Positions 1 to 64,000 of a DNA stretch of 64,000 nucleotides are shown here, one piece after another. The position numbers and the translations under genes are program-made. The notes under the pieces were generated by a model, which was not told the origin of the DNA, made no database searches, and saw nothing but the letters and a program-made list of their open reading frames with translations. How positions within the stretch are numbered: the first letter of the stretch is position 1; every line of letters starts with the position of its first letter. The stretch comes from Peribolospora baueri (taxonomy: Eukaryota; Basidiomycota; Peribolosporomycetes; Peribolosporales; Peribolosporaceae). Location of the stretch: the NCBI GenBank assembly GCA_029717555.1, contig JAMDHS010000068.1, positions 50,979-114,978 of the forward strand. The letters run 5' to 3'.

Positions 1-2187
1 CCAGGACGTAACCATCTCCAATGACGGCGCCACTATTCTCCAGCTTTTGGAAGTGGACCAGCCTGCCGGTCGCATCCTTGTCGAATTGGCGCAGCAGCAG
101 GACAAGGAGGTGGGCGATGGAACGACATCCGTTGTGATCATCGCCGCCGAGCTCCTCCGCCGCGCCAACGAGCTGGTGAAGAATAAGATCCACCCCACCA
201 CTATCATCACCGGCTACAGGCTTGCTTGCAGGGAGGCGTGCAAGTATATGCAGGACCAACTTTCGGTCAAGGTGGACGCGCTGGGCAAGGAGAGCTTGAT
301 CAACGTGGCCAAGACGAGCATGGCTAGCAAGGTCATCGGCAGGTAAGTACGACCCGATTGAGTTGGGATAGAAAGGCGAGAGGTTTGGGACTACACGTGG
401 CAATCGCAGTCGCGCTGCGTTTCGGCGTTTCATCCAGCGGATGCTGAGACTTCACTTCCCCACTCGCCGTTTTCAGCGACGATGATTTCTTTGCCAACAT
501 GGCCGTGGACGCCATGCTTGCGGTCAAGACAATCAACTCGCGCGGCGAGGTGAAGTACCCTGTCAAGGCGGTCAATGTGCTCAAGGCACACGGGAAGTCG
601 GCGCGCGAGAGCATGTTCGTCAAGGGCTATGCGCTGAATTGCACCGTCGCCAGTCAGGGTGAGGATGGTCATGTTGTTCCCCATGAAAAGGCGATAAAGG
701 CCTTAGAAGATACACAGACTGACTTGGACTTCTTCGTTTGGTCACTACATCTGCAGCCATGAAAACGCGCATCACGAATGCGAAGATTGCCTGCCTTGAC
801 ATGAACTTGACGAAGACGAGAATGCACCTTGGCATCCACATCACCATCGATGACCCTGACCAGCTGGAGGAGATCCGGAAGAGGTAGGTCATACGTCTAA
901 ATTCCGTGTTGCTCCCTTGGTCGGTCGGTAACTCACTCGGGCCCGAACCATTTCTCGTGGCGCCCTTTTAGGGAATCCGAGATCACCCTCGAGCGGGTAC
1001 GTAAGATCCTCGCCGCGGGCGCCAACGTCGTCTTGACGACCAAGGGAATCGACGATTTGTGCTTGAAGGAGTTTGTCGAAGCTGGTGCGATGGGAGTGAG
1101 GCGATGCAAGAAGGAGGATCTACGCCGAATCGCTAGGGCTACTGGCGCCACTCTCGTCAGCTCGCTCGCTAACCTCGAGGGCGACGAGACGTTTGAGCCT
1201 AGTTACCTCGGTCATGCTGAGGAGGTGGTGCAGGAGCGGATCAGCGATGATGAGCTCATCCTCATCAAGGGGACCAAAACCGTCAGCTCGGCGTCGATCA
1301 TCTTGCGCGGTGCCAACGGCAAGTATTTGCTACTTCTTACATTTCTGCGTCCTAAGATCATACGTTGCTGATACCGGTGATCACCCACAGACTACATGCT
1401 GGACGAGATGGAACGGGCTCTACACGACTCGCTGTGCGTCATCAAGCGCACGCTCGAGAGTGGGTCCGTTGTACCTGGAGGTGGCGCTGTGGAATCGGCT
1501 CTCAGCATTTACCTGGAGAACTTTGCGACTACCCTCGTGAGTGATTTCGTCGGGCGGCGTTGTCTCTCACCACCACAGACATAGGCTAACTGACAGGCAT
1601 GTTTGGAATTGACATGTCGGATATACGTCCTGTAGGGTTCCCGCGAGCAACTCGCTATCGCTGAGTTCGCCTCTGCACTGCTCGTCATCCCGAAAACTCT
1701 GGCGGTGAACGCCGCCAAGGATTCGACGGACCTGGTCGCAAAGTTGCGGGCGTACCATAACGCGGCGCAGAACGCTTCGCAGGGCGACCCGAAGAAGGTG
1801 CTTCGCTTCTACGGCCTCGATCTCTTCAAAGGAGACGTTAGGGATAACGTTCGTGCGGGCGTGCTCGAGCCAACCGTGTCCAAGATCCGCAGCTTGAAGA
1901 GCGCGCTTGAAGCGGCGACTTCCCTGTTGAGGATTGACGTGCGTGCACAATCCAATCATTCACTCGTGGCAAAACTCGGAGAAGATGGGCACATGACTAA
2001 CTGACCACTTCGCCACTTGCCTTCTTGCTTCCCGCTTGCAGGACGCCATTGTTTGGTGCGTCGAAATTTTCTGTTTTTTCTCAACTGCACTTCGTGCTGA
2101 CGCTGTCGTCCTCTCCTTTGCCCTCTCTGCAATCTCCGCAGCGCGCCGGAACAGCACGGCGAAGAAGACCCTCACGCCTACCAGTAA
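1..2187 (+). CDS. cct1: T-complex protein 1 subunit alpha (CCT1), 5' end outside window
   Basis: Alpha subunit of the cytosolic TRiC/CCT chaperonin, which folds actin, tubulin and WD proteins using ATP. The first visible codons give [12 protein letters not shown] and then GDGTTSVV, the group II chaperonin ATP-site motifs; later stretches such as [13 protein letters not shown] and [16 protein letters not shown] identify the alpha subunit rather than another CCT. Exons by phase: 1-342, 477-658, 757-883, 972-1318, 1391-1536, 1636-1938, 2042-2055 and 2142-2187, giving 501 visible residues; roughly the first 55 residues of a usual ~555 lie upstream. The C-terminus reads [14 protein letters not shown] then TAA. 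The intron at 1319-1390 starts GC rather than GT, and exon 2042-2055 is only 14 nt. Identity is near certain. Confidence 0.96.
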
Positions 2188-3481
2188 GACTTGGGTACCA
2201 TCGCCCGTACTGTACTCGTACATGTCATTCACACGATAATAGCAAAAGGCTCTTGGAGCTTCCTCAATTCGAACGCTCCTCTTTAAACGGATTTCGGTGC
2301 CACTCTTCTGGTGGTTGTAGGGAAGCTTATATAGACAAAGCGATCCATGCCGTTCATTAGGGGTGGACACAATCTCCACTCTCAGTTCCTTCGATTTATT
2401 ATGCCTTTTGCTATCGGGTCTTAAATTACCTCCTTTGCCATCATCTGAAGGAGAATGAGGTGACAGTTCTCTCAAAGTGTAATCTCTGGACTAATAGATG
2501 GACAAGAAAGCCTGAGAAGAAACCCCGAAAGAGGTGAAGGACCAAAAGGAGAGCGCGCTAATTGTTTGACCTTTTGAATCAAGACGCCGGACGTTCAACT
2601 TCCAAACTGTCTGTCTTTGGCAGATCCGGCCCCCGAAGGGGAGGTAGAGCCCTCATCTCCCAATCTTGTGTATGTGCACGTAAAGTCGAGGGTGAGTGTC
2701 TCCCGGCATGATGCTGTGCCGAAGTCACCAGATGGGGTCATAACATGTCAAAAGCAAAGCCGTGATGGGAAGGGGTTCGTTCATCTTCAAAGGCACAAAG
2801 CACTCCAGACGTCATGATTACGTCCACAGATCGTCCGAACAGGTCATTCTTCGTCGCCTCGCTCATGCCCTCCACCGTACCACCACTGCAGATGGCATCA
2901 GCAATGCCCAGCTCCAGAAGACGTACTCTTGCAAAGAGCCCGACGGCGGAAGAGCAGTGAACAGAACCGTGTTTGAGGAGATCCATGCTCGTCGTCCAAG
3001 TTTGGGGGGATGGGGGGGCACGACTCTGTAAGACGGCGAGCACATACTTGCTTTCGTCCCGTCAGATAAGCTCACACTGCTTTCTATTTGACACTTCCAA
3101 AAGCCCGATCTGTCAAGTGAAGACATGTGCGCAGGTGATGCCGTTGGCGGCAATGGGCATTTTTCACGCTCGATGACTAGACTTGGATATCAGCCAACAG
3201 GAAGCTGAGAAAAGGGGACAGAAGCGTAACGGTGTCAAGTGACTACTAGAGGGGTCTGAAAAGTGGCGTATTGTTATGCGCACATGTGCACGCTGTCCAC
3301 AACTTGCATTTGACCCCATCTCGCGCCCAGGATCTATACCAGTGGGATTGCAACCGGGAAAACAACTTGGTTTACAGCGCATGCACATCGTGGTCACAAT
3401 ACGTCTCATCAAACCGACTTCCGTACATGAAAATTCGATGCCTAATTCCGGCGTTCTGGCGTCGAGTGGCTAGTCGAGGAC
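2188..3481. other. Convergent intergenic region with no supported gene
   Basis: This 1.3 kb lies between the 3' ends of cct1 (+) and prp45 (-). It is less GC-rich than the genes around it, and its open frames are all short (about 110 codons or fewer, apart from one 171-codon frame at 1960-2475) with no recognisable protein features. It should contain the two 3' UTRs. I see no tRNA, transposon ends or tandem repeat. Confidence 0.6.
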
Positions 3482-5624
3482 TTACTCGCGCTGACGCTTG
3501 CGGCTTTCGGCTCTAGATGAGGTAACGAACAGAGGCGAACGGAAACGGACACTGATGAGCTCATATGGGCAAATCAACGAGGAATCATTCCTCGCCAGAG
3601 TCGCCGTGGAAGAACTCAAGTAGAGCTCGATGAACTCACGCGGAATTGTCGAGACCACGCTTGGTGCCCTTCTTAGCCTCGTCCAAGAACTTGTCCACGC
3701 CGAAAGGATCAAGTGTATCCTTCTCGAACTGCACCGGTCCCTCGCGAACCTATCATGTGCGGCAGAAAGCGGGAGTAAAGCCAATGGCGCGAATGAGTGA
3801 ACGAATAGAGTTAAAACGAATAGAGTTAAAAAGATTTACGACGACTTCGCAGGTCAGCTCGTCTCTGTAAGCAAAAGGCTCACCTCCTGGAGGTCTGCAC
3901 CCTCGAAGCCCTTCGTAGCCCCGAGTCCGAACCGGTCGATCTGCGTGGCGGCCGAGCCGGTGAAGAGCGGCTTGTCGTAAATGTTGTAAGAATCCTCGTC
4001 GCCAAAGTTGTTGGAGAGCGCCTCTTGGTTGTAGAGGCGCGAGTCGGTCATGCTCTCCTTCGACATCGTTGGCTTGGCAAGCCCCAGTGCGACCTTCTCC
4101 GATATGTCGCGGTTTTGCTCGCTGTTTGGAACAACAGGTCAATGTCATGGTAAGCACGTGAACTGCTCGTTATTCTCCTCCCAGACGAGAAAAGGGGACG
4201 GGCGGGAAAAAAAGCTCACCGAGCGAGCATCTTTGCCCTCTGCTCCGTGCCCATGTTGCTCATCCTCATTTCCCTCTCGCGCTCCTGCCTCTTCTCTCTC
4301 CTCAACTCGTCACGCTGCCTCCTGCCTTCTTCATCGTTATCGCTCTCGCCGCTCTCACTCTCGCTCCCATACCCAGCCAGCGCGCTTGGCATGACGCCAC
4401 CGACTCGCGAAGAGCTACCCGCCGCAGCAGAAGGCGTCGAGCCACCACGTTCTTCTCTCGCACGCTGAGCAAGGTTGCGCAAGTGCTCCTCCTTCGCCGC
4501 CTTCTCCTTCTGCGCAAGCTTCTGTTGCATGACGCTTCGCTGTCGCACTTCCTCGCGCGCGTGACGGTCAGCGAGGTAAAGGGCTTCGGAGAATTGGGCA
4601 AAGTTGTCATTGATGTGGACCTGTCAGGAGGGAAAAGACGAGAATTAACAGACGAGTCGCAAAGAAAAGCGGATGAGAATACGACCAATCATTGGAAAGA
4701 TCCGATGCTCACGTCTTGCAAACCTCTTCCATCGGCTGCCAATCGCTTATCCAACGGGATCGTATAACCTTTGTTGTTCTTCCAGTTGGATATGCAGGGT
4801 GGAATCATCCATTCCTTCTGCTCCTGTGCGGTGACCTTTCGAGGCGGGCTCCTGAGGACAGGGGCGGGAGGACTGGGCGGGCCACGAGGAATCTTCTTGT
4901 ACTTGAAGCGAGGCGGTTCGAGCGGGTCCTCGACGACCTCGGACATCTTAATGACCCTCTGCTTCGTGCCGTCGCCGCCCTGCTGGCCCGGTGTGTATCG
5001 GATGTAGCTCGTCTGACCTTGCGTATTGGGCACGTTTTTCGGCTGAGCCGCCTTGATCTTTCCGTTGACTAACTTCTCCAGCGCTGCCTTCGTTTTCTCT
5101 GCCGTCGCTGCCACTTCCTCTTCCGAAGGCCGCTCCATCAGCCGGTCCTTCACATCCGTACGGTTCGCCATCGGTACAAGGTCCTTAAATTGGGACTGTA
5201 CCGTCCGACCATCGCGATGCCCCTGCTGCGCAATGGCGTCGTACCGGACGTTGCCTTCGCCGTCCACCTGGAGAGCAAGGGTGTTGCCGCTGGTACCCTG
5301 CATGCGCGAGTCCGTGCATCGTCAATCATAACGGCTACCAGGCGACGATGCCCAAAATCCTGCCTCGTCCATACCACTTACCTGCTTCTTCCTGCCCATC
5401 TCAAGCGGGTACTGCGCAATGCTGCACTCTGGGTAGGCACCTCCATTACCAAAGTCCTCCTGTTTCCTCGGTTTCCATCCCCTACGACGACCATACGGGG
5501 GGATCTGCACCGTTGGCTGCGCGACCACCGCGGTAGAACTCTGAGCCTGCGATTCGTCTACCTCCTGCACCGACGGCCGGTGGCGAGGCACGGGGAGGAG
5601 ATTGGACAGGGTGGCGGCGGACAT
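3482..5624 (-). CDS. prp45: SNW/SKIP domain pre-mRNA splicing factor Prp45
   Basis: Homologue of human SNW1/SKIP and yeast Prp45, a component of the activated spliceosome (NTC-related) and a transcription co-regulator in the nucleus. Exons in transcription order: 5624-5382, 5297-4713, 4620-4220, 4121-3884, 3749-3640 and 3512-3482, totalling 1608 nt (535 residues). The SNW signature is at about residues 251-276, reading SNWKNNKGYTIPLDKRLAAD and continuing GRGLQD. A charged coiled-coil-prone stretch with EEVRQRSVMQQKLAQKEKA follows. The conserved C-terminal block REGPVQFEKDTLDPFGVDKF matches human SKIP, and a short basic last exon ends SRKRQRE. The start MSAATLSNLLP is the only ATG that keeps the family N-terminus. 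It is divergent from the gene at 5864, with 239 bp between the two start codons. Confidence 0.96.
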
Positions 5625-5863
5625 ATTTGGTGATGCGGAGTGGTGGTGTGTAAATAGATAGGCTAGATGTGAGCGATCCAGCAGCCATGACCGCAAGCCT
5701 CCTCCACATGGTGCAATTCCCACGCTCCACGTGACCATTACGGCCCACCGAGCCATGTTATCTCCGATGGTGAGGCCACCCTTCGAAAAGGCGGTCGTCG
5801 ACCGGATCAAGCCAATCGAGCCGATACGGGAGAGGATGACAGCGAAGGCACTGAAAAGGAGCG
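5625..5863. promoter_or_regulatory. Shared 239-bp divergent promoter
   Basis: The start codons of prp45 (-) and the unrecognised gene at 5864 (+) are separated by only this stretch, so it must hold both core promoters and 5' leaders if the 5864 start is right. No clear TATA box is visible. Confidence 0.4.
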
Positions 5864-7427
5864 ATGCGTGTGCGCGCACTGGTTAACGAGGCTGAGGAAG
5901 GTGACGGCAACGCGGCGACGACCAACGCCAGCGCCAAGGACCGCAACACCACGAACGACACACATGAACCGTCTTTCTTCGCATCCTTCTCTCGTGCACA
6001 TCAGTCTACACCGGCTCCTTCTCCCCTTTCTGTCGCGATTGTTCACCGCAAGTCTGATGAATTGGAGTCAGAAAGGGTATGGGAGGGCTTGCGCAAGCAT
6101 GCATTGCAGGAGGTAGATGATGCTGTTGGACGAGCGGGTCCATCACGGCGAAAATGGACGAGGATTGAGTACGATGCCGAGCAGCTCGAGAAAGACAGTG
6201 CGCATGCATTCTCCAATGAGAGCTTATTTATGCCTCCCTTTTTTCCCTACTGTTGTCTGACTAAACGGTATTCCGCTACTCGCCTTTTCTACAGATCCTC
6301 TGACCCTCTCAGCGGCCGCGTACGCCTACCGGCACCCTCCACCGTCTGCCGCCGACGTATCGTTCCAAATCGTCACGAAACCCCTTCGTCCATGGCAAAG
6401 CTCTTTTTATCCGCGCAGCGAGTCCGCTCTCCCGTCGTCTGCTGCGTCCGACGACTATGCAGAGGAGCAGTCATTGTCCCAATTGCCCCAGTTCGAGAGC
6501 ACCCATTTCTGTCCCGTTTCGCCAACGGCACGGTCAGCTGTTGTACCACCTTCGTCAAGCGCACGTTCAAATTCTGTATCCAACCCGGCGCTCGTCTACT
6601 CGCTCTCTGTACCCTTTATTGGATCGCCAGCGAAATCGTCTGGTGAACAAGGAGGTAGCTCGTCCGTGCATCCGCGATTCTTCGATGGTGCTGGCATGAT
6701 GTGGGACGTGATTCCAGAGGTGAACCAAGCCTACAGCAACCTTCAAGTTGACAGACGTTTCTGTTACTGAGTCTTGTCTTCACGTTGTACCGTTCAGCCT
6801 TTCCACGTCAAGACCTCCGCTTCGCTGGATTCCTTCGAAGAAGATCCGCAGCGTGTCCAGCAGTCTTTAGTCCATCGCTTTGTCGTCTCACAAAAAGCAT
6901 TCCGCGCAGGAGTAGCTGACAAAGGAAGGAGGGCAAGGTGGATCATTCCCGTTACAGGCGCCGTTGGGGCTGTCCAGGATGCTAGCAAGGCGAAGTGGTG
7001 CGAGGGCGAGGATTCATTCGGAGGCGAGTTCGTGGGAAGTGGGCCAGCCGTGCGCGTGGAAGCAGAAGAGGACGTTGGTTTGCGTGGAACCATCGTCTGG
7101 ACGCGGCAGGCGCTTCGTAATGTTTGGAAAACCCTTTCGCGGATCTGCAAGGACGTCAAGCTGGGCCACCTCTCCATCTGCGCCGAGTTCGATGAGGAGG
7201 AGGACGGCTCGCCGCGGGGACATAGCAGGTCCAATTCAATCTCAACGGGCGCTACGGTGCAGTTGGGAGATCACCTTAAGGTGTATTGTGATCTATGGAG
7301 AGCGATGGAAGTGAGGACGATGTTGAACGACCTCGGAGCTTTGGGCGGCTGCGAGGGACGCAAAGTGCTCGCAGACGCGCAACTCTTGCTAGTCGACGAA
7401 GAAGGGTCTGCGCTCGTCGTGGCTTGA
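5864..7427 (+). CDS. Conserved-looking protein of unrecognised family
   Basis: I do not recognise this protein. A three-exon model 5864-6197, 6295-6746 and 6798-7427 keeps phase across both junctions and gives 471 residues. Evidence that it is coding: frame is held across three frames joined at plausible acceptors (CTACAG, TTCAG), and the last 210 codons are open with balanced composition, including hydrophobic-aromatic segments such as GTIVWTRQALRNVWKTLSRI and HLKVYCDLWRAMEVRTML. The central part is Ser/Pro/Ala-rich and probably disordered. The second donor (GTTGAC) is weak. The ATG at 5864 is the first in frame, but a later start or an extra 5' exon is possible. No signal peptide, membrane segment or catalytic motif was found. 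Confidence 0.6.
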
Positions 7428-7710
7428 GATGGCGTGGTATAGACTAGCACATCTACGGTACCCCGATGTCTCCTCTGTAGCAGTAGAATCGCCACCGTCG
7501 GTGCTCACGTGTTTCTTAGAATGGTCACAATGTTCACGTATGTATGTACGTTTGGCTGGGAGAAGGACTTATTATGTTTGGCCGACTGCGGCGACCTGCG
7601 CACGAGCCCTCGATGGTCCTGTGCGTCAATGTATTTCGCGAAATCGGTAGCGACGATGAGATGTCAGTCAACCACCACATTCCTCAACTTCAACCTTGGA
7701 TTGGCTGGGA

Positions 7711-10700
7711 ATGCCCTCGAAGAGAAAGAAGGCTTCCACAAGCCACTTTCCTGCTCCAAAACCGCGAAAAACCCTCTTTTCTGGCCGCGGAGAGCTGAGC
7801 GGGAACGCTGCGTGGGGATGGGTGGGCGCAGAGGTGCAAAGTACCCGGGACATCGGTCCTGGCCATATTCGGCGAGCATACCACCTGGATCGACCACTAT
7901 GCGGCAACTTCTATGACCGGAGCATCGAATGTATAGCGCGTGGCGTGGCGCTCGAGAAGGAGGAAGAGGAGAAAGCGAAGGAGGTCGCAAGGTTAGAGAG
8001 GAGGAAGAAGCGGGGTGGAAAAGCGACGGCGGAGGAAGCTGATGAGTCGGCGTCGCGCTTTCAAGTTGGTGCTAGCGATGTTAAGGGGAAGAGAAGGGCG
8101 GAAGGAGAACATCAGACTGTGACTGTCTGCGATGCTGTTGCCTGCGTTGGGAACCCCAACTGCCTCAATCATTTGGGGCAGCGCAAGTGGTTTGAGGGTG
8201 AGTAACCAAAAGTCCAGATAAACCTCGAGCGCCCGTTGTCTTCCACTTATTCCTCCTTTTGCTGGTTCTGTATTAGATGTTGGAGTTGATGCTTTTCTGG
8301 AGGCGACCAACATCGGGTCGGACCTTTCTAAGAGCTTACGATCGCATGTACCGGTCGGTCTCCGTAATCTCGGCGCTACATGTTACTGCAATGCCTTCCT
8401 GCAAGTTTGGTATCAAGACTTGTCCCTCAGGGAGGGCGTGTACAAGTGCAGGCCGCCTGGGCTGAATGATGGAAAAGTAAGTGCTATCCTGCTTTACGCC
8501 CCGGCGGAACGAAAAGCATAATCGGACGTGTGCTCGGCCCGTGGAGATGGGTGATTGATAGAAATTGGTCACATCGTTGGCGAGACTTGCAGGATTCGCC
8601 CATATTTCAGTTGCAGGTCATATTCACCGCCCTTCAAGAAGGACTCGCGTCTACCTTCGATCCTCAACGGTTCGTGACAAGCCTGCAACTTACGACCTCT
8701 GAGCAACAGGATGCGCAAGAGTGCGTGTCAAGTCATTTCATCATGCGACGCATTCTTCATAGTGATAGTTTCGGGTCCTTTCAGGTTTTCCAAACTCTTC
8801 ATGAACCTGTTAGACAAGCAGTTTCGAAAGCAAGATGACCCTGTGCTTCAAACCCTGCTTTCAGATCAAGTGAGTTCTCATTATCTTGCAACAGTAGACT
8901 GATGGTCACTGTCCTTTTCGTTGACTTTGTTCACGACTTTACAGTTCGAAGGTCAGCAATCTTACTGCACGAAATGCCACAAATGCAAAACAGTTTCTCA
9001 GCGGTCGAGCGCTTTCCTTGAACTGGAGCTACCTTTGAAGGTGAGTTTCCAGCATAAAGTTTGCTTTGGACAAGTAGCCCATTACCGGTGACTTGCTGGA
9101 CCGAATTTCGCCAGGAAAACGCGACCGTGGAAGAGCTCATCAACCGCATGCTTGAGCCGGAGACATTATCCGGCACCAATCAGTGAGGCCATTGGAAGCT
9201 TTGGGATCAGTGGAAGCCTTTTTCCTAATAGGCTGTCACTTTTCCGCCGTCGAGCAGGTATGCCTGCTCTGTTTGCAATAGCCTGCAAAACGCGGATCGC
9301 TACGTCCAGCTTGATCGCATTCCTCCGGTAAGTTAAGACGGGGCATTCCATTGTTTCTGGTAAGGTTCTGCTCACGTTTGGCTTATCGCTCTTGCCATAT
9401 AGGTCCTTCACCTCAGCTTGCTTCGTTTCGCGTTTGACGCGAAGACTGGAGATCGGAAAAAGTCACGCAATCGCATCCGTTTCCCCTCGCGAATAAATAT
9501 GGCCAGGTTCCTCAACCACGGTAGCGGAGACTCGATAGAGACTCCAGAAGACGTCTACGAGCTGCGTGGCGTTGTGTATCACGTTGGGTCCAGCGCTTAT
9601 CACGGACACTACATTGCGGATGCGGTCGATGTCCAGTGAGGAAGGCGAATACCCCTCGTGTTTACACGGGAAAGCAGACGTTGAATAACGCGACTTTCAT
9701 TGCCTGACAGGAGCGGTCAGTGGTACACTTTCGATGACGAACTTGTCAAGCCTATCGACGAACTTTCCGACCAAGCCTTGGATGAAACCATGGGTACCAG
9801 GAAAGAGTCGAACACGCCGCAGGTTGGAGATACCTCAACTGCTCAGTTAAGTCGTCCTAGCGAAATGTCCGACTCGCCAGGACAGATAGCCGAGGAAGGG
9901 AAAAGGTACATAGGCAGTCAACGTCATGCTCAGGGCAGCGCGGAAAGGCAAGTACAAGTATCGTTAGTTGTCTTAGGTTCCTTCTGGCTTGACTCCGTTG
10001 TAGTTAACCATATTTCTCATACTTCTCTACTTCCAGCTATAAGACGTCCCGGAACGCCTACATGCTCATTTATGCGCGTCGATCTGCACCAACATCTTTG
10101 TTCAAGTCTGTAACGGCTGATGGCCCCACCAAGGAATTTTCGACTTCTGCAGAGGTCAATCACGGTTTCGGAAGTTACATTGCCAGCGATCCACGTCCTC
10201 ACGATAATGTAGAAGGAGGGTCCGTTTCGTCATCTCGTACCGCAGTACCCACACCGCCTGCAGAAGCTCTTCTAGAGGTACAGCGGCTGAACGCCGAGCT
10301 GCAGGAGCGTATTTCAACATGGAAAGGGAACAAGGAGCGGTTGAAGCAAGAATTTGAGAAAATGCGTCGAGATAAGGCTGAAGTAGTCAGGCTTTGGCGG
10401 CCTGAGGAAGAGGTAGTAAGTATGCGCTTTATGTGACTCTTCTATACGTGAGTCCGTTCGCTAAGCGAAATGATCCTTTTTCTAAAAGGCCGAAAGCGTC
10501 TTCGTGGGCGAGGAAGCCCTACGTAGCTGGCTGGAACAGGGACTAGTCAAGAAAAATTTCAAGTCCACATCGGCGGATACAGGTCAGCACGGAACCGGAG
10601 ACGGTCAGCATGATGGCATCGATAATGGTAGCGCGTCAACGTCGAGATTTAATGAGGGCAACGCTGCTTTGGATTACGTCAACGAGGATCGTGGAACCGA

Positions 10701-13246
10701 GCAACATGGAGGGGAAGACTCTTTAGGGTCGCGTCCCTCGGCTTCGGCCGCTCACTCCGACCTCGGTAGTTCTGGAGAAGAACCGGTTTTCGTTCGTCGA
10801 ATACAGAAAAACGACCCTACCCCCAGCACTGACAGCGAGGCCCCTGCGCATGCGCCTGTGCGTAAAGGCCCAGCAGATGATGACCTTCTCTGTCCACACG
10901 AAAAGCTTTCGCCACTGAGCGCTGGCAGAGTGAAGCGGTTGTCTGTGAAGGGCTATCAAGCTCTTGAAGCGCTACAGGCGGAGGTGGGACCGGCGCTTCC
11001 GTGTCCAGAAGCGCTTTGTGAAGTTTGCGTTGGGAATATCTTCCAAGGTAAGTTCGACGGAATTTCGGGCGTTCTAGTGGGTCCTTACCAAGCTGACTTG
11101 TAGCTATTGCCGACTGTGAACGTTGGACAGATCGACTCGATCGGGCGACCCATAAAGGACATTTGGAAGCGTTTGCAACCGTCAACACCGCACAAGCGAA
11201 GAAGCTGAGCACCCGGACGTATTGGGTCTCCCATACTTGGTTGCAAGGTGAGTTTCGGACGCCGGCGGTTTGTGAGCGTAGATGGGAAGTAGTTTTACCG
11301 ATCATTACGTCTGGTGTTTGCAGATTGGAAAGCAGGAAAGATGCGTAACAAGGGCGAGCAGGAAGGGAAAGACCTGCCGCCGGACGCACCGGAATATCGA
11401 GGCGACGTCGTCTGTCCGCATGGCAACATGACGCCTTCCCGCCTTCTTCGAAGGGACATATCGATAGCTGTGCGTCGAGTGCTTTCCGAGGACGTTACCC
11501 GCGCTAAATTCAGGCTGATCAGCAGATTCACGTCGGTTGTCGTGTTTTATAGGCCTTCAACGTCCTTGCAAACATTTTCCCCTCCTGGTCTACGTTCACG
11601 TCGGAAGATGAGGCTTGCAAGATGTGCAGTGGCGATAGGAAGGAGCACGTCGAGCTCGCACAAGAGGAGAAGGTCAGCACGTCTGGGACTGTGAGGCTTG
11701 AACCGCGATTCTCTAACTATCTTCATGATATGTGGTGCATATGCGCACAGGCTGATCTTCGCAACTTGGCAATCCGAGGGGCTATGGCACCCATCGAGAT
11801 GGTAGTTGGAGAAGATTATTACCTAGTCTCTTCAGGTGAGCCGCGAAAGCTGAATGAATATCTCGTTACGTCTCGGACCCAGCTCACTCGCGCCTGTTCC
11901 CAAGAATTTTTCGACGCATGGCGAACCTGGGTCCAGAGGCCGATGGAGCACGATCGCCCGAACAGGCTGGATAATTCTGCGCTGGTCTGCGAGCACTCTT
12001 TGCTGTTGCTTGACGTCAACTCTGCCGAGCTCTCCGAGCGCTCGCGTGTATCTATTGTACGCGCTAGTGATTGGGCCCAGCTCGCTGCTAGGTTAGTTGA
12101 GAGCCGCTAGGACGTGAAGCGCGGAGAGACGTAAGAACTGACAATTTTTTGCCAAATGCAGGTATGATGGCTCTCCGGTGGTTCGAGTTCGGCTGCAAAA
12201 CGCAGAGAGCGAAGTGTCCGGGTTCTACGTATCCAATCCGGCGGCATGCACAGAATGTCATCGAAGAGCGTGAGTTACTCTTTCATTCCGCTGCTGAGGT
12301 TGGCTCAAAATTATGGAGGTCATGAGGTTCGACGATGCTCAGACACGATGTCATTTTGTTGCACCGACGGAACAGGAGGGCAGAGTTCGTGGAGACGGAC
12401 GTGTTCTTTTGTCTCCTCGAGTCGGATGATCCGCTGCCTCTTGCCTCACCGGTCAAGGATGATGGGGTCGGAGGTACTTCTTTGGGATCGTATCCTCTGA
12501 TCCCGGTGACAGGGGGAGAACCATCTTTTGCAGGCGCGACTGAACCCATGTCAAGAAATGATGTGGATGACGACGGCGACGTGGCGCCCTCGAGAGGGGA
12601 ACCAACCACGACGAATAACGGGCGGAAGCGTAAGGTTTCGGCAGGAACCCAGTACGGCAGGCGGGGCCAGAGGAAGTCGAGGCGCATTGCTCAGCAAGCC
12701 AAAGGAGAGCAGGACCACAGGAAGCCGAAAAGGAAGGAGAAGGTGGTGAGGGTAAAGAAGACCGATACGGTGAAAGACTTGAAAGTGAAGGTGAGTCATA
12801 TTCCAATCGTGCGTATCTCTTTGTCCACATTCTGACCAGCTCGGGTGATGATAACACTCTGTATACATCCGACGAACTGGAAGGTCAACGAAATTTTCTC
12901 CATTCCGACCATCTACCAACGCCTCTTCCATAACGGTCGGGAACTAGAGGACAACGAAGATCAAGTTGCTTCGTTAGGGATCCTGCGCAGGGACGTGATC
13001 TGGGTAATGGAAGTGATGCCGATCGAAGAGAGGTTATCGGGGCTCGAAGAGGGCGGCAAGAGCGGGAAGGACAAAGGAACGCAGTTGAGAGTAGGCGGGA
13101 AGCAGCGGAAGGGAGGACAGAAGAGAGGAGAGGAGCGCGGGTTCGATGGCACGGCCTTGTTGAACTATGAACTCGACGCTGCCATCGCCGCGTCGTTGAC
13201 CGAGGCGGGGGCGACTGATTGTGCTGAGGAGAAGGAGCAGCAGTGA
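7711..13246 (+). CDS. Ubiquitin carboxyl-terminal hydrolase, USP48-type (C19)
   Basis: A cysteine deubiquitinase. Exons: 7711-8197, 8277-8476, 8593-8720, 8785-8869, 8945-9040, 9115-9182, 9258-9327, 9403-9635, 9711-9947, 10037-10415, 10489-11047, 11104-11247, 11324-11469, 11553-11672, 11751-12091, 12162-12269, about 12343-12790 (start uncertain) and 12884-13246. The Cys box is [14 protein letters not shown], with the catalytic Cys codon at 8381. A QQDAQEF motif and zinc-ribbon pairs (CTKC, CSVC) follow, then the His box [11 protein letters not shown] with the catalytic His at 9607. The long C-terminal part resembles the DUSP-containing region of USP48, and the end is a ubiquitin-like domain (VKDLKVK...[15 protein letters not shown]). 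The intron at 9948-10036 starts GC. The upstream in-frame TTG at 7696 is not used; MPSKRKK is the natural start. Confidence 0.92.
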
Positions 13247-13933
13247 GAGCAGGAGCGCGAGTGGGAGCAAAATCTTTCTTCAGCTACGTCTTGTCCTGCT
13301 AGGCCTGCGAAGATTTCTTTGTAGGAACCATATTCCGTGGTCGTCTTGATTGACCAGTAAGGGAACCCGTGAAATGGGTGTGGGTTTGATCTTCTGTATC
13401 AGGGGCGCCGCATCGCTGTGATTGATGCAGCAGTATGCAGTTGGCCAAGGCTTTGCCCAAGTCCTATGCAGTGCATCATCGCTCCTTCAAATACACGACC
13501 TTTCTTCTCCTATGGTCTGAGGTCTTTCTTTGAGATCGCTCCTAATGTGTAGCGGCGGCACGTCAAGTTTATATGCGCCCATTGTTGTGCCCATTTCTAG
13601 ATATCGTTCGTATTGTACCTGCAAGCGATTCCAGATGTGAAGAGATAACGATGATGAAAGGAATATTGCGGAGGAAGATGTACGTAGGGGTCATAACGCG
13701 TCGCCGCAGCTGCCGCAGCCCGATGTCACCTCCGCCCGATCGGCTTATATCAGTCGCAGCACGACGACCGCCAAGGCCGGCAACCATCCAGCCAGAGCAA
13801 CAGCAGACGACACACGACTCACGACACGCTTGTCATTTCTTAGGGGGAGGGACGGAGACGAGCGGCTTGTGTCTGGGCTAGCCACTCCCCAGCCTTGCTT
13901 CTTCTTGTCTTGCCTCGTCGCATCGCAGCTACG
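13247..13933. promoter_or_regulatory. Intergenic / 5' leader of the EH-domain gene
   Basis: This 687 bp separates two same-strand genes. It should contain the 3' UTR of the deubiquitinase and the promoter of the next gene. No gene, repeat or RNA is recognisable in it. Confidence 0.4.
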
Positions 13934-16921
13934 ATGGCCGATGACGAGACGACGTTCTCCGCCGCTGGCGGGATCGCTTCCAGGATCGCCGCTTTCGAGT
14001 CTCTCGCCCACCCTGCGACCACAGCTAGCCCGGGTCAGTCTTCGACGTCCGTCCCCGTTTCCACTCCTTTGCATTTCTCCCGACTTCCCGCATCCCCATC
14101 AGCCCCTTATGTTCCAGCTACCCAGCCGGTCACGGCACCCGTGACCAGTCCTCGGGGCAGCTATGACGTGCGTGATCGTGGCGTCTCCCCTCCGCCCCGC
14201 CCAAAGTCGCTCCCTCGTAGTCACCAAAACCAGCTCTTGCCGCGCTCAGAAGGCTTTTCTCCTGGCCTTCACCACCAAGTCACCGACCCTTCTTTCCCCG
14301 CCGAGCCCGCCGAGTCCTCCAATGCGCCCTGGACCGTCACCCTTGCACCCGCTCCGACGATCTACGCGCCGCAGCCTCCGTCCGCACCAGCGTTGACGCC
14401 CGCGAGCGCCGGGCCATTCGAAATGTCTTCCCGGAGTTCGAGCGTTTCTAGCTTGAACGAGCTGGCCGCCGCGAGGAACGGAGGGAGGAGTAGGAGCGGT
14501 AGCTTGCTGGCCGGGCAGAAGAGCCAGATCGAGCCGATGAGCCCCCGCGAACAATGCCTGTCGCCGCGCTTGCCGGTCAAGGACATCATCTCGCTCTACA
14601 ACGTGCCTTCGCAGCAGCAGAATGGTGGCAGCGCGAGCGGCAAGTCTGTGAGCGGCGGCAGTGCAAGCGCAACCGCGGACGCCGCCGTAGGGACACCGAC
14701 GTCCTCGAAGAGCTGGCTGCAGGCACCATCTCTACCAGCGCAGCCAAAGGCGGTCGAACATGGTACGACGTCGGCGTCTGCACAGACGTCGACATCTTCT
14801 TTGTTGATCGACTCCGATGATTCGAACGTATCCTCAGCCCTTTTTCTTCACCCATCCCTCGAGCCCATGCCGTCGCCCACAAAGACTCGCTCCCCGGTAG
14901 CATCTCCTCCATCGACCTCCTATCACCCTACGTCTCTGGAGGGCTTCTCACAGCGCTTCAAACGCACTACCGTACCTCCTTCCGTCCAAGTGAATCTTCA
15001 ACCTACCACGTCCAGTCGCCAACAGAACCCTAGTCCGCCGCCTGTGCCCTCAAGAGCGAGAGCTACGAGCGACGCCGCCAAGATAGGACGGGGCACGTCG
15101 GCCAGTTCGACGACTGCATCTCATAATCAGTCCAGGAAAAGGGAAGCCGGGGGAGAGAATGGTGGAAGCGTGGACGACGACGACTTCCTTGGACGGTCTG
15201 CCTTAGGCATGGAGACGGAGGCCCCCGACAAACGCAGGCCTCCGCCTCCGCCTCGCCGGCCTTCGACATCTCCCACCCGGTTAAGGTCGAACAACGGCCG
15301 AGAGGGTGGCTGGCTGGAGGTGGATGCCAAGTCGGAGGATGATTCCGAAGCTGATTCTGTCAGCGAGGAAGGCATGACCCGTGAGGGCACGTCCGCACGC
15401 TATGGCAAGGCACCTCCACCAAAACTTCCACCTCGCAAGCCGCCTCTAGCGACCAAACCGGCATCTCAGCATCTATCTGGCCCCATCAACAAGCCTCCGC
15501 CACCACCGCTGCCTACTACACGGAAACCGGGATCGCCAGTGTTGCTGCACAAGCGAAGCGACGGAAACGTCCGCCAGGACTCAGCGGCGCCGGCGCCGGG
15601 GTCGCCTTCTAATCGCTTCTCGAGTGCCCCCTCGAATGTTGGGTACGGTCTCCGAAGCCCGGGGCCGTCAACTATCGATACTGCTCCCGCCAGCTATAGG
15701 CCATACGTAAACGGTCGTCAAAGGTCGGGCGGGCTTTCCACTGGTCAGGCGAATTTGTCTACGTCCAACCTGAGACCCGTTCCTCCCCCTCCGCAGGGAG
15801 CCGCAGCCTCCACCGTTCCGTCGACGTCCGCCTCCTCTCCAGTGGTTCCGCCCTCTCGGTCGAGCTTAAGACACCAACGGTCAATCCCAAGTGGCAACGG
15901 CGGAGGCAGCTTGAACCACCCTGGTAACTCGTTCACCAGCATCTCCCTCTCTGACGACGCCAGTGCAGAGCTGCGAAGCAGCTTGGAAAGCTCCAGCATG
16001 ACCGCAGAAGCGGTGACAGCGGGAAGTCTTCCCTCCACTACCACCGCCGCTTCTGTCGGCCGCACTTCCACGTCCACAGCTTCTTCCGTCCCCTCCCCCG
16101 TCCCAGCCGGTAGAAAGCAGACATCGCACCATACCATGCTTGCCGTATCCACCGTATCCGCCGTCGACGCTTCCTCCAGCGGCTTCGAGAGCCTCGACGG
16201 AGGTCGGAAAGAGCTCGCCAGCGGCTTGTCCGTTCCTGACGTAGCATCAAGAAGACGGTATGAGGCGCTGTTCGAACGGAACGTTGGGGCACTGGTCATT
16301 ATGAGTGGCGGGGATCGGGAAGCGTCTTCGCCTGCCCTCTCTGAAAACGATAACAACGGCGGCGATGGCGGCAGCGGAGGAGGGGCAGAGAAGACGAAAG
16401 GGTGGTGGGAACAGCGAGGACAACCTTCCTTCGCCATCAGTCCCGCCGCCGAGGCGGCACGGCAATCTCCCCCGCGCCTGCACGGCACAGTCGTCCGGCG
16501 GTGCTGGCAGTGTAGTCGCCTGTCACGCGCGACATTGCGGGCGGTTTGGCACACCGTCGACAAGGAAGAGTGCGGCTCGCTCGATCGAGAGGCCTTCGTC
16601 AAGGGTATGTGGATAATTGATGAGGAGCTTCGGACTAAGGCTGGCGATAGGGATAGGGGCATTGGCGGCGGTCCGGAGAGCAGGAGGAAATGTTGGACGG
16701 CCGGCGGCGGTGGCGGCGGCGCTGGGAGGATGAGAGGCGCGCTGGCGCCATGGAGTCCGGGAACGCGTTCGACAGACTCTGCCACCACCAGTCCGCCTAT
16801 ACCGCCGAGGTCGGGCGCAACGGCGCTCGTCGCACCACCACTGATGTCATTCGGAAGCAGTAGCACCTCCGGGCGGCCTCCTGTCCCTCTCCCGCCTGGC
16901 GCGAAAGTCCTGAAGTGGTAA
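13934..16921 (+). CDS. IRS4/TAX4-like EH-domain protein
   Basis: A single uninterrupted frame of 995 residues. Residues 1 to about 770 are low-complexity, Ser/Pro/Thr-rich, with repeated polyproline stretches (RPPPPPPRRPSTSP, PPPKLPPRKPP) typical of SH3 ligands and cortical scaffolds. The C-terminal part, roughly 775-895, has an EH (Eps15 homology) fold pattern: YEALFERN for helix A, VVRRCWQCSRLSRATLRAVW for helices B and C, then a calcium-hand-like loop VDKEECGSLDREAFVKGMW and IIDEEL. The 'GMWIIDEEL' ending is characteristic of the fungal IRS4/TAX4 group, which acts in phosphoinositide and autophagy regulation. Helix A and helix B are separated by an insertion of about 60 residues. The start MADDETT at 13934 has good context (ACGATGG); the open frame extends upstream only from a TTG. 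It is intronless, unlike most neighbours. Confidence 0.85.
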   Translation: MADDETTFSAAGGIASRIAAFESLAHPATTASPGQSSTSVPVSTPLHFSRLPASPSAPYVPATQPVTAPVTSPRGSYDVRDRGVSPPPRPKSLPRSHQNQLLPRSEGFSPGLHHQVTDPSFPAEPAESSNAPWTVTLAPAPTIYAPQPPSAPALTPASAGPFEMSSRSSSVSSLNELAAARNGGRSRSGSLLAGQKSQIEPMSPREQCLSPRLPVKDIISLYNVPSQQQNGGSASGKSVSGGSASATADAAVGTPTSSKSWLQAPSLPAQPKAVEHGTTSASAQTSTSSLLIDSDDSNVSSALFLHPSLEPMPSPTKTRSPVASPPSTSYHPTSLEGFSQRFKRTTVPPSVQVNLQPTTSSRQQNPSPPPVPSRARATSDAAKIGRGTSASSTTASHNQSRKREAGGENGGSVDDDDFLGRSALGMETEAPDKRRPPPPPRRPSTSPTRLRSNNGREGGWLEVDAKSEDDSEADSVSEEGMTREGTSARYGKAPPPKLPPRKPPLATKPASQHLSGPINKPPPPPLPTTRKPGSPVLLHKRSDGNVRQDSAAPAPGSPSNRFSSAPSNVGYGLRSPGPSTIDTAPASYRPYVNGRQRSGGLSTGQANLSTSNLRPVPPPPQGAAASTVPSTSASSPVVPPSRSSLRHQRSIPSGNGGGSLNHPGNSFTSISLSDDASAELRSSLESSSMTAEAVTAGSLPSTTTAASVGRTSTSTASSVPSPVPAGRKQTSHHTMLAVSTVSAVDASSSGFESLDGGRKELASGLSVPDVASRRRYEALFERNVGALVIMSGGDREASSPALSENDNNGGDGGSGGGAEKTKGWWEQRGQPSFAISPAAEAARQSPPRLHGTVVRRCWQCSRLSRATLRAVWHTVDKEECGSLDREAFVKGMWIIDEELRTKAGDRDRGIGGGPESRRKCWTAGGGGGGAGRMRGALAPWSPGTRSTDSATTSPPIPPRSGATALVAPPLMSFGSSSTSGRPPVPLPPGAKVLKW

Positions 16922-17348
16922 AAGCGGTCCAGGACGTCGAGCTCCCTTCCGCCATGCGCTCGGCGCTGGAGAGAAGAGCGATACGAAGCGGTTCCCATGT
17001 CGTTCGGCGTATCTTTTGTTCATTTCGGCGTCCATCCTTCTCTTCCTAATTATCCACCTTGCACTCCCTTTGTATTCTGCACATCATTCTCGGACATTCG
17101 TTCATTTGAATACATTGCCATGGCTTCGGCTCGGCACCACTCCATCCGCCTGATGTTCTGGTCCAGGTTTCACTTTGGTTGGTTTGCCACTCTCCTCGTC
17201 TCCGTCTTCATGGACGTGCGACCGTTCCGAGGAACAAAAGTTCCAAGCGTGTATGGATAGCTTGACGGGACGCTGTGTTTGCTGGTTTGATAAAGTGATC
17301 GGTAACTAGACAGGAGGGCTTGGGTCACGACCACCATCCACAGTCGCC
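16922..17348. other. Intergenic region, nothing recognised
   Basis: 427 bp between two same-strand genes, presumably a 3' UTR followed by the promoter of the CZIB gene. A pyrimidine-rich stretch at about 17030-17110 is the only compositional feature. Confidence 0.4.
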
Positions 17349-18800
17349 ATGCCGGTAAGCGCCTTGTTCCACCGGTCATCTTGCTGCATTCGTGATCATC
17401 AAGGACGAAACTGTTCGTCTGCTTGCATTACCCCGCTGATACTGATCGATTTTGGGCTCCCGGGCCCCAATAACTGTCCCTGCACTTTTCCTTCCTCCAA
17501 ACCAGAAATTACAGCTGCTCGTCAAGGCTCAGCTCGAGAACGTGACCGACTTCCAACCTGCGAGCGACGACTTTACTTTCTTTTTTGATGTAAGCGAGCG
17601 AAGAGCAGAAAAGAGCGAGGAAGAGGGGCCGGAGTGGTTCTTCGCTTGCCGTTGCGAGTGGAGTGGAGCGGCAGAAGCATGTAACACCTCGGTGGAGCTG
17701 CTGAGCTGGCTGACGGCGGCTCTTCTCTCCCTTTCTACCTACCGACCGCGACGGAAAATCAAGGTGAAGTGCACGAGCTGCAACGAACCTCACGACAAGA
17801 CGGTCGGTGTGTCCACAAATGCGAGTAATCAAAAGCCAGCGCTTGTCCGCTGCACGCCAGCCTCGGTCTGGGTTCCGTACCAGCCGGCTTACCGGACGTC
17901 CCCACCACCCTCTATCCCTTTCGTTCGCTAACTTCCAGGAAGAGCACGAGCTGACCAAGTCGCGAGGCACGGCCAACTTTGTGTGGACTTGTAAGATGTG
18001 CAAGGTGCGCCTATGTACCACGCGTGGTGTCGGCTCTGTGTCGAAGCGAGCCAGCGCAAGCCGACTCGGCCCATGAACGCCCAGCCATGCTGACGATCGA
18101 ACTTGCTATCGGCCCGTGTACTCCCGTCTATGAAAGAGGGAAAGCTCAGCAAGTGCGCTGTGTTCTCGCTTGCATTTTTCCACCAGCTTTCCATTCTACG
18201 TAAGCGCTGACCTGACCCGACTCTGTCTGGTAAACCCACCAACCCTTCTCCACAGGCTTTCCGAGACCTACTGCCAAAGCCCCCCTCGTCCGACCTTACA
18301 CCGCCGATGATTCCAACCAGTTCAAGCCCCTGCTGACGATCGAATGCCGGGGGCTTGAGTTCACCGGGTTCCATTGGAAGGCAAGTGAGAGTGGAACTGC
18401 CTGTATTCCTAGCGTTCAGGTGCAGAGAGCTGGCGAGTCACAAGGGAGGAGCGACTTGGTCGAACCATGCTTAGCATCGTCCCCCTCCTTTCTTCATCGT
18501 TGCGTCCTTTCGTCCTGTCACTCCACAGGGAACTTGGAAAGCCAAAGGTGCTGAATCTGATACCACCTTTGATGAGATCGAGTTCGAATCCGAAGATTGG
18601 ACAGACTACGACGAGAAGGTGCGTGCCTCGGGCCGTTTATTTTCTTCATCCACGCGCTGGCTCAAGCGACACGGCCGTCGAGGGTTTTATATTTCCGACC
18701 GACGGTGCTCACTTCCCCGCCACGTTCGACACATTTCATCTCACAGGCCGGCGAGCCAGTGAGCATTATGGAGCTCGAGAGCAAATGGGAACGAGCATGA
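17349..18800 (+). CDS. CXXC-motif zinc-binding protein (CZIB / DUF866 family)
   Basis: Homologue of human C1orf123/CZIB, a small zinc-binding beta-sandwich protein of uncertain role. Exons: 17349-17354, 17506-17589, 17764-17820, 17939-18004, 18137-18152, 18256-18380, 18529-18618 and 18747-18800, giving 165 residues against 160 in human. Two CXXC pairs are present, KCTSCNEPHDKT and WTCKMCK; the family signatures ECRGLEFTGF and DWTDYDEKAGEPVSI follow. The first coding exon is only ATGCCG. Two introns start GC (17821 and 18381), and exon 18137-18152 is 16 nt. With these choices the aligned segments have the same length as the human protein between the conserved anchors, and every exon stays in phase. 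Ordinary GT choices at these sites break the alignment or the phase. Confidence 0.93.
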
Positions 18801-19161
18801 CGGCCGTCCCCACAAGAGGAGCGAAAACGTCCACCTACGCTTGCCTGGACGCCAAACGAGGGAGCAAACAGACTCGCTTCGGTGGATCATGCGTATGAGG
18901 GGTTCGGAAGCTGAATGCGTTGATTGCGATATGAATGAAGGAAGAGGTATAGGGCATCATCCGTTACCCAGAGGATGGAAGGAGCAATAGACGAACCGAT
19001 CGATCCATAAGTGAACAAAAGACCACACTGCTGACTATGATAGAAATGCCTAGCCAACCAACGGGAGCCGACCTTTCGTCGGCTTCCTTCCGACTTTCAT
19101 CTCTTCTACCCATACCTCTTCCCTCGCTTCAAGAAAAGCGTCGAGTCTTCCTTCGATCGCA
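18801..19161. other. Convergent 3' intergenic region
   Basis: 361 bp between the stop codons of the CZIB gene (+) and vta1 (-). Expected to hold both 3' UTRs; no other feature seen. Confidence 0.4.
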
Positions 19162-21462
19162 TCATCCTCCGAGAAAATCGAGTGCCTTCCGCAACTCCGC
19201 TCTGGCCGTTTCAAAGTCCTCGTAATTGAGCGCCGACACTGCCCACTTTGCATGCTTCTGGATTGCCGACACCGTCGTGGGGCTTAGAGAGGTTGGCGTG
19301 GGTCTTGCTGGACCGCTCCCCGTCGTTGCACCCGCTATCGACCCTGGCGATGGAGACACGGAAGCAGTCGTAGCTGAGGGTGGCGGTGCTGAAGGTAGAC
19401 CGGGGTGGGTGGGTGGGTGCTGAGGAGTGGGGCTCGAGGAACCGGCGCTGGCAATGCCAGGTCCGGTTGTCGGCGCGTGCGGCTGCTGGGGCTGCAAACC
19501 TGCGAAATTGGCGCTGCTCCTTCGCGAGGAAGAAGGGCTATCCCCAGAGGTGGTACCGATACCAGAGCCAGGGAGGCCGAGGCCGCCTAGAACGCCATGC
19601 TGTTGAGCGTTGGAATGCTGCTGCAGTCCTGGACTTCGCGGCGGAGGGATTGGCGGCTGCGCTCCTTGCCATTGCAGTTGGTGAGGATGGAAGGGGCCAG
19701 TGTGCAAATTGGAGCCTCCCGGAGGCGGAATGGGCAGTGGCCGAGGAGGTGGGGGTGTCATCGGTTGTGGAGGACCAACGTTCGGTAGGGCCAATGACGA
19801 AGGGGGGACCGCAGGAGCTGGCAACGCTTCACTTCCGGGAAGAGCGGCGGACGGAAGGAAGGATCCTTTCGTCTCGTGTCCGACACCACTAGCTGCAATG
19901 GGCGGTGCGGATGGGGCGGTAGCGCCAAGGACAAATGGGCTCGAAGTTGAGCTGATAGGATCCTCCTTCGAGAATGGGCTTGGATCGAGCGGCGAAGGGC
20001 CAGGTTGGGGCGGGGAACTGATGGCGCTCTGAGCCGGCAGGGGGGCAGCCGACGAAGCACCGGCCGGCATCTGAGGCGGTAAAGGCATGCTGAAATTGGG
20101 GCTTTTCGGCCCATTGCCGCTTATACTCAGCCGCGCCTGCGCTTTGCGCGTCACACTGCTCGTCGAGGGTGTTCGGCCAGGATGACCGGGATGACCGGGA
20201 GTGTCACCGCTCGCGCTGGCGAAACTCGTCCAGGAGCCCGCACGCTCCATGCCGCTACTGACGGCGCCGTGTGGCGGCGTCGCGGGGAGATCGGCGTGTG
20301 AACGCCAGCCCATCTCATCGGAGCCGGGGCCGCTCGCAACGCTTGCGTGATCGGCCTCGCCAGTCAGCTTGGCCAATTCTTTCCTCACGTAGTCGTCCTC
20401 CTCCGTGGTTGACAAAGCTTCCATTCCCGCTGTTGCTGCGCCCACATTCGCTCCCAAGACATCGCTAGCCGTAGTACTGGCGACGTCTGCATCGGTCTCG
20501 AGGCCACCCGCGGGTCCAGGTGTGGGTTTTCGACCTTCCCGCAACGCCTTGGCGATATCGGTCGCTTTCCACTTGGCATATTTAATCTTCGTCTCAATCT
20601 GCGTCAAATTTGGAAAATGTTCCGCTGAGTTGAATGAGTGCTCATCGTGGCACAAGAAAGAGATGATGAAGGATGCACCTCTGGGTCAATCTCGCCGAAG
20701 ATTTTGAGCAGCTCGAGGAAGTTGGCCGCCGCGACAAACTTTTTCGCCGTCGTCCTAAGGTGAAAGAGCAAAGAAAATATTTAATTAGCTTAAAAACGAG
20801 TGCTCGAATCAGGGCACGATGCTATCCAAACGAAAGTAGTCCCACTTGTTGGTCTTGCCCTGCCTGTCTTCGTTGTCGGCTCCCACGAACACCTTAAGGC
20901 CAAAGTTTTCAATGTATGCCGCTCCTGCCGTATCGTTAGTCGCTGCATCGTTCGACTGCAGGCTAGCTTTCATCTGAGGCCGCAAAGGAGGGGTGCACAG
21001 GGAAAGGGCAGGCGGGTTAGACCGCCGTTCTCATGCCGGGGATCGCCAGGAGAGCCTGCCTTCCAAGCAATACTCCCTTCGGTTCCTGGCAACTCATGTG
21101 GAAGGTCAAAGGAGAGAGGACTATGACGCACCGCCTCCAGCTTGTCCATCAGGTCCATCAGAAACATCTTGCTCTCCTTCGCCTGAGGCTTGGCGTTAAT
21201 GCCGAGCTGGGCGGCATAGAAGGAGCCTGAGAGACGCGATGGGCATGGGCAAGAACGTAAAGTCATATCGAATCTTTTAGCTAGACCGATTTGTTCCATC
21301 TTCAAGCTCATCGCCGCTCCATCGCCACCGCCGAAATGCAAGATGGAACGAGTGAACAAGGCACTCACACCAATACGCCATGACGGGATCGCGCTCGCTG
21401 AGCTCGTGCGCCCTCTGGAGGAAGGGCCCCAGGCTCTTGAGTTCCAGTGGTGGCTGCTCCAT
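19162..21462 (-). CDS. vta1: Vacuolar protein sorting-associated protein VTA1
   Basis: Cofactor of the Vps4 AAA ATPase that drives ESCRT-III disassembly at multivesicular endosomes. Exons in transcription order: 21462-21369, 21226-21132, 20973-20846, 20754-20679 and 20598-19162, giving 609 residues. The N-terminal MIT-like module reads PPELKSL-type ELKSLGPFLQRAHELSERDP, then AAQLGINAK and FLMDLMDKLEA. The conserved ENFGLKVFVGADNEDRQGK and AAANFLELLKIFGEI follow, and then KYAKWKATDIAKALREG. A Pro/Ser/Gly-rich linker of about 350 residues separates this from the C-terminal Vps4-binding helix pair (IQKHAKWAVSALNYEDFETA). The linker is longer than in yeast or human VTA1. The start at MEQPPLELKS fits the family N-terminus. 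It is divergent from the Bot1 gene with 298 bp between start codons. Confidence 0.94.
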
Positions 21463-21760
21463 GCTGGCGTGCGACCGTCTTGGACGAAGACGAGCTGGAG
21501 GCGACGAGCGACGAGACGAAGGCCAACAACGTGTCCGAGTAGAGGTCCACCTCGCCCTTCCACGAAGCCTCCAAGGCTGGACCGTGATCGGTGGCTGCGG
21601 CGAGCGGCGAGCGGCGAGCGATCCACACGTGATGCATAACCCTACAATTTCCCTTTCCAACCTTCTTCCCGCCTCGAAAGTCGTTTCCGACGTGCACATC
21701 AGAGCTTGGCCGTTTTCTTCCCCCCCTCTTCCTTGTGCAACTCGACTGCACTTGAACGAC

Positions 21761-22761
21761 ATGGCCTCGTCCGCCCGGTGCCCGCTCTGCCGTTTCGCTC
21801 TTTCGACGGCGACCCCTTCCGCTTCCCGTTTCCTTCCCTTTCGCCGCGCCTTCAGCTCCGCTTCGTCTCTCCTTGCCCAAGGTGGCTCAAGCTCCGGCAC
21901 GTCCTCCGATGACTCTTTCGGGTTCGAGCTGCTCGGCGGAAAGGGAAGCAGGCGGAAGCGCGCTTCTGACTCGGACAAGGGCGCCGCCGAGGCGTCCGTG
22001 CGTGGGAGGAGGGGCGTGGGCCATGAAGGGTTCACGGCTTGGCTGAAGAAGGAAGGGGCTCGGTTCAAGGATCCCAAGGCGCGCTCGACGAACTGGATCG
22101 GTGATACGGTACGTAGACGAGGTTTTTTTTCCTCGTTCGGCGCCGTATCGTGTCGACATAACGTTGGTACGGCATGGTCCTGGCCTGACAGCGCGTTCCG
22201 CCTTCTCCGCACGCCGCGCCCGCGCGCTGTCCCAGCCCTTCCCCCTGAACCCGTCCTTCAACCCTCCGCCGCCGCTCTCTGACGCTCTCAAGACGAAGAT
22301 GTGGGAAACCTACGTGTCGGCGCCGGACAAGTACACTCCCCGTGAGCTCTCGCGGATGCACAACGTCGCCATCGCCCGCGTCGAGGCCGTACTTCGACTC
22401 AAGGCGGTGGAGGAAGAGTGGAAGATGGAGGTGAGTGGGGATGGAGAGCTGCAAAGGTCGAGCGTCTGAACGAAGGGGGGTGGATCGCTTGACGAAAGAT
22501 CGTCCGGCGGGCGGACCGCTTAAATGTCCCTCCTCACTCTGTCGGGACACGCAGGGCAAGCCGATCCAAAGGGACTTTCAAAAGAAGATGGAGTCCTACC
22601 TCGCCGTCACCTCTCCGTCTTATATCCGGTCCTCCGAGCCAGAGGTGGTGGCGCCCACGCTTGACCGCGATCGGGCCTTTCGGGGGGTGGTGTGGGAGGA
22701 CGTGGAGGAGGTGGCGGAGGGGGAGGGGGAGGAGCGGAGGGAGCAGAGCGCGGACAAGTAG
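21761..22761 (+). CDS. bot1: Bot1-type mitochondrial small ribosomal subunit protein (mS45)
   Basis: Member of the eukaryotic mitochondrial regulator (Bot1p) family, a component of the fungal mitoribosomal small subunit. Exons 21761-22108, 22236-22430 and 22555-22761 give 249 residues. The N-terminus (MASSARCPLCRFAL, then Arg/Ser-rich FRRAFSSASSL) has the composition of a mitochondrial presequence. The family core follows: STNWIGDT joined to PFPLNPSFNPPPPLSDALK, then YTPRELSRMHNVAIARVEAV and LKAVEEEWK, then GKPIQRDFQKKME. The C-terminal tail is acidic. All junctions are phase 0 with canonical GT-AG ends. The start is the first ATG in this frame inside the gene and has good context. Confidence 0.9.
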
Positions 22762-23449
22762 GTGTGAACGGCTGGAGGGGCGCAAAAGGCAGCGCGCCGT
22801 CCATGTACGTGTACGGGACGTGAGGCGAGGCAACGGCGGTCTTTGTTCGCTCGAGCGTGAAATTATGGAATCAGGGAATCGTCCGTGGATGGAATGTTCT
22901 TCCCGTCGGTCGGACGGACGGACGGACGAGATGATGATGATGGTGGACCGACTCACGGCACGGCTCTACCTCACAAAAGCGCGCCGGCGGGCATGAGAGC
23001 GAGAGCGAGAGCGACGCGTACGTGCGTGCGTTCATGGCATGGGACATGGACATGAACCGCGGACGCGGCCGGCGTCTTTGGCCCTACCCTACCCTACCCT
23101 GCCCTGCCCTGCCCTGCCCTGCCCTGCCCTACCCGTCCCGCCATGTCCGTGTCCGTCCGCTCTCCGTCCACAGCTCAAAGTCGACGGTTTACAAGGGCGA
23201 CGACGACGACGGTGCGGGTGTGTGGGACGACACGACACGATACGAACGATACGATACGATACGATGCGGTGCTGTGCGAACGCCGACGGGTATCTCGGTT
23301 TAGATTCGAGGGGGAATCGGACAATGGACGAAAGGAAACGAAACAAAACGAAACGAAAAGAAGGCAAGACAGTGTTCGTCGGCGATGAGTCGGACAGAAG
23401 AGATAAAACAAGGGAAGTAAGAAACGAAACGAAACGAGACTCCATCTCA
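22762..23449. other. Convergent intergenic region with simple repeats
   Basis: Between the stops of bot1 (+) and the Zn2Cys6 gene (-). It contains GGAC/GACG-type tetranucleotide runs near 22912-22928, a CCCTA/CCCTG array at 23082-23133, and CGATA- and GAAAC-type short runs at 23225-23440. No gene is supported. Confidence 0.55.
23082..23133 (+). repeat. Pentanucleotide array (CCCTA)n/(CCCTG)n
   Basis: About ten 5-nt units: four CCCTA copies, then six CCCTG copies, ending in CCCTA. It resembles a telomere-type repeat in composition, but the unit is 5 nt and it sits among housekeeping genes, so it is best called a microsatellite. Confidence 0.85.
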
Positions 23450-26400
23450 TCAATCCGCCTCAAAGAATGGCAAGAGCCAGTCCAGCCGGAGGTCAGGCAT
23501 CAAGCTGGCCGAGTAGCGTGCCACTTCCTCGCCGCTTGGACTGGGTGCCGGCGGTGATGGTGCCGGTCTCGGCCGCGGCCATCCGCAGCTCGTTCCCGCC
23601 GGGTCGTCCTCGTCCGCCGCCGCCGCCGCTTCGACTTGGGCGTAGGCACAGCGGTGCGGGTGAGGGCGAGGCGAAGGGCAGGAACAGCCATGGTTCGCAC
23701 GTCCCGCCGTCGCCGCCGTCATCGTCGTTGTCGTCGTGGCGCCGGGCGCCGGGCGACCCATGGGCAAGCGACCCGTCAGGGCGAGGTGCTGGTGGGTATG
23801 GGTGAACCCGGGGCCGGTGAGGGAGAAGATGCTAAAGTTACGTGTGTTGTCGCTCCCGTTCCCGCCGCCCACGTTGTTGTTGCCGTCGCGGTCGCGGTCC
23901 TCGCCCTCGCTCTCCCCTTTGTCGTCGCCCTCGCCCTCGCCGCCGTCGTTGCCGTTCGGCCGCCGTCGCCAACAGGACGTCTCGCCCATCGCCACGGCCA
24001 CGACGGAAGAAGAAGAAGAAGAAGAAGAAGAAGAAGAAGAAGAAGAAGAAGAAGGAGGAGGAAACTGGCGATCTCGGTCGGCGCCGGCGGCCGAGTACGC
24101 GTCCATTCTGCGCAGACAAGCGCGAACGAGGGCAGCCTGGCAAGCGAGAGAACCCTTCTCTTCTCCGGCGACGGCCGAGGCAGCGACGACGAGCGTATCG
24201 GCGGTCCTGTCGAGGATGCGACGTACGTGGCGGAGGTACTCTGCCTCTACGCGCGCCCAGTGTTGGCTCAGCCAGGTGGCTACGGCGGCGCAGGCAAAGG
24301 CGGTCAGGTCCTGCGCGAACAGTAGCGGAGGCGAGTCGCCCACGTTGCCGCCCACGCCGCGATTGCAGCCGCGACCGCCGCCGCGACCGCCGCCGCCGAG
24401 GTCAAAGTGGATGGTGTCGAAGCAGTCCACCGCCGATCCCACGCAGTCCGCCGTTGCCTCTTCCAAGCCAAAGCCCGATGGAAGGTGCCTGGCTCCGTCT
24501 CCTGTTGTTCCTCCTCCTATTGTTCCTTCTCCTCCTCCTTCCCCTTGGACAGAAGGCTCGGAGACGAGGGCGAATAGGTGGGCGCTCAGACCGAAGCGCA
24601 AGGCGGTCTTGTGGAGACGCAGGACGGCGGTGGCGGTGGAGGGGCCGGCTTTGGACAGCAGACCTACGTACGTACGTACATACATGGTCAAAGGTCAGCG
24701 ATGGCGGATCATCAGAGCTGGAGGGGACAAGACGAGCCACCCACCGTACTTGATCACGACGTCCGCCTCGACGGCATCGAGCGCCTTGAGCGTAGCCTTG
24801 ACGGCAAATACGTCCCTCGCCGAGTCGGCGGTCGTGCGGCGCATGGAGGAGGCGGAGGCGGTGCGCGGAAAGAAGATGCCAGGGCCGATGTCGGCCCTAC
24901 GAGCGACGCCGGTCAGGTCGGCCAAAGCGGCCTGCATGACGTCGAGCGGCTGGGCGTGAAGTCCGAGGGAGGCAAGCCATTCCGCCGGCCGGGGCACGTC
25001 CTCATCCCGGATCGTCTGGGGCATTTGGCGCTGCAGGCTGAGCATGGCGTCGTACGAAGTCAAGTCTGTCACACGGTGCGAGGAGACGGGAGAGGACGGC
25101 GTGAGAAAGGAAAAAGCAATTAGGACGACGCGTGTGTGGTGCTCACAGAGCCACGTCCTCTCGCGATCGATGACCGCTCTCGCCGCCGACGCGTCCGCGG
25201 GCAAGGGTCGGAGGGGAGGGGTGTGGAGATGGAGCTCGTAGGCCATCCGGACGGCCTGTGAACGGCGAAGGGAAACGGAAACGGGCAGGAAAAAAATAAA
25301 ATAAAAAATAAAAAATAAAAAAGGAGAAAATGAGCGCGCGATGGCATCGGAGCCGCGTCGGCCGATCCGCTCACATAACCCATCTTCCTCCAAGCGCTAC
25401 CGTCGACGGGCTCCTTCCAGAAGCAGAGTAAGCAAAGCGCCTGGACGTGTTCGATGCAAGGCGGGCGGGCGTTGTCGTCGTCGTCGGTGAAGACGGTGCG
25501 GAGGACGTGCTTGACGTGTCGGACGAGGGGGCAGTAGAGGCGTGGCCGGGCGAACTTTGCGGAGACGGTGAGGATGGCGGATAGAAGGAGATCTGCGGAG
25601 GGGGCGGGGCGAGAGCGGAGGTGGGAGAGGGAGGTGTGTAGAGGGTCGAGGAGGTCGATGATGGGGTTGAGGTGACGGAAGAAGCTGCGGGGTGGGAAAG
25701 CGAGAGGCAAACGTCGCTCATGAACCCCGTAACGTGAGGGCGATCGAGGAAGGCACGCAGGACACCCACAAGGCGAACAAGTGGCCAGCATCGTCCTCGC
25801 TAACGATAGCGCCCGGCCCGATGGGACATGTGAACGTCGCCGTTGTCGACCTCGTCGAGCTCGGAGCGGAGACGTCGGCTCGACGGTGGGCGGGATTGAG
25901 CGCTGGCGCAGGGTTGAGCATGCTGGCGAGGGAGTGTTTGGCGGCGGGAGCGGGAGTTGGAGCGGGAGCAGGTAGGGTGTGGTGGCGGTAGGTGTCTGGG
26001 GCGTACGTGGTTGATTCGAGCGGGGGGAGCGTCCAGGGAGGAGAGCCGAGGAGGGAGCTGAAGCTTGGGGTGGAGGAGAGGGGGGCGTGATGAGGGGCGG
26101 AAAGGAGAGGAAGAGGAAAGAAGGGAGAGGGGGAGGGGTTGGAGAGACGGACGTCGCGCGGTCCGTCTGCGCTCCGACTCCGGCTGGAACGATGGGCTAG
26201 TTGGAGTGGATCTAAGGGAAGAGATAGATGGGGTTGAGCTGTGGAATGAGATAGGAAAAGGACAGAAGACGAAGGCATGGCTCACAGAGATGGTCCTTCG
26301 TCGGCGCAGCGATCCTGGAGGGGGATGAGGCGGCCATGAATGAGCTCGAGAATGAAAAAAAAAAAAAGGCGATGGGGGGAAGGACATGGAGAAGAGGACG

Positions 26401-27044
26401 GACCTAGAACCGAGCTGTTTGCCGCGCTGGTGCTCTGGCACGACGCACTGGATGTTGAGCCTGGTGCAGCGACGACATCGAGAATGACCATCGACTGGGA
26501 GAAACGCACGGACGTCAGGCAAGCAAGCAAAAGGGAGCAGAGCAGAGCAGGCAAGCAGGGCGGGGCGACTCGCGCGCTCACCAACGATACACTTTGTCTT
26601 CATCGACCGACAACCGAGACAGGCTCTCTTGAGGGCGTACTCGCTGGTCGCTTGCTTCCTCCTCCTCTTCTTTCCGATCGTCCCTGTCGCCGTCGCCGCG
26701 GACGTGGACGCAGACGTGGACGCGGACGGGGTGGAGGCCGGGGCGGACATGGACATGGACATGGTCGTGGTCGTGGTCGTGGTCATGGTCATTGTCTTGG
26801 TCGTCGTCGTCGCCTTCATCGTCGGCGAGGCGGACGGGTGCGGGTCGCGTCGGAAGACGTGAGCCGCGGCGTCGTCGTCGTCGGCGGAGATGACCGCCTC
26901 GCCGTCGCTGTTTGGACGGTCGCGACGACGACGACGGGGACGAGCGTGGGCGTGGCTGTAGCCGTACCACTCGCCCTCTCGGTCTCGCACTTGGACTCGG
27001 CCTCGGCTGCTCTCGCCGTCGCCAGCTGGAGCGGGCGAGGACAT
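23450..27044 (-). CDS. Zn(2)-Cys(6) fungal transcription factor
   Basis: A nuclear sequence-specific regulator. Exon 1 (27044-26582) encodes a low-complexity Ser/Thr/Met-rich N-terminus and the first half of the zinc cluster; exon 2 begins at 26494. Together they give CLGCRSMKTKC then eight residues then CRRCTRLNIQC, exactly the C-x2-C-x6-C-x8-C-x2-C-x6-C spacing. Later exons: about 26230-25770, 25684-25375, 25255-25147, 25065-24745 and 24663-23450. They form the fungal transcription factor middle-homology domain: FFFRHLNPIIDLLDP, LLSAILTVSAKFARP, MGYAVRMAYELHLH and QMPQTIRDEDVPRP. The last exon encodes a run of about 17 Ser from a GAA/TTC-strand triplet repeat at 24007-24056. The exon 2 end and exon 3 start are not resolved. 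Target genes cannot be inferred. Confidence 0.88.
24007..24056 (-). repeat. (TCT/GAA)n trinucleotide repeat coding poly-serine
   Basis: About 16 GAA units on the + strand, read on the - strand as TCT codons inside the Zn2Cys6 gene, giving a poly-Ser tract. Such tracts are length-polymorphic in fungi. Confidence 0.9.
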
Positions 27045-27869
27045 GCGGGACGGTGCGAGGCTGGTAGAGGCGGAGGCGGGTGCGGAGGCGGCGTGGGCGA
27101 AGGGCGTGGGGAGGGGCGGGTGAGAGAGAAGAAAGGAAGGTGGAGAGGTGGGGGCGGGGGAGAGAGAGCGGGAGCGGGGGTGGACATTCGGGCGCGGACA
27201 CGGACGCGGATGTGGGCCGACGTTGACGTCGAGGTTGAGGGGGAAGAAGCGTCCGCGCTCGTCGGCGGGGCGCTCGTCTGGTTTGGGCTCGTCTGATCTG
27301 ATCTGGTGGAGTTTGGTATCCGTGCGTAGGTCGCCGTCGCCGGCGGGGAGGTGGGCAGTGAACGGTTATGTATGTACGAGGGTATGTGCGTAAGAACGTG
27401 TGTATGTGTGCATGTGTGTATGTATGTATGTATGTATATTTGTATATTTGTATGTGTGTATGTATCTAAGTGTTGTCGGTTTGTATGTGTGCGTGGCTGT
27501 ATGTGTCGACAGGCGGCTGCGCTGCAGCGGCCGAGCGCCTAGCCAGCTAGCAGCAAGGCAAGGCGAGGCGAGGCGAGGCGAAGCGATCGAGACGAGGTGC
27601 GTAACAAACTAAGAAAAAGCGAAAAGGGCGAAGAAACTCAAACGCCGTCCGCCTTGGCCGTCTGCCTCCGCCTCCGCCTCTATCTCCACACTCGTCGTCG
27701 GGGTGGCGTCGTCGGCGAGAGAAGGAGAGACACGACGATGCAGACGGACGGCCTGAGACGATGGCACGGCACGGCGAAGGGACGCGACACACGGACGCCG
27801 ATCGACCCGTGTCTACCGCCAGTATACACACACAGAGCACGGGAACGTAACACATACACATACACATAC

Positions 27870-27906
<37 letters not shown>

Positions 27907-28777
27907 AAAGCTCGCTCGGCTTGAGACGTGTCTCCCTTTGCTCCTTTCTCCCAGAAGGAATAGACCAAAGCAACGCTCGGACAACGACGAGGATAAATAA
28001 GCACGCTCGTCTAAGCCCCTCCCCATCGTCCCCGCCCCGCCAAGCCACGCCACGATGCCGGGACGCGCACGGGCGGAGCCATCGCTCGTTCGTCACCTCG
28101 CTCGGTCATGCTCGGTCGATCGGCACGCATTCGCCGAACAACACCACACCGCATCTCATTCAACCTTATTAACTAACACACACTCGCGCCGCTCGCCGCA
28201 GCCGCACTGACAGCGTTCGTCCCGCGTTCGACAGACAATGGACGGACGGTGGACGGATGGATGGATGGATTCGTGGCAAGGAGGTGACAGACGGGCGGTC
28301 GCAACCGGACGAACGGACGGACGGACGGACAGGCGGGAAGCGGCCGATGATGGGTCAAGTACGACAGAGGAGATGAAAATGAGAGCGACGAGGAAAAAAG
28401 ATGAGAAAAAAGCGAGAAAAAAAAGAATACAACGGCGCCGAGCAGGCCAAGGAGACGACGGACGCCAACTCCGACCGCGCTGACGATCGATCGATCGAGC
28501 GGGGAAATACAGAACAGGCCAACCGACTGACCGACCGACCCACCCGGGGGACGAGACGCCGTCCGTCGCCGTCGCCGTCGGCCGGTCGATCCGCTCCGCT
28601 CCGTCCTCCGAAAGTCATCTCCTTCATTCCCGATCTAAAGGGTAACACTATCGGACGTGAGTTGAGTTGAGAGGTGCGCCTGCGCCGAACCAACGCAACG
28701 AAACGATGGGGGCGACCGACAGAAGCGACCGATCATCGCCTCATCATCCATCCCTCTTCTTCTTCTCCTCCCGGCCT
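27045..28777. promoter_or_regulatory. Long upstream region of the Zn2Cys6 gene, microsatellite-rich
   Basis: 1.7 kb between two same-strand (-) genes; it must hold the promoter of the regulator and the 3' UTR of the USP7 gene. It contains TGTATG-type repeats (about 27404-27470), GGCGA repeats (about 27560-27585), a CACATA array (27847-27905) and GGAC repeats (about 28235-28335). Open frames here are repeat-derived and have no protein character. Confidence 0.6.
27847..27905 (+). repeat. Hexanucleotide CATACA microsatellite
   Basis: Roughly ten copies of a six-base CATACA/CACATA unit with one shifted unit. It lies upstream of the transcription factor and has no coding role. Confidence 0.85.
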
Positions 28778-33542
<4,765 letters not shown>

Positions 33543-35297
33543 CTACAGAGAAGGCGGCGAACGCGATGGGGAAGGAAGGGAAGACAAAGGTTTGTGAGCG
33601 TGATCGTGGACAAGTGGACCCCATCCCATCTTCGTGGGGTCGGCCCGGCGAAACAAAGAAATCGGCGCGTGGCGAGCGAGACATGGGATCTGCAAGTGGG
33701 TCACATCCCTCACCATGACGATCCCTGCTCTCTGCGCTCAGGACCGCGACGGAGCTGGATACGTGGGAACGAGAGAGAGGGCGATGGCGGGAGCAGAGGA
33801 TGAGCGAACCACCAGCCGCGGGTTGTGGCGTGGCGAAACGGCGACGACGTCGATCGCGGCCGTGAGGGGACGAAAGAAAGGAGGAGGGAGGATGCGGGAA
33901 CACGACGGCCACAGCAGACGACACCGGGAAGGCAGACGCACGGGCGCCGACGATGCGCTCCGGGTCTTGGAGTACTCACAACGACGGTGGAGTGATCGAG
34001 CGACGAGTGGCGCAGGCGAGCGGGCGAGCGTCGTTCGGTCGGTCGGTCGGTTCTCGGTGGGTCGATCTGGGGAGATGAAGGGTGGGAGACGAGGAAGCGG
34101 GCACGGGGAGGCTGATGAAGAAGGGAGGGGTGCGAGGGAGACAAGAGCAGCGTCGGCGTCGGTGTCGGTGATGGTCGTGGTGAACGACGCTGGAGCCGGT
34201 GAGCGAGCGGAGCGTGAGTGTCGACGACGATGATTCCTTCGGCTCTTCTCACCCGCCCGAAAGGCTCCCTCGCCTCCGCTCTCTGCGCCCGCCGCCGCGA
34301 CGAGTCGGTCATCGGCCCCCACCGTGGGAGTTTCGCCTTTCTCCGCTCTTGTCCGCCCTTTGTCCGTCCTTTGTCCTTCTCGCTCCGATCTGCCATGCTC
34401 TTCTTCTTCTCCTCCCCCGATCGTCATCCTTCCGTGTCCAAATCGCAATCCCTACACGATCCGACATGTCCATTGTCGTCCTCCACGGCAGCCAGGCGGA
34501 CAGCTATGTTCTCTTCCTCCCTTCATAAGGTTCCCAGTTTCTCTCTTCTTCCGTTTCCCACTCATTCCGTTCTGCTCTACCTCAGGCGGTCCTTAAAGCG
34601 CACGGCCTCTCTTCGCTTCCCCCTCCGGGAACGCCCAGGGAACCTATGGCCTGTTTACGAGTCATGCCCGTCTAAGATCCATCATCGTCCTGACTCTCTC
34701 GTCCTTCTCCCGTCGGGCCGTCCATTCTCCCTCGTTTTGAGGGAGGATACCGGTCTTCGTCTCGCCCGTCTTGCTTCGCACGCCGTCCTGGCCTGCCAAG
34801 CGGGGCGACGGATGCCCGGCAGGGTCGACGAGAGGCGGACGAGAGGAGGGGCGGTCCCACGCTTTGCCCATGGGCGAGCCCGACCACTTTGGTGCTAGGG
34901 TGAGCCGAGAAGGCGTCGTTTCTCGTTTGGCTCCAGCATCTCTTGCTGGCCGCGAGACGTCTCGAATCCTTCGGGTGGGAGTGAGCGCACATCAGTATAT
35001 ATGATATGACTGTCATCTCGTCGTTTCCGGTCAATGAAATCCCATCTAGTACAAAAGTCAAGGTCTCTGCCATGTGGGGGCATCACGTCGGCAAATGAAA
35101 AAAATACGCATGCTCATCGCCACAATATATTCCAAATTCGCACGGCCTTGTTTCCCTTTGCACAAATACAGCTACGCCGCCGGCCCCGCTCATGGCGTCC
35201 TGTCCCAAAACCTCTGAAGTCGTCGTCATCCAAGAAAGCAGAATCGAAAAACAGCCAGCCAGCCAGCCCCATCAAGGCGCCGAGTCGAGGAGGACAA
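33543..35297. other. Upstream region of the USP7-type gene; no supported gene
   Basis: 1.75 kb between the USP7-type gene start and the stop of the methyltransferase gene (both -). Frames of 200 or more codons exist on both strands (for example around 33634-34448) but are Arg/Ser-rich, mirror each other and show no family signature. I treat them as non-coding promoter and UTR sequence. Confidence 0.5.
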
Positions 35298-36813
35298 TCA
35301 TTCCGCCTTTTGCCCAATGACCATGGCCGCTCTGATATGAGCGCCCTTGGAGTAAATCTCCGCCGCCGCCGCCTCGACGAGCCGCATAAAGTCGGCCTCT
35401 GTACGAGCGCCCTCGGGCATCTTGTCCTGCCAATTCGCTTTGGCGATGACGGCCCAGAACGAGTTCCAGACTTGAAGCACGTTCGCCGCGTTCTCATTCC
35501 CAAACGACGGAGGACTGTTCGGGTGGTCTCGCTCGCCCGCGGGCCCTAGGGGGTAGGGTATAGCGAGAGTCTGGCGAACGAACAGAACAGGGGCGGAAGG
35601 AAGGATCTGTCAGACCCGCCGGTGTCCCAGCAGCCAACCCTGTCCGCAATACGATCAACGCGCTCGCCACTCACCGCCGTGTTCTTGAACCCTGCGGCTT
35701 TGAGGCGCTCTTCGCCGCAACTCGGCATACTTCACAGAGTCATGACGAGAAGGAAAGGCGGGAGCCGTCGTGTCAATGCGATGGCCGGGCGGCCGAGACC
35801 TGCCGTGCCCTGCTGTCCCTGTCCGGCATGGCAAGCTCACCGGAAGTCTTTCTGTCCAAGCTCTTCGAGGATGTCTACGATCTTCGTGCACTCATTCAAG
35901 GCCGGAATGTCTTGCTCCACGAAAACGGGTTCGAACTCGAAGAACTGCGCCCACCCTCCGGGCTCTGAGGACGTGAAGAGACGCGAACGCAGGTCAGGAG
36001 CGATCCGTACCCGGCACGACAGGTGAGCAGCAGAGACGGTGTCCATGTCGATGGGCACCCAGAGCTGCCGGACGAGCTGCACTCACTCAGCGCGGCCACT
36101 AGGTTCTTCACGGAGAGGTCCCAGCCGTCCTTGGTCAAGGCAAATCCGAGGAGCCTCTGATGCACAAGGTCGTACTTGCCTATGTGCTCCTCCGGCAAGG
36201 CCTGCGTGACGTCGTGGACGAAGAGGTTGTACTGAGGAGACGTCGGAGTCTTCGTCTGTCCGTTCGTCAAAACAGAATGTCCATTGAGGTCGGAATGAGG
36301 CTCGGCCAGGCTGTGGAACTGGAGAGGGGATACGTCAAAGCCTGCCAGGGTGGAAAACGTGACGTCGGGGAAGGAGAATACAAGGTCGCGGAGGAAGACG
36401 CCTGTCCCCGTCGCGCTATCGAGGACAGCTGCGCCGGACGACGGCAACGTGATGGTCGGATGGAGGATGTGCCCGAAGAAGGCCTCTTTGATCAAATAGT
36501 GTTGCCGTTCGAGCCTGCCAGACAGGGCGACGGAGCAGAAGTGGAGGAGGAAGGGGGGTAAGGTACGTGGACGACCCGACGGTCAACGTCGTCATCGTCC
36601 GTCATCCCACCTAGAGTCCCGGACTGGAAGCGGAACTCACCTCTCCGTCTCTCCTTCATTCCTGGGTAGGTAATAGGCCGTCGACTCGACTGCTTGCTCG
36701 TCCTTGCAAGACCCTCTTTCCTCGTGTCGCTTTGAGGTGAGAGCAGGATCGGTATGGGCGAAGCGGCCGTTGAGCGCGCCCGTCAGCGACGAAGAGGGAG
36801 GGAGGAGTGCCAT
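35298..36813 (-). CDS. Class I SAM-dependent methyltransferase
   Basis: Five exons (36813-36641, 36514-36087, 35964-35841, 35720-35675 and 35570-35298) give 347 residues with every phase satisfied. Motif I is AAVLDSATGTGVFLRDL at about residues 84-100. The acidic strand-2 loop is GFDVSPLQF, then FVHDVTQ, then the post-I block KYDLVHQRLLGFAL typical of fungal LaeA/UMTA-like methyltransferases. The exon junction restores AALKPGGWAQFFEFEP (motif III), and EERLKAAGFKNTA precedes TLAIPYPLGP. The C-terminal half carries FWAVIAKANW. The fold is clear; the substrate is unknown. It could act on a small molecule or a protein, and no biosynthetic cluster surrounds it. The start MALLPPSSSLTG is the first ATG of the 5' exon. 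Confidence 0.85.
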
Positions 36814-38296
36814 GAGGGAGTGGGAGAGGAAGAGAATGCTAGAGTACGAGAAGGGAAGAGCAGCGGTAGTCCCGACTCGCTCCTCATCCGTTCAGGAGTA
36901 TTTATTGTTTTTCGGCATCCCGTCGCTATCGCCGTTCCATATCTTGGGGAGAGATGGACGCCCAGCGAGCTCGACCGTATTGCTCGCTGCTCAAGGAAGA
37001 ATTGGGTGAGACACAAAGAACGTCCGGCCGGGCGTGCTGCTTGGGCCGACCGTCAGCTGCCACTTCACTACCGTCGGCGCGGGCGAGAGGCAGGTACCAA
37101 CATCATGCCACCTGCCGGTCGAGCCTGTTTGGCCATATTTGCCTCCGGGCCATCGCCTGCGCTACTGTTTTTGCGGAGATAGACCGAATCGCCTGCGCTA
37201 CCGCTTTTGCAGAGATAGACCGAGGCTGACGAAGAACAGCTCCCAAACAAGGCAGCGATAGTCGGACGGCAGGAGAAGGTTAGCTTCGGCCGAGCATACC
37301 TCTCTCGCGGTTCTATCGGAAGTTCCGAAGAAAGGACGCGCATCGACACTGTGCCAGTACGGCAAATAGAACCTGCCCGCATCGGCCGCGGACCTCGCGC
37401 CACGCTTCCCAGGCTTAAGCTCACCAATCGTCTTGGCGTTGGGAATGGATAAGCAGATCCGAGCACACTGGGGTATCGGAAGCTCGGCCGGCTCGGCGTA
37501 TCAATGACAACACGTCCTGGCTGCAGCGTCGGAGTGCGTGCGAAAAGGAGATGAACAGGCGTTTGTCTGTGCCTTGCTGGAAGGAGGGCAGAGACGTCGA
37601 AGGAGGGAGGGAGCAACGAAGCGAAGACGAGGCGAGCGACAGCGACGACGGAAAAACAAGACGCCGGCTTATCGGGAACCTGGGCGGCGATGCGCGCTCG
37701 GGCCGGGCAGCTTGGGAAGGTGCGGAGACGGGAAGAAACAATGGGCCGTAGGCGCGGCGTCCGCTCTCCTTCACCGTCGGGCTAACCGTCTGGTGCCTCG
37801 CACAAGCATCCGGGCAGGAGTAGGAGACAATAGCACAGACAGGTGCCGAGAGATGGCCAAGCGGCGACAAGTAGCAGCGTCATAGGCTAACACGAACCCG
37901 TGAGAGACAGTCCAGGGCGGACAAGAAGCACGACGGCTCGCGTCCACAGGGCGCCGATCAGCGAGAGAAAAAAAAAATGGGAGAGGCGAATGCGGGGCCC
38001 CCTGTTCACAAACATCCACAACGTAAGGGGACCAGCAGATCAGCAATGTAGTTCGCCACGTCTCGCTTGGACGAGCGTCGGCGGTCGTCTCGACTACGTC
38101 TCGTGGGCACAAGCTGCACCGCTCTGTCGGTAGGCCTGCAATCGCAGCTCGCACGGACCACCGATCGGTGCGGATGCGATCTCCGTCCTCCAGACATCCT
38201 TGTTCGGCACTGCTCCGCCGTCCACCACCAAGTCGCCCGTCAACGGCACGTCCTCCCCCGCCCTTCTATTTATCTCTTACATCGTATCGCACTGGT
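36814..38296. promoter_or_regulatory. 1.5-kb divergent intergenic region
   Basis: Lies between the start codons of the methyltransferase (-) and the ECM15-like gene (+). Short open frames lack protein features. A two-copy 36-bp tandem duplication is at 37152-37223. Confidence 0.5.
37152..37223 (+). repeat. Two-copy 36-bp tandem duplication
   Basis: Copy 1 is 37152-37187 and copy 2 is 37188-37223. They are perfectly abutting and differ at about three positions. Both begin ATCGCCTGCGCTAC and end GAGATAGACCGA. Confidence 0.85.
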
Positions 38297-39661
38297 ATGG
38301 CAGAACTCTACGCTGTGGCCGACTTTTGTCTTATCCCGATGGGAACGGGCACGAGCGTCGGTGAGTGGGTGCGGACGGAATCTGTCTCTTGTCCGGTGCC
38401 CCGGGTACGTGGATCGAACCGACAAACCTGGTCGAAGACGTCCATCGCGTTGTGCCGACATATGCGGCTGGCGTGAGGGAGAATATAGGCGTGGGATGAA
38501 GGATAGAGACAAGAGGGGGTCGGGGACGGTCATGCCCGCTTGTCCCCAGAAGCTTGTCCTGGATGGGACGGGGAAAGTCTCTAGACCGACTTGGACTCTT
38601 GCTGACCGGGCTGACATCCTCGCTCCGCATCCTCGCTCTTCGTCGCTTTCCTTATCGCCATCCTTATCACCACCATCCACACTCTCATCCGCATGTTCTC
38701 TTCCCATCCCTTATGGCGATGGCGTCTACAGGCGAGTACATCGCCGAATGTCAGCGCGTTCTCGAACGGAGCGGACTCAAGTATGAAGTGAGTGGATCAG
38801 CAGCGGCGCCCGTCTTTTGCTCGTCGGCCGTCGTCAAATTCCTGTTGGAGACGAACGGAGGACTTGGTAGTTAGGGACGGCCGGGGGTTCATAGCTCCTC
38901 CCGAATCAGCTTTGACGATCTACTTCGAAATCGGCGCTTATCGTCTCATTTCCATTTTCTCTTCCCTTCCGCGCGCGCTCTTCGTCTTTATCTGTTCAGC
39001 TGCAGTGCGTATCTTCAAGTCCCGTTGAGGCAAGACAGGCGCCAAAGAGAGGGCGCCCGGGGCTCGTTTGGTTCTCCGTGCCCCAATCGGAATGACTTGT
39101 CGTTTTATTGATGCGGCCTCTGACCTCTGGTTAACCTAGCACTCGATTTTCTTTCCACCGCTCTCTCCTTCCCACTGTTCATCCTCGCCTCGTAATGATA
39201 ACCGACTACCGACATGGCTCCCGTCATGGGCGCTCTATCCATCCTCCCCAACCCCACCCCACCCCATCCCATCCCATCTCATGCTGGCGAGCCACAGCGG
39301 CTACGGCACAAACGTAGAAGGCCCATTCGACGCGGTAACGTCAGCTCTAAAGGCATGTCACAAAGCAGTGCACGCGATGGGCGCCCCACGCATCTCCACC
39401 GACCTCCGCATCGGCACGCGTGTCGACAAGCCCCCGCCGCCCAAGCCCGAGATCATCTCCTCTTCTTCTTCTTTGCCGTCCGCTTCGGCCTCGGCCTCGG
39501 CGACCTCTGCGGCCGCAGCACGGGGCGCTGTTGAAGGGCGTGACGGGGGAGGGGAAGGAGGAGGGTGGGAGAAGGGCTTGGGAGAGAACGAGAGGAAGAG
39601 GGAGAGCGTGAGGCGAATCTTGGCGAAGGATAAGGCGAAGGAGGGTATGAGCAAGGTGTGA
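38297..39661 (+). CDS. ECM15/UPF0045 (MTH1187-type) thiamine-binding family protein
   Basis: Small alpha/beta protein of the MTH1187/YkoF-like family, whose members bind thiamine-type ligands; the role of yeast Ecm15 is not settled. Exons 38297-38360, 38732-38787, 39000-39004 and 39298-39661 give 162 residues. The core reads ADFCLIPMGTGTSV, GEYIAECQRVLERSGLKYE, then LH from the micro-exon, then GYGTNVEGPFDAV and STDLRIGTRVDKP, matching the family LKY-x-HG-x-GT-x-x-EGP pattern. The 5-nt exon is required: exon 2 ends in phase 0 and the last exon starts in phase 2, and the only codons that fit restore the conserved His-Gly. Family members are about 100 residues, so the Ser/Ala/Gly- and charge-rich tail of about 60 residues is an extension. 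Confidence 0.88.
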
Positions 39662-41392
39662 TGCGAGGCGAGGCGAGGCGAGACGACGGGGGAGGACGCG
39701 ATCAGGCCGATGGAAAAGTGCCCTTGACGAGGAGGAGGTCATTCACCCTCGCTATCGTCCGCATTGAATAGAAGCGTCGATGGGAGGCAAATCAAGCCTA
39801 CGTCTCCCATCGCCCGTCGTCCGAACGCCTGGCCTCGCCTGGCCTGTACTGTACTGGACTGGATTAGAGCCCGTCTTGGACCCGCCTTCCAAAGTTTCCT
39901 AAGATCATATCATGTTCAAGAGTCTCTTAGAATTTGACCTTTCTGCGGCTGGGTGGACGGGGAAACTGTTCATCGACACGGAGTGGAAGGTGGCCAGCAA
40001 CCCAGCCAGCCTCACGACGGACGGGGCCGGCGCGAACGTTCTGTTCTGCCACGGCTGACCCTCCTCAAGGGACGCGCCCCGTTTTGACGCCGATACGACC
40101 AGTCCCTCAAACGGACAAAACGATCGAAGCAAGTCCGCGAGTTCACAGGAGCTCACAAAATCCTGGCTCAGCCGGGGCGAGGGGGGAGCGTACGCACGCA
40201 CACGCGTAAGGAAAAGCAAGGGAAAAAAGGGAAAGGAATGGGAAGCAGGGAGGGAGCGAGGGAAAGAAGGAACGAGGTGCTCTCTGTATCCATCATCAAT
40301 CGCGCCGGTAATCTGGAAAGTCATAGGGACAAAATGACACATGGGAAAAAGAAAAAAAAAAAAAGGAACAGAAGCGGGGTGGGAGGAAGGTAGGGGTACG
40401 AAGGAAGGACAGAAAGAAGGGCAATGGAGGGACGGGTAGGGAAGACGAATCTCGGGGTTTGGGGGAGGATGTCTGGAGAAGAAAAGACGGGGGGGAAACG
40501 TCGCATGGACTGAGTTGAAAAAGATAGATGGATGAAATGAAGAGTGAGGAAGTAAGGTTTCGGGTAGAAGGCGAGCCGAAGGAAGTAGCGTCTCGACGGC
40601 GGCGAACTAGGGTTGGTCGGTCAGAATGGGAAAAGAAGGAAGGGTGAGAAGGAGAAGGTCAAGAAAGGAGGAGCGAGGTCGTGTAACAAGCCGTGAGGGC
40701 AACTTGGCAATGAGATGGGAGGAGAAGATAAAAGACGACGGTGTCGACGGGAACAAGGCGGGGCTTGGCTTGTCTTGCATACGAGAAGCGGGATCGGATC
40801 GGACGAAAGGACAGCAAGACGGTTGACCGATGGAACGAGAAGGAACGGACGGAAGAACTCAGGGCGGCGAGGGTTCGGGTAAGGACCACCATGAGCGGAC
40901 GATGAGAACGGGACCATGCGCATGACGAACTGTGTCGGCGGCGGACAGGCGACAGCTGGAGAGCCGACTGAGCCAACGTGGTCAAAACCGAGCGAGGAGC
41001 TGCATGGCCCGAGGACAAGTGAAAGGCCCAGAGACGCGCATGTGGAGCGGGGGCCGAGGCCGCCGGACGAAGGTACGACAGCGAATGGACGTCCGCCATC
41101 GCCGAGAGGGAGCGAAACAGTGCACAAGGGCAGCCAGCCACTGACGTCCGTGATGAAACCCGCGCTTGCCTTGACTCGGCTCACATCGTAAACCACACCG
41201 CTCGTCCAGTTCTTGAGCGTTTAACATCCTCCGTTCCTCCTGGGACCAACCGTTATCGACCCTAGACCTCCGACGATCGCCGGGGCCGTCTCCCGCCCAC
41301 AAGCCCTCTACCACGTCGTTCGATACACCACCCATCCCACGCCGCCACCATCCGACCGTCCCTTCTGCCCAACTGAGCCCGTGATCGCCCGC
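39662..41392. other. Convergent intergenic region; no supported gene
   Basis: 1.7 kb between the stops of the ECM15-like gene (+) and rho1 (-). A 191-codon frame at 40621-41196 (-) has no family resemblance and an unlikely Ser/Pro/Leu composition. Short A-rich runs occur near 40350. Probably the rho1 3' UTR plus spacer. Confidence 0.5.
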
Positions 41393-42655
41393 TCACAAAA
41401 CGAGGCACTTGCCGCCCTTGCCCGTACCGCTGCCGCGCTTCTTGGAGAGCAAGGCGGCTCTGGTAGCGTGCTCGAAAACCTCGCGAACTCCCTCGCCCGT
41501 CTTGGCGGAGCACTCGAGGTACTTGGCCGCGCCGATCTTCTGCGCCACCGCCATGCCCTCTTCTTGCGTTACGGGGCGCTGCGACGTCTTGCGGAGCTCG
41601 TCGATCGTCTTCGGGTCGCGGCGAAGGTCCTTCTTGCAGCCGACAAGGATGATGGGCAAACCGTTGCAGAAGTGCAGCACCTCGGAAATCCACTGTGGGC
41701 GATCGTGAAAAAAAGCCGGGTCAAAGGGGTAAGCTCTGTGCCTGCACCGAAGAAGACTACACCAACGTCCCCGCTCCACCCCCAGTGAAATCTCCGTCGT
41801 CGTTCATGCGAGGCATTAACTAAGCTACGACGTCGGGCGATGGACATAGCATGGTCGCGAGCGGCCGCTCGTCGTTCATGCGAGGCATTTACCAAGCTAC
41901 CACGTCGGGCGACCGACATAACACGGTGGCGAGGCTCACCTTTTCCTGAACGTTGTCAAGCGAATCCGGGCTGTCGACGGCGAAACAGATAAGGATGACG
42001 TGCGAGTCGGGGTAGCTGAGCGGCCTCAGACGGTCATAGTCCTCTTGGCCGGCCGTATCCCAAAGGGCGAGCTCGACGTGCTTGCCATCCACCTCGACGT
42101 CTGCGACGTAGTTTTCGAAAACGGTAGGCACGTACACCTGGGTGAGAGGGAAGGAGGGGAAGAGTTGAGCGCACAGGGACAACGAACATCGGAGGTCGCG
42201 CACGATCGCCCTCGGCGGACCATCCCCTTCTCGCCACACGGGCGATACATCCGCCACGCCGCCCCCCAGCCCTTCGCATATCTCGGTTCAAACGATCCGA
42301 AAGGACGGCCACCGGAAAGGAGCTCGAGATACGCAAGAATGGCGGCGTGCGCGAGATGTATGCAAGCGATGGAAAGCGAAGGACGGGCGCGGGGGGACTC
42401 AGCGCGTCTCGACGACAGACGACGACAGCCTGTGGCAAGCAGAGCAAGCGCTGCCATGTCGAGTCGGTGCACGAGACGAGACGAGACGTCGACGTCGTTG
42501 ACGACAGACAACGGGCGGCAGAAAGGATGAATGATGGGAGGAAGGAAGCGAAGACTGACCTCGGGGAAAGTACCCTTGCTGAAGACGATGAGCAGACACG
42601 TCTTTCCGCAGGCACCGTCGCCGACGATGACGAGCTTACGGCGGATCTCAGTCAT
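41393..42655 (-). CDS. rho1: Rho-family small GTPase Rho1
   Basis: Membrane-associated GTP switch controlling 1,3-beta-glucan synthase, Pkc1 and actin polarity. Exons 42655-42560, 42137-41940 and 41692-41393 give 197 residues. G1 is [11 protein letters not shown] (residues 12-22), switch [19 protein letters not shown]3 [21 protein letters not shown]4 [10 protein letters not shown], and the Rho insert region [17 protein letters not shown]5 is [10 protein letters not shown]. The C-terminus is GKGGKCLVL, a CaaX box ending in Leu that predicts geranylgeranylation. Intron 1 (42138-42559) and intron 2 (41693-41939) are long for this window, and intron 2 carries a 72-bp direct repeat. Rho1 is preferred over Cdc42 or Rac from the [10 protein letters not shown] and [12 protein letters not shown] segments. 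Confidence 0.96.
41798..41939 (+). repeat. 72-bp imperfect direct repeat inside rho1 intron 2
   Basis: Two copies offset by 72 bp (core CGTTCATGCG at 41801 and 41873) share most of their length, including AAGCTAC and ACGTCGGGCGA. The second copy runs into the donor region of the intron on the - strand. Confidence 0.85.
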
Positions 42656-44829
42656 GTTGTCCGAAGAACGAGGGTGACACGGCTAGGAAAAGGGGGGGAA
42701 AGAGAGAAAGGAGAAGCAGGGAGCGGAGGAAGAGAAGGACGAAGGGAGATGTGGTGTGTCTGGAGGGCTAGCCGGCGACGGTGCGGACGGCGGTTGATTG
42801 GGGGTGGGTGGAAAAGGGGGAAGCGGGGTGCGAGAGGGGCGACGGGTGGGAGGAGTGACGACGGAGGAGAGGAGCAAGACAAGGCAGGTCAGCCGGAGGA
42901 GAGGATGAGTTGAAGGACAACGATGATGGGACGAGAGTGATTCGGCGAGAGAACGCTGCCGGCGCCCGTGGGCGGCGAACCAAGGCGGTGCGAGGGACGG
43001 ACGAAATTGGAGGGAATAGAAAATTCGCTTGGCTTGGCTTGGCTTGGCGCGATAGGAGGGAGGCGAGACGCGACGGGACGGGCGGAACTCACCTGGGAGC
43101 TCCTTGTGGACGACGATGTGGGAAGGGGATGAAGGCCTAGGAGAAGAGGAGGCGTTGGGATGAGGGGTGACTGATGTGATTGATGGGGCGGAGGTGAACG
43201 GCGAAATCGAGTCGACGGTCGGGTCGCTCACTCGCTTAGGGCTGGCTTGGCTGGCTCGCTCTGGCTGGGGCGACGGAGACGGACGGACGGACGCGTAGAC
43301 AGACGGACAGGGATAGGGATAGGATAGGGACACGACGACGGGCCAGCGCTGCCGCCCACCCACGCCACGCCTCGTCCGACCGTGGGAATTTCCACCTAGG
43401 GTTATCCAGCCGTGGCTCTGCTCCACGTGATCTGCTGCGGAGAAGCGGGCAGCGTACTCTCTGGCACGGACGGAGACGGACGGCTGCTTTTCCTCGAGCG
43501 CGTACTGCATATTATTTATTATACTGTCCGATCGTCTGGACTGGACTGGACTGGGAAATAAAGGCTCGCCCGCCGTGTCCGTCTCTCTTCTATCCGTCGT
43601 TATCGCTCCCAAGGACGATCGGTCAGCCCCGGAGCCGCCTCGCCCATCTTCGATTCGCCCCGGCGCATCGGCGCGTCGGCCCATCAGCATCGCACGGTGC
43701 ACACGCCGCTGGACGAGCTGGAAGCCAGCGAGCGACACGCCGTCGCGTCCCGTCCGTCTGGCTCGGTTCCTGATCGCTATCGAGAATCCCTTCTGTGCCC
43801 ACCCATCGCTTCTCTCAGGACATGCGTCTCCTCACCGGTGCCTGAAACGTCCACAACGCGTTCGACGGGTCGCTTCGCTCTCAGCGTTGGCCCCTCTCGT
43901 GGGCCCCGGCTGCAGACTGGCACAGCGGACGGAGCGCGCCAGATTCCATTTTGGTAACGCCGACCGACCGACCGACCCCTGCGTATAATAATAATAATAA
44001 TAAGTTCTCTACGCCGAGCCAAGATGCGGAGCGAGGCTCGCTCATATGATATGCATGACAGTTTCGTTCATGGCACAGCAAGCCCCCGCCCCGACTGCTT
44101 GTCTACGTCCCGTTTGCCCGCGTGTCTAATTTGGAACCTCTCCATGTACGTAGAGCGTTCCAACGTCCATGGGGAAGCAAGAGAGCATGCTGGACGTCCT
44201 TCGCACTGACACGCGCGGGGGAACGGTCCTTTTCACCCGCAGTATGTACTTTCTCAATTATGACTAGTCAGCTCAGGTATACAAGTGTACAACAAGTCGC
44301 GTATTGGTTCGTTAATGGCCGCTCGTAGCTTGCTTCCTTCGTCGTCCTCCACAGATGCCGGCCGGAATGGACGGCCAAAGAGGACGACGACCAGAAGGAC
44401 GACCACGTTGATGGGAGAGGAAGGCGTGAAGCGGCGTCGGCTCGGCAGATACGTGAATACGAGACCATGGCCATGCCATGGCGCTATCCACGGCAGTGAC
44501 GGAGAAGAGAGCAGATCTTGGCGCCTCGCCGGCGCCTCCTTGCCGACGCCGAGGAGGAGGTAGTCGCACACTCACTCGCCCTCGTACGACCCCGACCCCT
44601 CTCAGCACGCCTTCTTATTCTTCTTCTTCTCCCCTTTCTTGCCTACCTCATCCTCTTGAACACCATTCCCTCACTCCAGCCCGCTCACTTCCACCTCTCC
44701 GATCCACGTTGCCGTCCGTCGCTCACCCCGCATTTCCCGCCCTACCCCTCCTCACCTCACCGCTTTCCTTTCACCACAGGCCTTCCAGATGCGACGATAG
44801 CCCCCGCGTCCTGCCGTCGCAACCCTGCC
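42656..44829. promoter_or_regulatory. Divergent intergenic region upstream of rho1 and the aspartic protease
   Basis: 2.2 kb containing the rho1 promoter and leader and the 5' end of the protease gene. It has GGAC-type repeats near 43270-43320, a short TAATAA run at 43985-44000 and strongly pyrimidine-skewed stretches. The first protease exon (signal peptide) probably lies between about 44470 and 44790. Otherwise no gene is supported. Confidence 0.5.
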
Positions 44830-47800
44830 ATGGAGCCCGATGGGCAAGGACAACATGGGACGAAGCGGCGTCGATCCCCGCACTCGACTTCCTTCCACCC
44901 ACGAGACCAGCTCTCCTCCTTCCCTTCGGCCCCCACCTCCCTACGCCTTCCTCTCTCTCTCGGCTACTCCAACTTCCAGCTCATCTACACACTTCCCCTG
45001 CTCTTTGGCTCCCCTTCCCCTTCCTCCCCTCCTCAAACCCTCTCCCTCCAGATCGACACAGGCTCCTCTGACCTTTGGGTGGCCTCCACCAACTGCACCG
45101 CCGACGTCTGCGCCCAGCCCGGCGTGAACAAGTTCGACATCCGTGCCTCCGCTTCGGCCGTCCAGACCGGCGAGACGTTCTCCGTCGCCTACCTCATAGG
45201 TTCGGCGTCCGGGCCGATCATCTCCGATACGGTGACGGTGGGAACCACGGACGACGATGCTGCCAACGGCGTTGGAGGCCTCACCATCCCCTCCCAAGCT
45301 TTCGCCGCCTGCGATCACGTTACCGTCGAGCAATTCTCCACCGCCCACTTCAGCGGCATTCTAGGCCTAGCATTGCCCGGCAACAGCATCATCCAAAACG
45401 TCCTCGGCGGAAGAGGCGACGTCGCCACTATCGACGAGGAAGATGCATTCATGTCGCCGAACAGGACGGGCGCGTTCGTGGGCAGCATCTGGCAGGCTTT
45501 GCTCGACGACGACGCCGCGGACTCCGATGATGGCTCCGACAACGGGAGTTCTGCCTCGTCGACGTCCTCGGGCGCCCTCTATTTCTCCGTCGGCTTGCAG
45601 CGGCCTGGAGCGCTGGGAGGGATGGGAGACAGCGTGCTGACCGTAGGTGAGTGCCGAGTCGTTTGCCCAAGATTCCTCCTGTGCGCTGCAAAAGAATGCG
45701 ACTATATGCGCTGCCGCATCGTCGTATCCTACACGAGTGCTCCGCCGGACTGTGGTTTGGTTTTTCTTACTGCTTTGGGGGCTGGGAGCAGAAGGACGGG
45801 TGCAGGGAGGATCCTTTGGACCGACACCAGCTCACGTCCACCCCATCTTCCCTTTATACCTGACTCCTTTCCCTTCCGTTTGTTTCCTTTCGCCCCCTCC
45901 CCCCCTTCAAGGCACTTTGGACGCTCAGTACGCGACCACTCTCACAGACCTCACCTTCTCCTCCGTCCCCGTCGCCCTCTCCGGCTATCCCAAGTTTTGG
46001 CGGTTGCCCATGACATCCCTAAACGTCGACTGGCAAGGCGGCACGCATCAGATCGCACTCCACCCCAGCGTCGTCTCGGATCAGCAGACCGTGTCCGCTT
46101 TCCCTTTGGCCGTCTTCGATACCGGAGGTAAGCGTGCCCCGTGGATCGGCCACGCTGCTATCTGCCCTGTCGCGTCAAAATAGAATCTAAGCCTGTTTCC
46201 CAACCCTCTCGCCCACCCGTAGGCACGAACATCTTCGGGCCCCCGCAAGCGGTCAATGACCTCTACCGCGTCTGGGGTATCTCCCAGAGTGCAGACGGCA
46301 ATTGTGAGTCGTTGGTGGCCCCGCCGTCCACTTATCTGGTCTCCGGTCTTGTGTCATGACACTATGGCTAACTCACCGTCGACGCCGTCGTATTCGCATC
46401 CTCCCGGATTCCGCTCAGACTATGTGCCATGTACGCTCGCCCAGCAGATCACCGTATGCTTCGGCGGATCGGACGCTATTCAAGTACCTCTCCACCCTCT
46501 GGACATGAGCGTACCCACCCCGAATGGATCGGGCGAGAGATGCATCGGCGCCTTTCAAGCCCTCCCGGGCGATCCTACTCAATCTCCGGGCGACTTGTGA
46601 GTGCCGTGGAGAAGCTTTCCGATTGTGGTAGAGACTGGAATCGCGTCCTCGGCGCTGAACAGGTTTTGTGCCTCGGTCCTTTGATCGTGCGCAGCATCAT
46701 GGGCACAGCTTTCATGCGTGCCGCCTACTCTGTCTTCTCCTGTTCTGGCGACCTTACAGTGCCGTCGACGGAGAGCGTCACCTCGTCCTGCCAAGCTTCC
46801 GTCGGCCTGCGCTCGATGCAAAACGCGTCCCAGATGCTGGACGAGTTTAACCGCGTTCGCGTCCTCCACGAGGACCTCAAAGGCACCGCTCCGAACCCTT
46901 CCGGCTCTCCCGACTTCAATATCCGCCGAGGGCTCAGCGCGGGTGCCAAGGTTGGCATCGGCATCAGCATCGGCGTCGCGTTTATGGCCGTCGTCGTCTT
47001 CCTCTCGTTCTACTTTAGCTCCAGACGCGCCGCCGCGTCTTTGAACATGGCCCGGCGCAAGTTTCCCCTCGGCGTGTTCGGAAAGGCCGATAGCGGGCGA
47101 GGTGGAGTGGATGTGGCGAGCGACGACGCCTCGGAAGGCATCGAAGAAAAGCGAAGCCGTCGACAAATGTTAAACCCACTTCATCTCGCGCTCGTAGGCG
47201 CCAATAGGAGGTCGAGCGGTGGGTATGAGGTGGCACAGAGTTGGGCGGTCGACAGCTACGACCAGTCGAGCGGCCGACGACGGCCTCCGTCTCACTCTCA
47301 TTCGGCGCACATGAGCGTCAGCTTCAGCGGCGATGACCGATATCCCAGCTTTGGATATGGCAGCATGCTTGGCACGCCCTTAACCCTACCGAGCAGCGTC
47401 CGTGGCAGCAGCTATCTTGGTTCGGACAGGGACAGGGACGCCGACAGCGGCTATTTTGGGCATGCCTCAGCCCTGCGTCGTTCTCAAACTCCTGATTCTC
47501 CGGCCAGACGATTGCTCGGCGATCCCATCTCTCCGCCCCATGCGTCTGGTCAGGCATCGCCTCGGGGCATTCGGCACAACGACGTGTTGCAGCATTGGGA
47601 CGAGCAGGGTATGACCCTCCCGTCTTCTCGCCGGCTTCTGCTTGGCGACGCGCTCCTCCTCGAGGGCACCCACCACGACGAGCGCCACCGCGCGCTTACC
47701 TCCGTCTCTTTCTCGCCGCCCTTCTCGCCGTCTCAATTGCCCATCATGCTAGCCACAGCCTCCACTCCCAATCCTTGCGTCAGGCCCTTACCGATTCCGA

Positions 47801-48000
47801 ATCCCGTCGGACACGGAATCGAAGAGGACCCGCAGAGCCAGAGCCAGAGTTGGAGCGGCACGGTCAGGCACGGGCGTGCCAGAGCCAGCGTGCATGTCGA
47901 GGCCGAGGCCGGCCAGTACGCGGAGCCGCCGTCGCCCAGCAGCGCAATGGACCCAGCAATAGAAGCCAATAGGCGACTGTTGGGAGATGGACGTCCTTGA
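44830..48000 (+). CDS. Membrane-anchored aspartic protease (pepsin A1 family)
   Basis: Secretory-pathway aspartic endopeptidase, yapsin-like. Exons: to 45646 from an uncertain 5' end, then 45912-46127, 46223-46303, 46419-46596 and 46695-48000. The first catalytic motif is QIDTGSSDLWVAS, the second AVFDTGGTNIFGPP, and the pepsin-like end is IMGTAFMRAAYSVFSC. A Ser/Asp-rich insertion (DDDAADSDDGSDNGSS) lies in the N-terminal lobe. After the catalytic domain comes one membrane segment (VGIGISIGVAFMAVVVFLSF), then RR and a cytosolic Ser/Gly/His-rich tail of about 320 residues, far longer than in typical yapsins. 44830 is the first in-frame ATG, but it gives no signal peptide, so a spliced upstream exon is likely. 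A hydrophobic stretch in the same frame before it lacks an ATG. Confidence 0.85.
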
Positions 48001-49134
48001 TCCGCACCGCGCCAATCTTCGCTCTGAGATTTTAAATCCCGTTCTCCCGGTAGCCTCGGCGCTGTCTCATACTTCCATCCAGGTCTCTCGGAGCTCTCGC
48101 ACACGTCACCATCTCTCCTCCCGCCCCCCGTCGCCGTTCGCTTATGGACCTCTGGATATCTGTTGCTAGGCACGCACTTTCCCTTCTTCCCCTCCTTCTC
48201 GTCCACTCGTCCTCATCTCGCCTTGGCATACCATACTTCGGTCCGACTTAATTCTCCCGAGCCCGGTCCCAAGTCCTCGCACGTACCCACTATACCTCGC
48301 CCCGGTCTTATCTCGGGCCTGGTCGCACCTTTTAAAAGGGCGCGGACCGAATGAGACGTCATGGCTCGCCTCGCAATGCCACTTGTCAGCCAATGCACCT
48401 TAGGCAGCCCGCATGCGCAAAAGAGGAACAAGTTGAGAGACGGCCTGTGTCTCGCAGCGTCTCCATTCATTGGCTGGTACGTTCGGGGTCCGCATCTAGT
48501 TTTTTACGCGCGGTGCACGTTTTCGACTGCGGGAGCGGCGGGTGGAAGCCAACAAACAACTAAGGAAAAAAAAAAAAAAAAAAGAAAAGAGACGACCGAT
48601 GATAGATCCCGTCGGTCGGTTCGGTTCAATTCGTTTGTTCACCGCCGCGCCGCGTCTCCAATTCGAAATTGATGTCTGTCTGTCGACACGATCGATGTGC
48701 GACGCGACTCGACTCTACTAGAGACGCGCGCGCGGATCCTTCCTTCCTTCCTTTCTTCCTTCCTCCCCTTCCGCTCCCTCGTTCGTTCGTTCGTTCGGCG
48801 TTTATTTGTCCCGGGCAGCAAGCAGCTCGCTGCTGTTGTGTTTACGCCCGCACGCGCGCGGAGGGGGGAAGAACGAGTTCGGTTGCCGAAGTGAATACAA
48901 TACAAAGGAGGGAGATAGATGGGGTTCCGGAAGAGGAAATAGGCAGACGGCCCGAAGGGATACAGATGTGGAAGGAGAGGGAAGGGTAGAACGTGGACGA
49001 AAAACAGAAAGCGAAGGGACGAGAAGGGGGCGATGAGGTAGGTAGGTAGGTACTCGTCTCTCTTCTCATCCTCCTCTCCGTTATCGCACTCTAAGGCGCC
49101 CGCCGTCGATAAGCGAGCGCACGGCGCGTGCGCG
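48001..49134. other. Convergent intergenic region with low-complexity DNA
   Basis: Between the stops of the protease (+) and the SDR gene (-). It contains a 19-nt A run near 48565, CCTTCCTT/GTTCGTTC repeats at 48739-48800 and GGTAGGTA at 49037-49052. The open frames on both strands are simple-repeat products. Confidence 0.5.
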
Positions 49135-50212
49135 TCACCGCCTCTTCCTCCACATCCCCTCATCACGCATCCTAGCCCACCGCACCCTGAACCTTCTGGC
49201 CACCGTCCCCAAAAAGCCGTCCAAAATCCACGAGTCCGGCAACCAGCTCAGAAAGCCAACCTCGATGGCGTGCCTCCAGCTGCCCGGACCGATCCGGGTT
49301 CCGTCGCCCATGACGCGCACGCAGTCCCGCGCGAATGACCGGGCCGTCGTACGAAGGAGGCCGGGAGGGTCAGGGTTGGAGGGCGTGACGACGCTGCCTA
49401 CGAGGACGGCTTGCACCGTGACCTGACGAGTGGACGGGTCGAGGTAGAGCTCACGTGAGAGGCTGGTAGAGAAGGCGTTGATGGCCGCTTTCGTCGTGGA
49501 ATAGACGGTTAGGAAGGCTGTTTGAAGGAAAGGGAGCGGGGAAGAGGCGGAGGGACGTGAGCGAGAGGACGAGACGAGACGAGCGGGGTCGAAATCTCCG
49601 TTGACAATCATCGTCCCACTCACGCAGAGGTAAGAGCGACACGTGAGATGAGATGTTGACGATGTGACTGGGCTGGTGCGCCTTGAGGAGCGGCAGCAGC
49701 GCTCTGGTGAGCAGAATAGTGAACATGAGGTTGGATTGGAGCACGGCAGCGATGTCATCCTCCTCGGCCTCCACGAGCGAACTCCAAGCCGTCTCGGGGC
49801 TTCTGCTGGCAAAGCTGACGTTGTTGATAAGAAGCGTGAGTTTGAGATCGCTGAGCGCCTCTCTGAAGGAGGCGTAGTCAAGCTTGGGACCGTTGGATGC
49901 GTCGGCGACGATCACTCTCACTTCCGTCCTGCTTCCTCGCCTGCCTCTCTGGATCGCCTCGGTCAGGATCTCCTGCCGCACGCGCTCGAGTTTCTCATTG
50001 TCTCGACCGTGGAGGACGACGTTGAAGCCATAGACGATCGCCAGCTCCCGAGCGAGCGCCAGACCGATGCCGGCCGAGCTTCCCGTGACGAGCGCCCAGG
50101 ACGCGTCGCCCGGGTGGAGGAAGGCCTCTATGGGCGGGGTACCGAAGGGGAGGTAGCGGTAGAAGGGAATGTACCGGGCCAGCGCGAGCGGCGTCGAGGC
50201 TCGCAAAGACAT
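49135..50212 (-). CDS. Short-chain dehydrogenase/reductase (ketoreductase-like)
   Basis: NAD(P)-dependent Rossmann reductase. Exons 50212-49624 and 49517-49135 give 323 residues. The cofactor motif WALVTGSSAGIGLALARELA starts at about residue 40, followed by NVVLHGRDNEKL (the basic residues suggest NADPH) and the LLINNVSF strand (NNAG equivalent). The catalytic Ser is in HIVNISSHVSLLP. The splice restores FLTVYSTTKAAINAFSTSLS with the YxxxK pair, and VQAVLVGSVVTP corresponds to the PG motif. The arrangement resembles very-long-chain 3-ketoacyl-CoA reductase and 17-beta-HSD12-type enzymes, but substrate assignment is inference. N-terminal PFYRYLPFG may contact membrane. It is divergent from the phosphatase at 50824. 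Confidence 0.87.
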
Positions 50213-50823
50213 AATGACGAACGCCCTTCTCCGTTCCCGCCGAGAGACTGGACGATGGACGAGGGAAAGGAAGAGCGGGAATGACGTCTGATCCGCGGCG
50301 ACTGACGGAAAACGTGGCGAGGCTGGGGACGTAGGATCCGGCGGTACCTAACTGTACACAAAACACGATTGGCCGTCTTTCGTCTCCTTTCGACAGGGCT
50401 TGCTGAAGAGCAACGTCGTTATCTGGGTGCAAATCATGATTTACACACAGCCACCGTCCGTCCTCAAGGGATCATCGTATGCACATACTTCCATACATGG
50501 CTCGACGCCGTGTACTGGACCGTGTGATCTTCCCACGCCCCGCACGAGCCAGCCCTTCTATTGCTGATCATCATCACGACGAAGACCAACGATTCCGAGG
50601 ACGAGGCGAATATCGTTCGCTCTTCGACCTCCCACCGCCTCCTGCGCCTTCGTCTCCCGAGCATTACCTGCCTTCCCCCCCTTCTCCTTGTTCGTTGCCG
50701 CGAGCAGGGGCCACAGGTTTCCGCTGGCCGTCCGCTTTCCAGTGTCTGTCGCCCTTCCCTCGCGCAGAGCATCAGGGAAAAGGAATCGCTCGTCTGGAGA
50801 CGCGTAGTAAAAGTGAATTCAGC
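50213..50823. promoter_or_regulatory. Divergent promoter region, SDR / Cdc25-like
   Basis: 611 bp between the two start codons. The + frame stays open upstream to 50479, so a longer N-terminus for the phosphatase cannot be fully excluded, but that segment is low-complexity. No TATA box is obvious. Confidence 0.4.
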
Positions 50824-51858
50824 ATGTCCTTCTCGCCTTCATACCGGTACATCACCGGCGAGGAGCTGGCAGAATTGCTGAGGAAGCGACCGAGGGGTGT
50901 CAAGCCAGGGGAGAGCAAGGATGTTTTGGTCGTCGACGTGCGCGGTGAGTGCGTGCGGTCACGAACCGTCGTCTCCTACGCGGGTTTATGCTCCGCCGCG
51001 ATGTTCTCGGCTCTGCGTGTCTTCATGTATCCGATCGACTCACTCACAGCCTGCCGTTACCCACCCGCGCCTGCCACTGCGAGCAGAGAGCGACTTTGAG
51101 GGTGGCAACATTGTCGGGTGTATCAACGTTCCCGCTAACTGCTTCTCAGTGGAGGTCGGAGATCTGGTCAAACAGGCCAAGGATGGTAAGCGAATGAGCG
51201 TGTGCTTTACGTCCCAGGCTACCATGGGGCGGGGGCGAGGAGCCGAGCCGCTTCTCTTGCGATATGGCGAAGCGAGCCCTTGCGAGCTCGTTCACGCTTG
51301 TCCCTCTATAGGGTTTGACAGTCTAATGTGTTTCCTCCAATCCTTTTTGACTCTAGTGGACATGGTCGTCTTTCACTGCAGTTTATCACAACAACGGTGA
51401 GTCGAGCCCTCGAGCAAACTGGCTCTGTAAAACCTTGCCGGCTTTCGCCGACGTCTATTGCCGTCGTCCAACACCGCGCCGCTGACGCTGTCAATCTCTC
51501 TCATTCATTTTCTTCTTTCGGCTCGCTTCTCTCGCTTCTCTTCCGCCCCGTGCCCTGCCCACGACTTAATCAGAGGCCCGAAGGCAGCAAGAATTTATGC
51601 GGAAGAGAGGGAATCCCTTTTCCCACCAGGATCGGACGGAGCGAAGGAGCAGAAAGTGATGGTCTTGAGAGGAGGATTTGCCCAGTTCGTGGCTCAGTAC
51701 CATGTGCGTCGTGTGTGCTTGAGATGGAAGGGAGGAAGGCGACCAAACCATAAATGTCTTTCGCGCGCGTCATTGACCCCGTTCTGCCTCCCGTGTCCTC
51801 ACAGCAAGACCCGCTGCTCGTGGAGAAGTACGACAAGGACATGTGGGAGTCGTATTGA
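50824..51858 (+). CDS. Cdc25-like rhodanese-fold phosphatase (Ibp1/Arr2/Ych1 type)
   Basis: A 147-residue single rhodanese domain of the Cdc25/arsenate-reductase group; members dephosphorylate proteins or reduce arsenate. Exons 50824-50944, 51087-51185, 51357-51396, 51574-51703 and 51805-51858 are all in phase. Features: MSFSPSYRYITGEELAELL, then the strand DVLVVDVR joined to ESDFEGGNIVGCINVPAN, the active-site loop FHCSLSQQRGPKAARIYAE (CX5R, catalytic Cys in HCS), and VMVLRGGFAQFVAQY. The C-terminus ends KDMWESY. Phosphatase versus arsenate reductase activity cannot be decided from sequence. The active-site exon is only 40 nt, and the CX5R loop is split by an intron right after its Arg codon begins. 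Confidence 0.9.
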
Positions 51859-52579
51859 GAGCGTTCATAGGCAAGACAGACGCGGCGGGTCTCGCGGCTT
51901 TGGCATGTACGGTTTGCGGCACGTTGGAACGGCTCGCCTCTCCGCTGCATATACAGTACATAGATTGTCGGCATGGTGTGCCCCCGTTTCCATAGATCTT
52001 CCTCATCCTTGGCTCCTGCATCGAAAGAATTGACCGTGGTGACAGTGCGTTCCGCCTAACGAGTGCTGGTCATCTCGAATCCAGAAGAGGGGAAGCCCAG
52101 CCGACGCAAGGAACGACCCTTTCTATAGTCGAGGAGCGAGCCGGTCTTCAAACAGCGCGACTCTGTAGGCACGGAGGAAAGGAAGCTGTCGGAGCCCCGG
52201 GCCGAGTGCTGTGTCGTCAGCTGCGTTTTCACCTGGGCCCGATTGTCGGGGCCGTGGCAGCGGGCTGCTGCGGCAGCTCACGTGGCCTGGCTCGGCCGCT
52301 CGGTTGGCCTCGACTGTAAGGGCTCTCAAGGGGAGAGAAAGATCCGAAGCTGGGCCGATGAGAGCAGAGACGCGGCACCAACGCTCTCCGTTCCCCTCCA
52401 TTCCGTATCTCCCCTTCCTTCCTTCTCATCGTCCTCGTCCTCGGCCGGAAACACAAAAGGAGACGCAAAAGAAACCGACGGCCGTCTTTCGTCCTTCACC
52501 CCTCGTCCCAACCCCGCCACTAGTCACCAGGCGCTTCCCTGGCCTCCACACCGCCGGCCTCACCACCTCGTCTTCCTCC
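51859..52579. other. Intergenic region between two + strand genes
   Basis: 721 bp; presumably the phosphatase 3' UTR and the CIAO1 promoter. The last 200 bp are pyrimidine-rich, as expected just upstream of a fungal start. Nothing else recognised. Confidence 0.4.
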
Positions 52580-54556
52580 ATGTCGTCCACAAAGGCCGCC
52601 ATGAACAAGGGCATTGGCAAGATCGAGCTGCAGGCAGAGTTGCCGGGTGAGCAGGAGCGACTTTGTGGACGGTGTGGTTCTTTGTTTCGCCGTCTTCCGT
52701 CATCCATTTGCCGGCGGTCGGTTTCAAGGAGGTCGTCTGGGCGGACGGTCAAGTCTCGTGCAGCGCATCCTCGGTTCTTGACCTGACTTTTATGCGTCCT
52801 GAACAACGAATGAATGACCGAACCGTCGATCTCTCCATTTTTCATTTCCTGTTCTCTTTCTCCTGTTCTCCCCCGATCGTCTCGCACAGGCCATGACGAT
52901 CGCGCGTGGGCGGTCGCTTGGAACCCGCGTCTGCAGCTGCTGGCGTCTTGTTCGACGGACAAGACGGTGCGATTGTACGGCTACTCCTTTGCGCCTTATG
53001 CTTCTTCTTCCACCGTAGACCCTCCACGACCGACGGTGCGATGGACCCTCCGAGGCTCCATCCCGACGGGGCATAAAAAGACGGTGCGCCACGTCGCCTG
53101 GTCACCCTCCGGACGTACGCTGGCCACGGCCAGCTTTGACAGCACGGTGGGCATCTGGGAGCGGGTGGACGACCTGGACGAGGAGGGGAGGCCGCAGACC
53201 AGCTTGAGGGAGATCAGGGACTCGGTGGCGGAGGATGGTACAGACGGAGCGGGCGTGGGTTATGGGGGCGGCTTTGGTGCGGACATGAACGTCGACGGAG
53301 AAGGTGGGAGTGGGGGAGGAGCGCAGGGAGGCCAAGAAGCGGAATGGGACTGTGTTGGCACGCTGGAGGGACACGAGAGCGAATGCAAGGCCGTCGCGTT
53401 CAGCGCCAACGGGGGCGTGCTTGCCAGCTGCAGCAGAGACAAGAGCGTGTGGATTTGGGAAGGTGAGCGACATTTCTTTCCGCGGCTAGGATGTGGAGCC
53501 GAAAAGGTTCATGGACGTCTTGTTCTCTGAGCACAGTTCAACCGGATGCAGAGTTCGACTGCCTGAGCGTGCTCATGGAGCACAGCCAGGACGTTAAGAC
53601 AGTGACGTGGCATCCCAAAGAGGAGGTTAGCTTTCGTCCTTTCCTTTTCTCCGAAGACGAGTCAGGCGTCGTGCTGACGTTCCAATCCATCGACATGTCG
53701 CTTGACGTCACCCGCTCTGATAGATTCTCGCGTCTGCGTCGTACGACGACACGATCAAGCTGTACATCGATGACCCGTCGGAAGACTGGTACGCTTACGC
53801 GACTTTGACAGGCCACACCTCGACCGTCTGGTCTCTCTCCTTCTCCCCCTGCGGCAACTACCTTGCCTCGGGCTCGGACGACCTTACGATCCGCATTTGG
53901 CGGCGTCTGGACGCACAACAAGCGTCGGAGCGTGGGTACGGCGTAGAGGGCAAGGTGGCAGGACGAAAGGGGGACAAGTGGGTGGAGGTGAGGAGGATCG
54001 AGAAGGCGCACTCGAGGACGATTTACTCCGTCGCTTGGGGCGAGGACGCGAGGACGGCAGAGGAGGGCGGGTTGGGAAGAATTGTGAGCGCTGGTGGGGA
54101 TGGGAGGATATGCGTGTTCGAGATGGTGAGCGAGCCGGTTTCGTGCACACTTACGAGAGTGAGGCCATGATGAAAGACTGCTTGGGAAGGCAGGCTCAAG
54201 CTCTGGCGTTAACCCTATTCGGATCCCGCCGTCTTTCCTTCCGTCTCTTCATCTGCTCTCCTTTCCAGACGGCTCCATCATCAGACTCGGGCTCCCTGGC
54301 GCCATCGACGCGTCTTCTCGGCACGGTCGAGTCGGCGCACGGTGTCTCGGACGTAAACGCGGTGTCGTGGTGTCCCTCGCGCTCCCAACTGGCCGCGTAT
54401 ACGGACCCAGGGGCAGATGGGGAGCATGAGGCGGGGGAAGACAGTCCCAAGTTGGACCATCGGATGAGGGACGTGTTCGCCAGCGCCGGTGACGACGGCG
54501 TCATCCGGGTTTGGAGCGTGCGCGGAGACGAAGGCGACGAGACGGTGGTCGCATGA
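52580..54556 (+). CDS. cia1: Cytosolic iron-sulfur assembly WD40 protein CIAO1/Cia1
   Basis: Seven-bladed WD40 scaffold of the CIA targeting complex (with Mms19 and Cia2) that delivers Fe-S clusters to cytosolic and nuclear apoproteins. Exons 52580-52646, 52890-53462, 53537-53625, 53724-54125 and 54269-54556 give 472 residues, longer than the usual ~340 because of acidic/Gly-rich loops (for example GEGGSGGGAQGG). WD blades visible: AWAVAWNPRLQLLASCSTDK, VRHVAWSPSGRTLATASFD, CKAVAFSANGGVLASCSRDK, VKTVTWHPKEE joined to ILASASYDDTIKLY, VWSLSFSPCGNYLASGSDD, TIYSVAWGED and VNAVSWCPSRSQLA. The WIWE and RIWRR ends complete the blades. The blade order and the ASCSTDKTVRLY start are diagnostic. Confidence 0.95.
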
Positions 54557-55052
54557 CGGCAGAGGCGGTGGGTGCTGCGTCGTCCACCTCCGAGTCTCCT
54601 TCCTCCCTGATTCCGGTTTCGTTTCGGGCGGAATCCCACTCTGGCACCTGCTTCCGCCCGTCCGTTCGTCCGTCCGTCCATCAGCCAATCAGTTGGGTCA
54701 GCGTCGCCGGTCCCGTCAGTCACAAGACACAAAAGGGTCAACAGATTTGCAGATAGGGATTTTTCTACCTCGTGGGTTTTGTCGCCGGTCCAAGTCGCTT
54801 TCGTTCCTCTTCCCCGTGCCCCTGTACTCCCCCCCCCTCCTCCCCCCCTTGCCCCCCAGCACGGCGTCCGCTTTGGTGTTCGTCCATGTATTGCAATCCA
54901 GGCATGTTATTGGGTTCGTCGCCAGAATGGCCGGTGAGAGTCGGCTTTTGGTGGAGTAGAGAGGAGAGAGAGGGTTGTGTTAAGACGTCCAGAGGGGACC
55001 CCGTGCGCACTGGTAGAAGTATGTTATTGGCCATACATCATTCACACGCCTC
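54557..55052. other. Intergenic region with a C-rich run
   Basis: 496 bp between cia1 and the tRNA. A C-run segment lies at about 54828-54860. No gene seen. Confidence 0.4.
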
Positions 55053-55123
55053 GCTTTAATGGGGTAGTGGTAACCTAGGACCTTGCCATGGTCCAGCCAG
55101 GGGTTCGATTCCCCTTTAAAGCA
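55053..55123 (+). tRNA. tRNA-Gly, anticodon GCC
   Basis: The 71-nt gene folds as a complete cloverleaf. The acceptor stem GCTTTAA pairs with TTAAAGC, with discriminator A at 55123. The D-loop has TAGTGGTAA. The anticodon stem GGACC/GGTCC encloses TTGCCAT, giving anticodon GCC. The T arm AGGGG-TTCGATT-CCCCT is perfect. There is no intron and CCA is not encoded. The internal A box (GGGTAGTGGTAA) and B box (GGTTCGATTCC) serve as the RNA polymerase III promoter. Confidence 0.97.
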
Positions 55124-56213
55124 ACTGTTTTTTAGTTTTTATTTTGGGTCGTCTTCGCGCGGCACCCTTGGGGATCGTCTGAGACATTCGCGGGCTTGTG
55201 TGCGCAGCAAGCCCTCTCGGCCGCTAGTTTGGAGGAGTGAACGAATCGAATTGTCTCGACGCACGAATTGGAATAAGGAGCCGCGTCGCCAAAGCTCTGT
55301 CGAACGGAGGGACGGGCAACGACGCGGTGGGAGGCGGCAAGATGAGGGCGGGGTTCGCCTAGCCACATACGAGAAGCATTAGGCGAGGTACAGCGACTCG
55401 CCAGGGACGTGCTTGTGCTCGTGCACCCGACGGGCTGTGCCTGCTGCGAACTGAGCGAGCCCTGCAGGAGTACCTGGTACGTCAAAGATGTCTTGTCTGC
55501 CTGTCGGGCCTCAGCGCCGTTGCCCGCTCCCGCACCGTGGCAAGAACGTCGGGCGGCCCAGTCTGGGATGAGTTGAGGGACGTCCCTAGTTCTAGCTCAC
55601 GTCGGTCACAGCGCTTCCGCCCAGGCGGAACGTGGACACCGTTCGTCCCGGGGGCCAGGCGAGGTCTTTGTTCCATGCGGATACGAGCCCAAGCGCGTCG
55701 TTGCCCGTTTGGGTGCGGGTCAGGTCAGGTCAGGTCAAGGTCAGATCAGGTCCAAGGAGGGGCACCAGGCCTTCGTTGGCCGAGTTGCAGCCAGGTCCCG
55801 TTAACTGACTACAGTACTGTACGTAGTTACGTCACTTTAACTCGGCCACATCGCCCCGCTCCGAATCTAGCTAAGCTGTTTAGCGTTCCGCCCTGGACGA
55901 GCGGTTAAGTACTCCTTCGTGCTCTTCCCTCCACCTCGCTCTCTATTCGCTCTCCTTCCCACCTCCTCCCTCGACGTCCCTCCAAGTCAAACCCGCCCGT
56001 CGTCCTGCAAGTGAGTGCGAGTGCGAGCGCGAGCGCAAACGGGCGAGGGGAACCAACGTGCGCGGGCGGTCCCCCACTGGGGTCAACGCGGTGTCCGAGT
56101 CGCCGCGTCGTCGACGCTGGCTACAACATGGATCCCGTTCGCCTCCGTCGACTAACTAACACCTTCTCTTTATTTCCCTCATCCCTTCCTCACCAGCCCA
56201 ACCAACATCCACG
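55124..56213. other. Intergenic region with AGGTC-type repeats
   Basis: 1.1 kb between the tRNA and the putative secreted-peptide gene. A GGTCA-unit cluster lies at about 55720-55755. The last 200 bp are pyrimidine-rich with a plausible leader before 56214. No other gene supported. Confidence 0.45.
55127..55142 (+). terminator. RNA polymerase III T-run terminator of tRNA-Gly
   Basis: Runs of T (TTTTTT, then TTTTT and TTTT) begin 4 nt after the tRNA 3' end, the normal Pol III termination signal. Confidence 0.85.
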
Positions 56214-56566
56214 ATGAAGTTCTACTCCCTCCTCGCCCTCGTCGCCATCGTCGCCGCCTCCGCCGTTGTCGCCGTGCCCTCTCCTGGTGAAGTGCCCGTT
56301 CCCCGCCAGGCCTTGCGCCTTCGCCTACCTCGGTCTCCTTCTTACGTCCTTCCCCGCCCTTCCCCGCCGTTGTTGCCTCCCCTCCTCTTCCAGAGCCCAC
56401 CGAGACTGTCAAGGAGGACCTCACGGGTGAGTGGCGTGGGCGAGAGGAGAAAAAGCGAGCGTGTGGGAGTTGCGCCATGGTCCGCTCATCTCCATCCTCC
56501 TCTTTCCCCCCTTCTTCCACTCGTCGTGTCGCTCGTCACGTCCCATTCACAGGTTACCCGTGGTGA
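56214..56566 (+). CDS. Putative tiny secreted peptide (39 residues)
   Basis: Unrecognised. The ATG at 56214 (context ACGATGA after CATCC) opens a classic signal peptide, MKFYSLLALVAIVAASAVVA, then VPSP. A three-exon model (56214-56286, 56394-56426 and 56553-56566) has GT donors (GTGAAG, GTGAGT) and pyrimidine-tract acceptors (TTCCAG, TTCACAG), joins in phase, and gives a mature end rich in Pro, Glu and Thr finishing DLTGYPW before TGA. Without splicing the frame runs to 57011, but that extension is Arg/Ser/Pro-rich and looks like translated intron. Signal-peptide evidence is strong; the exact mature product is uncertain, and exon 2 or 3 could be different. A role as a secreted effector or signalling peptide would be speculation. 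Confidence 0.5.
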
Positions 56567-57417
56567 ACGTGTGTGCGCGGACCGACCAAAAGAAGGAGCC
56601 TCTTCGCCCGCCTGTCGCTTCTCGTTTCCCTTCCCTCCCCTCTTCTCTTCTTGCGCCCGTCCGACCATTCGGAGTGGGTCGCTGCCGCTTGCCTTCGCCT
56701 TCCGCTTGTCAAATCAGCTGGACCTGTCTTGTCTTGCGTCTTGCTTGCCCGCCTTTCCATTCGTTATCCGGATCGGCGCTTTTGATGGTTACTCTACCCA
56801 CAAGTTGTTGAACAAACGATCGAATCGTCGCGCGGGGCCGGGTGTGCAGGAATGGCAAACCGAGCCGCCTTGCCTTGGCCGTCTTTGCCGGGTCTCTCAC
56901 ACGTACGAAGCGCTAGGCCCTTTGTTTGATTTCAAAGGCTCGGAGCTCGCGCTCGCCCGGAGCGGCCTATGTCGCCTCGGCCGTCCGTCAGCGCAGGAGG
57001 CGCGTGCCTAGGAGGAGCGGCGCCCTGCGTGCTCGTATAGGTATAATATGTGTTACCCATGAAGTGGAAGAAGGCGGCGTAGTCAGCCAAACTACCGTCG
57101 TCGTCTGTCTTGCTCCATTGTCTTTCTGTCTGTGCGGCCGGGACGAACGTCGGATGCGGGTTGGGCCGATTCGATCCGCCAAACGACAAGAACACGCCGC
57201 CCTCTTTTCTCCTTCCTGCCTCATGTGAAACGGAGTCTTATATCTCGTTCACCACTACTGCCTTCGTTGCTCCCCCCGTCACTGACTTTCCTCACACACC
57301 TGTAGCAGTGGTCTGAGCACTCGACTCGACTGACCGACATATTAGGCTCTCTCTCCCTTTTGGCTGTGGCACATTTCCACCTCACCTCGGCTCACACACG
57401 CAACGCACCTCGCAGCC
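56567..57417. other. Intergenic region upstream of the O-methyltransferase
   Basis: 851 bp with no convincing gene; contains the presumed 3' UTR of the small secreted-peptide gene and the promoter of the next gene. Confidence 0.4.
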
Positions 57418-58825
57418 ATGTCCCAACGCCCGCCCGAGGACGTGCCCAGCTACACCCCGTGGGCGCGCGTCTCCTCCCTCCTCTCTTACGCACTCGAATC
57501 CCTCTCTCTTCCTTCCCACGCTCAGCACGAACAGGATGCCGACGCAAAAAGAAGCGAAGAGGAGGGGCTGTCCAAGGCCACCGAGGCCGTTAGGAGAGCC
57601 CGCGCCGTCGCCGCCGATACGGAGGACTATGCGCAGAGGATGAGCGAGCCTGCCCCGCCAATGGTGCAGGTGCGTAGGGCCCCGGCCGCGTCATCGACGT
57701 CGGCTAGACTCTTGACATCTGCCTGCTCACGCCACGCCCAGTCCCCTTTTTTTTACATTCACCGATTCCTCCTCCAAAGACCCGGTGCAAAGAGACGGCA
57801 GAATACGACTGGAACGGCGCCTTTGCTCAAGGACTCCTCTCCCGCCGCTTGCACGCCGGCATGTGCGCTGGCGAGTACGAGGCCGTCGTCATCGCCAAGT
57901 TGGCCGAGGTGAGCGAGCCGAGCCGAGCCGAGCCGGCAGGCGGGACGGGGCGCGAGTCTGTCGGCGATGCGTGGGACCGCTTCTTCTAAATCTATCTGCC
58001 CTACCTTTTGTTTTCGTTTCGTTTCTCTCCCTCTCTCTCCGCCCCTTCCTTCCCTCGTCATCCATGGATTGGGACGTGTGCACAAACAGCTCTGCAGAGC
58101 CAAGACTGTGCTCGAGATTGGCATGTTCACCGGGTGAGTTGGAGGCTAGGGTGGCGTCGCTCAGGCCCTTTTCATTGATAGTTTGCCATCTTCCCCTGCT
58201 CGTCGTAGCACCACCGCCATGGCCATGGCGGCAGCTCCCGGGGTGGAGAGAGTCACCTGTCTCGACGTAGAGCCGTACGTGAGTGCGAAGCGTACTTATG
58301 ACCGGGGGCGTCCGTGCTTTTTTTTTTTCGGGCTGGATCCTTTCCTTGCTCGCTGACACGTCGCGGACGCACTCCTTCTCTCCCCGCCGATCTGAAAAGC
58401 TGTTCGACCTCAACCGCCCTTCCCAAGACAAGGCGGGCTTGTCGTCCAAGATCCGCACGATGATCAAGCCAGCCTTGGAGGCGCTAGAAGAGCTAGCGTC
58501 CAAAGGCGAGACGTTCGACTTTGTCTTCATCGACGCCGACAAGGAGAACTACTGGTCCTACTATGATTTCATCATCTCCCGCAACCTCCTCTCCTACCCT
58601 CACGGAGTGATCGCCGTTGACAACGTCCTCTTCAAGGCCTACGTCACCGCCGCCGGCGGCTCGGACGGGGAGATGGCGCCCGGGATGCCAAACATGCACG
58701 ACTGGGAGACGTCGACGAGGCAGATCGACGATTTCAACAGGCGTCTCAGGCACGACCACAGGACCGAGGTCGTGATGCTCGCCGTGAGGGACGGCGTCAG
58801 TTTGGTGACGTGGAAGAGGACGTAG
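57418..58825 (+). CDS. Metal-dependent O-methyltransferase (CCoAOMT-like)
   Basis: SAM-dependent O-methyltransferase of the caffeoyl-CoA/catechol type, expected to be cytosolic and divalent-metal-dependent. Exons 57418-57669, 57780-57908, 58090-58133, 58209-58278 and 58400-58825 give 306 residues in perfect phase. Motifs: motif I TVLEIGMFTGTTAMAMAAA, then VTCLDVEPY; motif III DFVFIDADKENYWSYYD (metal-ligand Asp residues); GVIAVDNVLF; and the C-terminal RHDHRTEVVMLAVRDGVSLV. The N-terminal ~85 residues are a helical extension beyond the usual ~230-residue family length. The substrate (catechols, hydroxycinnamates or other diols) is unknown. Confidence 0.9.
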
Positions 58826-59447
58826 TGTGGCGTGGCGCAATTCTTCGTTCCCGAACCCCCCTCGCTCGCCCTTGAAGGGCGCAGGACGAGGAAGACGGCC
58901 ATCCATCCGTCCGCAACCCGGTCCGTTGTGATCTTCCTTCCTCCTCCCCCACGTCTCGATCGCCGTTGTCGGTCGACTTTCTTCTACGTCTTTCTCATTT
59001 CCTTTTCGCTCGAATCTTGAAAAGGTGGTGTAGACTTCTGCCACGTCCGACGCACCCCCAACCCCGTTGACGGACGGGACGGCGTGCTCGTTCGGCCCGG
59101 GGGGAAGCAACCAAACGTCGCCTCTCCTCCTTCTCCCAACATCCTGCCGTACGTGTGTACTCGGCGAGATGGGGATCTCGCTTTCGTCCGTCAGTCACGC
59201 CCGAATGGCCTCCCGAACAAAGCTTTATGCAGAAGAACTCTGAACGTGCGCTACGGCGACCCCCCCTTCTTTCGTTTGGGCACGAGAAAAATGGGACCTT
59301 CCAGAGAGCAGACGGACGGACATACGGATCGAACGAAATGAAAGAAAAGAAAGTCTTGACGCCATTTGATTGCCGCCACGAAAAAAAAAAGCCGATAAAC
59401 TAGTTTCCATATCACCGTCACATCAGGTCAAGTCAGATCAGATCAGA
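58826..59447. other. Convergent 3' intergenic region
   Basis: 622 bp between the O-methyltransferase (+) and aldolase (-) stops. It contains a short GATCA/GGTCA cluster near 59426-59455 next to the aldolase stop. No gene. Confidence 0.4.
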
Positions 59448-61336
59448 TCAGGTCGACTGGTGAGCGGCGGCCGGAGCTTGGGCGACGGGTTCACCAGCGG
59501 CGCCTGGGGCGGCGGCGGCCGAACCCGTGTCCTTGGACTGCAAGCTCTTCTCCACGGCCACAATCTCGGCCAGATCGCGCTCCAAGCCTGCCATCGCTTC
59601 TTCCCTCATCGGCGGCAGCGGGCGGCGGGGTACGCCGGCGGAGTAGGAGTACGAGCCCAGGGAGGAGGCGAAGCGCGTGATCGCCCATTTCGTGCCGCCG
59701 ATGCCGACCTGGGAGAGGGAAAACCGGGGGAGCGGGGAGGAAGGGAGGGAAGGAAGAAAGGAAAGAAGGGGAGGAAGGAAGGGAACCAAGGGAGGAAGGA
59801 AAGGGTGTGAGCATGCGTGCGTGCGTGCGTGCGAGTGACCGGCGGATGAGAGGCGCTCGATGGACGGATAGATGGGACCGATCGATTCTTCAACGGCCAG
59901 CCAAACACCCACCTGGCTGAGCGCCTCGTCGGCCCTACCAACGACGCCCTGCAAATCCTGCGCCTGTTGCATGAGCTGAGGGTCGCTCGAGTTGATGCTC
60001 TTCACGCCAACGTCGAAAAGGTGAGCCACGGTCAGGGGGGCAAAGTTAGCGAGGCCCGTGATGGCGCCCGCGCCCCGGCCGATGAGGGACGGATAAAGCC
60101 CGTCGGCGTAGCCCATAAGGGCGAGGAATGGCGCTGCAGGGTTAGTGCGCGGGTGCGAAGTCGCAAAGGAGGGAGTGGCGGTCACGGAGCTGATTCGGGC
60201 GAGCTTGGAGATGGAGTTGCAGCTGCGTGGGTGGAAGAACGGCACGTCCGGCGAAGAGGTGTCAAAGACAAGCCATGGAGTCATGCGGGGTTCCGGAACG
60301 CAAGTGCGATCGGCATCCGAAGCCGTACGTGCTCACGTCAGCTTGATTCCACAGGTGTTGGGAACGGTCCGGGCGATATCTATGATGAAATCCGAGTCGA
60401 GGTCGACCTGATTCACTGCCGGGTAATTGTAGAGCATGACGCTGCGCGGTGCAAACGAAGCGGAATCGAAAAGGAGATGCGGTGAGGGAACGCGTAATAC
60501 TACCTTGCCCCGGACAGCGTACTACACTCACGGGATGGGACTCGCTCCTGCGATGTCGGAAAAGTACCTCTTGAGGGCCTGCCTGCTAGACGGCTTGCCC
60601 AACAAGGCGCCGTAATAGGGCGGAGCGATGACGATGGCATAGTCCGCGCCGGCCTGAGCGGCCTCGCAGCAGAGCTCGATGGACTCGCGCGTCGAGCCCG
60701 TACCACACCCTGCGATGATGGGGACGCGCGTCAGGCCCGCTTCGTCCAGGGCTTGACGGGAGGCGGTGATCACTTGGGTGCGCTCGGCGTGGCTGAGATG
60801 GGCGCACTGTATGGGAAGATGGAGCAAAAAAGGAAAAGAAAATGAGCAAACGGGAAAGCGTGAGCGCGCCAACGACAGAATGAGAAAGCCATAGCTGATC
60901 GTTGGATGCAAGCGAGCCTGGCCCCTACGCTCACCTCTCCCATGCTTCCCGAAAGGAGAATGCCGACACCGCTCTGAGCAAGGCGCACGACATGCTTCTG
61001 GAGCGTGGGAATGTCAAGATCCTCCGAGTCGGGGAGGAAAAAGGTGGGAATTGGCGCAAAGACGCCTGCGCATCGTAAAAAAAAATAATAATAAAGAAGG
61101 GTTCGTGTGCCGAGGAGCGAAGAGGACGGGTCCGATGAGCTTTCGCCGGCTCCCGACACGGTATGCCCTCGCACGTGGTCCACTCACCGGGCTTGAGGGG
61201 TCGGATGGGGTGAGCTTCGTGTCGGTTGCAGGGCGGTGAAGGGAACAATGTATGCAAGGGTAGGGCAACAGGGCGGCAAGTCAGCGTAGCGCCCTTGCTG
61301 AGCATACCGCGACGGCAACCGAGGCTTACCGGCCAT
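59448..61336 (-). CDS. DapA/HOGA-type class I aldolase (dihydrodipicolinate synthase family)
   Basis: A TIM-barrel lyase/aldolase using a Schiff-base Lys. Exons in transcription order: 61336-61330 (7 nt), 61214-61188, 61065-60935, 60806-60532, 60441-60337, 60222-59913 and 59708-59448, giving 371 residues. Signatures: GVFAPIPTFF, LLSGSMGE, RVPIIAGCGTGSTRESIELC, YAIVIAPPYY, and VMLYNYP with the catalytic Tyr. GIKLT then CNSISKLARI places the Schiff-base Lys near residue 179. GYADGLYPSLIGRGAGAITG is next. Loss of the bacterial DapA GIKEA pattern and the IKLTC form favour fungal 4-hydroxy-2-oxoglutarate or deoxy-sugar-acid aldolases over lysine biosynthesis, but the substrate is inference. The C-terminus has an Ala/Pro-rich tail. 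Confidence 0.88.
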
Positions 61337-61686
61337 GGTCGTCAGACAAGATCGAAAGGCAGGAGGGAATATAAAAACCGGATGGGGAAGGAAGGGCGTG
61401 GTTAGGGAGAGACCGGATCCATGGCCGGCCTTTGCCGCCTTTAAGAAGACGAGAGGCGCCGGCAAAGGCGGGGGCGAGCCAACGACAGCTCTCCCCCGCA
61501 AGATCGACGATCGTCAAGCCGCTCCGGAGGCTCGGGCCGGTACGCCGGTAGAAGTTGCGCTGCCGAGCGGCTCCTGAGAAAATATCACGTGAGCAACGTC
61601 GATGCGCTCGCTCGTCTTCTGTTGAACCAGGGCCACATCATCACCTCATGCATCCACGTCACGCCGCTCTCGCCGCAAATCACACA
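61337..61686. promoter_or_regulatory. Shared 350-bp divergent promoter, aldolase / LIN1
   Basis: Start codons of the two genes lie 350 bp apart on opposite strands, so their control regions overlap. No TATA box seen. Confidence 0.4.
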
Positions 61687-63411
61687 ATGTCTTCCAAGCG
61701 AAAGGCTCCCATCAACCCCGCCTCAAGCATGCGCTCCTCAGCGCGTCAAGCTGACCAACCCGCCGGGGCTCGCTCCACCTCCAAGCGAGCGCGCTTTGCC
61801 GAACCGCTCAAGGACGCGGCGTTTGGGTCATCTTCTCGTTTCGACGGCGATATGGGGTCAGGGGCGAGCGAGCCGATCGAGGGTGACCCGGAGCTGGAGG
61901 CGCAGGATGCAAAGCGCGAGCAACAGGGCAGGAAGGGTAGGGTGATCACAGAGGGATACAGCGACAGCGAGGAGAGCGAGGGGGGTGACGACGACGTCGT
62001 CAGTGCGAGAAAGGGAAAGGGGAAGGCGGCTGGAGCGGAGGAGGAGGAGGAGGACGACGACATGTTTGACGTCAAAGGTGGCGGATCGGACAGCGAAAAG
62101 GAGGACCTAGGTGGTAAGAAGGGCAAAGGAAAGGGCAAGGGCAAGGAGCCGAGGTTCCTGGAGATGGGCGAGATCGAGGGCCAGGAATTCGGCGCGGCCT
62201 CCGACCGACGGTACGACAAGGGCAAGGAGACCGCCCCGGGGGAGGACGACGAAGAGGCGAGTGATTTGGAGGTCAATTTCGAGGACGAGTCGGAGCACTC
62301 GGACGTCGACCTCGAAGCTGAGCCGGAGGAAGCGAACGAGGGAGAGGGCGACGAAGCATCGAAGGGGGACGGGCAGCGGACAAAACGCAAGCAGGGTATG
62401 GGCTTCAAGCTGGACGCGTTCAACATGAAAGCGGAGATGTCCGCAGGCAGGTTTGATACGGAGGGCAACTACATCGCCAACGCCAAGGACCCGCACGATC
62501 AGCACGACCAGTGGCTCAAGGGCAACTATAGCCGGCAGACTATCCGGCAGGCCAAGGAGGCCGCCAAGGCTAGGGAGGAGAGAGCAGAGAGGGAGAGGAG
62601 GGAAATGGAAGAGAGGACGGGGGGATTGCTCAACGAGGCGCAAAAAATGATGAAGCTGATCCGATTGATGCATCGCGGGGAGACGGTACAGGAGGCGGTT
62701 CAGCGCATCGGTGCTGAGGCCCAGAAGGAGAGAAAGGCGGAGCAGGCATTGAAGAAAGGCGCGTGGGGCAAGGGTAAACGGGCTCAAGCCAAGAAAAGTC
62801 GCAGCGCCGACGCTACCGGCTCGAGCGATGCGATGGCCGTCGACGACGTCCCTCCGTCCGACATGGACGTCGCCGCGGCGGCCTCTACCTCTCCATCGTC
62901 CGCAGCGCCACGACATCCCTCTCTGCTTGCCCTCGACACGGTAACAGACCTCACGTCCGGCCTCATGTCCGATCACGGCCTGATGAACATCTACGATGAG
63001 ACGTTCGAGGGACTTGTGCGCTCCATCAGGCGGTCCGGAGAGGTGCCGGAGACGTGGGATCCCAGGCCGGCTGATGAGGACGAGAGTGAGCGGGAACGAT
63101 CGGAGCGCATGGACATGAACGGCGCCGCCAACGTCGTAGGAGCGACCTCGTCAGACGTTGACGAGCGGCAATTCGAGTACAAATGGGCTCCCAGCTACCT
63201 CGCCGCCCAAGCCGCACAGACGGGCCGACCGGTGGACCCGGAAGTGCAGGTGTACGGGCCATTCTCCGCTTCAGATCTCAAGAGCTGGGGATCGCAAGGG
63301 TTCTTTGGGGGTGAGGGGAGGGAGAGGATTTTGCTTAGGGCGGCGGCGCAGAAGGACGGAGGAGGGATGCAGGGCGGAGGTTGGAAGCGTTGGGGAGAAG
63401 CGGGATTGTGA
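61687..63411 (+). CDS. lin1: GYF-domain U5 snRNP protein LIN1/CD2BP2 homologue
   Basis: Homologue of human CD2BP2 (U5-52K) and yeast Lin1/Snu40, which associates with the U5 snRNP via its GYF domain. Intronless frame of 574 residues. The N-terminal half is highly acidic and Lys-rich (DDDVVSARKGKGK, EEEEEDDDMFDVKG), followed by the family core MGFKLDAFNMKAEMSAGRFD, GNYIANAKDPHDQHDQWLKG and MMKLIRLMHRGETVQEAVQR, then LTSGLMSDHGLMNIYDETFE. The C-terminal GYF domain (about 496-560) reads FEYKWAPSYLAAQ, then VYGPFSASDLKSWGSQGFF. The start MSSKRKAP is chosen for its context (ACACAATGT); an in-frame ATG just upstream (MHPRHAAL) is possible. Confidence 0.93.
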   Translation: MSSKRKAPINPASSMRSSARQADQPAGARSTSKRARFAEPLKDAAFGSSSRFDGDMGSGASEPIEGDPELEAQDAKREQQGRKGRVITEGYSDSEESEGGDDDVVSARKGKGKAAGAEEEEEDDDMFDVKGGGSDSEKEDLGGKKGKGKGKGKEPRFLEMGEIEGQEFGAASDRRYDKGKETAPGEDDEEASDLEVNFEDESEHSDVDLEAEPEEANEGEGDEASKGDGQRTKRKQGMGFKLDAFNMKAEMSAGRFDTEGNYIANAKDPHDQHDQWLKGNYSRQTIRQAKEAAKAREERAERERREMEERTGGLLNEAQKMMKLIRLMHRGETVQEAVQRIGAEAQKERKAEQALKKGAWGKGKRAQAKKSRSADATGSSDAMAVDDVPPSDMDVAAAASTSPSSAAPRHPSLLALDTVTDLTSGLMSDHGLMNIYDETFEGLVRSIRRSGEVPETWDPRPADEDESERERSERMDMNGAANVVGATSSDVDERQFEYKWAPSYLAAQAAQTGRPVDPEVQVYGPFSASDLKSWGSQGFFGGEGRERILLRAAAQKDGGGMQGGGWKRWGEAGL

Positions 63412-63981
63412 GGGTGTACAGCTCTCTTTGCAGTGCGATGGATGGAGGTGGCATGTCGACAGTCCCTTTCAGCCCACTCGTACGAGTATTCGACGCGACG
63501 ACGTTCCATTCCCTTGCTTGTCCCACAAGCCCAGGTTGATATAGCCGCAGCACACGTTTGCCGTCGGTGCCGGGGCGACGTAAGCGGATCGAAGCGGAGA
63601 ATTACATCCGGCCAATTCAATTCCGCCACTGCCATCTAGACTCGTTCGTTGCCCTGACCGTTAACGGACGACCCGGCCAAGACGCGAGAGTGAGGGTAGC
63701 GCCTTCGACGGGCGCGGGGCGTGGGGCGCTTTTGCTGGCTGACCAAGACATGCGATCACATCGATCGTTGTTTCCGGTCACCTGCATTGAAGACAGGCGT
63801 ATATCTTGCCGACGCCGGGGGCCGCTGACGCGGCTGCCTCCTGTGCCGAGTCCGGGGCAAGGCGAGGTGGAAAAAAACGACCTTGCATACACAATGAATG
63901 GTATAAATAGGGCAACCTCTCCCCGCCTTGGCTAGCCACCAACAGTCCGCATCTCTGTCAGCCCCATACCGTACGCGAGCC
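63412..63981. promoter_or_regulatory. Promoter region of the gene starting at 63982
   Basis: 570 bp downstream of lin1. The last 80 bp carry a TATA box followed by a C/T-rich initiator-type tract before an ATG, the arrangement of a strongly expressed fungal gene. Confidence 0.6.
63902..63910 (+). promoter_or_regulatory. TATA box
   Basis: TATAAATAG lies 80 nt before the ATG at 63982, one of the few perfect TATA boxes next to a start codon in the window. Confidence 0.7.
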
Positions 63982-64000
63982 ATGTCCACTTCCAAGATCC
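63982..64000 (+). CDS. Truncated start of a gene (MSTSKI...)
   Basis: Only six codons are inside the window, after the context GAGCCATGTCC and downstream of the TATA box. The product cannot be named from this. The strong promoter suggests an abundantly expressed protein. Confidence 0.5.

Follow-up and report, generated by a model that had tools for sequence, protein, structure and literature searches.

The ECM15-like gene in the 64,000-nt stretch of Peribolospora baueri DNA analysed here (the window) raises the question of whether an internal coding exon of only five nucleotides can be genuine. An earlier, sequence-only reading of the locus placed such an exon, CTGCA, at 39000-39004 between a TTCAG acceptor and a GTGCGT donor, and both the coordinates and the letters read exactly so. 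On the evidence of the DNA and the predicted protein, the segment is very probably a genuine, and probably constitutive, internal microexon of an ECM15/Thiamine_BP gene, and the form that contains it would be the productive one.

The four coding segments of the proposed gene (table) join into 162 codons and a stop, open throughout. Residues 8-86 of the encoded protein match Pfam Thiamine_BP (PF01910) with 96.1 bits against a curated cut-off of 24.9, and the match spans positions 1-80 of the 92 in the profile; with a score over the cut-off and most of the domain covered, the protein belongs to this family, a widespread one of small thiamine-binding-like proteins. Yeast Ecm15 (YBL001C; PDB 1LXJ) is also matched, with an E-value of 9.3e-18. 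The ECM15-like protein resembles yeast Ecm15 and MTH1187 (1LXN) in protein family and spacing, and shares a Leu-His pair with the yeast protein, but differs from both in its long Ser/Ala/Gly-rich C-terminal extension. This extension (39440-39658) is absent from the 104-residue yeast Ecm15 chain, and its composition is coding-like (+17.0 bits over 39431-39658). One scan of the spliced protein against viral sequences found no relative, and a plasmid search returned two relatives, both bacterial.

Predicted layout of the ECM15-like gene and of the splice sites that compete with the microexon (positions in the window)
Feature	Position	Strand	Description
Coding exon 1	38297..38360	+	M A E L Y A V A D F C L I P M G T G T S V G-; ends in phase 1; aligns with yeast Ecm15 (1LXJ) from residue 1
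Intron A	38361..38731	+	371 nt; GTGAGT...CAG; donor 11.1 bits, acceptor 1.3 bits
Coding exon 2	38732..38787	+	-GEYIAECQRVLERSGLKYE; ends in phase 0
Intron B1	38788..38999	+	212 nt; GTGAGT...TTCAG; donor 11.7 bits, acceptor 3.8 bits; long pyrimidine-rich 3' region
Putative microexon CTGCA	39000..39004	+	5 nt; Leu codon and bases 1-2 of a His codon
Intron B2	39005..39297	+	293 nt; GTGCGT...CACAG; donor 6.8 bits; weak acceptor, 0.3 bits
Last coding exon	39298..39661	+	opens with base 3 of the His codon (CGGCTAC); stop at 39659-39661; Ser/Ala/Gly-rich tail
Competing acceptor AG	39138..39139	+	5.7 bits; CTGAC 16 nt upstream; exon from 39140 in frame with 38787
Weak alternative donor CAA|GTATGA	38781..38782	+	-2.3 bits; permits joins that keep the frame and omit the microexon, at a cost of 2 or 4 residues

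The 3' end of exon 2 reads AAG TAT GAA (38785-38787) and is followed by GTGAGT. Once CTGCA is joined in, the message runs GAA-CTG-CA|C-GGC-TAC-GGC-ACA and is translated as E-L-H-G-Y-G-T; the segment does restore the phase, as had been proposed, in a frame that is open across the whole CDS. The protein across the junction is then SGLKYELHGYGTNVEGP, and inclusion yields GLKYELHGYGTNVEGP, which aligns without a gap to PF01910 at the full 96.1 bits. In its context, TTCAG|CTGCA|GTGCGT, the segment has canonical splice sites on both sides and lies within the size range of microexons (<=30 nt), and its inclusion keeps both the frame and a family-consistent protein. Skipping it would join the codon boundary that closes exon 2 to the last base of a codon at 39298; the frame shifts, and the resulting protein is only 118 residues long and has the wrong C-terminal sequence. 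Retention of B1 leads to a stop after 68 residues, and retention of B2 to a stop after 71. Since skipping and retention both truncate the product, we infer that correct inclusion of the microexon would be needed for a functional protein.

The residues supplied by the segment were compared with those of 91 homologues, which comprise 87 sequences from database loci, mostly actinobacterial, and four PDB relatives, with yeast as the one eukaryote. Across the 16 columns SGLKYELHGYGTNVEG, 89 of the 91 are gap-free and two carry a gap, and the alignment with the four PDB relatives is gap-free from SGL to NVEG. The sequence-only reading had described His-Gly-x-Gly-Thr as conserved in the family. This is true of the Thr, present in 91/91, but not of the His or of the Gly after it, each found in only 2/91 (for His, one of the two is yeast Ecm15), and the motif is not family-wide among these mostly actinobacterial sequences. 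The Glu of TxxE is present in 90/91, and the Leu before the His in one, that of yeast. His-Gly may be usual among fungi. The argument for the putative microexon is carried by the spacing and by the Leu-His pair in common with yeast.

Alternative splice models were ranked among GT-AG joins from exon 2 to the last exon, with either one intron or one extra exon of <=90 nt, introns of at least 35 nt and a first donor up to 38880. There are 1111 such models with an open frame, including 18 without an extra exon. The microexon model is first of the 1111 by a family HMM built mostly on actinobacterial proteins (67.8 bits; next 62.2) and by the score against yeast Ecm15 (64.7; next 60.7). The 18 single-intron joins were rejected, their best reaching 55.9 bits against 67.8 with the family HMM and 53.4 with the yeast score. 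By Pfam PF01910, nine other joins score 77.1-88.8 bits against 96.1; the join with 88.8 bits also holds CTGCA, with acceptor 39292, and the best Pfam score without CTGCA is 88.7 bits, via a 4-nt exon at 39020. A score that adds splice-site strength to the protein score and deducts 14 bits for an extra exon again places the microexon model first of 1111 (76.3 vs 70.1). When GC-AG and AT-AC joins are added with no filter on site strength, the set grows to 11,598 distinct proteins and the microexon model is second on each single score (68.1 vs 67.8 by the family HMM, 65.2 vs 64.7 by the yeast score), with a different model in the lead each time. Taken alone, the protein score is suggestive but not decisive.

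Splice-site strength was assessed with matrices from 21 GT-AG introns of five other genes in the window, anchored on conserved peptides, some of these introns having been picked among options partly by donor strength. The genes are those for a Rho GTPase, a CIA1-like WD40 protein, a Ubp15/USP7-like protein, an O-methyltransferase and a short-chain dehydrogenase; they were named from Pfam hits and, for USP7, from a PDB hit, and the names CIA1 and Ubp15 presumably apply. On this scale 2.9% of the GTs in the window score as high as the microexon donor (6.8 bits), and 12.4% of the AGs as high as its acceptor (3.8 bits). Intron length and local signals count against the microexon model. Introns B1 (212 nt) and B2 (293 nt) are long beside the 21 reference introns, 19 of which span 65-143 nt and the other two 247 and 422 nt, and the local signals favour acceptor 39140, with 5.7 bits against 3.8 for 39000 and 0.3 for 39298. 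By manual count, nine of the 21 reference introns carry the motif CTGAC at a distance of 15-50 nt upstream of the acceptor and 12 do not (the GC-AG intron of the Ubp15/USP7-like gene was left out); over their final 110 nt, introns A, B1 and B2 lack it. Near matches occur in B1 (CTTAT at 59, CTCAT at 51 and TTGAC at 84) and in B2 (CTCAT, 16 nt before the end). An RNA structure that draws the sites close to each other was considered and rejected, as 76 of 100 shuffles of the region 38770-39320 fold at least as well as the region itself (z 0.73).

Gene structure and the GC content of the window (58.8%) are in line with a basidiomycete host, and several features outside the ECM15-like gene are of note. 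Long introns occur in the Rho GTPase gene as well as in the ECM15-like gene. Intron 1 of the Rho gene, at 42559-42138 on the minus strand, is 422 nt long, far above the range of 19 of the 21 reference introns, and intron 2, of 247 nt, contains two direct 65-nt copies (41797-41933) that are 88% identical and lie 72 nt apart from start to start, a duplication that may explain its length. The Ubp15/USP7-like gene has a likely GC-AG intron at 32041-31959 on the minus strand (AAG|GCAAGC ... CCAG|GAC), for which the range searched offered no suitable GT-AG join. A tRNA-Gly (anticodon gcc) at 55053-55123 is the only Rfam match in the window at the gathering threshold.

How often might a site of this kind arise by chance? 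Within 38788-39297, CTGCA is the only AG-N(1-30)-GT sandwich in which both sites are at least as strong as those observed. On both strands of the 64 kb there are three 5-nt sandwiches this strong, the other two being AG-N5-GT sites on the plus strand, at 654-658 and 9711-9715, with splice sites equally strong. In 20,000 dinucleotide shuffles of the intron, any such sandwich appeared in 1136, a frame-restoring one of up to 30 nt in 346, a 5-nt site in 43 and a 5-nt site ending in CA in one, while a strong site combined with a protein score at the family-HMM level was seen once, and at the yeast level or at both levels never; the observed values served as thresholds, which makes every one of these rates post hoc. 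With the protein score as the sole criterion, 400 shuffles reached the family-HMM level 25 times, the yeast level 13 times and both seven times, and came within 3 bits of both 22 times. The signal above chance is weaker on this criterion than when the splice sites are included. None of the 21 reference introns holds such a sandwich, although this is a small control, with 766 nt searchable when 40-nt flanks are set aside (a heavy loss for introns of about 90 nt), 1363 nt with 25-nt flanks and 1993 nt with 10-nt flanks.

The rival that survives best has one 352-nt intron (38788-39139) and no microexon, so that the last exon runs from 39140, 53 Ser/Pro-rich residues replace Leu-His and the transcript would be 153 nt longer than the microexon form. 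The join from 38787 to 39140 is in frame and open without the microexon, and the earlier claim that phase obliges the last exon to begin at 39298 is overstated on this point. Of the four acceptors scored here, 39140 has the best local signals, among them the upstream CTGAC, and the model is second of the 1111 on the combined score, which credits it with two separate domain hits and leaves the insert uncharged. Its Pfam score, however, is 77.1 bits against 96.1, with the match split into two stretches, and its best single-domain score is 30.2 against 66.9. The insert, which we take to fall between helix 1 and strand 2 of the fold, interrupts a segment that has no gap in 89 of the 91 homologues. 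Its composition is also intron-like, at -19.1 bits over 53 codons (39140-39298), as is that of a longer exon 2 (38788-38873, -7.8 bits), whereas the four stretches scored from the accepted exons are all positive (2.7, 5.4, 12.9 and 17.0 bits); the codon model was trained on 1589 codons of three genes and on the 21 introns, with one Ubp15-like exon taken 3 bases too long. Use of 39140 would moreover make the strong CTGCA site a 1-in-20,000 coincidence, at thresholds set post hoc. Given the insert composition and the single-domain score, the microexon form is therefore kept as the productive one, with 39140 possibly minor or regulated. The 352-nt intron is considered unlikely, and acceptor 39140 is judged to be a decoy or the source of a minor isoform.

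A second possibility, about as unlikely, is compatible with a real microexon and supposes that both forms are made, the microexon form giving the normal protein and the use of 39140 or skipping giving an altered or truncated product, such that splicing tunes the output. In its favour, 39140 could credibly compete as an acceptor and keeps the frame when joined to 38787, and skipping shifts the frame; against it, fungi have few cassette exons and show mostly intron retention, as described in the available part of PMC2397502. A splicing switch between a frame-critical microexon and the stronger 39140 acceptor, which would set the normal protein against an in-frame 53-residue form or a frameshifted one, is offered with little confidence, such choices being rare in fungi.

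That the missing residues come from a different small exon within 38788-39297 or through a non-GT-AG join is very improbable. In the unfiltered set that includes GC-AG and AT-AC joins, one score is led by a model with donor 38792 and a 1-nt exon at 39052 and the other by a model with a 7-nt exon at 39210, the 4-nt exon at 39020 scores 88.7 Pfam bits, and a likely GC-AG intron is present in another gene of the window; but neither the 39052 nor the 39210 model is in the top eight on both scores, and no other AG-N(1-30)-GT sandwich in the intron is as strong as the CTGCA sites. Least credible of all is one intron from the weak donor 38781 (CAA|GTATGA) to 39292 or 39298, which keeps the frame in both joins, and in doing so contradicts the idea that phase 2 at 39298 is forced, but which scores only 80.8 and 77.4 Pfam bits against 96.1 and depends on a donor of -2.3 bits beside the 11.7-bit donor at 38788 and, for 39292, on an acceptor of -2.7 bits. 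The alternatives to a phase 2 start at 39298 lose on protein, splice-site or composition grounds, and not on phase.

If CTGCA is taken as a microexon, only 5 nt separate the acceptor AG of B1 from the donor GT of B2. The footprint of U1 covers approximately the last three exon bases and six intron bases, and U2AF and U1 could hardly occupy both sites together. B1 and B2, each with its own donor and acceptor, would instead be spliced out in succession, through ordinary intron definition; with one intron out, the five nucleotides would be part of an exon of normal size and the second removal would be routine. A recursive site consists of an acceptor directly followed by a donor (AG|GT) and leaves nothing in the mRNA. 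This explanation, or that of a zero-length exon, was rejected because AG and GT are separated by five nucleotides without which the frame is lost, and no sign of recursive splicing at CTGCA was found in the sequence. In a stwintron, as characterised in the accessible portion of PMC12403724, an inner intron splits a splice site of the outer intron and the whole stretch is removed; this too was rejected, since removal of all of 38788-39297 shifts the frame. The earlier suggestion that intron definition or recursive handling is implied was too strong: two ordinary successive introns would be enough, and intron definition is in any case the main mode of fungal splicing according to what is available of PMC2397502. 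Exon definition is in principle conceivable even for an exon this short, as the human MPC1 4-bp exon is constitutive and exon definition is argued for it in the text seen from PMC9929638. A steric bar to simultaneous occupancy at microexons is stated in the sections available from PMC8378409, where PRP-40-aided intron definition across long flanking introns is proposed for worm and mammalian cells. By analogy, PRP-40-type aid is possible at B1 and B2, both of which are long for the window.

Exons of this size or smaller have already been described in plants, animals and fungi, and a short frame-critical microexon is of a known kind and not a new class. In plants, the part of PMC8831610 at hand reports RT-PCR-validated microexons of 5 nt (rice) and 1 nt (APC11, VPS55), and 69 constitutive microexons were studied; like the ECM15-like exon these are tiny, frame-shifting coding exons missed by annotation, but they are validated by RNA, and the 1-nt ones are conserved across species, whereas the present exon is predicted from sequence. 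The human MPC1 microexon is similar in that its length is not a multiple of three and that it needs its own 3' and 5' splice sites; in the excerpted text of PMC9929638, minigenes were spliced without noticeable loss even at 0 bp and exon definition from flanking intron sequence is argued, whereas intron definition is more likely in the fungal case. Among basidiomycetes, P450 gene models of Phanerochaete chrysosporium also include very short exons, but the shortest given in the available text of PMC1184071 is 6 bp, or two whole residues. The NACHT-ankyrin microexons of Tuber melanosporum (in the part seen of PMC4986451, from Iotti et al. 2012) are of this size or smaller, but they are codon-sized and alternatively spliced, unlike a 5-nt exon whose skipping shifts the frame. 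Microexons of Schizosaccharomyces pombe are said to have been tested experimentally in what by its title is a study of intron definition (Romfo et al. 2000, as cited in the accessible text of PMC11121469), and the same source describes a microexon in Trichoderma virens Xlr2, likewise fungal, but switch-like and glucose-dependent. No fungal microexon was found in the available part of PMC8624252, and 'microexon' is a read-mapper option, with a single mention each, in PMC3990503, PMC8022950, PMC4014442 and PMC10470540. Among the matches listed in the literature on ECM15/YBL001C and microexons, no account of the exon structure of this gene was found.

If confirmed by RNA, the ECM15-like gene would be a clean example in a fungus of an exon that has only a few bases and yet determines the frame, and it could serve to find out whether a fixed order governs the removal of two introns that lie 5 nt apart. 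Such genes may be joined wrongly by gene predictors, in the present case most plausibly to 39140.
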